Below, piece by piece: positions 1 through 58,880 of a stretch of 58,880 nt of DNA (positions are counted from its first letter, which is position 1; the number at the start of each line of letters is the position of its first letter). The translations under genes were made by a program, and so were the position numbers. The DNA lies in NCBI GenBank assembly GCA_013002535.1, contig JABDJK010000039.1, forward strand, positions 1 to 58,880, given 5' to 3'. The DNA comes from Hyphococcus sp. (GTDB lineage: Bacteria > Pseudomonadota > Alphaproteobacteria > Caulobacterales > Parvularculaceae). Below the pieces are notes generated by a model, which saw nothing but the letters and a program-made list of their open reading frames with translations, ran no database searches and had not been told where the DNA came from.

Positions 1-440
1 CTTCGCATGTGAGCGAAACGGTTTCAGCGGGTTCTAACTGGGTTTGGGCCGTGTTCTGATTGGCTTCTGACAGCGCGCCAGGCCGGAGTTTCGCGGTGAG
101 ATATCCTGGATCAATTGAGTTGCAACGCCGCCGGCAAATGCAGCGGCGTTAAACGCGAAGCCGCCTGTCAGATAATTGAAACCAGGCCCCGCGCTGTCGG
201 TGAAGAACTAAGCGCTAAGGCGTTGGCCGCGAAGATGGCGGCCAGTGACTTAGTCATGACGGGAATCTGCTTTTCAAACTTTCAATTACGATCGCGGGCG
301 TCAGCGCCGCTAAATTTCGAAACGGACTTATTTCTGAACAACTCATCGATTTGAGCGATCAGTTTTTGATCCATCCGTAAAGAGTGTTTTTAACCTAAAT
401 ATTCCCTGAGCGGATGAAAGGAATTGGGCGCCGGGCAAAG
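1..440. other. Left-end stretch with no supported gene
   Basis: I see no convincing gene here. Short open frames exist on both strands, but none combines a start codon, a ribosome binding site and a recognisable protein. A minus-strand frame at roughly 70-190 translates into a glycine- and alanine-rich stretch that looks protein-like. It has stops on both sides and no ATG, so it could be a decayed fragment or chance. Confidence 0.4.
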
Positions 441-474
441 AAAAACCGGCCTCTCGATCAAGAGGCCGGTTTTT
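441..474 (-). terminator. Rho-independent terminator after first VPLPA-CTERM gene
   Basis: A near-perfect hairpin has arms AAAAACCGGCCTCT and AGAGGCCGGTTTTT around a six-base loop. It lies 25 bases past the stop of the minus-strand gene ending at 500. The A/T flanks give a U-run on both strands, so it could also work bidirectionally. Confidence 0.85.
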
Positions 475-499
475 ACCGTGCGAATTGTTAAGAGTTCGT

Positions 500-1147
500 T
501 CAGACTGATTTCTGTTTTCTTGATGCAAAACCTAGTCCCGCAATGCCGGACAGCAAGAGCGGCAGCGCCGCCGGGATCGGCGTCTCAATGCTCTCAATAT
601 AAAACTGATCGCCGCCGTCGTCAGCAAAACCGAACCCAAATGCAACGACGCCGTTAATGCCGGCCGAAATCATGTCATGAACGAATGCAAAGGAATCCGT
701 TCCGATCAAAAGGCCGCTTTCTGTGACGATCGCCCAATTCAATAATGCAGTTGAATCATTGATCAGGTTGTGTGCGCCGTCGCGGAATGAGATCCCCTGG
801 AGTGGCAAGGCGCCATCGTCGAACGAAATGGCAATTACCTCTGGGTCGCCAGCGACATCTTCGTCGATAGAATCGTCAGAGCCGATTGCGCATTGTGGTT
901 GCGCCGCCATCGTCAATTCGCGGCAGACGCCAAGACCAGCTGGTTTGCCGCCAGATACGCCGTCAAAATACGGATTGTGAGTAGACGTAAATGTCATCGA
1001 TACGCCGTCAATGGTCAGCGACGTGCCCGATACAAAGCCTTCTTCACCGTTTGACGCTGCAAAACCAGCAAAACTGACGAGACCGGCATGCGCAGGAGCA
1101 AGAGCCATGGCGCTGGCGACAACCGCTGCTGTGAGTATTTTTTTCAT
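500..1147 (-). CDS. VPLPA-CTERM sorting domain protein, copy 1
   Basis: A 215-residue secreted protein of unknown function. Residues 1-21 form a signal peptide (MKKILTAAVV start, cleavage after AHA). The C-terminus is a VPLPA-CTERM-type sorting signal: TPIPAALPLLL, then a glycine-containing hydrophobic helix and a basic end (SRKQKSV). Proteins with this tail are normally processed by an exosortase and displayed or released outside the cell, but no exosortase lies in this window. The middle has two cysteines about 13 residues apart and many Asp/Gly residues, with no domain I recognise. The next gene (1312-1959) is a same-length tandem duplicate. The ribosome binding site context AAGGGGCTTCGGCC before the ATG is shared by both copies, so the duplication includes the leader. 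Confidence 0.85.
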   Translation of the reverse strand: MKKILTAAVVASAMALAPAHAGLVSFAGFAASNGEEGFVSGTSLTIDGVSMTFTSTHNPYFDGVSGGKPAGLGVCRELTMAAQPQCAIGSDDSIDEDVAGDPEVIAISFDDGALPLQGISFRDGAHNLINDSTALLNWAIVTESGLLIGTDSFAFVHDMISAGINGVVAFGFGFADDGGDQFYIESIETPIPAALPLLLSGIAGLGFASRKQKSV

Positions 1148-1252
1148 GGCCGAAGCCCCTTGTTTATTCCATATCAGGACTGCGACCGTCGCGATCCCGT
1201 TGGGGGCATAAAAGCAACGGCCATGCCATTAACCATGACCTCATTTTTAGAT

Positions 1253-1285
1253 AAAAAAACGGCCCCTCTCAGGACGGGGCCGTTT
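1253..1285 (-). terminator. Rho-independent terminator after second VPLPA-CTERM gene
   Basis: Arms AAACGGCCCC (1257-1266) and GGGGCCGTTT (1276-1285) pair perfectly. Read on the minus strand they are followed by a T-run. The hairpin lies 27 bases past the stop of the gene ending at 1312, so each paralogue appears to be its own transcription unit. Confidence 0.88.
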
Positions 1286-1311
1286 CAAAGTCAGAATTGG
1301 TATTTTTTAAA

Positions 1312-1959
1312 TTATGCAGTTTTTTTTCTGCGAGACGCGAAGCCGAGGCCTGCGATGCCAGATAGCAAGAGCGGCAGAGCGGCCGGGATAGGCGTTTCGA
1401 TAAATTCGATGTAGAATTGATCGCCGCCTTTGCTTGCGAAAGCAAATGTCAGTGACTCAACGCCGTTGATGCCGGCATTGATCAGGGCAAAAACGTTTGC
1501 GAATGTGTCAGTATCCGCCAAAACGCCGCTGTCTGTCACGATGCTGTAGACTAGGAAGTCCGTAGAATCATTGATCAGGTTATGCGCGCCGTCGCGGAAA
1601 GAAATTCCCTGAACTGGCAATGCGCCGTCATCGAATGTAATTGTGATCGACTCAGGATCGCCAGCGACATCCTCGTCAATTGAGTCGTCAGAACCGATAA
1701 CGCATTGCGGCTGCGCCGCCATTGTCAGATCGCGGCAAACACCGAGACCAGCAGGCTTACCGCCGGAGACGCCGTCGAAATATGGATTGTGGGTAGACGT
1801 AAAGGTCATCGATACGCCGTCAATGGTCAGCGACGTGCCTGATGCAAAGCCTTCTTCACCGTTTGATGCGGCAAAGCCAGCGAAGCTGACAAGTCCTGCT
1901 TGTGCGGGCGCAAAGGCCATGGCCCCGGCAACCGCAGCTGCTGTAAGTAGTTTTTTCAT
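1312..1959 (-). CDS. VPLPA-CTERM sorting domain protein, copy 2
   Basis: A 215-residue paralogue of the protein at 500-1147, with the same layout: signal peptide (MKKLLTAAAVAGAMA, cleavage near AQA), an Asp/Gly-rich body with two cysteines, then TPIPAALPLLL, a hydrophobic helix and a basic RRKKTA end. The frame extends to 2007, but the ATG at 1959 is preferred. It starts the signal peptide directly, matches the start and length of copy 1, and follows a GAGGGGGC ribosome binding site. Most differences between copies fall in residues 125-185, where the sequence after LINDST diverges; the N-terminal half is nearly identical. This suggests a recent duplication with local divergence. Function unknown; an extracellular matrix or surface role is inference from the sorting tail only. 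Confidence 0.85.
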   Translation of the reverse strand: MKKLLTAAAVAGAMAFAPAQAGLVSFAGFAASNGEEGFASGTSLTIDGVSMTFTSTHNPYFDGVSGGKPAGLGVCRDLTMAAQPQCVIGSDDSIDEDVAGDPESITITFDDGALPVQGISFRDGAHNLINDSTDFLVYSIVTDSGVLADTDTFANVFALINAGINGVESLTFAFASKGGDQFYIEFIETPIPAALPLLLSGIAGLGFASRRKKTA

Positions 1960-2161
1960 GGCCGAAGCCCCCTCTTGATACTCATTTACAATTGCTACGC
2001 CCTGCACAAACAGCGCGCACCCTCATAGCTCGCTTAACGAAATGTTAATGTCAACAAAAACCTATGGTTAATTGATATTTATACGGATGGTTATGGTTAA
2101 TTTTCCCCTGCTGGTTGATTCGCCCTGAAACAATTCTGGCGCAGGTTGAAATATCCCGTAA

Positions 2162-3379
2162 TCAGTATGCGGCGATTTCGACCGGATACCCGTTGTCGCG
2201 AAGCGACTGGATTATGCGATCGAGATGATCCTGGCCTTGCGTATCGAGCGTGACATCCATGCACGTCATTTTCGCCGGCAGGTCGGAGTAGGTTCGGTGG
2301 TGCCCGACATCGATTACGTTGCCGTCATTCTCCGCGATGATCGACGAGACCCGCACCAACTGACCCGGTTTGTCGAGTAGCTGAACGCGCAAACGCGCTA
2401 GCCGGCCATTGCGTGCGAGGTCGCGCATCAAGATCATGGACAACAACCGCGCATCAATATTGCCGCCGCAGATGACGAGGCCGACGGTTTTACCAGCAAA
2501 GCGTCCCGGGTCAGCGAGTATGGCTGCGAGGCCGGCCGCGCCGGCCCCCTCAGCGAGCAGCTTCTGTTCATTCATCAGGATGGAAAGCGCGCGCTCCAGA
2601 ATGCGCTCATCCACAAGGATTATATCGTCCACCAGATCCTTGACCATGCGCCGGGTCAGACTACCAGCTTCGCGCACCGCGATGCCTTCGGCGAGGGTGT
2701 TCCCGCCAATATCGCGCGCTCCGCCATCGACGGCGTTGACCATGGACGGGAAAAGCGCCGTCTGCACCCCGATAACTTCCGTCGCTGGCGTTTGCGACTT
2801 AAACGCGCGCGCCATACCGGAAATGAGGCCGCCGCCGCCGATGGGAATGATGGCGGCGTCAAACGCCGGGCCGTCTTCGATCATCTCAAGGGCGACGGTT
2901 CCTTGTCCCGCAATGACATCGCCATCGTCGAAAGGGTGTACAAAGAATAAACCGCGTTCGCCTTCCAATTGGTGCGCATGGGCGCTTGCTTCGTCAAAGT
3001 CTTCACCGAACAAAATAACTTCGGCGCCAAGCTCGCGGGTTTGACGCACTTTGATATCCGGCGTCGTTGTCGGCATAACGATGACAGCATTAATGCCGAG
3101 GGCGCGGGCGTGATAGGCGACGCCTTGCGCGTGATTGCCTGCAGAGGCGGCGATGACGCCAGCTTGCTTTTCACCGTCGGTGAGCAACGACAATTTGTTG
3201 AGGGCGCCGCGCTCTTTGAAGGCGCCGGTGAATTGCAAATTCTCAAGCTTCAGCCAGATCTCTGCGCCGGTGAGGTGGGAAAGTTTTCGCGCGCGCAAAA
3301 GGGGTGTTCTTGCGACATGGCCTTTCAGGCGTTCAGCCGCGGCTGCGATATCGTTGATTTCTGGCGCGTCACTGTTCAT
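2162..3379 (-). CDS. ilvA: Threonine ammonia-lyase (threonine dehydratase) with ACT domain
   Basis: A 405-residue PLP enzyme that deaminates L-threonine to 2-oxobutanoate, the first step of isoleucine synthesis. The fold-type II catalytic domain carries the PLP lysine at K55 in TGAFKERGA and the phosphate-binding loop GGGGLISG at 181-188. The SAGNHAQGVA motif lies near 79-88. The last 80 or so residues (from about 325) form a single ACT domain (LLDKPGQLVRV), which marks the medium-length form found in many bacteria rather than the roughly 515-residue E. coli IlvA with two regulatory repeats. Feedback control through the ACT domain is expected but not shown. It is divergent from the SelO gene, with 122 bases between the starts that must hold both promoters. 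A catabolic TdcB-like role cannot be excluded from sequence. Confidence 0.9.
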   Translation of the reverse strand: MNSDAPEINDIAAAAERLKGHVARTPLLRARKLSHLTGAEIWLKLENLQFTGAFKERGALNKLSLLTDGEKQAGVIAASAGNHAQGVAYHARALGINAVIVMPTTTPDIKVRQTRELGAEVILFGEDFDEASAHAHQLEGERGLFFVHPFDDGDVIAGQGTVALEMIEDGPAFDAAIIPIGGGGLISGMARAFKSQTPATEVIGVQTALFPSMVNAVDGGARDIGGNTLAEGIAVREAGSLTRRMVKDLVDDIILVDERILERALSILMNEQKLLAEGAGAAGLAAILADPGRFAGKTVGLVICGGNIDARLLSMILMRDLARNGRLARLRVQLLDKPGQLVRVSSIIAENDGNVIDVGHHRTYSDLPAKMTCMDVTLDTQGQDHLDRIIQSLRDNGYPVEIAAY

Positions 3380-3501
3380 TTGGGCTTTGACTCTCCAGCG
3401 CTTCTTTGTTGGGGCCGCATGACGTAAGGTTTTCCGGTATTATTTCGCAGATGCAGCAAAACGCCGGGTTTTGGCGTATTTTTACAAAAAGGTCCAGATT
3501 G

Positions 3502-4983
3502 ATGGCCGAAAATTATAAACCCGCGGTGGTTTTTGACGCACTCGGCCATAGTGGTGGGGACAAGCAAGGCGGCGACAGCGCCGGCGCGCCGTTCTATGAC
3601 ATTGTCGAGCCGGCGCAGTTTCCCGCCCATATTCTGCGTTACCGCAATGACCGCTGGGCGGCGCGCGTCGGCCTTGATGACTTGAATGACGAGGGGTGGA
3701 TTGCGGCGTTTGGCAAGTTCAAGCCGCTAATGCGCAACCTCCTGACGCCGCTCGCGATCCGATATCACGGGCACCAGTTTCGCAATTACAATCCGGAAAT
3801 CGGCGACGGGCGCGGCTTTTTGTTTGCCCAGTTGATGGATGATCAAGACCGCTTGCTCGACCTCGGCACGAAAGGGTCTGGTCAAACGCCATTCTCGCGG
3901 TTCGGCGACGGGCGGCTGACATTGAAAGGCGGCGTTCGCGAAATCTTAGCGACGGAAATGCTTGAAGCCCTCGGGGTTTATACGTCGAAGAGTTTCTCGC
4001 TGATCGAAACTGGCGAGGCGCTTGACAGAAATGACGAACCCTCGCCGACGCGGTCGTCAGTGCTAGTGCGCCTCTCTCATTCGCATATCCGGTTCGGCGT
4101 TTTCCAACGCCTCGCGTTTGAGGAGAATGACGAGGCCGTCAAAATGCTCGTCGATTATTGCGTTACGCATTTCTATCCTGAGTTTTCTGATCTCAGCGAT
4201 GCCGATAAACCGCTCGCCTTTTTTCGCGGCGTCGTTGCGCGGACGGCGCGCCTTGCAGCGCAATGGATGGCGGCGGGCTTTGTCCATGGTGTTCTGAATA
4301 CAGATAATATGAATGTCACGGGCGAAAGTTTCGATTATGGCCCGTGGCGATTTACGCCGACTGCGGACCCGAATTTTACTGCCGCGTATTTCGACCAGAC
4401 CGGACTTTACGCCTTTGGCCGCCAGGCGGAGGCCTGCGCCTGGAACCTTGCGCGTTTCGGCGGAACGCTCGCCCGCATTGCCGATGTCGACAGCCTGACC
4501 GCAGGATTGCAAGAATTCTCCGCCGCCTATGAAGACGCTATGGCCGAAGAATATTTCCGGCGGTTGGGGCTTGCGCGAACGGGCGAGGACGATTTCAAGT
4601 TTATCGGCGCAATTTTACAATGGCTGACCTCCTCCGGTGCGCCTTATGAGCAGTTTTTCTTTGACTGGTTTGGCGGGCGCGAATCCGAGGCGCGCGCTGC
4701 GGCGTCTCCTGCGGCGGAATTTTATGAAAGCGAGGAATTTGCGACGGTCAAGGGTCTGTTATTGACGCGTGATCCGGTGAAACCGGAACGGCTGTCCCAT
4801 GATTATTTCAAAGGAGAGGCGCCGTGTTCAATGTTGATCGACGAGGTTGAGGCGATTTGGGCGCCCATCGCCGACGCCGACGACTGGTCGGCGTTCGAGG
4901 CGAAACTGGAAGCGATCGCGGCCATGCGGGAGGCATACGGGTTTGACGCGTCAATCTACGCCACTACCGGTTTCCAAATTTGA
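3502..4983 (+). CDS. selO: SelO/YdiU-family protein adenylyltransferase (AMPylase pseudokinase)
   Basis: A 493-residue member of the SelO (YdiU) family. These proteins have a kinase fold with inverted ATP binding and transfer AMP to protein side chains; in E. coli the role is redox-linked. Family signatures seen are YHGHQF and GDGRGFLF near the N-terminus, TKGSGQTPFSRFGDGR, REILATEMLEALG, HSHIRFGVF and NTDNMNVTGESFDYGPW, which contains the metal-binding Asn/Asp residues. The open frame reaches back to 3406; the ATG at 3502 fits the family length (E. coli 478 residues) and has AAGG upstream. The sequence ends in TTGFQI, without the C-terminal Cys (Sec in animals) present in E. coli SelO. Confidence in the family is high; the substrate is unknown. 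Confidence 0.88.
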   Translation: MAENYKPAVVFDALGHSGGDKQGGDSAGAPFYDIVEPAQFPAHILRYRNDRWAARVGLDDLNDEGWIAAFGKFKPLMRNLLTPLAIRYHGHQFRNYNPEIGDGRGFLFAQLMDDQDRLLDLGTKGSGQTPFSRFGDGRLTLKGGVREILATEMLEALGVYTSKSFSLIETGEALDRNDEPSPTRSSVLVRLSHSHIRFGVFQRLAFEENDEAVKMLVDYCVTHFYPEFSDLSDADKPLAFFRGVVARTARLAAQWMAAGFVHGVLNTDNMNVTGESFDYGPWRFTPTADPNFTAAYFDQTGLYAFGRQAEACAWNLARFGGTLARIADVDSLTAGLQEFSAAYEDAMAEEYFRRLGLARTGEDDFKFIGAILQWLTSSGAPYEQFFFDWFGGRESEARAAASPAAEFYESEEFATVKGLLLTRDPVKPERLSHDYFKGEAPCSMLIDEVEAIWAPIADADDWSAFEAKLEAIAAMREAYGFDASIYATTGFQI

Positions 4984-5014
4984 TAATAGCGCCAACGCGC
5001 GCTGGGGGGTTGAT

Positions 5015-5161
5015 TTATCCGTCTGCGCGCGCCGCCGCCAATTTTGAAAACCCACGCCGTAGAATGTAGATGCTGGCAAGGCCCATATTAGCGGCCATGA
5101 AGCCGTATAGCACCATTTCCACCAGCGACACCCCTTGAAGCAAACTAATTGGCTCAATCAT
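5015..5161 (-). CDS. Possible small membrane protein (48 residues)
   Basis: A short frame starting at the ATG at 5161 encodes MIEPISLLQG, then a hydrophobic segment (about residues 12-36, VEMVLYGFMAANMGLAS) and a basic, alanine-rich end. This is the pattern of a one-helix membrane peptide. Upstream on the minus strand, AAAGGGCGCGAGA could serve as a weak ribosome binding site. The frame extends to a start at 5209, but the inner ATG gives the cleaner topology. No homologue is recognised, and the frame may be chance. Confidence 0.35.
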   Translation of the reverse strand: MIEPISLLQGVSLVEMVLYGFMAANMGLASIYILRRGFSKLAAARADG

Positions 5162-5419
5162 TCTCGCGCCCTTTCGAACTACCCGAGAGCGAAGAATGGC
5201 GCAAAGCATTTAAAAATTTTCCTAATATTTACAAGGGGTTGGTTACTGTCCTGGTAACCATTTAAGGCCGCGTAAAGACGCTGGAAACGCCCATTTGCGC
5301 CCGTTAATAGAGCGTTAACGATTGTTCCCTTCGCCGGCTTTTGCCGCTAACATTGATCTGTTACGCCCAAATTTCTTGACTTTGGGCGGGCGTCAGCTTG
5401 GGGAAATGGTGAGGGGCCG

Positions 5420-6703
5420 ATGACATCGGAAGTTGTGTTGATGAACCGCCAGTCGGTGGCGATGGCCGCAGATAGCGCGGTGACGATTTCCGGCGACCGC
5501 TATTTAAAAACGTATCAATCCGTAGACAAATTGTTTCCACTGGTCGACGGCCAGCCCGTCGCGGTGATGATCTATAACAATGCCGAGATCATGTCGACGC
5601 CCTGGGAGACGGTGATCTCGCTTTATCGCGAGCAAGCCCGCGGTCGCCCGCTGGAAACTGTCGCCGCCTACGCTGAAGACTTCATGGAATTCATCTCCGG
5701 CAATCCGGACTTGTTTCCCGCCGACCATCAGGATACAGAATTTTTTAAAGTTGTCGCCGTCGTCTACACGGTGCTCGCTGAAGAGTTCGACAATCAGGTC
5801 CGCCAGTTTGAACAATCGCGTCGCGGGTCCGTGCGCGACCATGTCTCGGCGATGTTTGAATATGTCGTTGGGCAAATGCATGCCGATTATCAGGTTTATC
5901 CGGATGGCAGCCCGCGCGGCGATCTTCCGTGCTTTCCGGGCGGCATGTCGGAGCAGGTCACGCGCCGTTACGGGGCTGAGATCGATCAGCTTTTGTCGAG
6001 CCTCCTTGCGTCATTGATGAACGAGTATCCGGGGCTTGCGGTTTCAGAGGATACGAAAGCCAAGCTGCGCGAGATCGGCCGCTTCGCCGTCACCAAAGAC
6101 GCGTTTTTTGAGCATTATACCGGCGTCGTGTTTGCTGGCTTTGGCAGTCGCGAGAAATTCCCGTCCATGCGGTCATACCTTACGTCGAGCGTTATCCTCG
6201 GCATATTGAAGCGCAAGCAGGATCGCAAAGCCGACATCAATGCCGATTCAGGGCCGGTGTTTCAGCCTTTCGCGCAAGACCGGATGATCCGAACGTTCCT
6301 TACCGGCATGGACCAGTATTTGCGCATGTTCCTTTATTCGGAGACCTTGAAGCTATCCCAAGGCCTTGTCACTGACATTGTCGGGCGCACGCCGAACCTA
6401 ACGGACGCCCAGAAAAACACGATCTTCAACGATTACAGCCAGAATAATCTGCGCGTAGCGCTTCAAGAATTTTTCCGGTCCATCGACGGCTATCAATATG
6501 CCGTTCACACAAAACCGATTTTGCGCGCGATCAACTCGCTGCCCAAGAAAGAGCTCGGTGAAACGGCGGCGTCGCTGATCAAACTGAATTCGTTCCAGCA
6601 AAAAGTGATGCATTCCGTTGAGACGGTGGGCGGGCCGATCGATGTTGCGGTGATTACTCGCAATGGCGGGCTTGAATGGACGCGTGAAGGTCCAGACCTT
6701 TAG
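5420..6703 (+). CDS. HslV/Anbu-like Ntn-hydrolase family protein with long C-terminal extension
   Basis: A 427-residue protein whose first 45 or so residues resemble proteasome-type peptidase subunits. After Met removal the N-terminus is Thr, as in HslV. Counting it as Thr1, AADSAVT places an Asp exactly at position 17, the conserved Asp17 of HslV and proteasome beta subunits. Lys36 in SVDKLFPL sits three residues past the canonical Lys33. These are the nucleophile, Asp and Lys of a Thr-type Ntn-hydrolase. The protein is much longer than HslV (about 175) or Anbu (about 245), so some 200 C-terminal residues are an extension without a domain I recognise. GAGGGG lies just upstream of the ATG. 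The next gene (6725) follows after about 20 bases and probably shares the transcript. Protease activity is inference; the family appears to be uncharacterised. Confidence 0.7.
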   Translation: MTSEVVLMNRQSVAMAADSAVTISGDRYLKTYQSVDKLFPLVDGQPVAVMIYNNAEIMSTPWETVISLYREQARGRPLETVAAYAEDFMEFISGNPDLFPADHQDTEFFKVVAVVYTVLAEEFDNQVRQFEQSRRGSVRDHVSAMFEYVVGQMHADYQVYPDGSPRGDLPCFPGGMSEQVTRRYGAEIDQLLSSLLASLMNEYPGLAVSEDTKAKLREIGRFAVTKDAFFEHYTGVVFAGFGSREKFPSMRSYLTSSVILGILKRKQDRKADINADSGPVFQPFAQDRMIRTFLTGMDQYLRMFLYSETLKLSQGLVTDIVGRTPNLTDAQKNTIFNDYSQNNLRVALQEFFRSIDGYQYAVHTKPILRAINSLPKKELGETAASLIKLNSFQQKVMHSVETVGGPIDVAVITRNGGLEWTREGPDL

Positions 6704-6723
6704 GGATTGGTGGAGTAAGGCGA

Positions 6724-7155
6724 ATGGCCGAAAGACTGAAACAGATTTGGGCGGGCTTTGAAGAAACGACCAGCCGGCGCCTCGCGGGCAAAGGTGTCGA
6801 TAATATCGTCGTGCCGGCGCGCGTAGATTACGCCGCTTGGGATGACGCATTCTTGCCGGAAGAATTCGAGGCGCCTTCGGACCGTGCGTTTGATGCGCTG
6901 CGCTCACAATTTTCAGCCAAGGGCCGCCGTAAAAACCGCCGCAAAAAGAATGCGCCCGATGAAGCGCTGCAGGAAAAAGGCCTTGGCGCGCCGTCCGAGA
7001 AAACATTTTCCGATGATGAATTAATTGCCGGTCTCCGCGCCACTGCCATGCGCACTGAGCGGCGCTATTCGGATTACGAGATGTTTCTTGAAACCGACGA
7101 AGGCAAGCAAGCGCTTAAGAAAAACAAACGCAAAAAACGCTTCGGCTTGTTTTAA
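6724..7155 (+). CDS. Conserved-looking hypothetical protein, operon partner of the Ntn-hydrolase
   Basis: A 143-residue protein I do not recognise. It begins 20 bases after the Ntn-hydrolase stop, with a good ribosome binding site (GGAGTAAGG). It has no signal peptide or membrane segment. Two strongly basic stretches occur: KGRRKNRRKK near residues 66-75 and KKNKRKKRFGLF at the extreme C-terminus. An acidic/aromatic part (AAWDDAFLPEEFE) precedes the first. The C-terminal hydrophobic end after a basic tail loosely recalls the C-terminal docking tail of HslU, but the resemblance is only a few residues. Co-transcription suggests a partner, substrate or adaptor of the upstream protein; this is inference from position. 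Confidence 0.6.
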   Translation: MAERLKQIWAGFEETTSRRLAGKGVDNIVVPARVDYAAWDDAFLPEEFEAPSDRAFDALRSQFSAKGRRKNRRKKNAPDEALQEKGLGAPSEKTFSDDELIAGLRATAMRTERRYSDYEMFLETDEGKQALKKNKRKKRFGLF

Positions 7156-7236
7156 CGGCGCGACATCGCGCGCGACTTGCCGCGTTTAATTGCAGTTGCC
7201 ATCTATCTCCCATCATCAAAGACGGGAGCCGATTTC

Positions 7237-7560
7237 ATGATTATCACGACCACTGACACACCGCCGGGCCGTGAGGCGGGCGACAGCCTCGGCGTTGTCG
7301 CCGGCGAAGCCATTATCGGCGTCAATATTTTCCGGGACCTCTTCGCAGGCGTAACCGATTTTCTCGGCGGGCGATCCAAGGGTTATCAAAAGGCGCTACG
7401 TGAGGCGCGCGAACACGCCATGCGCGACATGGCCGACGAAGCATCTGCGCTCGGCGCCGACGCTGTAATCGGCGTTGATATCGACTATGAAGCGATCGAC
7501 ACCCAGAAGGGCGCCATGCTCATGGTTTCGTGCAATGGAACCGCAGTTCGGTTGCGCTAG
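7237..7560 (+). CDS. YbjQ/UPF0145 family protein (putative heavy-metal-binding domain)
   Basis: A 107-residue protein, the same length as E. coli YbjQ. It has the family pattern: MIITTTDTPPGRE start, SLGVVAGEAIIGVNIFRD, GGRSKGYQKALREAREHAM, then ALGADAVIGVDIDYE. The fold is a small oligomeric alpha/beta domain; a metal role has been proposed for the family but not proven. The frame begins at 7177, but the ATG at 7237 follows GGGAG with good spacing and matches the family N-terminus. It lies 81 bases after the hypothetical gene ending at 7155 and could be on the same transcript. It converges with the cytochrome gene, with only three bases between the stops. Confidence 0.85.
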   Translation: MIITTTDTPPGREAGDSLGVVAGEAIIGVNIFRDLFAGVTDFLGGRSKGYQKALREAREHAMRDMADEASALGADAVIGVDIDYEAIDTQKGAMLMVSCNGTAVRLR

Positions 7561-7563
7561 GGC

Positions 7564-8277
7564 TTAATTGTCGTCGCCATTGACGGCGTCGCTGACAGCG
7601 TCGTCCTCGACAGCCTCTTCAATCGCTGCTGCGGTGTCTTCTGCGGCGTTCTCGGTGTCTTCCAGAATTTCCTCAGCCGATTCGACTTCCGCCTCGATAA
7701 CCGGCGCAACCGGTTCCGGATACGGCGCCGGGTTCGGCGACATCGATCCGAGGTAAGCCAAAAGGTCTGCGCGCTGATCGTCTTTCGGGAAGCGCTGCAC
7801 CATGGCCGTGCCGGGAATATATTCCTGTGAATTTTTTAGATAGGCGTCGAGGCGTTCATAGGACCAAACGCCTCCGTCATTGGCGAGAGCCGATGAATAG
7901 TTGAACCCTGGAACCGTACCGACCGTGCGGTTGACGATGTTGTAAAGGTTGGGGCCGGTGCCGTTGGCGCCGCCTTCTTCAAATGTGTGACATGATTTGC
8001 AGATGGCGGCCCGGCGTTCACCGCCAGCCACATTCGCGTTCGCCAGCGCTGTCCCGAGATCAAAAGCTTTCTCGCCATTGTCGCCGCCTGTCGCCGTGGT
8101 TTCCAGATCGACGCAGCAATAGGCGAGGTGCAATTCATCGTCTTCACCGCCGTGGTGCCCGCCGCCGAGAATCGCGCCGGCTATATGCGGCAAGCCAAAA
8201 ATCAGAAGCAATACGGTCAGCGCCGCGGCAGCAATCTTGTTGGAAAGCAGCGGATCTTTGTTGTCGTCGGCCTGCAT
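7564..8277 (-). CDS. Membrane-anchored cytochrome c (class I, CycM/c552-like)
   Basis: A 237-residue cytochrome. One membrane helix (about residues 13-38) anchors a periplasmic class I cytochrome c domain. Heme attachment is CKSCH at residues 93-97, and the Met ligand is in YIPGTAMVQRF. Conserved GTGPNLYNIVNR and a C-terminal LLAYLGSM helix complete the domain. The last 45 residues are a Glu/Ala/Asp-rich tail without structure I recognise. This build matches alphaproteobacterial cytochromes that pass electrons from the bc1 complex to the terminal oxidase; the partner is not visible here. An extra CC pair at residues 54-55 is not a heme motif. It diverges from the prephenate dehydratase gene across 242 bases in which I see no further gene. 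Confidence 0.88.
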   Translation of the reverse strand: MQADDNKDPLLSNKIAAAALTVLLLIFGLPHIAGAILGGGHHGGEDDELHLAYCCVDLETTATGGDNGEKAFDLGTALANANVAGGERRAAICKSCHTFEEGGANGTGPNLYNIVNRTVGTVPGFNYSSALANDGGVWSYERLDAYLKNSQEYIPGTAMVQRFPKDDQRADLLAYLGSMSPNPAPYPEPVAPVIEAEVESAEEILEDTENAAEDTAAAIEEAVEDDAVSDAVNGDDN

Positions 8278-8519
8278 GGCTTATCGTCCCGGTTTTTCTT
8301 TGGCGGGCAAGGCTTCTGGCCCGCCAACTTATTCACGTTTGCCGGGGTTCTAGCGATCTTCAAGGGCCTGCGCAATTGGCGCGCGAATGAGACCGGGCGC
8401 GGCTTTTTCGCGCGGGCGACCCCACTGCTGGCGCGGCCAAAGATTTGCATAAATTCTGGCCGACGGGCATAAGCCCGGCCTTGGTTTTCGCAAATTTGAC
8501 GGTGGGAGCATCAAGACCG

Positions 8520-9380
8520 ATGGCTGGTAGTGAGAATTTGGCGTCGAAAGGCGGTCGGATCGCTTTTCAGGGCGAGCCCGGGGCCTATTCAGAAGTCGCT
8601 TGCCGGAAATTCGCGCCCAATTTGGAGCCGATGCCTTGTGCAACATTTGAGGACGCGTTTGAGGCCGTTCGAACCGGCGCCGCGGCGCGCGCGATGTTGC
8701 CGATAGAGAATTCTTTGGCTGGCCGGGTTTCAGACATACATCACCTCTTGCCCGACGCCGGTCTCCATATCGTTGCCGAATATTTTCTCCCCATTGAACA
8801 TCAGCTCATGGCGGCGCCGGGCGTTGCCTTGGACGATGTCAAAACTGTTCGCTCGCACGCAATGGCCTTAGGCCAATGCCGGAAGTTTATAAAAGAACAT
8901 AAACTACGCGCCGAGATCGCAGGCGATACGGCCGGCGCTGCGCGCAAATTATCGGAAACGCTAGCTAGTGATGAGGCCGTAATTGCCTCGGCGATTGCGG
9001 CGGAAAATTACGGCCTCTCGATCATCGCCCCAAATATTGAAGACGCCGGGCACAATACGACGCGCTTTCTCGAAATGTCAGCGCAGGCAATGGATGCGCC
9101 AGCCGATAGTGGTCCGATTGTGACAAGTTTTGTTTTCCAGGTGCGCAATATTCCTGCCGCCCTTTACAAGGCCATGGGCGGATTTGCGACTAACGGCGTC
9201 AATATGACCAAGCTCGAAAGCTATCAGCTGGACGGGTCATTTTCTGCAACCATGTTCTATGCGGACATCGAAGGGCATCCTGAAGATCGTTCCGTTCGTT
9301 TGGCGCTGGAGGAGTTAGGATTTTTCTCAACGAAATTGACGATCCTTGGTGTTTACAAGGCGGCGCGCGACCGCGGATGA
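8520..9380 (+). CDS. pheA: Prephenate dehydratase
   Basis: A 286-residue monofunctional prephenate dehydratase, which converts prephenate to phenylpyruvate in phenylalanine synthesis. The catalytic domain begins RIAFQGEPGAYSE and carries IENSLAGRV and the catalytic Thr region NTTRFLEM near residue 180. The C-terminal ACT domain (KAMGGFATNGVNMTKLES) holds the phenylalanine-binding ESRP-like site, so feedback inhibition by Phe is expected for the family. There is no chorismate mutase domain. The frame reaches back to 8445, but the ATG at 8520 follows GGGAG and gives the usual length. The stop overlaps the start of the next gene as ATGA, indicating translational coupling to the crotonase gene. 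Confidence 0.92.
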   Translation: MAGSENLASKGGRIAFQGEPGAYSEVACRKFAPNLEPMPCATFEDAFEAVRTGAAARAMLPIENSLAGRVSDIHHLLPDAGLHIVAEYFLPIEHQLMAAPGVALDDVKTVRSHAMALGQCRKFIKEHKLRAEIAGDTAGAARKLSETLASDEAVIASAIAAENYGLSIIAPNIEDAGHNTTRFLEMSAQAMDAPADSGPIVTSFVFQVRNIPAALYKAMGGFATNGVNMTKLESYQLDGSFSATMFYADIEGHPEDRSVRLALEELGFFSTKLTILGVYKAARDRG

Positions 9381-10033
9381 TCGTTGCGAAAAATATAGAT
9401 GGCGTTGCCGTCATCTGCATTGATGATGGCAAGGTCAACGCCTTCAACTTTGAAATGTTTGACGCTGTGAGCAACGCGCTGCGGGATGCAGAAAGTGCTG
9501 ACGCAATCGTATTTTCTGGGCGTAAAGGCGTATTTTCGGCTGGTCTCGATTTGACGATCGTAAAAGATACGGCCGAGCGGCGCGATGCGCTGCTCGAAAA
9601 AACGGCGACATTGATATTGTCGTTGCTCGAATACCCGCGGCCCGTCATTGCGGCGGTAACCGGCCATGCAATGGCGCTTGGCGCATTGCTTCTTACTGCG
9701 TGCGACTACCGTATCGGCGCGGAGGGGAATTTTAATATCGGCGTGAATGCAACCGCTAATGGTATCGCGCTCGCGCCGCCTTTGTTGCAGCTATTGCAAT
9801 CGCGCATCAATCCGAGATTTGCACATCTTGTTATATTGGGCGCCGAAATTTTTGATCCTGAAGGTGCTTGTGAAGCGGGTTATCTGGATGCGCTCGCGCC
9901 AGAAATTTCACTAAAGACGGCAGCTTTAGACAAGGCAAAGCAATGGGCTGCATTACCGCGTGACACGTTTGCGGCGCACAAAGCGATCATGACTGCGCCG
10001 CATATAGACGCCCTCAGGAAGCTGGGTCGCTAG
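9377..10033 (+). CDS. Enoyl-CoA hydratase/isomerase (crotonase) family protein
   Basis: A 218-residue protein of the crotonase superfamily, at the short end (typical 250-290). Family features seen: DGKVNAFNFEMFD, FSGRKGVFSAGLDL forming the first oxyanion loop, and VTGHAMALGALLLTACDYRIGA forming the second. The acidic catalytic residues of true enoyl-CoA hydratases are not obvious: after HAMALG the sequence is ALLLTACD, and the usual second Glu is missing from the following loop. The substrate is therefore unclear, and an isomerase or other reaction is possible. The start overlaps the pheA stop (ATGA). The gene converges with nudC, overlapping it by four bases. Confidence 0.82.
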   Translation: MIVAKNIDGVAVICIDDGKVNAFNFEMFDAVSNALRDAESADAIVFSGRKGVFSAGLDLTIVKDTAERRDALLEKTATLILSLLEYPRPVIAAVTGHAMALGALLLTACDYRIGAEGNFNIGVNATANGIALAPPLLQLLQSRINPRFAHLVILGAEIFDPEGACEAGYLDALAPEISLKTAALDKAKQWAALPRDTFAAHKAIMTAPHIDALRKLGR

Positions 10034-10935
10034 CCTTTCGACCACCGCTCTAGCAACTGCCGGGCTATGGTGAATTTCGGCGGGATGAAAAAGTCACTCG
10101 GATCGCCAGCGAGAGCGGCGACAATATTTGCGCGATCAATCCAGCGGGCTTCGACAATTTCATTCGTATCGAGATTAAGTGTGCGGTCCTCGGTGTCGGC
10201 GATGAAACCCATCATCATTGAGTTTGGGAACGGCCAAGGCTGCGAAAATTGATAGCGGATATCCGTAAGGGTGACGCCAGCTTCCTCAAATAGTTCGCGT
10301 TTGGCCGCTTCTTCCGGCGTTTCAGACGCTTCAATAAAACCAGCGAGCGCTGATAACATACCCTCAGGAAATTGCGGGCCGCGACCCAAAAGGCAAGCGT
10401 CTTCGTGAACGGCAAGGACAATCGCGACGGGGTCCGTGCGCGGAAAATGTTCCGCCTCGCATGACGGGCAAATTCGTTTTGCGCCGCCATTGACCATTTT
10501 CGTGGCTTCGCCGCATTTCGCGCAATGGGGATGTCCCCGATGCCATTCGAAAAGCCAACGTGCGTGCCCGATAACCGCCAAATCATCGCGTGGAACTTGT
10601 GCCGCGGCCTCTCGTATTGGCGTATAGACGCCAATATCAGCGAATGGCGCAACCTCCGGCGTCAACGCCGCAGACGCGTCAATGCCGAAAAACGTTACGC
10701 CGTCTTTAACGCCAAGGAGAACCACCGGCGCTCGCGCGCCGAATTCGCTGCGCGCCGCCGCAGAAAGAAACGCTGCGGCTCCGTCCGCAACTAATGGATC
10801 GCCGCGCCACAGGGGTACAAGTTGGCTTGACGGATCAACAAGTTTCTCTTCGATGAAGTCGTCCTGGGAATATTCCGAATTCACGCGCTTTAAAGGCGAA
10901 TGAGCGAACCAGTTCGGGTTATCGGCGGGTTTCAT
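10030..10935 (-). CDS. nudC: NAD(+) diphosphatase / RNA deNADding Nudix enzyme NudC
   Basis: A 301-residue NudC. It hydrolyses NADH to NMNH and AMP and, in E. coli, removes NAD caps from RNA. The C-terminal part shows a zinc ribbon (CAKCG and CPSC separated by about 16 residues), the Nudix box GFIEASETPEEAAKRELFEE, and the NudC-specific SQPWPFPNSMM motif downstream. The N-terminal 130 residues form the family's divergent domain (VVLLGVKDGVTFFGID). All catalytic Glu residues of the Nudix box are present. It lies tail to tail with the crotonase gene. Upstream on the same strand there is nothing closer than the divergent region at about 10936. Confidence 0.92.
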   Translation of the reverse strand: MKPADNPNWFAHSPLKRVNSEYSQDDFIEEKLVDPSSQLVPLWRGDPLVADGAAAFLSAAARSEFGARAPVVLLGVKDGVTFFGIDASAALTPEVAPFADIGVYTPIREAAAQVPRDDLAVIGHARWLFEWHRGHPHCAKCGEATKMVNGGAKRICPSCEAEHFPRTDPVAIVLAVHEDACLLGRGPQFPEGMLSALAGFIEASETPEEAAKRELFEEAGVTLTDIRYQFSQPWPFPNSMMMGFIADTEDRTLNLDTNEIVEARWIDRANIVAALAGDPSDFFIPPKFTIARQLLERWSKG

Positions 10936-10965
10936 CCGGTTCTTTTAGCGGGCTCGCCATTGCGA

Positions 10966-11439
10966 TCAACCGCCAAGAACATCGTCTTTCTTCAAGAGCA
11001 TGATGAGGACCGCGAACACCCAGCTTGCGCAGGCGGCGAAAAACAGCGCTGATGAAAACTCTGTCGGTTGGCCGTTCGCCCATTCAACCGGTGTTTTTAT
11101 ACCGAGCGGCGTGAACAAGTGAAAGATTATGGCGCCCGACATAATGCCGAAAGCGATGAGCGCACCAAGAAATTGCGACTTGCCGATTAGTGCTGTTTTT
11201 TTCGCGAGAAGAAAAATCAGCGGTAAGCCGATCAATAAAGTGGACGACGCCAATTCGCCAAGACCAATGATCCAAGGACCTGCGGGGAAAAACAAACCGA
11301 TGCCCGACCATTCGCGCAGCGTCGTAAAGATATGTTCCGGTGTCGGGTGGCCGGTAAATTTGAACCTCAGCGAATCCAAAAAGATTGCGGAAATAAATAG
11401 CCCGCCCGCCCAGGGAAATAGTGATTTGATTTTGTCCAA
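10966..11439 (-). CDS. DoxX-like integral membrane protein
   Basis: A 157-residue protein with four probable membrane helices: residues about 8-24, 45-62, 66-83 plus 92-112, and 128-148. The layout and the FKFTGHPTPEHIFTTL and GELASSTLLIGLPLIF segments resemble DoxX/DoxD-like small membrane proteins, whose functions are mostly unknown. No catalytic motif is visible. It lies 17 bases downstream of the Asp/Asn hydroxylase gene on the same strand, so the two are probably co-transcribed. Assignment to DoxX is by topology and weak sequence feel only. Confidence 0.6.
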   Translation of the reverse strand: MDKIKSLFPWAGGLFISAIFLDSLRFKFTGHPTPEHIFTTLREWSGIGLFFPAGPWIIGLGELASSTLLIGLPLIFLLAKKTALIGKSQFLGALIAFGIMSGAIIFHLFTPLGIKTPVEWANGQPTEFSSALFFAACASWVFAVLIMLLKKDDVLGG

Positions 11440-11456
11440 TCTGGTCTCCGGGAGTT

Positions 11457-12512
11457 TTAAGTCGCGTTGGCTGGCTCCTTAATTTCCAGCTGCAACATCT
11501 CAGCGCGGCCTGAAACCCATTTATCAAATCGCGCATAGACCGCCTCAATGGCGGCGATTTCTGCGTCTGTTAAATCAGGATGATGGGTTTCGAAAATCAA
11601 AACGGCGCGATCTTCTTGTGATCGGTTCCAGGCCTCATGTTCAAAACTGTCGTCGAAGGCCGTAATCTTGCCTTCGGTCCATTTGTAGATGTCGTCAGCA
11701 ACGCGGATTTCGCAATCGTCAGGGACAATCAACGGAAGATGAACGGTGAGCCGAGTGTTGGTAAGGCCGCAATGGGGCGGAATATGCGCGCCTGGTTTCA
11801 GCCGCGAAAAGAATGTTTCCAGCGGCGTGCCGTCGCGCGCGACTAAGGGCGCGCTCGAGAGGGCTTCAAGTGTTTTCGGGAAGTGTTTGGCTTCTTGTGT
11901 TTCGCTTGCATTAAAATGCAAATACAGCGCCGACCAGTCTAGTTTGCCGCGCAAGGTTTGCCATTGCGGTTCAGTGATATCTTCTGAAACATACGGATAT
12001 TGTGTTATGTCGTTTTTGACGGCTTCACTATATTCGGCGAGGATATCGCCATGGGCGGCTTCGAGTGCGCCCGTCCAATCCAGCATGTCGTTTGGCGTCA
12101 CCGGACGCGCTGGCAGATCCGGCACATAAAAAATTAACGGCCGTTGTTTCTCGTGGCGGTAACTGCACGGCTCGGTTGCATATTGCATCCAGACGCCGCG
12201 CCGGATGCGATCGAGCTCTTCGCCGCCCATCTCATCGACGGTTTTGCGATGCATGTCGGTGAAATGGCGCCGGATCAGTGTGTCGGCATTGCGCGAGTGT
12301 TCTTTCAATTCGCCTTGCGCATCAGGGTGCAGCCAGATCGTCCGGATAATCGGGTCTGCGTCCTCGCCAATGGTCCAGACGGCAACGGCCTCTTCAAGTC
12401 GCCCAGCGGCGGCTAAGGCGGCCCCAGTGTAAAGGGCGAGGGGCGGATCGTTGGCGCCTTTGCGAAACTCTTCTAGGAATTCATCAGGCGTGTGGTCGTG
12501 AATGCTCGGCAT
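11457..12512 (-). CDS. Aspartyl/asparaginyl beta-hydroxylase family dioxygenase
   Basis: A 351-residue 2-oxoglutarate/Fe(II) oxygenase of the Asp/Asn beta-hydroxylase (AspH, LpxO-like) family. The C-terminal half carries the family signature: PHCGLTNTRLTVHLPL with the first metal His, and later DDSFEHEAWN with the distal His, followed by RAVLIFETHHPDL. The N-terminal 120 residues look like a short TPR-type helical region (FRKGANDPPLALYTGAALAAAGRLEEA), as in AspH. The open frame extends to 12800, but those 96 extra codons run antisense through the SRP RNA gene, so the ATG at 12512 is chosen. It is the upstream gene of a pair with the DoxX-like protein. The substrate is unknown: protein side chains or lipid A acyl chains are the known options. 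Confidence 0.85.
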   Translation of the reverse strand: MPSIHDHTPDEFLEEFRKGANDPPLALYTGAALAAAGRLEEAVAVWTIGEDADPIIRTIWLHPDAQGELKEHSRNADTLIRRHFTDMHRKTVDEMGGEELDRIRRGVWMQYATEPCSYRHEKQRPLIFYVPDLPARPVTPNDMLDWTGALEAAHGDILAEYSEAVKNDITQYPYVSEDITEPQWQTLRGKLDWSALYLHFNASETQEAKHFPKTLEALSSAPLVARDGTPLETFFSRLKPGAHIPPHCGLTNTRLTVHLPLIVPDDCEIRVADDIYKWTEGKITAFDDSFEHEAWNRSQEDRAVLIFETHHPDLTDAEIAAIEAVYARFDKWVSGRAEMLQLEIKEPANAT

Positions 12513-12599
12513 TTTTCTCGTCTTCCAGGAAATCTTCGAAAATTTGCGCCCATCGCTACTTGATGACGGGCCGGCGCGCAATTGCTTTGCCTTACCCCC

Positions 12600-12628
12600 T
12601 TGCAATTGGGCGGCTCGCCGCAGATATT
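12600..12628 (+). promoter_or_regulatory. Predicted promoter of the SRP RNA gene
   Basis: A -35 box TTGCAA at 12600-12605 and a -10 box GATATT at 12623-12628 are separated by 17 bases. The predicted start, about seven bases further on, coincides with the 5' end of the paired SRP RNA helix, which supports both calls. Confidence 0.6.
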
Positions 12629-12631
12629 CCG

Positions 12632-12729
12632 CCTCGGAAGGCTGGCGGACGCCGCTCTCGCCAACCCGGTCAGATCCGGAAGGAAGCAGCCGTAACGAGT
12701 TTTTGCGGCGGGTCGTTTCAGTCTTCCAC
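12632..12729 (+). ncRNA. ffs: Bacterial small signal recognition particle RNA (4.5S)
   Basis: This RNA forms the signal recognition particle with Ffh and targets membrane and secretory proteins. The diagnostic apical domain GGTCAGATCCGGAAGGAAGC (about 12668-12687), with its GGAA tetraloop at 12678-12681, is present and is followed by AGCCG. Supporting stems pair CTCG (12657-12660) with CGAG, GCCGC (12651-12655) with GCGGC, CTG (12642-12644) with CAG, and GGAAG (12636-12640) with CTTCC (12723-12727). That gives one long irregular hairpin of about 95 bases. The location just upstream of dnaX is common in alphaproteobacteria. The ends are set by the outermost pairing and are uncertain by several bases. 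Confidence 0.92.
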
Positions 12730-12801
12730 CTCTCATCAGTCGCCATTTTATTTTGCCCAACGTCAAAGAGCGGCTTTAATCCCGCGCGTCCAGCCTTCAT
12801 A

Positions 12802-14607
12802 ATGGGATTTATGAGCGATCTTTTGAGCGATGTGGATAGCGGCGAAGGCGGTGCAAAACCTGCCTATCAGGTGCTCGCGCGCAAATATCGCCCGCAGAAT
12901 TTTGAAGACCTCATTGGCCATGAGGCCATGGTAAAAACTCTTACAAACGCTTTTGCGTCCGACCGGATCGCTCACGCTTATATTTTGACGGGCGTGCGCG
13001 GGGTCGGGAAGACGACGACGGCGCGCATTCTCGCGCGGGCGCTCAACTATGTTGGCCCGAAAGGCGAGGACAACGGCCCGCAGATGGAACTGGGCGCAGA
13101 AGGCCTTCATTGCCGGGCGATTGCCGAAAGCAGACATCCGGACGTCATGGAGATGGACGCCGCCTCGCGCACCGGTGTCGGCGATATTCGCGAACTCATC
13201 GAGGGGGTGCGCTATGCGCCGGTGGAGGCGCGCTACAAAGTCTACATCATTGACGAAGTGCACATGCTCTCCAATCAGGCGTTCAACGCGCTGTTGAAGA
13301 CGCTGGAAGAGCCGCCGCCTCATGTAAAGTTTATCTTTGCGACAACGGAGATTCGCAAGCTGCCAGTGACGGTGTTGTCGCGTTGTCAACGGTTTGATTT
13401 GCGCCGTGTCGATCCGGAAACGCTGACTGGCCATCTTGCTTCGATAGCCGAAAAAGAAAACGTCAAGGTCGCCCATGATGGCTTGTGGATGATCGCCCGG
13501 GCTGCCGAAGGCTCTGTCCGGGATGCGCTATCCATCCTTGATCAGACAATTGTTCAGCATGCGGCGAATTCCAGTAAAAGCAATGACGTCAGCGCCGAAG
13601 ACATTCGCGAAATGCTTGGCCTTGCAGACCGGTCGGGCGTCTGGGCGCTTCTTGATGCGTCTTTCAAGGGTGACGCGAAGTCGGCGCTTGAAGAGTTCGA
13701 AAGCCAGTACAATGCCGGCGCCGATCCTGCCGTCATTTTGCGCGATCTTCTCGACGTCACGCATCTTCTGACCCGCGTCAAAGCTGCGGGTGCGACGGCG
13801 GCCAGCCATGGCGCCGCGGGGGAAGCAGACGCCGAACGGGCACGGAACATGGCGGACGCCCTGGAAATGGATGCCCTTACGCGCGCCTGGTCGCTCCTGA
13901 TGAAGGGATTATCGGAAACGCAGGTCGCGCCGGACCCGGCTGCGGCTGGCGAAATGACCATCATCCGGCTGTGTTACGCGGCGAATCTGCCCACGCCCCA
14001 TGAGGCGCTCAACGCCTTAAAAAAAAATAGCAAAAACGCGGTAGAGCCCTCCAATTCGGAAAATTCCGCGCCACGGGAGCCAGCGCCGGTCGCGCGTGAT
14101 GCGGCGCCGCAGACGGTGATCGAGATCAAGCCGCCGTTAAAGCAGGCGCCGCAAAAGCCGCGACGGAAAAGTGGCGGGAAACAAACTTTTCATGCGTTCA
14201 AAGAAGTCGTTCAATTCGCCGGGCGTCAGCGCGACGCAAAAATGCGAACGGAACTTGAAAGCTATGTGCATCTTGTTTCTTTCGCGCCGGGGCATATCGA
14301 CTTGCGCCTTCATAAGGACGCGCCGCCGGACCTTGCCGGGCGCCTGACGCAATGTTTGAAGGAATGGACCGGGCGGCAATGGATTGTCTCCGTCAACGCG
14401 CAGGACGCAGGCGAGGCGACCATGCGCGACGCCCGCATGGCGGAAGTCATGGCGCACCCGATGGTTGAAAAAGCTATGGCGCTATTCCCCGGCGCGGAGG
14501 TCACCGCAATCCGCGATGTCGAGACCCTGGATGATCCGGACAATAACGAAAATGAACTTGATGAGCCCGACGAAGAGATTAGCGACGAAAAACAAGAGAA
14601 AGCGTAA
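12802..14607 (+). CDS. dnaX: DNA polymerase III subunit tau/gamma
   Basis: A 601-residue clamp-loader ATPase. The AAA+ module has Walker A GVRGVGKTT (residues 64-72), Walker B IIDEVHML (149-156), MDAASRTGV and SRCQRFD. The tau-specific part follows a Pro/Ala-rich linker from about residue 410, with conserved-looking HAFKEVVQFAG and a C-terminal acidic tail. Two oddities stand out. The zinc-module cysteines of E. coli DnaX are reduced to one (Cys104 in GLHCRAI). A run of nine A residues at 14019-14027 falls exactly at the domain III/linker boundary, where a -1 slip gives an immediate TAG. The start may instead be the ATG at 12811; neither has a clear ribosome binding site. The extended frame back to 12502 overlaps the SRP RNA and is rejected. 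The gene is followed directly by ybaB. Confidence 0.94.
   Translation: MGFMSDLLSDVDSGEGGAKPAYQVLARKYRPQNFEDLIGHEAMVKTLTNAFASDRIAHAYILTGVRGVGKTTTARILARALNYVGPKGEDNGPQMELGAEGLHCRAIAESRHPDVMEMDAASRTGVGDIRELIEGVRYAPVEARYKVYIIDEVHMLSNQAFNALLKTLEEPPPHVKFIFATTEIRKLPVTVLSRCQRFDLRRVDPETLTGHLASIAEKENVKVAHDGLWMIARAAEGSVRDALSILDQTIVQHAANSSKSNDVSAEDIREMLGLADRSGVWALLDASFKGDAKSALEEFESQYNAGADPAVILRDLLDVTHLLTRVKAAGATAASHGAAGEADAERARNMADALEMDALTRAWSLLMKGLSETQVAPDPAAAGEMTIIRLCYAANLPTPHEALNALKKNSKNAVEPSNSENSAPREPAPVARDAAPQTVIEIKPPLKQAPQKPRRKSGGKQTFHAFKEVVQFAGRQRDAKMRTELESYVHLVSFAPGHIDLRLHKDAPPDLAGRLTQCLKEWTGRQWIVSVNAQDAGEATMRDARMAEVMAHPMVEKAMALFPGAEVTAIRDVETLDDPDNNENELDEPDEEISDEKQEKA
14019..14030 (+). promoter_or_regulatory. 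Putative programmed frameshift/slippage site in dnaX
   Basis: Nine consecutive A residues (14019-14027) are read TTA AAA AAA AAT in the normal frame. A -1 shift reads AAA then TAG at 14028-14030 and would yield a product of about 409 residues, the expected size of gamma. A +1 shift also meets a stop a few codons later. GAGG sits about 13 bases upstream and could act as a stimulatory internal Shine-Dalgarno. By analogy, E. coli uses ribosomal slippage and Thermus uses transcriptional slippage on nine A. Confidence 0.55.
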
Positions 14608-14610
14608 GTG

Positions 14611-14931
14611 ATGGATATTGGCGAATTGATGAAACAGGCCGGCGCCATGCAGGCCAAGATGAAAGAAATGCAAGAGCAGATGACTGAGATTGAGGCGACG
14701 GGCGAGGCCGGCGCCGGTATGGTCAAGGTAACGCTCAACGGCAAGGGCTACGCCAAAGCCGTCGCCATTGATCCGGAGCTTTTCAATAGCGACGATCGCG
14801 AAGTCGTCGAGGATCTGATCGCCGCCGCTATCAACGACGCCAAGTCAAAGATCGAGGAACAAACAGCGGAACAAATGAAACAGATGACCGCAGGGTTGCC
14901 GCTGCCGCCGGGCATGAAATTGCCATTTTAG
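14611..14931 (+). CDS. ybaB: YbaB/EbfC family nucleoid-associated protein
   Basis: A 106-residue DNA-binding protein of the YbaB/EbfC family, a dimeric tweezer-like protein that associates with the nucleoid. Family features: MKQAGAMQAKMKEMQEQM helix, GMVKVTLNGKGYAKAVAIDPEL core and the C-terminal ending PGMKLPF. The ATG at 14611 is chosen over the GTG one codon earlier because it gives the conserved MDIGELMKQA start. It begins three bases after the dnaX stop and is followed by recR, the classic dnaX-ybaB-recR set linked to DNA replication and repair. Confidence 0.93.
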   Translation: MDIGELMKQAGAMQAKMKEMQEQMTEIEATGEAGAGMVKVTLNGKGYAKAVAIDPELFNSDDREVVEDLIAAAINDAKSKIEEQTAEQMKQMTAGLPLPPGMKLPF

Positions 14932-14948
14932 GTCCGCCTTGTACAAAT

Positions 14949-15035
14949 TGTCATTGCCGGACTTGTTCCGGCAATCCAGACATCGCAATAGAAATTAAAG
15001 TGACTGGATCGCCAGGGCGATCCCCGGCGATGACA
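14949..15035. repeat. Interrupted inverted repeat between ybaB and recR
   Basis: TGTCATTGCCGG (14949-14960) pairs with CCGGCGATGACA (15024-15035) with one mismatch. Inside it, GGCAATCCAG (14970-14979) pairs with CTGGATCGCC with one mismatch. The whole would fold into a long hairpin. The sequence type, GTCATtGCCGGnCTTGTTCCGGCAAT, resembles dispersed REP-like palindromes of alphaproteobacteria. It sits inside the ybaB-recR transcript. Confidence 0.6.
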
Positions 15036-15054
15036 TTGAAGTTAATTTGGTAGT

Positions 15055-15660
15055 ATGCCCACATCCACCATCGGTCCCGAGTTACAGCGCCTTATTGATC
15101 TCCTTGCCAAGATGCCGGGGCTGGGGCCGCGCTCAGCCAAACGCGCGGCGCTATATTTATTGAAAAAGCGCGAACAGGTCATGGGCCCGCTCGCATTCGC
15201 CCTTGATGACGCGGCGAGGAAAGTGAAGGCCTGCGAGACCTGCGGCAACTGGGATTCGATCGATCCATGCGCGGTTTGCGCCGACGGAACGCGCGATGAC
15301 GCGATCCTCTGCGTCGTGCAGGACGTTGGCGATCTCTGGGCGATGGAGCGCGCCGGCGCCAATAAAGGCCGCTATCATGTGCTCGGCGGATTGCTTTCGC
15401 CGCTAGACGGCGTCGGTCCTGATGATCTCAATATCGGCGGATTGATCGACCGCGCGCGTGGCGACGGCGTGAACGAAGTGATCCTTGCTCTCGCTGCAAC
15501 AGTCGATGGTCAGACGACGGCCCATTATCTTGCAGAACATTTGGCGAGCGCTGGCGTATCCGTCACGCGGCTCAGTCAAGGCGTGCCCATCGGCGGTGAA
15601 CTGGATTATCTTGATGAGGGCACGCTAACGGCAGCAATGAAGGCGCGGCGCCCGGCTTAG
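15055..15660 (+). CDS. recR: Recombination mediator protein RecR
   Basis: A 201-residue RecR, which with RecO and RecF loads RecA at gaps and stalled forks. The N-terminal helix-hairpin-helix is [16 protein letters not shown]. The zinc finger has cysteines 60, 63, 72 and 75 (CETC and CAVC). The Toprim domain shows [16 protein letters not shown] and a C-terminal Walker-like region [22 protein letters not shown]. Length and order are normal for the family. The REP-like palindrome precedes the start. The gene ends at a second, larger palindrome that separates it from the convergent GT87 genes. Confidence 0.94.
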
Positions 15661-15797
15661 GCAGAATGCAAAAACCTACATCATCGTCCTTCGAGACAAT
15701 TTTTCTCCTCACCCTTGAGGGTTTGCGAAGCAAACGTCCCGAAGGGCGAGGAGAAAAATCCCACAGGATGGGGTGACGTAGATTTTTTGCATTCTGC
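15661..15797. repeat. Large compound palindrome, possible bidirectional terminator or MITE-like element
   Basis: Outer arms GCAGAATGCAAAAA (15661-15674) and its exact complement (15784-15797) enclose a second perfect pair, ATTTTTCTCCTC (15699-15710) with GAGGAGAAAAAT (15748-15759). Two small hairpins lie at the centre: CCCTTGAGGG (15712-15721) and GTTTGCGAAGCAAAC (15721-15735). It fills the whole gap between the convergent recR and GT87 genes. Both outer arms carry A/T runs, so it could terminate both transcripts. The nested symmetric design looks like a dispersed palindromic element. Confidence 0.7.
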
Positions 15798-15798
15798 T

Positions 15799-17037
15799 TT
15801 AAATCGTCTTTAATCCGTCAATCCAGACGGTGCGCGCGCAAATCAAAAATGCCAGAAGCGTAATTACGCTTGCAATAGGCAAGGTTTCCGCGGCGCCAAT
15901 TCCGGTGACAAGGAGCGGCGCAATCCACAATAGCAATAGTGCAGGGCGGTCGCCCGTGCGCCATGTTGATGATCCATCAAGGGCGCGTTTCGCGATAAGC
16001 AATAGCGGCGGGATCAATATCGTCAATTCATAATAATAGGCATACGGATTAGCGATGACGGCGCCTGTGCAGAGCGCTACCATGCGCCAATTCCATGCGC
16101 CGACTCGACGCCAGACGAAAGCGACAAAAACCGCGGCCGCCGCGCTTACGATGAGTTGCCCATAGAGCGCGATGTTCGCCGGCAGGCCCAAAATAACAAG
16201 TCCGCCGAAGGGCGACACCAGTTTATAATTCGATAAATCCCCGCCCTGAATGCGCGCACTGTGTTCGGTGATGGCGTTGAAGAACGCCGACCACAAATCG
16301 GGCCCGAATAGCGCCATGCTGGCCGCGGCTGCGCCGACGGCGGTGATCGCGGCTATGCCAAACGCCCGCCAACACCCGGCGGCGGCATAGGCGACAGGGA
16401 TCAACAGTCCGAATTGCGGTTTAAAGGTCAAAAGGCCAGCTGCGACCCCCGCAATGATTGGGCGCTTGTCGGGTTTGAATGCGGCGAGACAAATCAACGT
16501 TGCGGTGATGAATCCTGTCTGCCCGGTGATGAGCGCCTGAAACACGGCCGCAGACGCCAGGGCGATGAATATAGCGGCAAAATTCTTCCAGAGGCGCGAC
16601 AACATCCATGCGAACGCGGCGAGGCCACCCGTCCACCAGATCAATAGAGACGTCGTGTAGGGCGCGCCAGCAAAGGGCGCGAACATGAGATATGAGTTTG
16701 GCGGATATAGCCACGATAGCGAAAAAGATGTGTCGCCTGGAAAAGCTTTCTGCAAATCTGCCTCCAGCACGGCCATGTCGTAAAGCGCGCCGGGGTTTTC
16801 CGTGAAAGCGTTCTGCGCTGCGGTCCAGAAGACGACGAAGTCGCCGCCGGCGACGGCATGTTCGCTTGTCGCCGCCGGGTTTAATAGTGCTAGTACGAGC
16901 GAAAAAATGTAAAGCAGTGCGAAGAATCCGGCGATAACTAGATATGTTGCTTTCCGGTTTTCCAAAAAGAGCGCCGACAGAAGCGGGTATCGCGCCGCGA
17001 ACGCGCCCGTGAAATTATTTTCCGTCGCCGCGGTCAT
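15799..17037 (-). CDS. GT87-family (DUF2029) polyprenyl-phosphate-sugar glycosyltransferase, copy 1
   Basis: A 412-residue polytopic membrane protein with about 10-12 helices. It shows the GT87/DUF2029 pattern: GGDFVVFWTAAQNAF followed by an external loop ending in LSWLYPPNSYLMFAPFA, then TGQTGFITATLI and LLTFKPQFGLLIPVAYA. Family members use polyprenyl-phosphate-mannose or -glucose as donor and act on the outer face of the inner membrane. An acidic residue pair early in the loop (YDMAVLEADL) may be catalytic. The gene is downstream of and overlaps (ATGA) its paralogue at 17034. The two are divergent from a GtrB-like transferase and a GtrA flippase, which would supply the lipid-linked sugar. 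Confidence 0.85.
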   Translation of the reverse strand: MTAATENNFTGAFAARYPLLSALFLENRKATYLVIAGFFALLYIFSLVLALLNPAATSEHAVAGGDFVVFWTAAQNAFTENPGALYDMAVLEADLQKAFPGDTSFSLSWLYPPNSYLMFAPFAGAPYTTSLLIWWTGGLAAFAWMLSRLWKNFAAIFIALASAAVFQALITGQTGFITATLICLAAFKPDKRPIIAGVAAGLLTFKPQFGLLIPVAYAAAGCWRAFGIAAITAVGAAAASMALFGPDLWSAFFNAITEHSARIQGGDLSNYKLVSPFGGLVILGLPANIALYGQLIVSAAAAVFVAFVWRRVGAWNWRMVALCTGAVIANPYAYYYELTILIPPLLLIAKRALDGSSTWRTGDRPALLLLWIAPLLVTGIGAAETLPIASVITLLAFLICARTVWIDGLKTI

Positions 17038-18293
17038 GGGGCGCCTTCAGTGCGCTTGTCTTGCAATGCCAGAAATGGCCGGCGCGCGGTGGTGAAAAAG
17101 GCCGCACCCGTCAAGACCGCCGTGTACGGAACATACCAAGCGTGGCCGAAATTGGTGATGAATAGCGGCGCCGCCCAGAGGGCGATCAGTCCGGCGCGTT
17201 CGCCGGGTAGCCATCCAGTTTCCGTGGCGCGCTTTGCAACGAGCAATAGCGGCAGCACAAAAATAGGCAGCTCATAATAAAATGCATAGGGCGTGGCGAG
17301 CGGCGCGGCGGCGCAGAGCGCCATCAATCGTAAATCCCAATCACCAATCTTTCGCCAAACCAGAAAAACCAATGCGCATAGCGAGAATGCAAATGCGGCT
17401 TGCAGCGTCATCGCCACTGCAGACGGCGCGCCTATCACCATCAGCCCGCCATAGGGCGAGATGACTTTGTAATAGGGAAAGATCTCCGATTGTAACCGGC
17501 CGCCATGGGTTAGGACAGCTTCGTACCATGCCGGCCAGATATCGACGCCGAAGGCAAGAATGCTGAAGACTGCGAGGCTAGCGCCGGCAATCGCAGCAAC
17601 GCCAAACGCGCGCCAGCACCCTGCTGCTGCAAAAGCGATCGGAATCAGTAGTCCGAATTGCGGTTTAACGGTGAGAACGCCAGCGGCCAATCCGGCAATC
17701 AGCGGCTTTTGCGCGGGCTTATACGCGGCCAGGGCCAATAGCGACGCCGTCAATAACCCCGTTTGCCCGGTAATCAGCCCTTGAAAAACCGCTGCTGACG
17801 CCAACGCAATCAACAAAGCCGATCCGTCGCGCCAGAGCGTTCTGATCGCGGCGGTGAATAGCACGAGATTTGCGGCCCACCATGCGAAAAGCGCCGGCAA
17901 ATAGGGAAGGGCCGCAAACGGCGCAACCAATAAAAACATCGTAGGCGGATATTGCCAGCTTACGTTAAATGTGTCGCGACCCGGAAAATTGTCGGCTAGG
18001 CGCGCCTCAAAATTGTCGGTGCTGTAAATTGTTGCGAGATTTTCAGCGAAAACAGAATTCGCCGCTGTCCAGAACACGACAAAATCGCCGCCGAAGACCG
18101 TGCCGCCAAAAGTTTCCAATTGGTTAACATTGATGGCGCCGAAAATGATGAGGAGCGCATAAAGCATGACGGCAATAAGGCTGGCGCCGACAAACGTTTC
18201 CCGGCGATTTTCGAACAATAGCGCTGCGATCAGTGGAAACTGATCTGATACAGCAGCATGAATGCGCCCTTGAATGGGGCTGGCCTCAGCCAT
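17034..18293 (-). CDS. GT87-family (DUF2029) glycosyltransferase, copy 2
   Basis: A 419-residue paralogue of the preceding protein, with the same landmarks: GGDFVVFWTAANSVFAE, VSWQYPPTMFLLVAPFA, TGQTGLLTASLLALAAYKP, GVLTVKPQFGLLIPIAFAAAG and HGGRLQSEIFPYYKVISPYGG. The parallel order of motifs along both proteins shows tandem duplication followed by divergence. It is the first gene of the pair; its ATG lies about 100 bases from the divergent GT2 start, so a shared bidirectional promoter region is likely. It is probably an integral inner-membrane glycosyltransferase acting from the periplasmic side. Donor and acceptor are not deducible. Confidence 0.85.
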   Translation of the reverse strand: MAEASPIQGRIHAAVSDQFPLIAALLFENRRETFVGASLIAVMLYALLIIFGAINVNQLETFGGTVFGGDFVVFWTAANSVFAENLATIYSTDNFEARLADNFPGRDTFNVSWQYPPTMFLLVAPFAALPYLPALFAWWAANLVLFTAAIRTLWRDGSALLIALASAAVFQGLITGQTGLLTASLLALAAYKPAQKPLIAGLAAGVLTVKPQFGLLIPIAFAAAGCWRAFGVAAIAGASLAVFSILAFGVDIWPAWYEAVLTHGGRLQSEIFPYYKVISPYGGLMVIGAPSAVAMTLQAAFAFSLCALVFLVWRKIGDWDLRLMALCAAAPLATPYAFYYELPIFVLPLLLVAKRATETGWLPGERAGLIALWAAPLFITNFGHAWYVPYTAVLTGAAFFTTARRPFLALQDKRTEGAP

Positions 18294-18391
18294 GATCGAA
18301 AATTCCTTAACTTCTTTCGCCTATCGGGCTTTACCGCCTCGAAATAAAAAAAGGTTTATTCTTGGCTTCGATAGTTAACGGCGCGATCTGA

Positions 18392-19462
18392 ATGAATGCT
18401 GAAACAAACCCGTTGCCGCCTGCCCTGAAGCCTCGCGCAGATGTGCGTCCGGCGCTCATTTCCGTTGTTTGCCCCGCCTACAACGAAGCCGGAAATCTCT
18501 CCGAGTTCTTTGGCGCGGTGACGACCGAAATGCGCCGCCTTGAGCAACCGTTTGAGCTTGTCTTCGTCAACGACGGCAGTTCTGACAATACGCTGGCGCT
18601 GATGCGCCGCCTGCGCGAAAAGCATGGCGGTGTTGCGATTGTCGATCTCAGCCGAAATTTCGGCAAAGAGATCGCAGTCACGGCTGGACTTGATGCGGCG
18701 ACAGGCGAGGCCGCCATTGTCATGGATTGCGACATGCAGCACCCGCCGTCACTTTTTGGCGAGTTCATCGCGGGCTGGCGCGACGGCTACGATGTTGTTT
18801 ATGGCGTTCGCCGTGATCGTGCCGATGAGAGTTTTCTCAAACGCACAACGTCGGAACTATTTTATAAGATAATGAATATGCTTGGCGACGTGTCTGTTCC
18901 GCCGAATGCCGGTGACTTCCGCCTGCTATCGCGCAAGGCGATAGACGCCGTCACCAATCTTCGCGAGCATCATCGTTTTATGAAGGGTGTTTTCGCCTGG
19001 GTTGGATTTCCAACAAAAGCCGTCGAATTCGATGTTGAACCGCGTTTTTCCGGTCAGACGAAATGGAATTACTGGAAACTTCTCAATTTTTCGATTGAGG
19101 GCCTGACGGCGCATACGCTCGCGCCCCTTCGCGTATCGACATATCTTGGCTTGATAGTCGCTGCTTGTTCATTCGTTTACGGATTTTTCGTGATCGCCAG
19201 CACGATTATGTTTGGAGACCCGGTGCCCGGTTTTCCAACACTGGCAACGCTTGTTTTGTTTCTTGGCGGCGTTCAGCTCATTGTCCTTGGCGTTATCGGC
19301 GAGTATCTCGGGCGTATATTTAATGAGACAAAAAACCGGCCACTGTATCTTCTCAACGCGCTTGAGCCGGCGGAAGCATCAAACGCCAGCGACATTCCTT
19401 ATCGCGGGGAAAAGAATGACGCCGCAAAACCCTTCGAGGCGACGGGCGTCAAGCGCGCATGA
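18392..19462 (+). CDS. GT2 glycosyltransferase, GtrB/DPM1-like polyprenyl-phosphate glycosyltransferase
   Basis: A 356-residue enzyme expected to load a sugar from a nucleotide donor onto undecaprenyl phosphate on the cytoplasmic face. The GT2 domain has VVCPAYNEAGNL, FVNDGSSDNTL, SRNFGKEIAVTAGLD and the metal-binding DCDMQHPP. After LREHHRFMKGVFAWVG and SGQTKWNYWKL come two membrane helices (about residues 245-268 and 280-303), the standard GtrB topology. The stop overlaps the start of the GtrA gene (ATGA), giving a coupled synthase-flippase pair next to the divergent GT87 transferases. The sugar (glucose, mannose or other) cannot be told from sequence. Confidence 0.9.
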   Translation: MNAETNPLPPALKPRADVRPALISVVCPAYNEAGNLSEFFGAVTTEMRRLEQPFELVFVNDGSSDNTLALMRRLREKHGGVAIVDLSRNFGKEIAVTAGLDAATGEAAIVMDCDMQHPPSLFGEFIAGWRDGYDVVYGVRRDRADESFLKRTTSELFYKIMNMLGDVSVPPNAGDFRLLSRKAIDAVTNLREHHRFMKGVFAWVGFPTKAVEFDVEPRFSGQTKWNYWKLLNFSIEGLTAHTLAPLRVSTYLGLIVAACSFVYGFFVIASTIMFGDPVPGFPTLATLVLFLGGVQLIVLGVIGEYLGRIFNETKNRPLYLLNALEPAEASNASDIPYRGEKNDAAKPFEATGVKRA

Positions 19463-19926
19463 CTGAACAGCTCGAACCGCACGGTAATGCCGCAAAGCGC
19501 CATTCAGGCCAGTTCCTAAAATTTGGAATTGTCGGCGGTTTCAATACCGGCCTGGATTTCCTCGTATATACTATTGTCGTCGTCATGGCGGCGCCGCCGG
19601 TTCTATCAAACATCATCGCGTTCGCCGTAGCGAACCCGACGAGCTTTTTCGTAAACTCAAGATTCACGTTCCGTCGCGACGGACGCCCGGCCAAGCTTTC
19701 ATTTTCTAAGTATGGAAAATTTCTCGCGGCGCATCTGGCGTCGCTGCTGATATCCACAAGCATCGTCTGGGCATTCGCCAGTGAAATTGGCGCTTTCTCG
19801 GCGAAATTTGCGGCGATCGTGGTGACAGTTTTTATCAATTACACGGCGAGCGCGCTTCTGGTCTTCAAAGCGCCAGCTACCAATCTTCCCACGCAAAAAG
19901 AAAAAAGCCCTCGCGAATCGGCCTAA
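19459..19926 (+). CDS. GtrA-family membrane protein (putative polyprenyl-linked sugar flippase)
   Basis: A 155-residue protein with four membrane helices and the GtrA signature: FLKFGIVGGFNTGLDFLVYT, FAVANPTSFFVNSRFTFR, then SKYGKFLAAHLASLLIST and VVTVFINYTASALLVFK. GtrA proteins are thought to move undecaprenyl-phosphate-sugar across the inner membrane for glycosylation of surface polymers. The start overlaps the GT2 stop, and rmuC begins nine bases after its stop. The module GtrB-GtrA plus a third membrane transferase is the classic three-part system; here two GT87 paralogues could be the third part. Confidence 0.87.
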   Translation: MTEQLEPHGNAAKRHSGQFLKFGIVGGFNTGLDFLVYTIVVVMAAPPVLSNIIAFAVANPTSFFVNSRFTFRRDGRPAKLSFSKYGKFLAAHLASLLISTSIVWAFASEIGAFSAKFAAIVVTVFINYTASALLVFKAPATNLPTQKEKSPRESA

Positions 19927-19935
19927 ACGGCTTGG

Positions 19936-21372
19936 ATGGATACGGGATTTCTTCAAAGCATCGGGTTTGCGCCTGAAAACTCAGCGTTCTGGTTTCTCCT
20001 CGCCGGCGTATTGTTCATTGCGTTATTGGCAATGGTTTATGCGCGCGAAATTCGCCGCTCGCAGCGATTGCGGAATCAATTGGAAGAGGCTCGTGTCGAG
20101 CTATCTGCGGCGCGAACGCGTGCCGGTGAATTGCCCGCGCTCAAAGACGAAATCGATGCTTTGCGCCAGGCGAAGGCAATGCTTGAGTCTGATGCGGCCG
20201 CGCAGGCTGTCCGGCTGGCGGAACGTGAACGTGCGCTGGCCGAGATGCGCGAGCGCATGGATACAGATTTCCGCGCAACAGCGTCGGAAATGTTGAAAGA
20301 TGCTCGAAAAGTATTTCTTGAACAGGCAAAAGAGTCGTTTGCGCATCATCGTGAAGCAACCACGCTTGAGCTCGACAATCGCCGCAAGGCGCTCGATGAT
20401 CTTCTGAAGCCAGTCAGCGACACGCTCGTCCGTTATGAAAAGGGGCTGAAGGAGCTCCGCGACGAACAGCAAAAATCACGGGGCGAGCTAACCAATCAGC
20501 TGGGCGAGCTTTCAAAATTCACAGACAATGTCAGCCGCGAGGCGCAAAAACTGGCGACGGCGTTGCGTGCTGGGCCCAAAACCCGAGGCCGCTGGGGCGA
20601 AGAACAATTAAAAAATGTCGTCGAGATCGCCGGTATGACGGCCTATGTCGATTTTACAGAGCAAACATCACACGCTGACGGTGATAAACGCAAAATCCCG
20701 GACATGGTCGTGCGCCTTCCGGGGGAGCGGGTTATCGCGGTCGATTCCAAAGTTTCTCTTGGCGCCTATCTCGACGCCGTTGAGGCGGAAACCGACGAGG
20801 CGCGCGCCGCCGCTTTGAGCCGTCATGCAGATGATCTGTGGAACCACGTCAAAAGCCTTGCGACGAAAGACTACGCCGCGTCGCTCAAAGACGCGCTTGA
20901 CTACACAGTGATGTTTATTCCTGGGGAGAGTTATTTCGCAGCCGCACTTGAGGCGCGACCGCAACTTCATCAGGAAGCATTTGAGCGCAAAATTTTGATA
21001 GCTTCGCCGACAATCCTGATTGCGGTTTTAAAATCTGCAGCGCTGAACTGGCGCCAGGAAAAAATGACCGAGCACGCCCACGCCGTCGCAGCTATGGCAA
21101 AAGATCTCCACGACAGTTTGCGCACCATGGGCGTAAATATTGCTAGTCTTGGCCGTGCACTCGAAAGCGCGGTTAAAAAATACAATTTAACTGTTGGCGG
21201 GTTCGAGCAACGCGTCATGAGCCGAGCGCGAAAGTTTGCTGACTACGAAATTCCCGGCATTGAAAACGACATCGAAAATCTCGCCGCTATCGAACCGAGG
21301 CCTCGAGAGCTACGCAGCGATAAAGACTTATACGTAACAGACGAGCGCGCCAACGAAACGGACGCGGCGTAA
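19936..21372 (+). CDS. rmuC: RmuC-family DNA recombination protein
   Basis: A 478-residue RmuC homologue. One N-terminal membrane helix (about residues 14-35) is followed by a long coiled coil (about 40-200) and the PD-(D/E)XK-like RmuC domain. That domain shows KTRGRWGEEQLKNVVEIAGM, IPDMVVRLPG, VIAVDSKVSLGAYL, DYTVMFIPGESYFAAAL and ILIASPTILIAVLK. E. coli RmuC limits inversions at short repeats; its biochemical activity is not established. The Asp and Lys of AVDSKV fit the nuclease-like core. It ends only seven bases from a second, divergent RmuC-like protein encoded tail to tail. Confidence 0.92.
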   Translation: MDTGFLQSIGFAPENSAFWFLLAGVLFIALLAMVYAREIRRSQRLRNQLEEARVELSAARTRAGELPALKDEIDALRQAKAMLESDAAAQAVRLAERERALAEMRERMDTDFRATASEMLKDARKVFLEQAKESFAHHREATTLELDNRRKALDDLLKPVSDTLVRYEKGLKELRDEQQKSRGELTNQLGELSKFTDNVSREAQKLATALRAGPKTRGRWGEEQLKNVVEIAGMTAYVDFTEQTSHADGDKRKIPDMVVRLPGERVIAVDSKVSLGAYLDAVEAETDEARAAALSRHADDLWNHVKSLATKDYAASLKDALDYTVMFIPGESYFAAALEARPQLHQEAFERKILIASPTILIAVLKSAALNWRQEKMTEHAHAVAAMAKDLHDSLRTMGVNIASLGRALESAVKKYNLTVGGFEQRVMSRARKFADYEIPGIENDIENLAAIEPRPRELRSDKDLYVTDERANETDAA

Positions 21373-21378
21373 AATAAT

Positions 21379-23421
21379 TTATCTCAATGGAAATGGCGTT
21401 TTGTCAGCGCCGGAACGTTTTGCGGCAAGGCGCGCCTCTTCTTCCGCTTCCAGCCTTTCAAGGCGCTCAAACGCCTCTTCCTCTGGCGATAGTGACGATG
21501 CCGGTGAAATTTGCGTGGGTGAAGCATCGTGGGCAGCTGTTGCGCCGGGCTTATCCAGTTGGCGGGCGCTGCGAGGCTTTTTCTCATTTTGAAAAGGGTT
21601 AGTAGGCCGCATTTGCGCCAGTTTGTCAGCGCGGGTGCGCAGGGACTGAATATCGCTAATTTCGTTGCTTCCGCCGTTTTCAAAAACCGGGCGTTGAAGT
21701 GATGGGCGATTTACAGTTGCGCCTGCAGCAAAGTTCTGCTCTGCGCTGGCGCTCGTACTTGCGCCCATCAAGTGGACAATCGCCATCAATGACGTTGGCG
21801 ATACAATCCAGACACGTGCGCGATAGCTGTCCTGAATAACATCCATGAACTCTGTATAGAGATTGTTGAACACAACATCGGACGGCGCAAACATAATCGC
21901 CGCGTCCGCTGTTTCTCCCGGAATGATAAGATACTCGGCAATATCAACGATGTGGCGCAGCAACGCGCGTCTATAATCATTTCCAGCTTGAAACTGGCGG
22001 GTGCTGTCGGCGCTGTCGCGCATATAGGTTTCAAATGCTTCAATCGGGAAGCGCGCATCAATCGAATAAGGGCGTTGGCCCGCCGCGGTGACAAGCGCAC
22101 AGTCGGCTATTCGGCCATTGGATAGGCGGTGCGCGAACTTAAAGCGATTGGGCGGCATGACGGCGCGAACCAACTCGTTCAATTGGATGCGTCCCGCCGT
22201 CGAAAGGCTAGCGCGCTGGGTCAGCGCCTGATTGAGAAGCGACAGCTGACGCGTCAGTTGCGCTGTGCCCTCGCCCGCGTTTTCGAATTTGTCGAGGCGT
22301 GCATTTAGGGCGTTCAGCGTATTTTCTGTCGATTTCCGCAATTCAGATATCTCGGTGGCGAGATCGTTGCGCTGGTCATTTGAAAATGCTGCAAGGCCTT
22401 GAGGGGCCGCTGTGGCGCCGCTTTGGTTTTCATTTTGTTCTGCAAGACGGGCGGATAAATCAGCGAAACGCGCCTCAAGGCGGGCATCGATATCGTTCTT
22501 GAGTGCAAGCGATTCATCGCGCATGGCGTCGGTTTTCTCTTCTAGCTCGCGCTCTTTCGCTTCAATCTCGCGCAATTGCTGGGCGACTTCGTTTTCAGCG
22601 TTTCTTTTTTCAAGAGCCGCAAGCCGTTCGTCTTCTTCGGCGCGCCGGCGCTCTAGCATATCTTCGCGTTCCTCGGCGAGCCGAATACGTTCGTTCTCGA
22701 TTTCGCGACGCTCGGCCTCTAATGCCGTGTGATCATCACTAACCGGCTCAATTTCCGATATCGGTTCTGCAGGCTCTTCGTCGTGATGGATTTCAATTTC
22801 GGCGCTGTCTGCATCGTCTATTCGATGCGTGTCTGAATTGGGGTCGGAGAAATCAAGATGATCTTCAATCTCGTCGTCGGCTTCCTTCGGCGTCTTGTTG
22901 CGAGAGAATAATCCTGCAAATCGTTTTTTCGGTTTGTCAGGCGCCGCGGCCTCATACGCTTCGAATTCTTCAGGCTCCGTTTCGTTTGCTTCGTCTATTT
23001 CTTGATCATCAAATGACTCAAGTGAATCGAAATTTGGGAAGTCTTCGTCCGTAGATGTTGCGAGGTCAGGTGCTTCTTTTTTCTTTTTCTTGCGCCCGAA
23101 AAATCCTTGTTTTTCTGGCTTACTCGGCTCAGGCGCTGCTTCGTCGTCAAACGGGTCATCAAATGAAATGTCGGCGTCAGCGCCGGCCGGCGCAAATACG
23201 CCTGCGTCAGGCGGCTGGTTCGCCTTAGCGCGCGCGGGCGCGACCACCCGCCCGTGAATAATCCAAAACAAAACGACTACGAATATGAAGAGAAACGCCA
23301 GAACGCCAACCCACAAGGCGGCATCGGGCCCTTGAATAAACGCCCGACCCGCGTCCATTGCATCCTGTATGCGATTAGCGCCGTCTGTCCCATCCTGGGC
23401 CAGCGGCAATATATTAGGCAT
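21379..23421 (-). CDS. Large membrane-anchored RmuC-like protein with degenerate nuclease core
   Basis: A 680-residue protein. An N-terminal membrane helix (residues 36-57) leads into a very acidic, low-complexity stretch containing lysine-rich patches (FGRKKKKK), then a charged coiled coil (about 240-340). A C-terminal RmuC-like domain (about 420-590) shows PYSIDARFPIEAFETYM, DIAEYLIIPGETADAAIMFAP and VWIVSPTSLMAIVHL. The expected VDSKV motif appears as IDARFP, so the catalytic Lys is replaced by Arg. The frame extends to 23604, but the ATG at 23421 follows GGGGGATAGAG and starts just before the membrane helix. It lies tail to tail with rmuC. It may be a pseudo-nuclease or structural paralogue; function unknown. 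Confidence 0.75.
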   Translation of the reverse strand: MPNILPLAQDGTDGANRIQDAMDAGRAFIQGPDAALWVGVLAFLFIFVVVLFWIIHGRVVAPARAKANQPPDAGVFAPAGADADISFDDPFDDEAAPEPSKPEKQGFFGRKKKKKEAPDLATSTDEDFPNFDSLESFDDQEIDEANETEPEEFEAYEAAAPDKPKKRFAGLFSRNKTPKEADDEIEDHLDFSDPNSDTHRIDDADSAEIEIHHDEEPAEPISEIEPVSDDHTALEAERREIENERIRLAEEREDMLERRRAEEDERLAALEKRNAENEVAQQLREIEAKERELEEKTDAMRDESLALKNDIDARLEARFADLSARLAEQNENQSGATAAPQGLAAFSNDQRNDLATEISELRKSTENTLNALNARLDKFENAGEGTAQLTRQLSLLNQALTQRASLSTAGRIQLNELVRAVMPPNRFKFAHRLSNGRIADCALVTAAGQRPYSIDARFPIEAFETYMRDSADSTRQFQAGNDYRRALLRHIVDIAEYLIIPGETADAAIMFAPSDVVFNNLYTEFMDVIQDSYRARVWIVSPTSLMAIVHLMGASTSASAEQNFAAGATVNRPSLQRPVFENGGSNEISDIQSLRTRADKLAQMRPTNPFQNEKKPRSARQLDKPGATAAHDASPTQISPASSLSPEEEAFERLERLEAEEEARLAAKRSGADKTPFPLR

Positions 23422-23581
23422 CTCTATCCCCCACCGGATACTCCACACCATTTTCCCCACTTTAAAGGAAAAGCTTATAGAATGCGAGGGGTTAGCATTA
23501 ACCATAATCAGCCGGAAATGGCGCAAATCAGCGCCAAACAGCGATCTTGACGGCTCATGCCCGGGCTCATAGGTGAACGCC

Positions 23582-24100
23582 ATGGCTATTCGACCGATTA
23601 TCACGGCGCCTGACCCGCGCCTCCGCGAGGTTTCAAAACCTGTTCAGGCCGTGGACGACGCTTTACGCGCCCTCATGGATGACATGCTGGAGACCATGTA
23701 TGACGCCCCGGGTATTGGTCTCGCGGCCATTCAGATCGGCGTGCCCAAACGTGTGATCGTAATGGATCTGGCGCGTGAGGATGAAGACCCCGAGCCGCGT
23801 TATTTCGTCAATCCCGAAATTCTCGCCCCCTCATGTGAAAAGAGCATTTATGAAGAGGGATGCCTTTCGGTGCCTGAGTTCTACGACGAGGTGGAGCGCC
23901 CGGCGCAGTGCCGTGTAAAATATCTGGACTATAACGGCGAAAAGCAGATGCTCGACGCAGATGGCATGTTGGCGACGTGCATTCAGCACGAGATGGATCA
24001 TCTGGAAGGCATTCTTTTCATCGACCATCTATCGCGCCTTAAACGCGAACGCGTTCTGCGCAAGCTCAAAAAGGAACGCCGCCTTGCTGCGGCGGAGTAA
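23582..24100 (+). CDS. def: Peptide deformylase
   Basis: A 172-residue deformylase that removes the formyl group from nascent proteins. All three metal-site motifs are intact: [18 protein letters not shown] with the Cys ligand, and QHEMDHLEG with the two His ligands and catalytic Glu. The ATG at 23582 is preferred. AGGTGA at 23571-23576 is its ribosome binding site, so the GTG at 23573 lies within that site. It is divergent from the RmuC-like gene and followed 51 bases later by fmt, the formylase whose product it reverses, then truA. Confidence 0.95.
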
Positions 24101-24151
24101 TCTAGGCGCCAAATTTGTATTCCGTAGCTCCGGCAAGGCGGGCTTGACATC

Positions 24152-25069
24152 ATGCGAATAATTTTCATGGGAACGCCGGCTTTTTCCGTTCCGGTCTTGA
24201 GTGAGTTATTGGCGGCGGGCCATGAGGTCGTTGCCGTCTATACACGTGCGCCAAAACAGTCAGGACGCGGGCATCGCGTCAACAAAACGCCTGTTCATAC
24301 TTTCGCCGAAGAATACGGCATCGAAGTCCGAACGCCGAAAAATTTCAAAGCCGAGGACGAACGCAAAGCCTTTCAGTTATTGTCTGCAGACGTGGCCGTC
24401 GTCATCGCATATGGATTAATATTGCCGCAAGCAATCCTTGATGCGCCGCGCCATGGTTGCCTTAATCTGCATGCGTCGCTTTTGCCGCGATGGCGTGGGG
24501 CGGCGCCGATCCATCGCGCGATTATGGCGGGCGACGAACAAACTGGCGTTCAGGTTATGCAGATGGAGGCCGGCCTCGATACCGGGCCAATTCTATTGTC
24601 GGAGAGCGCTGAAATATCTCCGCAAGACACGGCGGGCTCCATGCATGAACGTCTTTCGCATGTCGCTGCGCAGCTTGCCCCGCGTGCGCTTGCCGCATTG
24701 GAGCGGGGCGCGCTGTCGCCGACGCCGCAGCCGCAAGAGGGCGTCACTTATGCGGAAAAGATAACGTCGTCCGAGGCCAAAATCGATTGGGCCCGAACTG
24801 CTCGTGATGTCGATTGCCATATCCGCGGGCTTTCACCGTTTCCGGGCGCTTGGGCGCAACACGGCGATGATCGAATCAAGGTGCTGACGTCACGAGAATA
24901 CGACGTATCCGGCGCGCCGGGTGAAATTCTGCAGGCTGATGAAAGGCTGGTTGTCGCCTGCGGCGGAGGGGCCGTGGAATTACTGGCGCTGCAACGGCCG
25001 GGAAAAAAACAACAGGACGCAGCGACATTCTTGCGCGGTTACCCGATGCAAACCGGCGAAATCTTCTGA
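24152..25069 (+). CDS. fmt: Methionyl-tRNA formyltransferase
   Basis: A 305-residue enzyme that formylates initiator Met-tRNA using 10-formyl-THF. It begins [16 protein letters not shown] and carries the catalytic [16 protein letters not shown] with Asn, His and later Asp ([11 protein letters not shown]). The KQSGRGHRV loop, which contacts the tRNA acceptor, is near residue 40. The C-terminal OB-like domain (from about 205) starts at [14 protein letters not shown]. Length is normal. It lies between def and truA; the truA ATG begins one base after its stop. Confidence 0.95.
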
Positions 25070-25070
25070 A

Positions 25071-25829
25071 ATGCCACGCTATAAACTCGTAATAGAATAT
25101 GACGGGCGGCCATTTGTCGGCTGGCAGCGTCAGGAAAACGGTCCATCGGTGCAGCAAGCCGTCGAGCAAGCTGGCGCCGCATTGTCTGGTGCGGCGTCGC
25201 CAACCCAGGCTGCGGGCCGGACTGACGCTGGTGTGCATGCGCGCGCTATGACGGCGCATATTGATCTTGGAAAACATCTCACGGCGGAAAAAGTTCGTGA
25301 CGCTTTGAATTTCCATTTAAAGCCGGCGCCGATAGCAATTCTTGCTGCTGCAGAGGTTTCGGACGAATTTCACGCGCGGTTTTCTTGCACCGGCCGGTCC
25401 TATGAATACAGGATGATAAATCGCCGGGCGCCGCTTACCCTGGAACAGGGCCTCGCCTGGCGGATTTCCGGAAAACTGGATCACGAGGCCATGCACGACG
25501 CGGCGCAGCTTCTTGTCGGTAAGCATGATTTTTCTTCGTTTCGCGCAAGCGCTTGCCAGTCAAATTCCTCAGTGAAAACCTTGTCATCGATCGGCGTCGC
25601 CCGCGACGGCGATCTCGTCACCATATCCTGCGCGGCGCTTTCATTTTTGCACCATCAGGTCCGGTTTATGACCGGGTCCCTAGTCGAAGTCGGGCTCGGG
25701 AAGTGGTCAGCAAATGATCTGCGCGAAGTGTTGGAAGCGCGAGATTGCACAAAAGCCGGACAGGTCGCCCCGGCTGGCGGCCTTTATTTTATGGGTGCGA
25801 GTTATCCTGACGGCGCGGCGACAATTTGA
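25071..25829 (+). CDS. truA: tRNA pseudouridine(38-40) synthase TruA
   Basis: A 252-residue TruA, which converts uridines 38-40 of the anticodon stem to pseudouridine. Features: YKLVIEYDGRPFVGWQRQ start, catalytic Asp in GRTDAGVHA, FHARFSCTGRSYEY, LVGKHDFSSFRAS, and C-terminal HHQVRFMTGSLVEVG. The open frame begins at 24921 within fmt, but the ATG at 25071, one base past the fmt stop, gives the canonical N-terminus. The 3' end overlaps the convergent Yip1-family gene by 28 bases. Confidence 0.95.
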   Translation: MPRYKLVIEYDGRPFVGWQRQENGPSVQQAVEQAGAALSGAASPTQAAGRTDAGVHARAMTAHIDLGKHLTAEKVRDALNFHLKPAPIAILAAAEVSDEFHARFSCTGRSYEYRMINRRAPLTLEQGLAWRISGKLDHEAMHDAAQLLVGKHDFSSFRASACQSNSSVKTLSSIGVARDGDLVTISCAALSFLHHQVRFMTGSLVEVGLGKWSANDLREVLEARDCTKAGQVAPAGGLYFMGASYPDGAATI

Positions 25830-26437
25830 TAGGCGCCGACAGCCAGCGACTGAACGGTCGTGTGGACGCCAAGCTCGATGAGATAAATAAGCGCTATAAT
25901 TGCAACAGCCGAACCGACGTCCAGCGGTAGAGTGCGCCGCAAAATATTCCAGAAAATGAAAACATTGAACGCGATTATTGGCAGTTGCAGTATCGCGAAC
26001 AATTCGAAGCTGTTCGACAAAAGGAATGCTGCGGCTGGAATGACGAACAGGAACAAACCCAGGGGCTGCGCCCAATTGAATAACACGACAATTGTTGAAT
26101 AATTTTTCTGTGCGCCAAGCTTTTTGGCGATCATAGCGAGGGCCCAAAGGCTGATCGCCCAGATGACCGCATAGGCAACGAATTCGCTGATGAGTAATAG
26201 GCCTGACGGCGCCTTCGTAAAAAACGAGTCATCAAAATTTGGTGCTGTGCGCGCCGCCCGCTCCGCAACGTAATAAGCGAGCATAAGAAACGGCGCGACA
26301 AATGCAGCCGCCCAAAAAGACTGAAAAACGCCGCTGATGGAATTATCGATGTCGCGCCGCCAGCTTTCATCCTCGGTGCGAAACGCCATGCGCAGGACAG
26401 CGGAAATGTGCCGCGCGGCGTCATCAAAATCGATCAC
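25802..26437 (-). CDS. Yip1-family integral membrane protein
   Basis: A 211-residue protein with five or so membrane helices (about residues 38-58, 75-100, 115-138, 140-160 and 170-195) after a cytoplasmic N-terminus. The topology and the WALAMIAKKLGAQKNYSTIV segment resemble bacterial Yip1-domain proteins, whose role is unknown. Its start overlaps the dapE stop by four bases (26434-26437), so it is translationally coupled to the lysine genes. Its 3' end overlaps truA on the other strand. No catalytic residues are apparent. Confidence 0.7.
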   Translation of the reverse strand: MIDFDDAARHISAVLRMAFRTEDESWRRDIDNSISGVFQSFWAAAFVAPFLMLAYYVAERAARTAPNFDDSFFTKAPSGLLLISEFVAYAVIWAISLWALAMIAKKLGAQKNYSTIVVLFNWAQPLGLFLFVIPAAAFLLSNSFELFAILQLPIIAFNVFIFWNILRRTLPLDVGSAVAIIALIYLIELGVHTTVQSLAVGAYQIVAAPSG

Positions 26438-27591
26438 GAGTTTTGCCCGTATTGTATAAAATAGCGCGCCAGAATGCCTTCATAAATTTCAGACAAGAGG
26501 CCTATATCAGAAACACGCACCTGCTCATCGATCTTATGCATGGTTGCCCCAACCATTCCGAATTCTGCAACGGGCGCCATGTCCTTGATAAATCGCGCAT
26601 CGGATGTTCCGCCCGAGGTTGATAACTCCGGACGGCGCCCGGTCTTTTCTTCAATGCAATCGGCGAGCAGGTCGATGAATTGCTTGTCAGTTGTCAAAAA
26701 AGCTTCGCCCGAAACAATGGTTCTGAGCGCGTATTGCGCGCCGACCTCGACTGCGATCATGTCGAGGCGTTTGCGCAACCATGCGTCAATAGTTTCGCCC
26801 GTCCAGGTCGGATTGAATCGAATATTAAAACGCGCTTCCGCCTCTTGCGGAATAATGTTGTGTGCGCGATTGCCGACGTGGATGTCTGTGATCTGCAGGC
26901 TTGACGGTTGAAAGTTTTGATAACCATCATCCAACGGCGTTTCGCTAAGGGCGAGTAGTTTTCGTAAAAGTGCAGGGATTGGATTTTTGGCGCGGTCGGG
27001 ATAAGCGACGTGCCCCTGTTGACCAGTCACCGTCAGCCAGCAATTGATGCTGCCGCGACGGCCAACCTTTATCATGTCGCCAATTTCCTTCGGGTTCGAT
27101 GGTTCACCAACAAGGCAATGGTCGATTTCAACTTGGTCCCTCTGGAGTTGCTCCAGCATCTTTCGTGTTCCGTTAATGGCCGGTCCTTCTTCGTCGCCTG
27201 TAATCAAAATTGATATTGAACCGCCGGGCTTGCCTGCCTGAATGAATTTTGAAACGGCGCCTACAAAAGCGGCGATGGCGCATTTCATGTCCGCCGCGCC
27301 GCGCCCACGCAAATATTCGCCGTCCAGCGTCGGCGTAAAAGGCGGCGATGACCATTCATTTTCGTCGCCGGGAGGCACAACATCTGTGTGTCCGGCAAAG
27401 CAAAAATGCGGCGCCCCATCGCCAATCTTTGCAAAAAGATTATCGACCTCTTCGAACGGCATGCGCTGGCACGAAAATCCAATACCCCTGAGGGCGCTTT
27501 CGAGGGTGTCGAGAGCGCCGGCATCGGCCGGCGTCACGGATGGCGCGGCGATTAGGTCTTTGGACAACGCGACGGGGTCAATTCCACTCAT
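26434..27591 (-). CDS. dapE: Succinyl-diaminopimelate desuccinylase
   Basis: A 385-residue M20-family di-zinc amidohydrolase that cleaves N-succinyl-LL-2,6-diaminopimelate in the lysine/peptidoglycan pathway. Motifs: FAGHTDVVPPGDENEW with the His/Asp metal ligands, GRGAADMKCAIAAF with the bridging Asp, ITGDEEGPAINGT with the catalytic Glu-Glu pair, and near the C-terminus STSGGTSDARFI and FGMVGATMHKIDEQV. Length is normal. dapD lies upstream on the same strand, 68 bases away, and the Yip1 gene is coupled downstream. Confidence 0.94.
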   Translation of the reverse strand: MSGIDPVALSKDLIAAPSVTPADAGALDTLESALRGIGFSCQRMPFEEVDNLFAKIGDGAPHFCFAGHTDVVPPGDENEWSSPPFTPTLDGEYLRGRGAADMKCAIAAFVGAVSKFIQAGKPGGSISILITGDEEGPAINGTRKMLEQLQRDQVEIDHCLVGEPSNPKEIGDMIKVGRRGSINCWLTVTGQQGHVAYPDRAKNPIPALLRKLLALSETPLDDGYQNFQPSSLQITDIHVGNRAHNIIPQEAEARFNIRFNPTWTGETIDAWLRKRLDMIAVEVGAQYALRTIVSGEAFLTTDKQFIDLLADCIEEKTGRRPELSTSGGTSDARFIKDMAPVAEFGMVGATMHKIDEQVRVSDIGLLSEIYEGILARYFIQYGQNS

Positions 27592-27659
27592 GAGTGATGG
27601 CTAGACCATGAATGCCGCGCAAACAAGGGGCGGAAGTTCATGACGCTCTCGCGAAATGT

Positions 27660-28490
27660 TCAGGCCCGCAGTAATTCGTTCACAGAGGTTTTTGCGCGCG
27701 TCTTTTCGTCGACCTGCTTTACAATAACCGCGCAGTAGAGGTTAGGACCGCCTTTGTCGCTGGGTAGCGAACCCGGCACGACAACCGAATAAGGCGGCAC
27801 TTCGCCATAGAAAATATCGCCGGTCTCCCTCATTACGATTTTTGTGGACGCCGTAATGAAAACGCCCATGGCGAGAACGGATCCTTCACCGACGACGACG
27901 CCTTCGACAACTTCCGACCGGGCGCCGATAAAACAATTATCTTCAATGATGACTGGGTTTGCCTGTAGCGGTTCCAATACGCCGCCGATGCCCGTGCCTG
28001 CCGAAATATGGCAATCGGCGCCAATTTGGGCGCAAGAGCCGATCGAGGCCCAGGTGTCTACCATCGTGCCTTCGCCGACATGGGCGCCGATGTTCACGAA
28101 TGACGGCATCAACACCGTGTTTGGTCCGACGAATGCGCCGTGGCGCACCGCGCATGGCGGCACTGCGCGAATGCCGCTTCGTTCAAAATCTTCGGCGCGC
28201 CAGGCGTTAAATTTTGACGGCGCTTTGTCCCACCAGGTCGCGCTGCCCGGCCCACCCTCGATGGCGGTATTGGCAAATAGGCGAAAGGACAGAAGAACAG
28301 CCTTTTTCAGCCATTGATGCACGACCCATTCGCCATCAATTTTTTCCGCGATTCTCGCGGCGCCGGCGTCGAGTTTTTCAAGCGCAGCGACGACGGCTTC
28401 TCTGGTTGGGCCCTGGGTTGTGATGCTAATTTCGTCACGCCTCTCCCATGCCTCGTTGATGATGGTTTCAATTTCCATAACGGCGTTCAT
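27660..28490 (-). CDS. dapD: 2,3,4,5-tetrahydropyridine-2,6-dicarboxylate N-succinyltransferase
   Basis: A 276-residue trimeric left-handed beta-helix enzyme. It succinylates tetrahydrodipicolinate with succinyl-CoA, two steps before DapE in the same pathway. The helical N-terminal domain is followed by hexapeptide repeats ([52 protein letters not shown]). The catalytic region is SRLFA-like ([23 protein letters not shown]). Its ATG immediately follows the TGA of the HAD nucleotidase gene, with no gap, so translation is probably coupled. Confidence 0.95.
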
Positions 28491-29192
28491 TCAAGGTCCT
28501 TTTGAGTCAATCGTATTTTGCAAAAACTGTGTGAGATTGTCGGTGGCGTAATGAATGTGATCTCCCGTTTCACCCGGCTGCGCCGGGCGTTTGGCTTCGG
28601 GCTCATCGGCGAGCCACGCGGCGTCCGAACAAACGAGAACAGTAGTCATGCCAAGGTCGTGCGGTGTTTCCAGGTTTTGCGCCAAATCTTCGCACATCAC
28701 TGCGCGAGCCGGGTCTATGGAGAATTTCTGTATAAATGTTTCGTACGGCGCGCGTTTTGGCTTCGGCGTATAGCCAGCAGCTTTGATGTCGAACACGTCG
28801 TCAAAATGGTGTGTTATGCCAAGCGCATTAGTGACATTCTCTGCATGCTGTACCGATCCATTGGTGTAAATGTATTTCCGGCCCGGAAGCTTTGAAAGGG
28901 CTGCGGCAAGCGCTTCATTCGTCTCGACAACGCTGACGTCTATATCGTGGACAAAATCCAGAAAATGATCGGGCTCAATATCATGCTCGGTCATCAAGCC
29001 ACTCATGGTTGTTCCGTAGCGCACATAAAAATCTTTCTGCATTTTGCGCGCTTGCGGATAATCCAGCGATAAACGCTCAATGATGAAGTTCGTCATGCGC
29101 GCATCAATTTGGGAAAAAAGATCGCAATCGGCGCTGTAAAGCGTGTTGTCGAGATCAAAGATCCAGACGTCTAGCTGGTCCAGAATTATCAC
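28491..29192 (-). CDS. Pyrimidine 5'-nucleotidase (HAD superfamily, SDT1-like)
   Basis: A 233-residue HAD phosphatase. Motif I is WIFDLDNTLYSA with the nucleophile and acid Asp residues, motif II is YTNGSVQHA, and motif IV is AVMCEDLAQNL. The cap region (RMTNFIIERLSLDYPQARKMQKDFYVRYGTT, seen as two adjacent helices) matches the pyrimidine 5'-nucleotidase/SDT1 type. It probably dephosphorylates UMP, CMP or related nucleotides. The linkage HAD-dapD-dapE is common in alphaproteobacteria, but the metabolic reason is unclear. It starts 17 bases after the DUF1036 gene stop. Confidence 0.88.
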   Translation of the reverse strand: MIILDQLDVWIFDLDNTLYSADCDLFSQIDARMTNFIIERLSLDYPQARKMQKDFYVRYGTTMSGLMTEHDIEPDHFLDFVHDIDVSVVETNEALAAALSKLPGRKYIYTNGSVQHAENVTNALGITHHFDDVFDIKAAGYTPKPKRAPYETFIQKFSIDPARAVMCEDLAQNLETPHDLGMTTVLVCSDAAWLADEPEAKRPAQPGETGDHIHYATDNLTQFLQNTIDSKGP

Positions 29193-29209
29193 AGCGGCGG
29201 CGGCTCGCT

Positions 29210-30220
29210 TTATTGTGTCGGCGGCGCGACGAACATCGTCGGCAGAAAATCAAAGGTTGCTGATTTGGCGCCGCCAATTTCAATCCGTCTGAACAAAGCT
29301 TCGTCGAGATCCTGGTCGGCGCAGGAAAGTTCATTTTCGGCGCTGAACATTACAGAATTGACGCACAGACTCTTTTCACCGCCGGAAATTCGGCGTTCAT
29401 TGAGGCCCTCTTCGATAACGCCGTAAACATAATAGTGGTCGGCGGAAAGCTCACCTTTGAGAATTTTGGCGCAACCCCCTGGTTCGAGTTTCCACCAACC
29501 GCGCGAACGGTAGGTTTCGCCCTCAGCCTTTTCGCCGAGCGCCGCCCAAACTGAGTAGTCGGTCTTATTGCAATAGAAAAAGCCCAGCTTTGCTTCGATG
29601 GCGTTGGCGTCCTCGATCAGTGAATCAATGAGCTCATCATCGATGCCGGCGCCGTCAGGCAACCCTTTTTGGCTACGGTATTCAGTTATGAAGCGCTGGG
29701 TCGATCGGCCCATGGCGCCGTCAATTCGACCAACATTTTTACCAATGTCCTTCAACAGCCTTTGGACTCCAGCGACTTCTGCAGAATAGACGGTGTAATT
29801 TTTTGCGTCTGTGAAATCGGTTTGCCAGTTGCCGCCGGCTGCTTCGGTAACTTCTACATCGAAAAATTTGCGTTGCCGCATGGGGTCATCGCTGCAGACC
29901 TCCTGATTACGCAAACTGAAGAAACCGGAATTTTCTACACACAGCGGCATGCGGCCCGACCAAGTGCGCAATGGCCCTTTGTGCCCCGGAATGGCTTCGG
30001 CGTAGATGAAGTATCTTCCCGGGTTGGTTTGCTCCGTCAACACGACTTTGCATTGTCCCGGCCGGAGGCGCCACCAGCCGCGCGTTGCCAGACGGTCACT
30101 GTCGACAAAACCGATGGCGGCGGAAAGCGCGTAGCTCGATTTGTTGCACAAACTATATTTTGCGTTTGCGCTGGCGGAGCTGACGACAAAGGCAGTAAGA
30201 ACGAATAGAATTATACGCAT
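29210..30220 (-). CDS. Secreted protein with two DUF1036 domains flanking a peptidoglycan-binding-like module
   Basis: A 336-residue exported protein with a signal peptide at residues 1-20 (cleavage ANA/KYS). Two related DUF1036 domains occupy about 21-130 and 213-325. Both show YSLCNKSSYALSA or FYCNKTDYSVWAAL, then a RGWWRL/RGWWKL pair, a PGQC/PGGC motif, YFIYAE/YYVYGV and a LCV-containing end. Their cysteines probably pair. Between them, residues about 150-205 (VQRLLKDIGKNVGRIDGAMGR, TQRFITEYRSQKGL) match the pattern of a PG_binding_1 domain. The protein is periplasmic or on the cell surface, and cell-wall association is plausible. It is the first gene of a probable operon with the nucleotidase, dapD and dapE. 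Function of DUF1036 is unknown. Confidence 0.8.
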   Translation of the reverse strand: MRIILFVLTAFVVSSASANAKYSLCNKSSYALSAAIGFVDSDRLATRGWWRLRPGQCKVVLTEQTNPGRYFIYAEAIPGHKGPLRTWSGRMPLCVENSGFFSLRNQEVCSDDPMRQRKFFDVEVTEAAGGNWQTDFTDAKNYTVYSAEVAGVQRLLKDIGKNVGRIDGAMGRSTQRFITEYRSQKGLPDGAGIDDELIDSLIEDANAIEAKLGFFYCNKTDYSVWAALGEKAEGETYRSRGWWKLEPGGCAKILKGELSADHYYVYGVIEEGLNERRISGGEKSLCVNSVMFSAENELSCADQDLDEALFRRIEIGGAKSATFDFLPTMFVAPPTQ

Positions 30221-30299
30221 TACATTGCGACCGCATGTGGCTCGGGAACTTGCGACGCAATTCAGCCGAAACTGACGCCGGGATCAAGCGCGGATAGCG

Positions 30300-32531
30300 A
30301 TGAACCAAGGAAAGATTTTCGCCGACGCGGGAAAAATGGCGGTAAATTCCGCTGCCGCCGAAGACGCGTGCCGTGTCAAGATACTGTTTCCATTGCCGCT
30401 TTTCAAAGCCTTTGATTATCTTGCGCCCGCGAAATGGAGGCTGGCGCCGGGGCAGTTCGTCAGGGCGCCCTTTGGTCCCCGTGAAATTTACGGCGTCGTC
30501 TGGACAGGCGAGCCAGACATTAAGACGCCGCAAGAAAAGTTGAAGGCGCTTAGCGAGAATTGCGACGCGCCGCCTTTAAACAATGATATCGTTGATTTCG
30601 TGGACTGGGCGGCGAGCTATACGCTCGCGCCCCTTGGTTCCGTTTTGCGCATGGTGATGCGGAGCGGTGATTGGCTGACGCCGCCGTCAAAACAGACATG
30701 GTTTGTGCGCGGTAATGCGCGCCCGCCACGAATGACACCGCAACGAAAATCTGTGCTTGATGCCGCCGACGCGAGGCCTAAGTCAGCGGCAGCGCTGGCG
30801 GAGATTGCAGGCGTAAGTGACGGCGTCGTGCGAGGATTGCAAAAAGCCGGTGCGTTGAACGCCGTAGAAATTGACCCTGACCCGCCATTTGAGCCGCCCG
30901 ATTTATCCGTTGCCGGACCGAAATTGTCCGACGACCAAAACTTTGCGGCAGATCAAATTTGCAATCAAGTTCGCAATGAGGGCGAAGGGTGCGTCCTGAT
31001 CGACGGCGTCACCGGTTCCGGAAAGACGGCGGTCTATCTGGAAGCGGTCGCCGCTGCGCTTAATAAAGATCCGACCGCGCAGGTCGTAATATTGCTGCCG
31101 GAGATCGCGCTGACGGTGCCATTTCTGGAGCGTGTCGAAGAACGCTTTCGCGCGGCGCCGGCGCCGTGGCATTCGGAATTGACAATGGCCGAGCGCCGTC
31201 GGACCTGGCGCCGCGTGGCCGATGGCGGCGCGAGGTTGGTCGTTGGCGCGCGCTCTGCGCTGTTTTTGCCATTTCAGAATTTGAAACTCATCATTGTCGA
31301 TGAGGAACATGACAACGCTTACAAACAGGAAGACGGCGTCATTTATCACGCGCGTGATCTTGCCGTTGCACGCGGTGCTCGGGGAAAATTTCCAGTCATC
31401 CTGGCGTCCGCGACGCCGTCGCTGGAGAGCGTCGTCAATGTCGATGAGGGGCGTTACAGCGCTGTTGGGCTGCAATCGCGCTTCTCCGGCGCAGCAATGC
31501 CGGAAATTTCGCTAATTGATATGCGCGAATATCCGCCGGAAAAGGGCAAATGGCTGTCGCCCGCATTGTCAGATCGCGTTGATGAAAAACTGTCCGTGAG
31601 CGAACAGTCCATGCTGTTTTTAAACCGGCGCGGCTATGCGCCGCTGACATTGTGCCGGCGGTGCGGTCATAAAATGACGGCGCCGGGCTCCGACACGATG
31701 CTTGTGGAACATCGGTTTGAAAACAAACTTGTGTGTCATCACACCGGGTTCTCTATGGACAAACCGGATCGTTGTCCGGCGTGTAATGGCCGCAATACGT
31801 TGAATCCATGCGGACCCGGTGTTGAACGCATCGCAGAAGAAGCGGTTGAACGATGGCCCGATGCGCGTATCAGTGTCTTGTCATCGGACACCGCGCCGGG
31901 ACCGCGCGCCATGCGAGAAATTCTGGACGCAATGCAGAATAATGAAATCGATATATTGATCGCAACGCAGCTGGCGGCAAAAGGGCATCACTTTCCGAAC
32001 CTGACATTGGTCGGCGTCGTTGATGCTGATCTTGGCCTTGCCGGTGGTGATCTGCGCGCAGCCGAACGCACTTACCAACTCTTAAGTCAGGTTACAGGCC
32101 GCGCGGGCCGTAGCGAAAAGCCAGGCGCCGCGTTGTTGCAAACCTATCAACCGGAAGCGGCCGTGCTACAAGCATTGGCCGCAAATGATCGCGATAATTT
32201 TCTCGCGATCGAGGCCGAAGGGCGGCGCGCGCTTGGCTTTCCGCCCTATGGCCGATTGGCCGCGATTATCCTGCGCGGCCGCGATGAAAACGCGGTTCAT
32301 CAGGCGGCGCGCGACCTTGCTTCGGCGGCGCCAAATGGCGACGGGGTGGACATTCTGGGGCCCGCTAGAGCGCCGATTTATCGCTTGCGCGGCGTCGTCC
32401 GCATGCGGTTTTTGATAAAAGCACGCCGCAATGTCAGCCTTCAGGCCTTTCTTAATGACTGGTTATCACGGGTAAGAACACCGTCGTCGGTGCGCCGAAC
32501 AATCGATATCAATCCATTCTCATTTATGTAG
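30300..32531 (+). CDS. priA: Primosomal protein N' (PriA replication-restart helicase)
   Basis: A 743-residue 3'-5' helicase that reloads the replisome at collapsed forks. The N-terminal DNA-binding domain begins RVKILFPLPLFKAFDYLAP. The helicase core has Walker A GVTGSGKTAVYLEA near residue 240, VLLPEIALT, VVGARSALFLPF, the DEEH box IIVDEEHDNAYKQED and LFLNRRGYAPL. The zinc-binding region follows with CRRCG, CHHTG and CPACN, plus NPCGPGVERIAEE. One position of the usual cysteine set is Thr (CHHTG), a variant also seen in other alphaproteobacterial PriA as far as I recall. GTQMAAKGHHFP appears as ATQLAAKGHHFP. The start could instead be the ATG at 30336. Confidence 0.93.
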   Translation: MNQGKIFADAGKMAVNSAAAEDACRVKILFPLPLFKAFDYLAPAKWRLAPGQFVRAPFGPREIYGVVWTGEPDIKTPQEKLKALSENCDAPPLNNDIVDFVDWAASYTLAPLGSVLRMVMRSGDWLTPPSKQTWFVRGNARPPRMTPQRKSVLDAADARPKSAAALAEIAGVSDGVVRGLQKAGALNAVEIDPDPPFEPPDLSVAGPKLSDDQNFAADQICNQVRNEGEGCVLIDGVTGSGKTAVYLEAVAAALNKDPTAQVVILLPEIALTVPFLERVEERFRAAPAPWHSELTMAERRRTWRRVADGGARLVVGARSALFLPFQNLKLIIVDEEHDNAYKQEDGVIYHARDLAVARGARGKFPVILASATPSLESVVNVDEGRYSAVGLQSRFSGAAMPEISLIDMREYPPEKGKWLSPALSDRVDEKLSVSEQSMLFLNRRGYAPLTLCRRCGHKMTAPGSDTMLVEHRFENKLVCHHTGFSMDKPDRCPACNGRNTLNPCGPGVERIAEEAVERWPDARISVLSSDTAPGPRAMREILDAMQNNEIDILIATQLAAKGHHFPNLTLVGVVDADLGLAGGDLRAAERTYQLLSQVTGRAGRSEKPGAALLQTYQPEAAVLQALAANDRDNFLAIEAEGRRALGFPPYGRLAAIILRGRDENAVHQAARDLASAAPNGDGVDILGPARAPIYRLRGVVRMRFLIKARRNVSLQAFLNDWLSRVRTPSSVRRTIDINPFSFM

Positions 32532-32616
32532 CCCTTGCTTGGGAGAAAGCTTTCTTAAACTGGCGGTTAAGGTTAATCGGTTACTGATTGCCCAGATTTG
32601 AGAGAAGGACGCAGCC

Positions 32617-33174
32617 ATGAAGGCCGTTTTATATCCGCTATTGTTTACGCTCTTTGCTGCCTTCACCAGTCCAGCTTATGCCCAAGGCGCGATAGACGAG
32701 ATCCGTGCGGGTATCTTTGCGCAGAGCTGTTGCGGTCCGGGATCGAACAAGGAAGAGGGTGTCGCGCTAAACGGTGAAGTCATTTTTAATTCTCCGCGCG
32801 CGTTGACGGTGCTCGGTTCGCCGCGGCCCGTTGTGGGCGGAACCATTGCGTCGGACGGCGATGCAACAAGTCTTGGGTATTTTGGTCTTGAGTGGAAGTT
32901 CGACCTGGCCCCGAAAATTTTTGTTGCCGTGGGCGGCGGCGGCGCCGTTCACAATGGCGAAACAAAATTTGATCCGCTCGTTGATGCGCCGCGCGTAAAC
33001 AATACGTTATTTCTCGGGTGCCGCGCCGCAATTCGGATGGCTGGCGATCTTGGTTACCGGATAGCGCCGCGAGTGAGCGCATCCCTTCACTGGTCGCACA
33101 TTTCCAATGCAGGCCTGTGCCAGGTCAATGAAGGTCTGGACCATTTGGGCGTACGCCTTGGTTTTGATTTTTAG
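32617..33174 (+). CDS. PagL-like acyloxyacyl hydrolase family outer-membrane protein
   Basis: A 185-residue exported protein with a signal peptide at residues 1-22 (cleavage AYA/QG), then alternating hydrophobic strands typical of a small beta-barrel ending in aromatic Phe (GVRLGFDF). Near the C-terminus, SLHWSHISNAGLCQVNEGLDHLG resembles the PagL/acyloxyacyl hydrolase motif with catalytic His-x-Ser and a nearby Glu. The spacing to Glu is shorter than in Pseudomonas PagL. PagL removes the 3-O-acyl chain of lipid A. An unusual CC pair (QSCCGPGSN) sits near the mature N-terminus. GAGAGAAGGA precedes the ATG. Activity is inference. Confidence 0.7.
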   Translation: MKAVLYPLLFTLFAAFTSPAYAQGAIDEIRAGIFAQSCCGPGSNKEEGVALNGEVIFNSPRALTVLGSPRPVVGGTIASDGDATSLGYFGLEWKFDLAPKIFVAVGGGGAVHNGETKFDPLVDAPRVNNTLFLGCRAAIRMAGDLGYRIAPRVSASLHWSHISNAGLCQVNEGLDHLGVRLGFDF

Positions 33175-33376
33175 GCTCCCCTGACACCGTCGGCGCATTA
33201 TCCGCCGATAAAACGACGAAGGCTTCATCGCCGGAGTTTTGAAGAGCGCCAACCTTGTTCGCGTCCGGGGATATTTCCGTGTCCTGGATTGCCCGAAGCG
33301 CGCCGAAGAGCGCCCCGATCGACGCCCTGCGCGTTGGCGCCCGCGCCGGATAGCGGCGCTCGGCGTCCCCACGCAT
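33125..33376 (-). CDS. Doubtful small ORF between the PagL-like gene and atpH
   Basis: An 83-residue frame with a plausible ribosome binding site (GAGGTG six bases before the ATG) and reasonably protein-like middle part (SIGALFGALRAIQDTEISPD). No homologue is recognised. Its last 50 bases overlap the convergent PagL-like gene. It may be a real small gene, a remnant or chance. Confidence 0.25.
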   Translation of the reverse strand: MRGDAERRYPARAPTRRASIGALFGALRAIQDTEISPDANKVGALQNSGDEAFVVLSADNAPTVSGEPKNQNQGVRPNGPDLH

Positions 33377-33633
33377 TGCGCACCTCGATAGTTTTGCTAA
33401 TTTATGGCCCTTTCTGAAGACGGTATGGCCACAATCAGATTTCGTTTTTGACCCCGCCGATCGGTCGCACTTGTCTTATGTTGCGTTGCGCCAAGGCCCA
33501 TGCTACGCCCTCGCGCGATCCTACAAACAGCGCCGCTGCGTTCTTTAGCGATGCTCAATTTTTGTAAGTGATTTCAATAATTTAAGCGGCGTCATCCGGC
33601 GCCGTTCCTGACCAGTTGGAGCTACCCCCGCGC
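33175..33633. other. 459-base region upstream of the ATP synthase operon
   Basis: Apart from the doubtful minus-strand ORF (to 33376), I see no gene, repeat or RNA here. The stretch at about 33400-33630 is the likely site of the atp operon promoter, but I cannot pick a convincing -35/-10 pair. Confidence 0.4.
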
Positions 33634-34191
33634 ATGTCTAACGAAGGCGCTTCAAAATCCGGGATTGGCGGACGCTATGCCTCGGCCCTTTTTGAGCTTG
33701 CGACAGAAGCCGGCGCGGCCGACGCTGTCGAGGCCGAGCTTTGTTCTTTTGGTCAAACGATCACCGAATCCAAAGAGCTTTCGGGCTTTCTCAAAAGCCC
33801 AGTCTATGATCGTGAAGATCAGGCCCGCGCCATCGCCGAAATGGCGAAAAAAGCTGGCTTTAGCGAGCTAACCTCAAACTTCCTGAACCTCGTTGCGAAA
33901 AACCGCCGTTTATTTGCACTCCCGACCATGATCGCGGCCTACGCATCGCTCGCAGCCGAAGCCCGCGGCGAGGTAACCGCAGAGGCCGTCGCCGCGCAGC
34001 CTTTGACCGCTGAACAGGAAAAAGCGCTGCGGATCGAAATCGAAACCAAAGTTGGCAAGGCGGTGAATTTAGAGACCCGCGTTGACCCGAATTTACTGGG
34101 CGGGCTTGTCGTCAAGATCGGCAGCCAGATGATCGATTCATCGCTCAGAACGAAACTCAACAGACTTAAAACCGTTATGAAAGAGGCTTGA
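33634..34191 (+). CDS. atpH: ATP synthase F1 delta subunit
   Basis: A 185-residue delta subunit (OSCP homologue) connecting the F1 head to the peripheral stalk. Family features: [16 protein letters not shown] near the N-terminus, [36 protein letters not shown], and the C-terminal [26 protein letters not shown]. The ATG at 33634 is preferred over a TTG at 33616. It is the first gene of atpHAGDC; as usual in alphaproteobacteria, the Fo genes are elsewhere. It lies seven bases upstream of atpA. Confidence 0.95.
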
Positions 34192-34198
34192 GGTAAAA

Positions 34199-35728
34199 AT
34201 GGAACTTAACGCCGCAGAAATCTCCTCAATTCTGAAACAGCAAATCAAAGACTTTGGCAAAGACGCTGAAGTCTCCGAGATTGGGCAAGTGCTTTCCGTC
34301 GGCGACGGCATCGCGCGCATCTATGGCCTCGACAATGTTCAAGCCGGTGAAATGGTTGAATTCGCCAATGGCGTGAAAGGCATGGCGCTAAACCTCGAGG
34401 CCGACAATGTCGGCGTCGTGATCTTCGGCGAAGACCGCGAGATCAAGGAAGGCGACACCGTCAAGCGCACGAAGGCGATTGTGGACGTGCCGGTCGGCAA
34501 AGGCCTTCTCGGCCGTGTTGTTGATGGGCTTGGCAACCCGATTGACGGCAAGGGCCCAATCGACGCCGCAGAGCGCCGCGTTGTTGACGTGAAAGCGCCG
34601 GGCATTTTGCCGCGTAAATCTGTGCACGAACCAATGCAGACAGGCATCAAAGCGATTGACGCCATGATCCCGATTGGCCGCGGTCAGCGCGAGCTTGTGA
34701 TTGGCGACCGTCAGACTGGTAAAACCGCGATCTGCGTTGACGCCATCTTGAACCAGAAAGACATCAACCAGTCGGACGACGAATCGAAGAAGTTATATTG
34801 CGTTTACGTTGCCATTGGTCAGAAACGCTCAACCGTTGCGCAGATCGTGAAGACGCTCGAAGACAATGGCGCGATGGAATACTCCATCGTCGTTGCGGCG
34901 ACGGCGTCAGAGCCGGCGCCATTGCAATTCCTTGCGCCATTCGCTGGTTGCGCCATGGGCGAATATTTCCGCGACAATGGCATGCACTCACTGATCATCT
35001 ACGATGATTTATCAAAACAGGCCGTTGCCTATCGTCAGATGTCGCTGCTTCTTCGTCGTCCGCCGGGACGCGAAGCGTATCCAGGCGATGTTTTCTATCT
35101 ACACTCTCGTTTGCTAGAGCGTTCCGCAAAACTTAACGAAAATCACGGCGCGGGTTCCATGACCGCGCTGCCGATTATTGAAACCCAGGCGAATGACGTT
35201 TCGGCCTATATCCCGACCAACGTGATCTCGATCACCGACGGCCAGATCTTCCTTGAGACCGATCTTTTCTTCCAGGGCATTCGCCCGGCGGTGAACGTCG
35301 GTCTCTCGGTTTCCCGCGTTGGTTCTGCAGCGCAGATCAAGGCGATGAAGCAGGTCGCCGGTAAGATTAAAGGTGAGCTTGCTCAATATCGTGAGCTTGC
35401 GGCTTTCGCGCAATTCGGTTCCGATCTTGATGCGACAACCCAGAAAATTTTGAATCGCGGCGACCGCCTGACCGAACTCATGAAACAGGGCCAGTACTCA
35501 CCGCTGCAGGTGGAAGAACAGGTCTGTGTGATCTTTGCAGGTACGCAAGGCTATCTCGACAACATCCCGACGAACAAAGTCAGCGCCTTTGAAGGGGAAT
35601 GGCTGCGCAAGCTGCATGCGGACCACGGCGATATTCTCGCTGCGATACGCGACACCGGCAAACTGGACGAAGCCAACGAGAAAAAACTCACCGAGGCGCT
35701 TGATGCGTTCTCGAAGAGCTTTGCGTAA
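34199..35728 (+). CDS. atpA: ATP synthase F1 alpha subunit
   Basis: A 509-residue alpha subunit, the non-catalytic nucleotide-binding subunit of F1. It starts [16 protein letters not shown], has the P-loop [10 protein letters not shown] near residue 170, and [31 protein letters not shown] around 265-295. The latter includes the arginine-rich region near the interface, and [13 protein letters not shown] carries the arginine finger contributed to the beta catalytic site. Length matches the family. It is the second gene of the operon, with 18 bases before atpG. Confidence 0.97.
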
Positions 35729-35746
35729 GGGAGCGAATTCGGCGCC

Positions 35747-38094
<2,348 letters not shown>

Positions 38095-38100
38095 AAGAGC

Positions 38101-38496
38101 ATGGCGGAAAAACTGAACTTTTCTCTGGTTTCGCCGGAACGCGAACTGATGTCGGCGGAAGTCGATCAGGTCGATATTCCGGGAGCGGAAGGCTGGATGG
38201 GCATTTTGCCAAATCACGCGCCTTTAATGACGACGTTGGCGCCCGGCATGGTGCGCATCGTCAGCGGGTCAGATGAAAAGCGCATTTTTGTGCGCGGCGG
38301 CTTCGCAGAAATCTCACCCGCTGGTTTGACGCTCCTTGCGGAAGAAGCGATGCCAGCGGAAGAACTCGATGCAGTCAAAATCGCCGAACGCATCAAACAC
38401 GCCGAAGAAGATGTCGCTGACGCGGACACGGACGACAAAAAACTCGCAGCGCAACAATCGCTCGACCGATTGAAAGAATTACAGGCGGCGCTTTAA
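38101..38496 (+). CDS. atpC: ATP synthase F1 epsilon subunit
   Basis: A 131-residue epsilon subunit. The N-terminal beta-sandwich (LNFSLVSPERELMSAEVDQVDIPGAEG, then GILPNHAPLMTTLAPG) is followed by a helical tail (AERIKHAEEDVADAD...LDRLKELQAAL) that can act as an inhibitory arm. It is the last gene of the operon and overlaps the stop of the convergent rppH by four bases, so no terminator space exists between them. Confidence 0.96.
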   Translation: MAEKLNFSLVSPERELMSAEVDQVDIPGAEGWMGILPNHAPLMTTLAPGMVRIVSGSDEKRIFVRGGFAEISPAGLTLLAEEAMPAEELDAVKIAERIKHAEEDVADADTDDKKLAAQQSLDRLKELQAAL

Positions 38497-39002
38497 ATGG
38501 CGTCGCGGATGTAATCGCGTAGCGGCCTAAATGCGGCGACCAATTCTTCGTAAACTGAACGCTTAAAAGGCACGATCAACGGAGGCGCGTCTTCCAGCGC
38601 GCCCCAGCGCCATGCGTCAAATTCCTGATGGTCGTCATTGTCGATGCGGATTTCGGCGTCGTCGCCTTCGAACAGCATGGCGGCCCATTTCTGCCGTTGG
38701 CCGCGCCACTTTTTCTTTTTGTACTCTCGGGGGAAATCGTAGGCGAGCCACCCGGTTGAAAGGGCGAGAAGACGGGCTGACGTGACGCCTGTTTCTTCTT
38801 TTAGCTCGCGATAGGCCGCGTCTATGATGCCTTCGCCTTTATCAACGCCGCCTTGCGGCATCTGCCAGCAAAATGGCGGTGCTTTGTCGGCGTCATCAAC
38901 AAAGTCCGATATCCGGCGTCCAAACCAGACTTCGCCTTTTTTGTTAAAGAGCACGATGCCGACATTCGGCCGGTAATATTTATCGAGATCTTTCCGCCGC
39001 AT
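38493..39002 (-). CDS. rppH: RNA pyrophosphohydrolase
   Basis: A 169-residue Nudix enzyme that removes pyrophosphate from 5'-triphosphorylated mRNA to start decay. It has YYRPNVGIVLFNKKGEVWFGRR, WQMPQGGVDKGEG and the Nudix box with RELKEETGV. KKWRGQRQKWAAMLFEGDDAEI matches the RppH-specific region. The frame extends to 39116, but the ATG at 39002 gives the canonical MRRKDLDKYYRPNVG start. It is the last gene of the minus-strand cluster that begins with obgE, 32 bases after the polysaccharide deacetylase gene. Confidence 0.93.
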   Translation of the reverse strand: MRRKDLDKYYRPNVGIVLFNKKGEVWFGRRISDFVDDADKAPPFCWQMPQGGVDKGEGIIDAAYRELKEETGVTSARLLALSTGWLAYDFPREYKKKKWRGQRQKWAAMLFEGDDAEIRIDNDDHQEFDAWRWGALEDAPPLIVPFKRSVYEELVAAFRPLRDYIRDAI

Positions 39003-39034
39003 GATCTGCTCGCGCTCCGCGTACGGGCGTCTGG

Positions 39035-40300
39035 CTATCCAGCGCCGCCGCGCAGTTGCAATACCGCTGAGGCGGGCGCCGGCGCAATGCCTTTGCTTTT
39101 TAACTCGCGCGCCCATTTTGAAATTTCGTCAATCGACGTTTCATAGGCATATGTTTTACCAAGGGCGACGCCGTCGCGCGCGGCAATTTTTTCTAGCGCT
39201 AATAATTCGCGTTTTACCTTGTCACGAGCGGTTTCATCGGCGGCGGGTGGGATGACACGGTTCACGGTTGTCATGGATACGCCGGTTTTATCGCCTGCCA
39301 TGCGCGCTGCGCCAGTGTCGTCAATATAAGCAACGCCGGCGTCTCGCAACTTCGCTAGAATTGGCGCCATTGCGTCTTCATTCGTCGTAAATTTTGCGCC
39401 GAGATAATTCGTTGCACCGAAATATCCGCCAAACCGCGACAAGAGCCAGTCTAGCCGTTGCAGGTTTTCCTTTTCCGTTCGTGACGAGAGAAGCGCGGCG
39501 CCGCCCAACGCCTGCTGGTTGCCGCCGTAACCCTCCATAGGCAATTCGATCAGGATTTCGTGACCGGCTTGGCGGGCCTTGCGCGTCCAGAAATCGAGGT
39601 TTTTCGCGTAAGGTGCAAAAGCCAGCGAAACTTCCGGTGGTAAGTCGTCTATCGCGCGTTCAGTGAGCGCCGTGTTCAATCCGAGGCCGCCCACCACGAT
39701 TGCAATTTTTGGCTCGTCTTTTTTCGCCGAAAACTTATGCGCATAGACGTGCATAGCCTTGCGGCCGTCCGCTGCTATGCGCGGCACGTCGCCAAGCGGC
39801 GTTTTCTGCAACATTGCGCTAGGCGGGTCGGGGATTGGCGCGGCAAGCGGCGACGAATTCAAGCTGGCGATGGTCGGCGGTTTTGCGCCGGCAATGGTGA
39901 TTACGACATCGTCTGGCGATAATGGCTCATCGCGCATTTCATCGGAGAAATCATATTCATCCGGATACTCTAGAAAATCTTCCCCTTCGCCGGCCTCGAT
40001 CGCAGCGATTTCGTATTCGCCATCCGATTCGTTATCGCGCAGTCGCGGCGCGCCAAGTCGAACGCCTTCCTGTGCTGGAGACAACCGCTCTTCCTCGGCT
40101 GCTGCGATATTGACGCGCGGCGCCAGCGATTCAATGTTTTCGACGGGCAGGGCAATTCGATTGGCGCCGTGCCCGCTAATCGCGGAGGACACGAAATACC
40201 CACCGGTTAGAACCAACAAGGCAGCGGCCGCCCCCCAAGCAATTGTGAGACGGCTTAAAACCGGTAGTCGAAATCTTTTTCTTGTTTGACCGAGCGCCAT
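39035..40300 (-). CDS. Divergent polysaccharide deacetylase family protein (YibQ-like)
   Basis: A 421-residue protein with an N-terminal membrane anchor (about residues 18-40). A long low-complexity periplasmic linker rich in Pro, Asp and Glu leads to a YibQ/DUF610 domain: PKIAIVVGGLGLNTALTERAIDDLP, LAFAPYAKNLDFWTRKARQAGHEILIELPMEG, then NYLGAKFTTNEDAM and AYIDDTGAARM. This family is related to NodB polysaccharide deacetylases but with altered metal residues, and its substrate is unknown. It follows ctpA in the conserved cluster envC-ctpA-deacetylase-rppH. The gap to ctpA is 133 bases. Confidence 0.85.
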   Translation of the reverse strand: MALGQTRKRFRLPVLSRLTIAWGAAAALLVLTGGYFVSSAISGHGANRIALPVENIESLAPRVNIAAAEEERLSPAQEGVRLGAPRLRDNESDGEYEIAAIEAGEGEDFLEYPDEYDFSDEMRDEPLSPDDVVITIAGAKPPTIASLNSSPLAAPIPDPPSAMLQKTPLGDVPRIAADGRKAMHVYAHKFSAKKDEPKIAIVVGGLGLNTALTERAIDDLPPEVSLAFAPYAKNLDFWTRKARQAGHEILIELPMEGYGGNQQALGGAALLSSRTEKENLQRLDWLLSRFGGYFGATNYLGAKFTTNEDAMAPILAKLRDAGVAYIDDTGAARMAGDKTGVSMTTVNRVIPPAADETARDKVKRELLALEKIAARDGVALGKTYAYETSIDEISKWARELKSKGIAPAPASAVLQLRGGAG

Positions 40301-40433
40301 ACCGATTAAGAACGCGTCATCCGCGCCCCTTTGCTTTTTCCCGCCCTATCAATAGGGAAGATACGGTTAACCAAATGGAAACGGGCCCCGCGCCAGAGCA
40401 GCGAAAGGGCACGTTTTTAAGGAATTATGGCGA

Positions 40434-41843
40434 TTATTTCGTTGCGCCGGCGTCCGCCAGCATCGCGCGATAGGCGGTTGAATCTGCAAGAATTTCCAGC
40501 GCGCGATTGAGTTGGCAATCAACGCCCGTTTCGCAGGCGACAGGTTCCACTGCCGGTTCGCCTTCGGCAACAACATCGTTTTCTGCTTCGGGTTCTGACG
40601 CCTCATCCGTTTCGGCATCGAGAGCGCCTGGTAGATCGCTTTCGCTTGGGCGCTGGGCGGTCGTATCCTGGCCCGGATAAACCACGGGCATGGCAATGTC
40701 CGGTTCGATGCCGAGCGCCTGAATTGAACGGCCGGACGGTGTGAAATATTTCGCGGTCGTCAACCGCAAGGCGCCTTGCAAGCCATTCTGAAGCGGTATG
40801 ACCGTTTGCACCGAGCCCTTGCCGAACGATTTGGTGCCAAGCAGCAATGCGCGATTTCGATCTTGCAGAGCTCCTGCGACAATCTCTGAAGCCGAAGCGG
40901 ATCCACCGTTGATCAAAACGATAATCGGTTTTCCGTTCAGTTTGTCGCCCGGCGATCCCATTTCACGCATGGTATCGCGCGCGCGGCGACCGCGGGTGGA
41001 AACAATTTCTCCGCCTTCAAGGAAGGTGTCGGCGACGGCAACCCCCTGATCTAGAAGACCGCCCGGATTCGAACGCAAATCCAGAACCAACCCTTTGGGG
41101 CCGCCCGGGATATCGCGCTTCAAATCACGCAGCGCTTTACGAACCCCGTCATTTGCTTGCTCACTGAAAGTCGAAATTCGGATGTAGCCAATATCGCCTT
41201 CGGCGCGGGACTGGACAGCTCGCACAGTAACGATGTCACGAACAAGCGTCAGCGCGAACGGTTCTTCGTCGCGGTTGCGCACAACTTTGATATCGACTTT
41301 GGTGCCTTTTTCGCCCTTCAATCGCGCAATGGCTTCATCAATGGTTTCGCCGAGAACCGGCTTGCCGTCGATTTCTACGATCAAGTCGTCGGTTTGGAGT
41401 CCGGCGCGCGCCGCAGGCGTATCATCAATTGGTGCGATAATTTTGATAACGCCAGCATCCGGTCCTTCGTTTTCCATGACGACCTGAATGCCGAGGCCCG
41501 CAAATGTCCCACGGGTTTGCTCTTGCATCGTCTCAAAATTATCAGCGGTCATATAACTGGAATGCGGATCAAGCGTATTCAGCATGCCATCTATCGCGCC
41601 TTTGATAAGGTCAGCATCTTCAGGCTCAGATACGTAATTCTCGTGAACCTGCTCAAAGACCTCGCCGAACAGATCAAGTTGGCGGAATGTGTCCGCGGAG
41701 ATCGACGCGCGCGCAAATACGGCGCTGGTTAATACGCCAAAAACAATAGCGCCGCCAAAGGCGGCGACGACGAGGGCGCCGGCGGAATATCCTTTTTTCA
41801 ACTCTTTGCGACGGGTGGGCGCGCGATTTGAAAGCCTTGTCAT
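40434..41843 (-). CDS. ctpA: C-terminal processing protease, S41 family (CtpA)
   Basis: A 469-residue periplasmic serine protease. An N-terminal membrane anchor or signal (about residues 20-47) is followed by the S41 N-terminal region (LDPHSSYMT), a PDZ domain (about 112-195, GLGIQVVMENEG) and the protease core. The Ser/Lys dyad is S317 in GGSASASE and K342 in SFGKGSVQ, separated by 25 residues as in tail-specific proteases. A Glu- and Ala-rich tail follows from about 395. Proteases of this type trim C-termini and cell-wall enzymes. It lies 33 bases downstream of the EnvC-like activator, a functional pairing also seen in other proteobacteria. Confidence 0.93.
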   Translation of the reverse strand: MTRLSNRAPTRRKELKKGYSAGALVVAAFGGAIVFGVLTSAVFARASISADTFRQLDLFGEVFEQVHENYVSEPEDADLIKGAIDGMLNTLDPHSSYMTADNFETMQEQTRGTFAGLGIQVVMENEGPDAGVIKIIAPIDDTPAARAGLQTDDLIVEIDGKPVLGETIDEAIARLKGEKGTKVDIKVVRNRDEEPFALTLVRDIVTVRAVQSRAEGDIGYIRISTFSEQANDGVRKALRDLKRDIPGGPKGLVLDLRSNPGGLLDQGVAVADTFLEGGEIVSTRGRRARDTMREMGSPGDKLNGKPIIVLINGGSASASEIVAGALQDRNRALLLGTKSFGKGSVQTVIPLQNGLQGALRLTTAKYFTPSGRSIQALGIEPDIAMPVVYPGQDTTAQRPSESDLPGALDAETDEASEPEAENDVVAEGEPAVEPVACETGVDCQLNRALEILADSTAYRAMLADAGATK

Positions 41844-41876
41844 AGTTTCTTACACCTTATCTCGCTGGCGGTTTTC

Positions 41877-43112
41877 TCAATTTGTGGCGAACGCCAGCTC
41901 TTCCATACTCTTTCTGGAAAGCCACAGCGCCGGATCGACTGGCTCTCCATTTTTGCGGATCTCAAGATCCATGCTTGCGCCCCGTGTGACCATCCTGGCG
42001 ATGGGTTCTCCAGCCGTGATATTCTGGCTTTCCTCCACCAATATGGCCCCAACACCCATTAATAGTACATGAAAGCCTTCGCCGACGTCCAGAACTATAA
42101 GGTTACCAATGGGTTGCCAGTCTCGGGCAAAAACAACCCGCCCTTCGAAGGGTGCGGTCACAATTGCCTGATCGCTGACAGTAAATTGTAATCCCTCAAA
42201 CTTTCCGCCGCCGGGGCGGTCCGCCCCGAACCGGCCGGTGAGCTTGCCAACCACTGGGGCGCGCAGCGCGCCGCGCGCTTCGGCGAAGCGTTTGGCTGTG
42301 ATGTATGGCTGAGGCGCTATGGATTTCACCGATGGCGGGGTCGGTGTTGTCGCAACCACGATATCCGTCTTTGGCGGCGGCGGCTTCAGTCTGGGCGTCA
42401 CCCGGTGAGCGAGCCGTTCCAACCGACGCACCACGTCGCGCAGCGATGTCGCACGCGCTGCGAGCGCTGCGGTTTCTTTCTGGGCGGCACTTGCGAGCCT
42501 TTCGGCGACATCGCGTTCGCGTTCCTTTTGTTCCATCAACTCAGCCAAGACATCTCGTCGCGCCGCAAGGTCGTCATTTGCCTCCTTGCGCGCGACGCGT
42601 TCTTCGGAAAGTTGATTGGTCAAAGTTGAAAGGCGTTCGATTGCATCGCGCAATCTTGCGGCGCGCGCATCGACAGCCGGCGCCGCCTCCGCCAACAGCA
42701 TCGCGGCGCGCGCGGCTTTGTTTGCGTCCTCCGGCGACACCAAAAGCGCAGGTGGCTTTGATAGCTCAAGCGCTTGCAACGCGCCTAATACCTCGCTCAG
42801 ATTGTCACTTTCGCGTTTTAATGCTTTTTCTGATTCGGTCTTTTCAATTTCCAAGGCAGCGATCGAGCTGTCTAAATCGGCGATCTGGCGCTCTGCGTCC
42901 TGGAGCGAGTTTGCCGTTTCAATTAAACGATAACGTAGCGCTGCAACTTCTTTTTCGCGGGCTTTCGCTTCATCGCGGAGGCGTTTTTCTTCATCGGCCT
43001 GGTCTTTCAGGCGGCGTTCGACCTCCTTCAACTCGCTCTCGCTGGACTGTGTATAACCGGAAGTCGGCAAAAACGCCGCAAGCCCTAGAATTAAAGATAG
43101 CCGCAATATCAT
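41877..43112 (-). CDS. envC: EnvC-like murein hydrolase activator (coiled coil plus degenerate M23/LytM domain)
   Basis: A 411-residue exported protein with a signal peptide at about residues 1-21 (cleavage GYTQS). Long coiled coils span about 24-120 and 150-240, and a C-terminal M23-type domain covers about 290-405. The zinc ligands of active LytM enzymes are missing: HxxGxD is replaced by KFEGLQ, and the later HxH by FHVLLMG. That is the hallmark of EnvC, which activates amidases during septum splitting instead of cutting peptidoglycan itself. It is encoded just upstream of ctpA and two bases downstream of rlmH. Confidence 0.9.
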   Translation of the reverse strand: MILRLSLILGLAAFLPTSGYTQSSESELKEVERRLKDQADEEKRLRDEAKAREKEVAALRYRLIETANSLQDAERQIADLDSSIAALEIEKTESEKALKRESDNLSEVLGALQALELSKPPALLVSPEDANKAARAAMLLAEAAPAVDARAARLRDAIERLSTLTNQLSEERVARKEANDDLAARRDVLAELMEQKERERDVAERLASAAQKETAALAARATSLRDVVRRLERLAHRVTPRLKPPPPKTDIVVATTPTPPSVKSIAPQPYITAKRFAEARGALRAPVVGKLTGRFGADRPGGGKFEGLQFTVSDQAIVTAPFEGRVVFARDWQPIGNLIVLDVGEGFHVLLMGVGAILVEESQNITAGEPIARMVTRGASMDLEIRKNGEPVDPALWLSRKSMEELAFATN

Positions 43113-43113
43113 T

Positions 43114-43599
43114 TCAGCTTCGATGGTAAGGATGGTTGGAAAGAATTGTCATGGAACGATATATTTGTTCCATAAGCATAACCCGCACAAGCTTGTGGGG
43201 CCAAGTCGCGGCGCCAAATGAGATCGTTAACGCCGCTTTCGATTTGACTTCTTCTGTGTGACCGTCAGCGCCGCCAATCAAGAATGTTGCATTTGAAGCG
43301 CCGCTATCGCGCTGTTTTAGGAGCCAGTTCGCCAGGATGTCGCTCGACATATTTTTCCCCTTTTCATCCAGGCAAATAATAGCGGAATTCTCCGGACAGG
43401 TTTTCAGGAGCGCTGCGCCTTCATGCTGCTGGCGTTTTAGGCCTGTAAGCGCCGTCGGCGCCTCAAATTCATTTATTGAGATTTCGGGAAAACCAATGTT
43501 GCGGCCAATAGCGCTAGCACGTTCCAGGTAATTTTCGACCAAAGCGTGCTCGGCGTCTTTCGGTCTTAGCTTCCCGATGGCGGTAATTTGGATGCGCAT
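43114..43599 (-). CDS. rlmH: 23S rRNA (pseudouridine1915-N3)-methyltransferase RlmH
   Basis: A 161-residue SPOUT methyltransferase acting on the 70S ribosome at helix 69. Features: MRIQITAIGKLRPKDAEHALVENYLER, LDEKGKNMSSDILANWL, FLIGGADGHTEEV (SAM-binding knot) and the family ending MEQIYRSMTILSNHPYHR. The frame extends upstream to 43617, but the ATG at 43599 gives the canonical start. It is paired with rsfS 18 bases upstream, the usual rsfS-rlmH arrangement. Confidence 0.95.
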   Translation of the reverse strand: MRIQITAIGKLRPKDAEHALVENYLERASAIGRNIGFPEISINEFEAPTALTGLKRQQHEGAALLKTCPENSAIICLDEKGKNMSSDILANWLLKQRDSGASNATFLIGGADGHTEEVKSKAALTISFGAATWPHKLVRVMLMEQIYRSMTILSNHPYHRS

Positions 43600-43617
43600 G
43601 GTTTGCGCTGCGCGCAC

Positions 43618-44055
43618 TCAGGCGTCGGTTTTCATCGGAGCATGAGCCGTTTCCGACCAAACCCGCTCGAGATTATAAAACTCGCGCACTTCGGGGCGGA
43701 AAAGATGGACAATGACATCGGCGGCGTCGATTAGCACCCAGTCGCAGGCGTTGGCGCCTTCGATCTGCGCGCGGCCAAATCCCGCGCCTTTCAACCTGCG
43801 CATCACGTTATCCGCCAGTGCGCCAACATGGCGCTGGGAGCGACCGGACGCGACCACCATATGGTCAGCAATATCGGTTTTCCCCTCTAGCGGGATCGTT
43901 ACAATATTCTCGGCTTTGCCGTCATCAAGTTCGGAAAGAATTATTCGGAGAATTTCTGCGCTTAGCGCCTCCGGCGTTAATTCGCGAAGCGCTCCGCTGA
44001 TTTCTTCGTCGCCAGCGTCTGAAATATGATCATCGCTATCGCTGACGATCTTCAA
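43618..44055 (-). CDS. rsfS: Ribosomal silencing factor RsfS
   Basis: A 145-residue RsfS (Iojap family), which binds L14 on the 50S subunit and blocks subunit joining when nutrients run low. Core motifs: ILSELDDGKAENIVTIPLEGKTDIADHMVVASGRSQRHVGALAD in two adjacent blocks, GANACDWVLIDAADVIVHLFRPEVREFYNLERVW. The first 25 residues are an acidic extension. It is separated from the upstream NadD-EgtD gene by 128 bases, longer than other gaps in the cluster, so it may have its own promoter. Confidence 0.94.
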   Translation of the reverse strand: MKIVSDSDDHISDAGDEEISGALRELTPEALSAEILRIILSELDDGKAENIVTIPLEGKTDIADHMVVASGRSQRHVGALADNVMRRLKGAGFGRAQIEGANACDWVLIDAADVIVHLFRPEVREFYNLERVWSETAHAPMKTDA

Positions 44056-44183
44056 TGCGGCCTTATCGGCGGCGGCCGCGGCGCCGTGCTGTGTGTTCAG
44101 CGTCTATCTCCATCCTTACCGCGGATTTTTTCCGCACACCCAATATAGGTTGGTTTAGAGCGAGCGCCAACGACAAACCGCAT

Positions 44184-45806
44184 TTAATTGTTGCTCAAAA
44201 GGCACGCCGCGAACCAGTTTTTCGGGTCCGTCCACATTCTTTCAAGGCGCCAAGGCGTTGATGCGAACAGCGCCTTCAGCCGGTCCGTCGAATATTTATA
44301 CGAATTTTCGGTGTGTATTGTCTCGCGAGGACTGAGCGGAAACTGGCGTCCGTTAACTATGATTTGAGTTTCTCTGACAGCGCGTAAATGCATCTCAATT
44401 CGACTGTCCACCTCATTGTAGAATGCGAAATGTTCAAAATCATCGAGATTCAATTCCGCATCCAGCTCGCGTTTCATCCGGGCCAGGAGGTTTAAGTTGA
44501 ACGCAGCCGTGACGCCTTCCGGATCGTTGTAGGCAGCATTCAAAATGTTCGATTCCTTTTCCAGATCAACGCCGAGCAAGAACTTTGCGCCCTCGCCCAA
44601 AGTTTCGCTGGCGCGTTCCAGAAATTTCGCTGCTGCGGCCGGCGGCATGTTGCCGATCGTTGAGCCGGGAAAAAATCCGAGCCAGCGTTTTGCGTTTGGG
44701 AAAAATCCGTCGGGCAATTGAATTGACGTATTAAAATCTGCACATACTGCGGCGACGGGCGGCGCGATTTCGCCAGAAATCGCAGAAGCGTTTTCAAGCA
44801 AATATGTCTTGGAAATATCCATGGCGACATAAGCCGCCGGTTCTTCAAGGCCGTTCATCAACCATTCGATTTTTTCGCTGGCGCCTGACCCGTACTCGAA
44901 AACCGCTGCGCCGTCGCCGATTGCCGCTGTTATATCTTCGGCGTTCTTGAGGAAAACTTCTTTCTCTGTGCGCGTTGGATAATAGGCTTCGAGATCGGTG
45001 ATCTTCTGGAAAATTTTCGACCCGAGTTCATCATAAAAATATTTTGGCGAGATCGTTTTAGGCGATGCTGAAAGCCCTTCGACGACGTCCGTCAAAAAAT
45101 CACCGAGATCCGGGTGAAGGTCGTAGAAAAATTCAAGCGGGCCATGCGGCGCGTAGAGATCGCCGACATTTTGAACACCGATTGCCCGCTCGTCTTCGTT
45201 GGCGCGAATTTCAGTCGAGGAAATTGGATTGTTGGTCGAAGAAATGAAAATCCACGCGGGCGCCGCTAATCCCACAAGCAACTTGGCGTCATCTTCAGAG
45301 ATTTGATGCTCGCGCAAATATTTCGCCGCGATGCTTCCGGTCGCGGCATCGACGCTGCCAGGGCGGCTGAATACGGCGATAGGCATTGTGTTGGCGATTT
45401 CTCGCCAATCCTTCCAGCGATGGAAATTCTCAAGACTGTCCGCCCCCATCAGCCATACAAATTTTGTCGCCGGAAAGTCGCGCTGCAGCGCCGCCATGGT
45501 GTCAATTGTATATTGAAGATCGTGGACTCGTTCGAAATCACTAACAATGATCTGCGCGTGGTTCGCGACAATCTTTGCTTCACATAAACGGTCGTCATAG
45601 GGTGCATATGATTTTTCATCTTTTAGCGGATTGCCGGGCGTGACGAGCCACCACACTTCATCCAAGCCGAGGGCGTCAATTGCGGCAATTGCAATGTCAC
45701 GGTGACCATGATGTGCTGGATTAAATGAACCGCCTAGCAAGCCGACGCGCTTTTGGGCTTTTTGAGAAACGTCGGATGATTTGTCCTGCACGATGGTCAG
45801 CTCCAA
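44184..45806 (-). CDS. Fusion: nicotinate-nucleotide adenylyltransferase (NadD) + EgtD-type L-histidine N-alpha-methyltransferase
   Basis: A 540-residue two-domain protein. Residues 20-205 are NadD: GLLGGSFNPAHHGH (22-35) with the nucleotide-binding His pair, LMGADSLENFHRW and ISSTEIR (195-201). NadD makes deamido-NAD from nicotinate mononucleotide and ATP. From about 228 to 540 is an EgtD-like SAM methyltransferase: DLHPDLGDFL, KTISPKYFYDELGSKIF, EAYYPTRTE, SAM loop EYGSGASEK (304-312), FFPGSTIGNM, and DPEGVTAAFNLNLL through SRIEMHL. EgtD trimethylates histidine to hercynine, the first step of ergothioneine synthesis. Both domains look complete, except that the usual NadD C-terminal end is replaced by the junction. 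No Met occurs between residues 141 and 317, so no internal ATG could start the second domain. The gene occupies the normal nadD position between obgE and rsfS. Confidence 0.9.
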   Translation of the reverse strand: MELTIVQDKSSDVSQKAQKRVGLLGGSFNPAHHGHRDIAIAAIDALGLDEVWWLVTPGNPLKDEKSYAPYDDRLCEAKIVANHAQIIVSDFERVHDLQYTIDTMAALQRDFPATKFVWLMGADSLENFHRWKDWREIANTMPIAVFSRPGSVDAATGSIAAKYLREHQISEDDAKLLVGLAAPAWIFISSTNNPISSTEIRANEDERAIGVQNVGDLYAPHGPLEFFYDLHPDLGDFLTDVVEGLSASPKTISPKYFYDELGSKIFQKITDLEAYYPTRTEKEVFLKNAEDITAAIGDGAAVFEYGSGASEKIEWLMNGLEEPAAYVAMDISKTYLLENASAISGEIAPPVAAVCADFNTSIQLPDGFFPNAKRWLGFFPGSTIGNMPPAAAAKFLERASETLGEGAKFLLGVDLEKESNILNAAYNDPEGVTAAFNLNLLARMKRELDAELNLDDFEHFAFYNEVDSRIEMHLRAVRETQIIVNGRQFPLSPRETIHTENSYKYSTDRLKALFASTPWRLERMWTDPKNWFAACLLSNN

Positions 45807-45857
45807 GTTAGTTTAAGTGTGAGCTGGCGGCGTTTGCTCAAGCCCGATATAGGAAAA

Positions 45858-46907
<1,050 letters not shown>

Positions 46908-47043
46908 CTACATATAGACATTTGCTGGATTGGCGCCAGTAAGGCGCCTTGCAATCGGGGTAGCCTGTAATGCCTGCGTGCGTTTTGATCTTTGAGCGCT
47001 ATGCTCGCGCTGATATCCAAGCACCCATCAACTAGAGGCGGTA

Positions 47044-48147
47044 ATGGGCAGTACGACGAGCGTTTTATTTGAACCAGCAACAATTGGCAGCTTGGAGTTG
47101 CCGAACAGGATTGTGATGGCGCCAATGACCAGGTCATTCTCGCCCGGCGGCGTCCCTGGAGATAATGTTGTGGATTACTACCGCCGCCGCGCCGAAAACG
47201 ATGTTGGCCTGATCCTAACAGAAGGCGTGCACCCCAATACAACGACGGCGGATGGGACGCCAAACGTTCCCGATATAGTAACCGCCGAAGCGAAAGCCGG
47301 CTGGAAAAAAGTTGCAGATGCAGTCCACGGCGCCCGTGGTAAAATCGGCATACAGCTCTGGCATGAAGGGCCCTATCGCAACCCGGCGAAATCGTCTTCG
47401 CCAGATATTCCATCATGGTCGGCGTCCGGTTTCAAAGTTCCGGGCAAACCGCTTTGGGAACCAATGAGCCAGGCGCAGATCGAACAGGCGATTACGGAAT
47501 TTGTTGATGCGGCGGTTGCAGCCAAGGAGGCCGGGTTTGATTGTGTCGAATTCCATGGCGCTCATTCCTATTTGCTGGATAGCTTTTTCTGGGCGAAGAC
47601 AAATCAGCGAACAGATGAATGGGGCGGCGATTGGACAGGCCGAACGAAGTTTGCTTGCGAAATTATCCATCGAACCCGCGCAATAGTTGGCGGAAATTTC
47701 CCGTTGATCATTCGACTGTCGCAGTGGAAGCAGCAGGATTTTGCGGCGAAGGCAGCGCAGTCGCCCGAGGAATTATCGCAATGGCTTTCGCCGCTTGTCG
47801 ATGCTGGTGTTGATGCATTTCATTGTTCGCAACGGCGCTTTTGGGAACCAGAATTTGAAGGTTACGATCTCAATTTCGCCGGTTGGGCGAAAAAATTGAC
47901 AGGGTTGCCGTCAATATCTGTCGGGTCGGTGGGTTTGAGCGGTGAATTCACGGCGACTTACGCCGGTGAGGTCTCGCAACCGGCGAGCCTTGAGAAGCTA
48001 ACCGACCGTATGGGCGCCAACGAATTTGATTTCATCGCTGTTGGCCGTGCTTTGCTTCAGGATCCGGAATGGGTTTTGAAAATTCGTGAAGAGCGAAGAG
48101 ATGATCTTATGGAGTTCTCAAAAGACGCTCTCGCGACACTATATTAG
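47044..48147 (+). CDS. NADH:flavin oxidoreductase, old yellow enzyme family
   Basis: A 367-residue single-domain FMN TIM-barrel enzyme. Family features: LFEPATIGSLELPNRIVMAPMTRSF in two adjacent parts at the N-terminus, LILTEGVHPN, QLWHEGPYRNP, and the substrate-binding FHGAHSYLLDSFFWAKTNQR followed by TDEWGG. The His-x-x-His pair (rather than His-x-x-Asn) suggests closeness to the dienoyl-CoA reductase/xenobiotic type. No Fe-S cysteines or second domain are present, so it is not a full FadH. The physiological substrate is unknown, probably an activated alkene. A GST gene follows 11 bases later, suggesting joint detoxification. Confidence 0.88.
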   Translation: MGSTTSVLFEPATIGSLELPNRIVMAPMTRSFSPGGVPGDNVVDYYRRRAENDVGLILTEGVHPNTTTADGTPNVPDIVTAEAKAGWKKVADAVHGARGKIGIQLWHEGPYRNPAKSSSPDIPSWSASGFKVPGKPLWEPMSQAQIEQAITEFVDAAVAAKEAGFDCVEFHGAHSYLLDSFFWAKTNQRTDEWGGDWTGRTKFACEIIHRTRAIVGGNFPLIIRLSQWKQQDFAAKAAQSPEELSQWLSPLVDAGVDAFHCSQRRFWEPEFEGYDLNFAGWAKKLTGLPSISVGSVGLSGEFTATYAGEVSQPASLEKLTDRMGANEFDFIAVGRALLQDPEWVLKIREERRDDLMEFSKDALATLY

Positions 48148-48158
48148 GAATCAGAAAA

Positions 48159-48824
48159 ATGATCATTGTCCATCATCTTGAAAACTCGCGCTCGCAACGC
48201 GTTCTATGGCTGCTCGAAGAATTGGGCGAGCCATATGAAGTGAAGCGTTATGATCGCGATAAAAAAACCAATTTGGCCCCGGCAGCGCTATTAAAGGTCC
48301 ATCCGTTAGGGAAGTCTCCGGTTATTGAAGAAAATGGCAAAGTCATTGCTGAAACGGGAACCATTTTTGAATATCTCCTAAAGCGAACAGATAACAATTT
48401 GCGTATCAATGAAAATGACGACGCATATTGGCGCCATCAATACTGGCTTCATGCCGCTGAAGGATCGTTCGCGCCGATGATGATTATCGCGCTGTTGTTG
48501 GGTCGCATAGAAAATGCGCCGTTGCCGTTCTTTGCCAAACCAATTGCGAAGAAGCTCGTAAAAGCCGTGCGCAACGGATATGTCGATCATACGACAAAAG
48601 CGCTTTACGATTACGCTGAAGACACGCTTGGGAAGTCAGAATGGCTGTGCGGTGAAAAATTTTCCGCCGCGGATATCATCATGAGCTTCCCGTTCGAGGC
48701 GTTCTCAGCACGCGGTGATTTAGCGAAATATCCAAACATTACTGGCTTCCTGAAACGTATCCACGCCCGGCCCGGTTATAAGGCGGCTCTCGAAAGCGGT
48801 GGACCCTACGGAATCGGCAGGTAA
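48159..48824 (+). CDS. Glutathione S-transferase family protein
   Basis: A 221-residue GST. The thioredoxin-like N-terminal domain has IIVHHLENSRSQRVLWLLEELGEPYEVKRY (two adjacent pieces) and the glutathione-binding HPLGKSPVIEENGKVIAETGTI, with cis-Pro and the acidic-Thr pair. The all-helical C-terminal domain includes WLCGEKFSAADIIMSFPFEA. An early Ser in NSRSQRV is the likely catalytic residue. It is co-oriented with and 11 bases downstream of the old yellow enzyme gene, which suits a role in electrophile detoxification; the substrate is unknown. Confidence 0.88.
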   Translation: MIIVHHLENSRSQRVLWLLEELGEPYEVKRYDRDKKTNLAPAALLKVHPLGKSPVIEENGKVIAETGTIFEYLLKRTDNNLRINENDDAYWRHQYWLHAAEGSFAPMMIIALLLGRIENAPLPFFAKPIAKKLVKAVRNGYVDHTTKALYDYAEDTLGKSEWLCGEKFSAADIIMSFPFEAFSARGDLAKYPNITGFLKRIHARPGYKAALESGGPYGIGR

Positions 48825-48949
48825 AAATATCGTGATCGCGTCGCCATGGGAGCGCCATTTTCGCGGCTTTTTTTTGCCGCTGGGCAATCCTATTCCATAA
48901 ACAGAATTTCAGTTGCATGGCCCGCCGATGTGGGCGAATCGGAGAAACT

Positions 48950-49747
48950 ATGATCATCGCAACCTTAACAGCTGCGTCGATACTTTATGTGGGAAGCGCT
49001 GCTCCCATTCCGGTAATTGCGGCGCAATCGGCGGTGGCCGAAACCGCCACAAAAAGCCAAGCCATTGCTACGCCGCAAGACACAGGTTCTGGGGCCGCCC
49101 CTGTCGAAGCAGCCGCGGTAGATTTTGCCGCAGAAAATGATGCGCTTGATGAAATCGAGCAAGCGGTGGATGTTGATATCGCACCGATAGAACTCGCCTT
49201 TGCCGGAAAGACCGATGAAGAGGTGGTTGAACGGCTTGTATCAGCATTGGAAGAGGTAAAAACGCTGGAAGGGGATTTCACACAGATTTCCCCGTCAGGC
49301 GCTGTTTCTGAAGGAAAATTTTACCTGCGTCGGCCCGGATTTTTGCGGTTCGAGTATAAACCGCCAACCCCGCTCTTGATCGTCGCCAATGGCGGCATGG
49401 TCTATGTTCGTGATGAGGCGCTGGAAACGACGGACTCCTATCCGGTTGGAAAGACGCCTCTCAAATTTCTGCTCCGCAAGAAAATTGACCGCGATGACGC
49501 GAAAGTCATCGGCGTCGATCGCGGCATCGATTCCGTCGCGGTTACTTTTGCGTCCGACGAAGAAGAAACCGAAGGCGAGCTGACCCTAATCGTTCGCGGG
49601 GAGGCTATGGAGCTCGATCGGTGGATTGTGCGCGACCTTCAGGGCGGCAGCACCGTGGTTAATCTTGAAAACGTTGGTTACGGCGGAAAACTCGCAAATC
49701 GCCTTTTTGAAGTTCCCGAAGCAGGCGGTCAGTTCCTTAAAAATTAG
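48950..49747 (+). CDS. lolA: LolA-like outer-membrane lipoprotein carrier protein
   Basis: A 265-residue exported protein. The start at 48950 is chosen because GGAG lies five bases upstream and the protein then begins with a signal peptide (MIIATLTAASILYVGSAAPI, cleavage near residues 25-30). An Ala/Glu-rich linker leads to the LolA domain from about residue 85: LEEVKTLEGDFTQISPSGAVSEGKFYLRRPGFLRFEYKPP in adjacent blocks, VANGGMVYVRDEALET, and a C-terminal LTLIVRGEAMELDRWIVRDLQGGSTVVNL. LolA shuttles lipoproteins through the periplasm from LolCDE to the outer membrane. The extended linker is longer than in E. coli LolA (about 200 residues). Confidence 0.88.
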   Translation: MIIATLTAASILYVGSAAPIPVIAAQSAVAETATKSQAIATPQDTGSGAAPVEAAAVDFAAENDALDEIEQAVDVDIAPIELAFAGKTDEEVVERLVSALEEVKTLEGDFTQISPSGAVSEGKFYLRRPGFLRFEYKPPTPLLIVANGGMVYVRDEALETTDSYPVGKTPLKFLLRKKIDRDDAKVIGVDRGIDSVAVTFASDEEETEGELTLIVRGEAMELDRWIVRDLQGGSTVVNLENVGYGGKLANRLFEVPEAGGQFLKN

Positions 49748-49820
49748 CAACGCGGCGCGATTTTCACGAATTGGCTGCATTTGTTATATGGTCACAGGCA
49801 AGCTTTTTTTCTGCGACCTA

Positions 49821-49848
49821 TTGAAAAACTGGTTTGTGATGCGTTAAT
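49821..49848 (+). promoter_or_regulatory. Predicted promoter for a structured RNA or the downstream gene
   Basis: TTGAAA (49821-49826) and GTTAAT (49843-49848) form a sigma-70-like pair with a 16-base spacer. The predicted start near 49855 is just before the first of a series of stem-loops. Confidence 0.4.
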
Positions 49849-49854
49849 GTAACA

Positions 49855-50003
49855 CTACGTGGTTGGCGGCAGTTGGGCCGGCGTTGCCCCCCCGCTTGCA
49901 GGCCCAGAAGCTAACCGCGTCGCCGGAATATCCCCTCCCGGCGTAGGCGCAACAGCGCAGCTTGGCGTCCGATCTTAATTCTAAAGGTCGGACGCCTTTT
50001 TAT
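49855..50003 (+). ncRNA. Candidate structured small RNA (about 150 nt) ending at an intrinsic terminator
   Basis: Between lolA and the next gene lies a non-coding stretch with four stem-loops: TGGGCC (49874-49879)/GGCCCA (49901-49906), framed by GGTT/AACC; CGCCGG (49921-49926)/CCGGCG (49938-49943); GCGC (49947-49950)/GCGC (49955-49958); and the terminator hairpin. A plausible promoter sits directly upstream. Size and layout would suit a housekeeping or regulatory small RNA, but I could not match it to a known family (6S RNA was considered). It may instead be a leader of the gene at 50056. Confidence 0.4.
49964..50003 (+). terminator. Rho-independent terminator
   Basis: GGCGTCCGATC (49964-49974) pairs with GGTCGGACGCC (49986-49996), with one wobble, and is followed by TTTTTATTT. 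It lies about 220 bases after the lolA stop and only about 50 before the next start. It therefore ends either a small RNA or a leader transcript. Confidence 0.85.
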
Positions 50004-50055
50004 TTGCGCGCAACGCACCCAATTTACGATGGCCGACGAACACAGGAACAACCTC

Positions 50056-50652
50056 ATGGATGACGACGAACTTGAAGAGCTCGAACGCGAATTACCGGGT
50101 TTGTCTGTATTGTCGCGGTTCGCTCGGTCGTTGGATCGCGTTCCCTGGTTTGCGAATTTGGGCGAGCCGCTGACGCCGGGCGCGCGGGCCGCCGCTGAGG
50201 CTTTTACCAATGGGCTTGGTTTTCCGGACGCCGACATTGCGATATTGGTCGATTGGGATGACGCGGCAGCGGCCGCAGAAAGTCTCGACTGGCACAGCCC
50301 GGCATGGGAGGCGGAGGAATTGCAGCGGGCTGATTTGACGGCCCGCGCCCTCGACAACATGTCCGAGGAGGCGCTTCGCATTGGCATGGCGCTGATCGGC
50401 GACAAAATTTCTGAACCCGCAAAGGAAATGATGGAACAGGCTTCGGCGATCTGGGATGTCGCCGACGATGATATGAAGAACCTTGCCGTGGGCGCCGCGG
50501 TGCAAAGCGCCCATGGCGCAGCGCTCGCGCTGCTGAGCGCCAGCGATCTGGATTTCGATGCAGAGGGCAATCCGTTTGCAGCAAAATTTCAGCTATTCGA
50601 ATTCGGCCGCTGGCCGGTCAGCGTCGCCGGGCGTTCATTTAACTTGTTCTAA
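50056..50652 (+). CDS. Hypothetical acidic protein
   Basis: A 198-residue (or 207 if the ATG at 50029 is used) cytoplasmic protein I do not recognise. The ATG at 50056 has AGGA upstream with good spacing; 50029 has none. It is acidic and Ala-rich, starts DDDELEELERELPGLSVLSRFARSLDRVPWFANLGEPL, in two adjacent blocks, and has several helices without a motif I can name. There is no signal peptide; the Ala-rich helices at about 140-175 are not hydrophobic enough to be sure membrane segments. It follows a strong terminator and converges with the TauE-like gene, overlapping it by 14 bases. Confidence 0.6.
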   Translation: MDDDELEELERELPGLSVLSRFARSLDRVPWFANLGEPLTPGARAAAEAFTNGLGFPDADIAILVDWDDAAAAAESLDWHSPAWEAEELQRADLTARALDNMSEEALRIGMALIGDKISEPAKEMMEQASAIWDVADDDMKNLAVGAAVQSAHGAALALLSASDLDFDAEGNPFAAKFQLFEFGRWPVSVAGRSFNLF

Positions 50653-51490
50653 AGTCCGAGATCGCAGCGGCAATAAGATAGAGCGCTACTGCTGACAAAA
50701 TCGTTTTGAATCCATTACCGAATGTTTGTTCGTCCATTTTGCGAAGAAATTTCGTTCCGACAAACGAACCCGCAAATCCGGCAAGAACGATCAGGATTAT
50801 TATTCCGGCCCATTCAACATAAGCAAATCCAAGGAAACCGAATGCCAAAATTTTGAGAAAATGTTGCATCGTCATGCATGCGGCGTGGGTGGCTGTGCGA
50901 TTTAGACGGTCGAGCTTTGTCGCGCTCAACATCGTCGCTGCGATAGGACCGGTGGCGCCAAAAAACATTGTCAGAAATGATCCGATTGCGCCGGTTGCAA
51001 AGAACGTTTTTCTACCCGGTGTAAAATTGCCAGGGCGCGGCCCCCAAACAGCATAGAGAATGAAAAAACCGACGCCGCCGCGCAACGCCCATACCGGCAA
51101 GTTTACGGCGACTGCGCCGCCGATGGCTGAGCCAAGCAAAGCTCCTGCGGAAAACCATAAGATAATCGACCAGACCACATCCCGAGCCTGAAGGGCGAAG
51201 CGGCTGACATTTGATCCTAATTGAGCAACGCCATGGACCGGGATGACGGCGGGAGCCGGCAGGATGGCGCTCATTATCGCCAACAGAGCGAGGCCGCCGC
51301 CGAGGCTAAACGCCGCGGTTAGCATCGCCGTAAAGAAGGCTGCAAATATTGTTAGTCCTGCCGCCCACAGCGGCACATCTGGCGGCAAAATATCTGAGTA
51401 TATTTCCACAGGCGCACATTTAGGCGGGTCCGAAAAATACCGCAAATCGTGCGGTTGACCTGCGATAGCCAGGCGCATAGGCCTTGCCAT
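50639..51490 (-). CDS. TauE/SafE-family sulfite exporter-like membrane protein
   Basis: A 283-residue transporter with about eight membrane helices. The TauE/SafE pattern is visible: FSLGGGLALLAIMSAILPAPAVIPVHGVAQLGSNVSR in two adjacent blocks, GALLGSAIGGAVAVNLP, and the repeat-like FFGATGPIAATMLSATKLDRLNRTATHA. The family exports organosulfur anions or sulfite; substrate unknown here. The frame extends to 51544, but that would overlap the divergent xthA start, so ATG 51490 is used; 51478 is also possible. The head-to-head starts lie 28 bases apart, so their promoters must overlap. Confidence 0.82.
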   Translation of the reverse strand: MARPMRLAIAGQPHDLRYFSDPPKCAPVEIYSDILPPDVPLWAAGLTIFAAFFTAMLTAAFSLGGGLALLAIMSAILPAPAVIPVHGVAQLGSNVSRFALQARDVVWSIILWFSAGALLGSAIGGAVAVNLPVWALRGGVGFFILYAVWGPRPGNFTPGRKTFFATGAIGSFLTMFFGATGPIAATMLSATKLDRLNRTATHAACMTMQHFLKILAFGFLGFAYVEWAGIIILIVLAGFAGSFVGTKFLRKMDEQTFGNGFKTILSAVALYLIAAAISDFRTS

Positions 51491-51518
51491 CCCGACGACA
51501 GGAGCGATCCCCGACACC

Positions 51519-52322
51519 ATGAAAATCACCACATGGAATATCAATTCCGTGCGACTGCGTATTGATCTCGTGACGCGGTTTTTAAAAGAAGAAGCGCCGG
51601 ATGTTTTGTGCCTTCAGGAAATAAAATGCCTCGAAGACAACTTCCCTTTTAAGGCTTTCCAAAAGGCGGGGTATGAACATCTCGCGGTATCGGGCCAGGC
51701 GGGATACCACGGTGTTGCTATCGCATCGAAAATTCCTTTGAAGAAAATCGAGAAACGCGAATTTTGCGGCAAGACCGATGCCCGCCATATCGCGGCGAGT
51801 TTGCCAGGCGGCTATCGCGTCCATAATTTTTATGTTCCAGCTGGTGGTGACGAGCCTGATCCGAAGAAAAATGAAAAATTTGCGCACAAGCTCGATTTTC
51901 TGGATGAAATGGCGGCTTGGTTTTCCGAACTGGGCCCTCGCGCAAAGGCGATTGTTGTTGGCGATTTAAATGTTGCGCCGAACGATCATGATGTCTGGTC
52001 CCACAAACAACTCCTTAAAGTTGTCTCGCACACACCGATTGAAGTTGAAAAACTGGGCGCGGTTATCGATGCTCACGGGTTCACCGACGTTGCTCGTGAA
52101 ATTGCGCCGCCGCCGGAGAAACTTTTTAGCTGGTGGTCATATCGTGCGCGCGACTGGCGCGCCTCTAACCGCGGTCGACGACTTGATCATGTCTGGGTAA
52201 GTCCAGCATTGAAAAAGGCAGCGCTTGGCTTCGGCCGCGACGGTTTTAAAATTCATGATGATGTCCGCGGGTGGGAACGTCCATCTGATCATGCCCCCGT
52301 CAGCGTTACCTTTAAGCTATAG
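51519..52322 (+). CDS. xthA: Exodeoxyribonuclease III
   Basis: A 267-residue apurinic/apyrimidinic endonuclease and 3'-phosphatase of the EEP family, used in base-excision repair. Motifs: TTWNINSVRLRIDLV, LCLQEIKCLEDNFP with the metal-binding Glu, YVPAGGDEPDP, VVGDLNVAPNDHDVW, FSWWSYRARDWRASNRGRRLDH and the final SDHAPVSV with catalytic Asp/His. Length matches E. coli Xth (268). It starts head to head with the TauE-like gene and its 3' end overlaps the aminotransferase gene by six bases. Confidence 0.95.
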   Translation: MKITTWNINSVRLRIDLVTRFLKEEAPDVLCLQEIKCLEDNFPFKAFQKAGYEHLAVSGQAGYHGVAIASKIPLKKIEKREFCGKTDARHIAASLPGGYRVHNFYVPAGGDEPDPKKNEKFAHKLDFLDEMAAWFSELGPRAKAIVVGDLNVAPNDHDVWSHKQLLKVVSHTPIEVEKLGAVIDAHGFTDVAREIAPPPEKLFSWWSYRARDWRASNRGRRLDHVWVSPALKKAALGFGRDGFKIHDDVRGWERPSDHAPVSVTFKL

Positions 52323-53426
52323 ATGCGGTGCTATCGCATTCAGAAGTCTGTCGATATCCTTTTCTGAATTGTAGAAATGAACGGAAAGGCGAACTGCGCC
52401 AAGACGTGTATCGTGGGCGATTTTTGCATCCGCGAGGGCGATCGCCGCGGTTTTGTAATCTTTGACGTTTATCAAGGCGCCCGAACCGCACGCAGACCGG
52501 TCTTGCGTCGATAACAGCGCCGCGTCCGGCAATCCGTCCTTGAGGCGGTTCAACAACGCCTGATTATGAGCAAAGATTTTTTCTGCGCCCACCTCATTGA
52601 AAATTTCAAGGCCGGCGATTGCGCCAGCGAAGGGCGCAATCGACGGTGTCCCGCCAGTGAACCGGTCCGCGCCTTGGGCGTATTCAAAATTTCGGATATC
52701 CATCTCGAAAGGCCGCGCGTGGGAAAACCAGCCGACATCGCGTGGTCGCGATTCTTGCGCCGTTTCTTGCCGCGCCCAGAGAAAAGCTGCGCCTGGCCCG
52801 CCGCATAGATATTTCAGCGATGTGCCGACAGCGAAATCTGGTTGCCATTTATTGAGGTATATCGGCACGGCCCCGACCGACTGGGCAACGTCCAGAACTG
52901 AATAAACTTCATGCGCTCGCGCGAGTTGTGCGATTTCACGGCACGGCGCGCGAACAGATGAATTCGAATAGACATGGGTCGCTAAAACCAGGTGTACATC
53001 TTCGTTCAAGGCTTCACGCCATGTTTCAATATCAGCCAGGCTTTCGCCGCCGGGCAGGAATTCGAGCTCATACCCCATGCGTTCCGCTTGCGCGAGGACG
53101 AAACCAACCGTCGGAAAATCATCTTCAGACAAAACGATTCTTTTGCGGCCCGGCCGTTCCGGCAGCGAACAAAGTATTTTTGTGAGGCCGCTGGAAACAT
53201 TGCTTTGCGGGCAGATATCATTCGCGTCGGCGCCGATCATAGGCGCCAATTGCTCGCGAAATTTCGCCAGCGTTCCAAACCAGTCATCCCATACATCGGC
53301 GCCGCTTGAGCGCCAGGGATCTTCGAACCCGGCAGCAAATAAGTTCTCATAGGATTTCGGTTTTGCGCCAACCGAATGAGACAAAAAATAGCATCGCCCG
53401 TCGAGATGAAATTTATCGCGGATCAC
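52317..53426 (-). CDS. PLP-dependent aminotransferase class V (kynureninase/cysteine desulfurase-like)
   Basis: A 369-residue fold-type I PLP enzyme. The PLP-binding Asp is in SVLDVAQSVGAVP, and the Schiff-base Lys is in GTSLKYLCGGPG. NVSSGLTKIL matches the phosphate-contact region, and FTGGTPSIAPFAGAIAGLEIF the substrate side. The pattern (YFLSHSVGAKPK near the N-terminus, VGWFSHARPFEM) is closest to kynureninase-like proteins, but kynureninase activity cannot be asserted, and no tryptophan-catabolism neighbour is visible. It follows the Usp gene on the same strand by five bases, so the two are probably co-transcribed. Confidence 0.85.
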   Translation of the reverse strand: MIRDKFHLDGRCYFLSHSVGAKPKSYENLFAAGFEDPWRSSGADVWDDWFGTLAKFREQLAPMIGADANDICPQSNVSSGLTKILCSLPERPGRKRIVLSEDDFPTVGFVLAQAERMGYELEFLPGGESLADIETWREALNEDVHLVLATHVYSNSSVRAPCREIAQLARAHEVYSVLDVAQSVGAVPIYLNKWQPDFAVGTSLKYLCGGPGAAFLWARQETAQESRPRDVGWFSHARPFEMDIRNFEYAQGADRFTGGTPSIAPFAGAIAGLEIFNEVGAEKIFAHNQALLNRLKDGLPDAALLSTQDRSACGSGALINVKDYKTAAIALADAKIAHDTRLGAVRLSVHFYNSEKDIDRLLNAIAPHL

Positions 53427-53431
53427 TTGAT

Positions 53432-53932
53432 CTACCCCGCCAACCGGCGCAACTCATCACGCGTTGCCGCGCCAGGCACAACCACAACGGGGATAGGGCG
53501 CGCGCCGAGATAGGCTGGCTTCTGCGCAAGGGCTGATACAAGCGGTCCCGGCCCGTCGGCGTGGGTTGAAGCGCCAAGAAATAAAATTGCAATTTTGTGG
53601 TCGCGTTCGATCAGGCTCTTCAATTCATCAACAACGCGCCCCTCAACAATGATTTCCTCAGGATCTTCGCCGGATTGCGCTTTTACCTCGGCGGCGAATT
53701 CATGCAGAATTTCTTCTGCATGTTCGCGGGCCTCCGCACGCATGGTTTCTTCAACAGAAGCCCAATGACCGAATTCCGGCGGCTCAAGGACATGCAAAAG
53801 AGTAACCCGCGCGCCCGAACGCTTTGCCCGTCGTCCGGAGAAGAAAGCCGCAAGGCGCGCTTCGTCGCAATCGGCCGCGACTACCAGAAATTTGACGCGA
53901 TCATCTTCGGAATTTTCAGTAGCGTTCGCCAT
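53432..53932 (-). CDS. Universal stress protein (UspA) family protein
   Basis: A 166-residue Usp-fold protein. KFLVVAADCDEARLAAFFSGRRAKRSGARVTLLHVLEPPEFGH (two adjacent blocks) matches the first strand-helix unit of UspA, and KIAILFLGASTHADGPGPLV with PIPVVVVPG the C-terminal nucleotide-binding part. The G-rich ATP loop (G-2x-G-9x-G-S/T) is not well conserved, so ATP binding is doubtful. The frame extends to 53986, but the ATG at 53932 gives a normal length. It is the upstream partner of the aminotransferase gene and divergent from the RNA methyltransferase. Confidence 0.8.
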   Translation of the reverse strand: MANATENSEDDRVKFLVVAADCDEARLAAFFSGRRAKRSGARVTLLHVLEPPEFGHWASVEETMRAEAREHAEEILHEFAAEVKAQSGEDPEEIIVEGRVVDELKSLIERDHKIAILFLGASTHADGPGPLVSALAQKPAYLGARPIPVVVVPGAATRDELRRLAG

Positions 53933-54023
53933 TTTTTTATAATGCCCCGAAACGGATAGCCCCGTCCACTTGACGATTACGCCCACTAGCAGCTACCGCC
54001 AAGCGGTTGAAAGGGTGCAGGAT

Positions 54024-54536
54024 ATGCGCGGATATTTTGCTATAGGCGCAGAGCGCATTTCGAAACCGATGAATTTTGGCGCGATCCTGCGCACTGGCCA
54101 TGCCTTCGGCGCGAGCTTCGCATTCACGGTAAATGCTCATCCGGATGCGCAGGAGATGAACCTCGCGGACACAGCCAAAAGCGCGGCGCAATTGCCGCTT
54201 TACCAGCACGATAGCGTCGAGGCGCTGATGCTTCCCGTCGATTGCCAACTTGTCGGAGTTGAATTGACAGATGAAGCGATTGATTTGCCGAGTTTTCGGC
54301 ACCCGGCCAAGGCCGCCTACATCCTCGGCCCGGAAAAGGGCGAGTTATCGCCGCTGGCGATTGCGCGATGCGTCCATATGGTGAAAATCCCAACCAAATT
54401 TTGCGTCAATCTCTCAGTCGCAGCGGCGATTGTAATGTACGACCGCGTCATATCGATTGGTGGGCATCCGCCGCGTCCGATTAAATCCGGAGGTCCGCCG
54501 CCCGATGAAAACTGGCGGCCAGCACGGTTACGATAA
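54024..54536 (+). CDS. SpoU/TrmH-family RNA methyltransferase
   Basis: A 170-residue SPOUT-class RNA 2'-O-methyltransferase. Motif 1 is around NFGAILRTGHAFGA, motif 2 is YILGPEKGELSPLAI, and motif 3 is VKIPTKFCVNLSVAAAIVMYD with the conserved Asn. The size fits the short TrmL/TrmH-like type, but the target (tRNA or rRNA) is unclear. A TTG at 53970 could extend it by 18 residues; the ATG at 54024 with AGGG upstream is preferred. A Pro-rich tail (GGHPPRPIKSGGPPPDENW) ends the protein. Confidence 0.83.
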   Translation: MRGYFAIGAERISKPMNFGAILRTGHAFGASFAFTVNAHPDAQEMNLADTAKSAAQLPLYQHDSVEALMLPVDCQLVGVELTDEAIDLPSFRHPAKAAYILGPEKGELSPLAIARCVHMVKIPTKFCVNLSVAAAIVMYDRVISIGGHPPRPIKSGGPPPDENWRPARLR

Positions 54537-54563
54537 AAAACGCCGCCAGCGATGCTGACGGCG
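54535..54563 (-). terminator. Rho-independent terminator between the RNA methyltransferase and MarR genes
   Basis: CGCCGCCAGC (54541-54550) pairs with GCTGACGGCG (54554-54563) around a three-base loop, with one mismatch. On the minus strand it is followed by a run of six T, so it terminates the MarR gene. A smaller hairpin (CCCC/GGGG) lies at 54571-54585. Confidence 0.85.
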
Positions 54564-54590
54564 TTTCAATCCCCAGAAAATGGGGTGCTT

Positions 54591-55142
54591 TTAGCGGCGC
54601 GTCTTGCGCTTGGCTTTGCGTTTCGTCGCTTTTTTAGCGGTTTTGCGCTTGGCCGCTTTCTTGGTGGCTTTGCGTTTCGTCGCCTTTTTCTTCGGCGCAG
54701 CAGAGCTTTGTTCCATTTTGTCGAGGGCTTCCGCGTAGGCCTTCAAGGCTTTCATAAAACCGGCTTGTTGGCTTTTCGGGAGAACCGAAAGGACCGCACG
54801 GTCAGATTTATTGACTTTTGATTCTGCGCCGCGGAGCATGCGTTTGCCGGCGGCTGAAATCGAAACTGCATTAGCACGAGCGTCTTCTTTGGTGCGTTTG
54901 CGGGTCAAAAGTCCTTTCTTGATCATGCGAGCAATCATGTCCGCCAAAGTTGAGCGATCGATGCCTGTATGACGAACAAGATCGGTCTGGCTCAGGCCTT
55001 CGTTCTTGGAAACAACGTGTAGAACCTCAAATTGGCGCGGTGTCGGACCTGATGACCCGACATCTTTCGAATATAGATCGTGGCTGTATTGCTGAGCGCG
55101 ACGCAAAAGGTGGCCCGGCGAACTTTTAAGCGAGTAAGCCAT
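54591..55142 (-). CDS. MarR-family regulator with histone H1-like Lys/Ala-rich tail
   Basis: A 183-residue protein. Residues 1-145 form a MarR-type winged helix: GPTPRQFEVLHVVSKNEGL, SQTDLVRHTGIDRSTLADMI (recognition helix), and the wing TRKRTKEDARANAVSISAAG. Residues 151-183 consist almost only of Lys, Arg, Ala and Thr in KKAT/KRKT repeats, like the C-terminal domain of histone H1 or bacterial HupB/AlgP-type proteins. Such a tail binds DNA nonspecifically. The combination suggests a regulator with an added nucleoid-compacting or affinity-boosting tail. The repetitive DNA at 54594-54695 is consistent with slippage. It is divergent from the Nudix gene, with 239 bases between them. Confidence 0.85.
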   Translation of the reverse strand: MAYSLKSSPGHLLRRAQQYSHDLYSKDVGSSGPTPRQFEVLHVVSKNEGLSQTDLVRHTGIDRSTLADMIARMIKKGLLTRKRTKEDARANAVSISAAGKRMLRGAESKVNKSDRAVLSVLPKSQQAGFMKALKAYAEALDKMEQSSAAPKKKATKRKATKKAAKRKTAKKATKRKAKRKTRR

Positions 55143-55349
55143 TAATTTCTCCGTATTTGGCTTTCAATCAGTTTGGAAAAATGGCGCGCCGCACAAGGAT
55201 ATTCCGCTAACGGCGTTTCATTTGCGACGTGCTTTAGCGTAAAACAACTGAGAATGCAAAATTATACCTCACGCTGACAGTTTGGGTACGGCGCTGTAAA
55301 TTTTTTCGTAAATGATGAAATTTTGGGTTATGACTTTTAAGAGGCAATT

Positions 55350-55385
55350 ATGCTTGTGGAAAACTCGGTTTCGGCGTCGCTATGA
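55350..55385 (+). promoter_or_regulatory. Possible 11-codon upstream ORF coupled to the Nudix gene
   Basis: AAGAGG at 55339-55344 lies five bases before an ATG at 55350. The frame encodes MLVENSVSASL and stops at TGA 55383-55385, overlapping the Nudix ATG at 55382. The Nudix start itself has no Shine-Dalgarno, so its translation may rely on re-initiation after this short frame. Confidence 0.4.
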
Positions 55386-55915
55386 ACAAAAAATACGATA
55401 AGAAACCGGAATTCGAAAGATTTGTTCCAGACGGCGATGACCGTGAGCGTGCAGTATGCACGGCATGCGGCTTCATCGACTATCAAAATCCGAAAATTGT
55501 CGTCGGATCGGTCGCCACATGGCAAGACAAGATCCTTCTTTGCCGGCGGGCCATTGAGCCGCGCGAAGGATATTGGACGTTGCCGGCGGGATATCTCGAA
55601 ATTGGAGAAGATGCTGAAGCCGGCGCCATACGCGAGGCGTATGAGGAAGCGACGGCCCGGATCAAAATTGATCGCTTGCTGGCGGTCTATTCTGTGCCGC
55701 GGATATCGCAGGTTCAGTTGATCTACAGAGCGCGCCTAATTTCGTCTGATATCGCCGCTGGGCCGGAAAGCTCGGAAGTCGCGCTGGTCAATTTGGACGA
55801 CGCGCCCTGGTCAGATATCGCGTTCCCGACGGTGGATTGGGCCTTGCGGCATTATGACGAAACGAAGGGACGCTCGGATTTTGCGCCTTTTTCAAACCCG
55901 CAAGACGGGATTTAG
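55382..55915 (+). CDS. Nudix hydrolase with partial N-terminal zinc-ribbon-like segment
   Basis: A 177-residue Nudix enzyme. An N-terminal CTACGFIDYQNPKIVVGSVA matches the first half of the zinc-ribbon leader found in many Nudix proteins, but the second CxxC pair is absent. The Nudix box is GYLEIGEDAEAGAIREAYEE with both catalytic Glu residues in the REAYEE context. LICRRAIEPREGYW appears as LLCRRAIEPREGYW. Related proteins hydrolyse ADP-ribose or similar nucleotides; substrate unknown. The start is unusual in lacking a ribosome binding site of its own. The gene converges with yciB. Confidence 0.85.
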   Translation: MNKKYDKKPEFERFVPDGDDRERAVCTACGFIDYQNPKIVVGSVATWQDKILLCRRAIEPREGYWTLPAGYLEIGEDAEAGAIREAYEEATARIKIDRLLAVYSVPRISQVQLIYRARLISSDIAAGPESSEVALVNLDDAPWSDIAFPTVDWALRHYDETKGRSDFAPFSNPQDGI

Positions 55916-55926
55916 GAAGGCAGTGC

Positions 55927-56616
55927 TCACGCGGGGTCGGATTTGTCTTCATCGATCATGTGTTTGGCAATGAAGGGCGCCTGAAGGCCCGTAAAAATTA
56001 GGCTCACGATCGTGAAGCCGAATACTTTCAGATTGACCCAGTGCTTTTCGCCTAGGCAGGCGTCGCCGCCGCCAAGGTCGCATTCGCGCGTGAAATATCG
56101 CCAGGCGATCTCATTTGCGATGGCAAGGATCGCAAAGAAAATGACATAACGTTTTGTCAGTGTGCGCCATGCGTCATCGGGCAGGTGCAAGGCGCCGTCA
56201 AAGAGCAACTTCAGGAAATCCCGCTTTGCAATCAAACCACCGGCGAGCACGGCGGAGAACAGCGTGTAGGCGATCGTTGGCTTCATATAGAAAAACATCT
56301 TGTTCTGTAGGACTAGCGTCAGAGTGCCAAGAACGCCGACGATAACGCCTGTCACCAGCAACATTGGCGCTACGCGTTTTTCTTTCCAAACCGAATAGAC
56401 GAAAGAAACAAGGTATGCCGGCATAAACAGCCCGACGGCTAAGAACATTTCTTCGCCGTCAGCGATCGACCAGTCCTGACCAGCGATTGCCCCGGCAATT
56501 GGCGCCAGGCGCTGACCAAAGAAATAAGCAATCATAAAGACCGCAAGCGGCCCCATGTCGACCAAGAATTTTGCGGTTCCGGAAAGGCGCGTCGGTGATT
56601 CAGCGGCGTTCGTCAT
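55927..56616 (-). CDS. yciB: Inner membrane-spanning protein YciB (septation protein A family)
   Basis: A 229-residue membrane protein with five to six helices. Family pattern: FLVDMGPLAVFMIAYFF near the N-terminus, MKPTIAYTLFSAVLAGG, LKLLFDGALHLPDDAW, and LAIANEIAWRYF followed by HWVNLKVFGFTIVSLIF. YciB (IspA in Shigella) affects intracellular septation and cell-envelope integrity, but its molecular role is unresolved. An extra loop with two Cys (ECDLGGGDACLG) sits before HWVNLK and is not typical of E. coli YciB. It follows ftsY on the same strand with 64 bases between, a pairing seen in other alphaproteobacteria. Confidence 0.9.
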   Translation of the reverse strand: MTNAAESPTRLSGTAKFLVDMGPLAVFMIAYFFGQRLAPIAGAIAGQDWSIADGEEMFLAVGLFMPAYLVSFVYSVWKEKRVAPMLLVTGVIVGVLGTLTLVLQNKMFFYMKPTIAYTLFSAVLAGGLIAKRDFLKLLFDGALHLPDDAWRTLTKRYVIFFAILAIANEIAWRYFTRECDLGGGDACLGEKHWVNLKVFGFTIVSLIFTGLQAPFIAKHMIDEDKSDPA

Positions 56617-56680
56617 TTAATTTCGGTCTCCGGGTGGTTCCTGGAAAAAGCGATCAAAGGAATAGATAAGATGATTTTAT

Positions 56681-57808
56681 TTACGATGCGACAACGCCGG
56701 CGAGGGCGTTTGCAAATTCCGATGCGCGGAACGGCTGCAAATCCTCGACGTTTTCGCCAACGCCAATGTAGTGAACCGGGATGTCAAACCTGTCGGCGAG
56801 GGCGACGAGCACACCGCCGCGCGCGGTTCCGTCGAGTTTGGTCATGACCATGCCGGTGACGCCGGCTGTCTCGGAAAAGGCCTGCGCCTGCGAAATTGCA
56901 TTTTGCCCGACGGTGGCGTCGAGAACGAGAACCACGTCGTGGGGCGCCGCCGGATCGATCTTTTTCAATACCCGGACGATTTTCGCCAATTCATCCATCA
57001 ATTCGGTCTTATTCTGTAATCGTCCTGCGGTATCTATAATAAGGACGTCAGTCTGATTTTCGCGAGCCGATGTTAACGCATCAAATGCAAGACCTGCAGC
57101 GTCGGCGCCGACCTCGCGGGAAACCACAGGCGTGCGGGTTCGTTCGCCCCAAACCGTCAATTGTTCGATGGCGGCCGCCCGGAACGTATCGCCGGCCGCA
57201 AGCATCACGGATTGCCCGTCGTCTTTGAACTTATGCGCTAATTTTCCGATCGTCGTCGTTTTGCCTGCGCCATTGACGCCGATCATCAAGATGACGTGCG
57301 GTTTGTTCATTGGCGACGGCGCCAAAGATTTTTCTTTAGGAGAAAGCGTCGTAGCGATTTCGGCTGCAACCGCAGCGCGGACTTCATTGTCCGTAATCTC
57401 TTTGTCAAATTTTTCCTGAGCGAGCGCTGATGTGATTCTGGTTGTCGCTGGGACGCCGAGATCGGCCGAGATCAACAGCTCCTCCAATTCTTCCAGCGTT
57501 TCGTCATCAAGCTTTCGCTTTGCGAATATGGACGAGACGCCGTCGGACAAGCGTGATGATGATTTCGACAATCCCTGTTTAAGGCGGTCATACCAGTTAT
57601 GTTTTTGCACCGGCGCTCGCACGACAGATTGTTCCGTCGATGGCGTGTCAGCTTCAATTTCTGGTTGTTCCTGCGGTGGTGGCTGTTCTGGTTCTGGCGG
57701 TTTGGCCGGCAGTTCCGCAGGCGCTTCAGGAGCGGAAACTTGCGTTGATTCCGCGTCTTCATTGTCGTCTTTTTTTTTGAAGAGACCCGAAAGAAAATTT
57801 TTCGCCAC
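56681..57808 (-). CDS. ftsY: Signal recognition particle receptor FtsY
   Basis: A 375-residue SRP GTPase receptor that docks ribosome-SRP complexes at the membrane; its RNA partner is encoded at 12632-12729 of this window. An acidic, Pro-rich N-terminal A region (residues 14-65) leads into the helical N domain (NWYDRLKQGLSKSSSRLSDGVSSIF in adjacent parts) and the G domain. The G domain has G1 GVNGAGKTTT, DTFRAAAIEQL, the G3 region DTAGRLQNK, and G4 TKLDGTARGG. Length is normal for a short-A-domain FtsY. It is 46 bases downstream of mtaB and upstream of yciB on the same strand. Confidence 0.95.
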   Translation of the reverse strand: MAKNFLSGLFKKKDDNEDAESTQVSAPEAPAELPAKPPEPEQPPPQEQPEIEADTPSTEQSVVRAPVQKHNWYDRLKQGLSKSSSRLSDGVSSIFAKRKLDDETLEELEELLISADLGVPATTRITSALAQEKFDKEITDNEVRAAVAAEIATTLSPKEKSLAPSPMNKPHVILMIGVNGAGKTTTIGKLAHKFKDDGQSVMLAAGDTFRAAAIEQLTVWGERTRTPVVSREVGADAAGLAFDALTSARENQTDVLIIDTAGRLQNKTELMDELAKIVRVLKKIDPAAPHDVVLVLDATVGQNAISQAQAFSETAGVTGMVMTKLDGTARGGVLVALADRFDIPVHYIGVGENVEDLQPFRASEFANALAGVVAS

Positions 57809-57854
57809 GTTTTAATACCGTCTATATTTTGGTGTTGGTTGTCGCCGATTATGC

Positions 57855-58880
57855 TTACGACGCGAGGACCATATCACCCTGTCGTCGACCGATGTTCAAT
57901 TTTGCGACGGACCCAGCTTCCAAATCATTTTGCGATAGTTTGGCGACCGCAAAATTACCGAGCCGTGCGCAGCCGCCGCTTTCCACGATTGCGGTTTCAG
58001 TCCGGCCTTCCAAGTCATCAAGAAATTTATGCAGTGCGGCCTCGCCCTTGGCGCGTAGTCGTGCAGCGCGCTCTTTGACAATGCTCCGCTCCAGTTGCGG
58101 CATTCGCGCCGCCGGTGTGCCGTCACGCGGCGAAAACGGAAAAGCGTGAACGAATTGAAGACCGGCCTCGTCGATCAAATTGAGACTCCGCTCAAACATA
58201 TCGTCAGTTTCGGTGGGGAAGCCCGCGATAATGTCTGCACCGAAAGCAATATCAGGCCGCTTTTCGCGCATTGTCTGGCAAAGCTCGATCGCCATTTCCC
58301 GGCTGTGGCGGCGTTTCATTCGCTTCAGGATCATATTGTCCCCGGCCTGAACGGAAAGATGCAAATAAGGTGCGATCCGTTGGTCGCCGGTGACCAAGTC
58401 AAAAAGTTGATCATCGATTTCGGCGCCGTCAATCGAAGAAAGCCGAAGCCGGAAAAGATCAGGCGTATTATCCAGTATCGCAGCGACGAGCTTTCCGAGC
58501 GTCAGGTCTTCAGCTAAATCTGGCCCGTAAGAGGAAATATCGACGCCGGTAAGGACGACTTCGCGAAAGCCGCTTTCGACGAGGCGATTAGCGCGTTCAA
58601 TGACGACATCCACGGGGACAGATCTGGAATTGCCGCGACCGTATGGGATTATGCAGAATGTGCATCGATGGTCGCATCCATTCTGGACTTCCAGAAACGC
58701 TCGGCTGCGTTCGCCAAAACTTTGCACCATGTGCCCGGCGTGCGCACGCACAGACATAATGTCATTGACGCGCATTGCGGTATCGTCTGTCGCAGAAATA
58801 TCGCGCCAGGTGTCAGCCTCCAGTTTCTCGGCGTTGCCGATAACGTTATCGACTTCCGGCATTTTGGCGAATGCATCTGC
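57855..58880 (-). CDS. mtaB: tRNA t6A37 methylthiotransferase MtaB, 5'-truncated by the window edge
   Basis: The C-terminal 341 codons of a radical-SAM methylthiotransferase that adds the 2-methylthio group to t6A37 of tRNAs reading ANN codons. The frame is open through the end of the window, where ADAFAKMPEVDNVIGNAEKL matches the middle of the N-terminal UPF0004 domain. The true start is therefore beyond 58880. The radical-SAM cluster is CDHRCTFC, followed by IIPYGRGNSRS. SSIDGAEID and LHLSVQAGDNMILKRMKRRHS match the family. A TRAM-like domain closes the protein (ATGGCARLGNFAVAK is seen as ESGGCARLGNFAVAK). ftsY lies 46 bases downstream, a conserved alphaproteobacterial linkage. Confidence 0.92.
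   Translation of the reverse strand, partial: ADAFAKMPEVDNVIGNAEKLEADTWRDISATDDTAMRVNDIMSVRAHAGHMVQSFGERSRAFLEVQNGCDHRCTFCIIPYGRGNSRSVPVDVVIERANRLVESGFREVVLTGVDISSYGPDLAEDLTLGKLVAAILDNTPDLFRLRLSSIDGAEIDDQLFDLVTGDQRIAPYLHLSVQAGDNMILKRMKRRHSREMAIELCQTMREKRPDIAFGADIIAGFPTETDDMFERSLNLIDEAGLQFVHAFPFSPRDGTPAARMPQLERSIVKERAARLRAKGEAALHKFLDDLEGRTETAIVESGGCARLGNFAVAKLSQNDLEAGSVAKLNIGRRQGDMVLAS

Follow-up and report, generated by a model that had tools for sequence, protein, structure and literature searches.

In the 58,880-nt stretch of Hyphococcus sp. DNA analyzed here (hereafter the window), nadD and egtD form one continuous gene. With a probability of roughly 0.8, we regard its product as a genuine bifunctional protein that arose from stop loss or an indel in a coupled nadD-egtD pair and secures co-production of the two enzymes, a reading that draws on sequence comparison. 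The N-terminal half (NadD) would convert NaMN and ATP to deamido-NAD, and the C-terminal half (EgtD) would trimethylate histidine with SAM to hercynine, which free EgtB, encoded elsewhere, would take on towards ergothioneine. We infer both enzyme activities from the conserved features described below. It is unusual for an essential housekeeping enzyme to be joined, as in these marine bacteria, to one that serves an unrelated pathway.

The stop-free frame comprises 540 codons, counted from TTG 45806, on the minus strand (44184-45806). The preliminary description had these coordinates right, but the gene itself is on the minus strand, and the plus strand contains many stops across the same interval. 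Between the two candidate starts, GTG 45791 is the likelier one, being preceded by TTGGAG with a duplex of -8.3 kcal/mol versus -0.3 for TTG 45806. The gene occupies the normal nadD locus, as had been proposed, and the order of its neighbors is kept in relatives (Table 1); their names obgE, rsfS and rlmH are our assignments from their letters.

Table 1. Features of the fused nadD-egtD locus, in window coordinates
Feature	Position	Strand	Basis or remark
Fused nadD-egtD gene	44184..45791	minus	likely GTG start 45791; stop TAA 44184-44186
GGAG ribosome-binding site of fused gene	45801..45804	minus	duplex -8.3 kcal/mol with GTG 45791
NadD (nicotinate-nucleotide adenylyltransferase) domain, residues 23-202	45201..45740	minus	Pfam CTP_transf_like, NCBIfam, Foldseek
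Linker, residues 202-221	45144..45203	minus	pLDDT < 50; without in-frame ATG/GTG/TTG
EgtD N-terminal extension, residues 222-238	45093..45143	minus	conserved across aligned fused proteins
TTG codon 238, SD-like stretch upstream (-8.7 kcal/mol)	45093..45095	minus	only in-frame codon close to the junction that might start EgtD separately
EgtD (histidine N-alpha-methyltransferase) domain, residues 239-538	44193..45092	minus	Pfam Methyltransf_33, NCBIfam, residues
obgE, directly upstream of fused gene	45858..46904	minus	kept in relatives
rsfS, directly downstream of fused gene	43618..44055	minus	kept in relatives
rlmH, downstream of rsfS	43114..43617	minus	kept in relatives

Both halves of the fused protein are ordinary as enzymes. 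Besides the Pfam domains listed in Table 1, the NadD half scored 258.3 bits against PRK00071.2-2 (NF000843; curated equivalog cut-off 240), and the EgtD half scored 344.2 bits against egtD_ergothio (TIGR03438; cut-off 290.9), covering model positions 2-300 of 301. The earlier claim of one uninterrupted frame with a full NadD and a full EgtD thus holds above both curated cut-offs. The NadD half includes GGSFNPAHHGH (residues 25-35) and SSTEIR (196-201), in agreement with GxFxPxHxGH and SSTxIR, which we take to be the NadD motifs, and G26, F28, P30, H32, G34, H35, S196, S197, T198 and R201 are invariant among 12 aligned fused proteins. For EgtD, PMC8593015 names Y39, Y56, N166, Y206, E282 and S284 (mycobacterial numbering) as histidine-binding residues. 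Mapped by eye on an alignment, they correspond to Y258, Y275, N386, Y426, E500 and S502, all kept in the window's EgtD; none of them varies among the 12 of 15 fused proteins that were aligned. An AlphaFold2 model built with 30 sequences (mean pLDDT 87.3, pTM 0.62) predicts two firm domains with a disordered tether of about 20 residues between them, the pLDDT being below 50 at residues 1-14 and 202-221. The best Foldseek matches in the PDB were 4uy5 for EgtD (E 2.9e-29, TM by target 0.89, 37% identity) and 4wso for NadD (E 2.1e-9, TM by target 0.71).

The window's EgtD has the whole domain and the histidine-binding residues in common with known EgtD proteins (TIGR03438; PDB 4uy5/4uy6, 4pim, 7scf), but it is tied to NadD, its N-terminus is not free, and egtB is unlinked. 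Similarly, its NadD shares the whole domain and the usual obgE-nadD-rsfS-rlmH locus with known NadD (NF000843) but bears a C-terminal methyltransferase from another pathway. EgtD is also one half of a fused protein in EgtB-EgtD fusions and in the fungal Egt1; in those proteins the partner catalyses the following step of ergothioneine synthesis, whereas in the window it is an enzyme of the NAD pathway. NadR and the NMN adenylyltransferase-Nudix proteins likewise combine an adenylyltransferase with a second enzyme, but their partners belong to NAD metabolism according to NCBIfam names, and none of the names listed is a histidine methyltransferase.

To place the fusion among relatives, 62 genomes of the family were searched with the fused protein and the frames were then read. 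Within the genus (Hyphococcus/Marinicaulis, Parvularculaceae, with Marinicaulis placed in Hyphococcus by NCBI; 28 genomes, window included), a stop-free frame from NadD through EgtD was found in 15, i.e., the window and 14 further genomes, in answer to the suggestion that the two-domain architecture be sought elsewhere. The other 13 have separate adjacent nadD and egtD genes in the same order, with an in-frame stop between them in four (L005, L015, L016, L018) and egtD in another frame in nine; in five of the 13 (L023, L025, L026, L028, L030) the nadD stop and the egtD start overlap by 4 nt (GTGA/ATGA). The preliminary description had regarded two separate genes in close relatives as evidence against a fusion, and the congeners proved to be divided on this point. 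Although the window comes from a 116-contig assembly, an assembly or sequencing error that hides a stop at the junction is next to impossible, as the junction is also stop-free in the 14 other genomes, of which G019 is a single 3.47-Mb contig; for the genus as a whole, this explanation was rejected.

Outside the genus, the sister genus g7 has a separate adjacent pair in all three genomes. G016 (genus g4) carries a fusion of 599 codons from stop to stop if two contigs join via an exact 141-bp overlap, and an ATG with an SD duplex of -5.6 lies inside its longer linker. Across the family, both matches fall on one contig in 45 genomes, and in 43 of these egtD and nadD are no more than about 4 kb apart; in the other two, G001 and G057, the genes are far from each other. 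Eight loci with both genes were read in g3, g5 and g8; in all of them nadD and egtD are divergently oriented, and in seven egtB lies between the two.

The junctions observed form a series within one genus: separate adjacent genes, genes with a 4-nt overlap, fusions with the old egtD start and fusions without it. A relic start at ancestral codon -13, with an SD duplex of -4.2 to -6.6, is kept in seven of the 15 fused genes (L003, L006, L007, L008, L011, L013, L014), for which both a fused and a separate product would be possible. The remaining eight lack it (L002, which is the window, and L004, L009, L010, L012, L017, L019, L020); L010, L017 and L019 have other in-frame starts only, with duplexes of -2.6 to +0.6. 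With the whole series at hand, the genus provides a natural system in which to test how coupled genes come to be fused, and whether joining them carries any cost or benefit.

The preliminary description had also argued that no ATG could start the second domain separately. Indeed, Met is absent between residues 141 and 317, and an ATG start is impossible, but in-frame TTG and GTG codons exist: TTG 164, TTG 176, GTG 178, TTG 238 and TTG 316, with 16S-end duplexes of -3.7, -1.7, -1.6, -8.7 and -2.0 kcal/mol, respectively. TTG 238 is the only one of the five whose SD-like stretch exceeds -4 in strength, and it borders the EgtD domain, downstream of the conserved N-terminal stretch. One could therefore propose that the frame is continuous, yet EgtD is also or mainly made separately, in relatives from the internal SD and start and in the window from TTG 238. 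The relic starts speak for this, as does L014, whose codon -13 is ATG in place of the GTG found in four near relatives, both being start codons; so does the strong duplex at TTG 238. We nevertheless find separate production unlikely: at the ancestral position (codon -13) the window's gene lacks a start codon, initiation at TTG 238 would lose the conserved stretch ahead of it, and Leu 238 is not shared by any of the other 11 fused proteins in the alignment. Moreover, the SD-like letters of TTG 238 encode the conserved LGDF, and the likeness may therefore be due to chance. Because the ancestral egtD ribosome site and start are lost there, the window's EgtD is probably made as a fusion only. A fusion that is made and then cut into two ordinary enzymes is very improbable; the predicted disorder of residues 202-221 would suit cleavage, but the length and letters of the linker differ among the fused clades.

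Phylogenetic analysis pointed to several transitions. The NadD+EgtD tree, with the linker left out, requires five changes between the fused and separate states (5-6 in bootstraps), and the tree of the flanking ObgE, RsfS and RlmH requires four (4-5 in bootstraps), with well supported branches alone forcing only two in each tree. Both trees leave out G016; L003 is placed differently by the two, and the window's row forms a long branch on its own, joined to no partner with good support. A single clade of all 15 fused rows was rejected by the AU test (p 0.00098 for the flank genes and 7.4e-7 for NadD+EgtD), a rejection that does not tell gain from loss. Because 4-5 state changes are needed and a single fused clade is rejected, fusion and/or splitting has, judging from these trees, recurred within the genus. 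Repeated gain of the fusion is favoured by separate genes in g7 and family f5 and by the relic starts in fused genes, and splitting may have occurred in some lines, for instance beside L008. In the unfused clade L015, L016, L018 and L027, the SD and GTG start of egtD have been lost, and an ATG lies nearer the domain, with a weak SD in three of the four; as this clade is sister to the fused L008 in both trees, its genes may have been re-split. At another junction, that of G046 (L021:2055-2260), nadD ends in TAA and the stop-to-stop frame of egtD has no ATG, GTG or TTG before the conserved domain; egtD may start there at an ATC that follows GGAG or at some other codon, or a base may have been miscalled.

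Four-fold sites differ by 0.64-0.67 between the compared clades (0.19-0.54 within most), and pN/pS was therefore used instead of simulating chance openness of the linker. The 14-codon linker of the start-less clade L004/L009/L010/L012 gave a pN/pS of 0.21, compared with 0.79 in a five-member fused clade that keeps the start and 0.84 in the start-less pair L019/L020, a contrast built on 14-18 codons, small numbers and non-independent pairs. The first value suggests that the linker is selected as protein in L004/L009/L010/L012, whereas that of L019/L020 does not point so.

At the level of the order, a search of 398 genomes, with matches listed down to about E 1e-69, gave no stop-free row with both domains outside the genus among the matches listed. 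Outside the family, at least 19 genomes (18 from f5 and one from f2 among the matches listed) match both domains with one or two stops between them, as adjacent genes. Six of these were read, and in all six the genes are separate and an ATG precedes the EgtD domain. In the class search (385 genomes drawn, window included), E <= 1e-95 was reached by the window only, a level at which more diverged fusions would escape. The scan of named genomes covered 80 of 582 loci and is no census. A Maricaulis record (L054, family f5) has 30 nt between nadD and egtD, and a Rhodobiaceae record (L056) has the order nadD-egtB-egtD. A different fusion was seen in G007 (genus g2, same family), where EgtB and EgtD share one 806-codon frame (L140:1-4001) with EgtB first; the domain order of fungal Egt1 is the opposite. 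In many genomes of f3, the open frame that contains the EgtD match is about 720-1000 codons long and may represent an EgtB-EgtD fusion as in G007. The literature search found no paper that describes a NadD-EgtD fusion; one study that names ergothioneine, EgtD and NadD together (PMC8223512) reportedly deals with pupylation.

The window's own assembly (G000; 3.44 Mb, 116 contigs, rated 100% complete) was searched for further copies, as had been advised. The only PF10017 match is the fusion itself, and the PF01467 and PF10017 searches revealed no second NadD or EgtD. Two further PF01467 matches were rejected as NadD: one is CoaD-like, a name we assign from its letters, and the other is NadR-like (226 bits, below the cut-off of 341) and overlaps pnuC. 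The reported lack of EgtB near the fusion is true of the window, but egtB is present in the same genome on contig C46 (434 aa; TIGR03440 563.3 bits, cut-off 360), which rejects its absence from the genome. Both core ergothioneine enzymes are thus, by these scores, encoded in G000. On C46, egtB is divergent from the NAD kinase gene nadK (L034:1174-3314; 381.5 bits, cut-off 211). Two other FGE-sulfatase matches are on contigs C111 and C81.

EgtB above the cut-off was found in 25 of the 28 genus genomes; the others are G033 and G045, where the matches are partial and the contigs broken, and G032 (84% complete), with a weak match (7.4e-13). We fetched 20 egtB loci (L141-L160): the 24 other genus genomes above the cut-off contributed 19, with five left out because they were fragments or lay at contig ends, and the three g7 genomes contributed one. 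A divergent nadK adjoins egtB at 19 of these 20 loci, and the twentieth stops at a contig end. EgtB was also present in seven of eight further genomes, all seven from f5 (their loci include L161-L166), with nadK inside the fetched flank in 5/7, four of these being partial matches at the flank edge.

These neighborhoods bear on the proposal that the fusion was selected for a specific link between NAD and ergothioneine, whether by coordinating their supply, by letting NAD state act as a regulator or by proximity. The nearness of egtD to nadD across the family, their direct adjacency in at least 18 genomes of f5 and the pairing of egtB with nadK in the genus and in f5 would agree with it. Against it, the two reactions have no shared intermediate, inherited gene order would account for the neighborhoods as well, the genes are far apart in G057 and G001 and divergent rather than co-directional at the g3, g5 and g8 loci read, and nearly half of the congeners (13/28) are unfused; we therefore rate such selection as distinctly unlikely. 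The double link of egtD with nadD and egtB with nadK is suggestive, but it could be inherited gene order. A broader idea, that ergothioneine synthesis in Parvularculaceae and Maricaulaceae is organised around NAD(P), with egtD kept with nadD and repeatedly fused and egtB kept with nadK, is doubtful. If it were true, the fusion would fix the ratio of the entry enzyme of a thiol antioxidant to NAD supply, and the genus would show every stage between coupled genes and an obligate bifunctional enzyme.

We therefore prefer co-production by a bifunctional protein. As egtD follows nadD so closely, the pair was probably translationally coupled in the ancestral lineage, in keeping with the 4-nt GTGA/ATGA overlaps of relatives, and the two frames would have become one when the nadD stop was lost or a small indel arose. 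NadD and EgtD act in different pathways and their reactions have no intermediate in common, and fixed co-production or a near-neutral change is thus the simplest account of the fusion; we infer such a benefit rather than channelling. Of the interpretation first offered, the fusion and both identities stand, and co-production fits best because unfused relatives have adjacent or overlapping nadD and egtD, while the tie between redox-cofactor supply and the thiol has gene-neighborhood hints only. Gene pairs coupled through short overlaps are widespread and are known to use termination-reinitiation, according to PMC10666635, and the present case is a coupled pair gone one step further, to fusion. 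For annotation, it is a warning that an EgtD may hide within a protein named NadD.

Elsewhere in the window, positions 500-2007 of the minus strand hold two adjoining near-copies of a gene whose small product has a signal-like start and, as its tail, PIPAALPLLLSGIAGLGFASR, which we presume to be sorting-signal-like.
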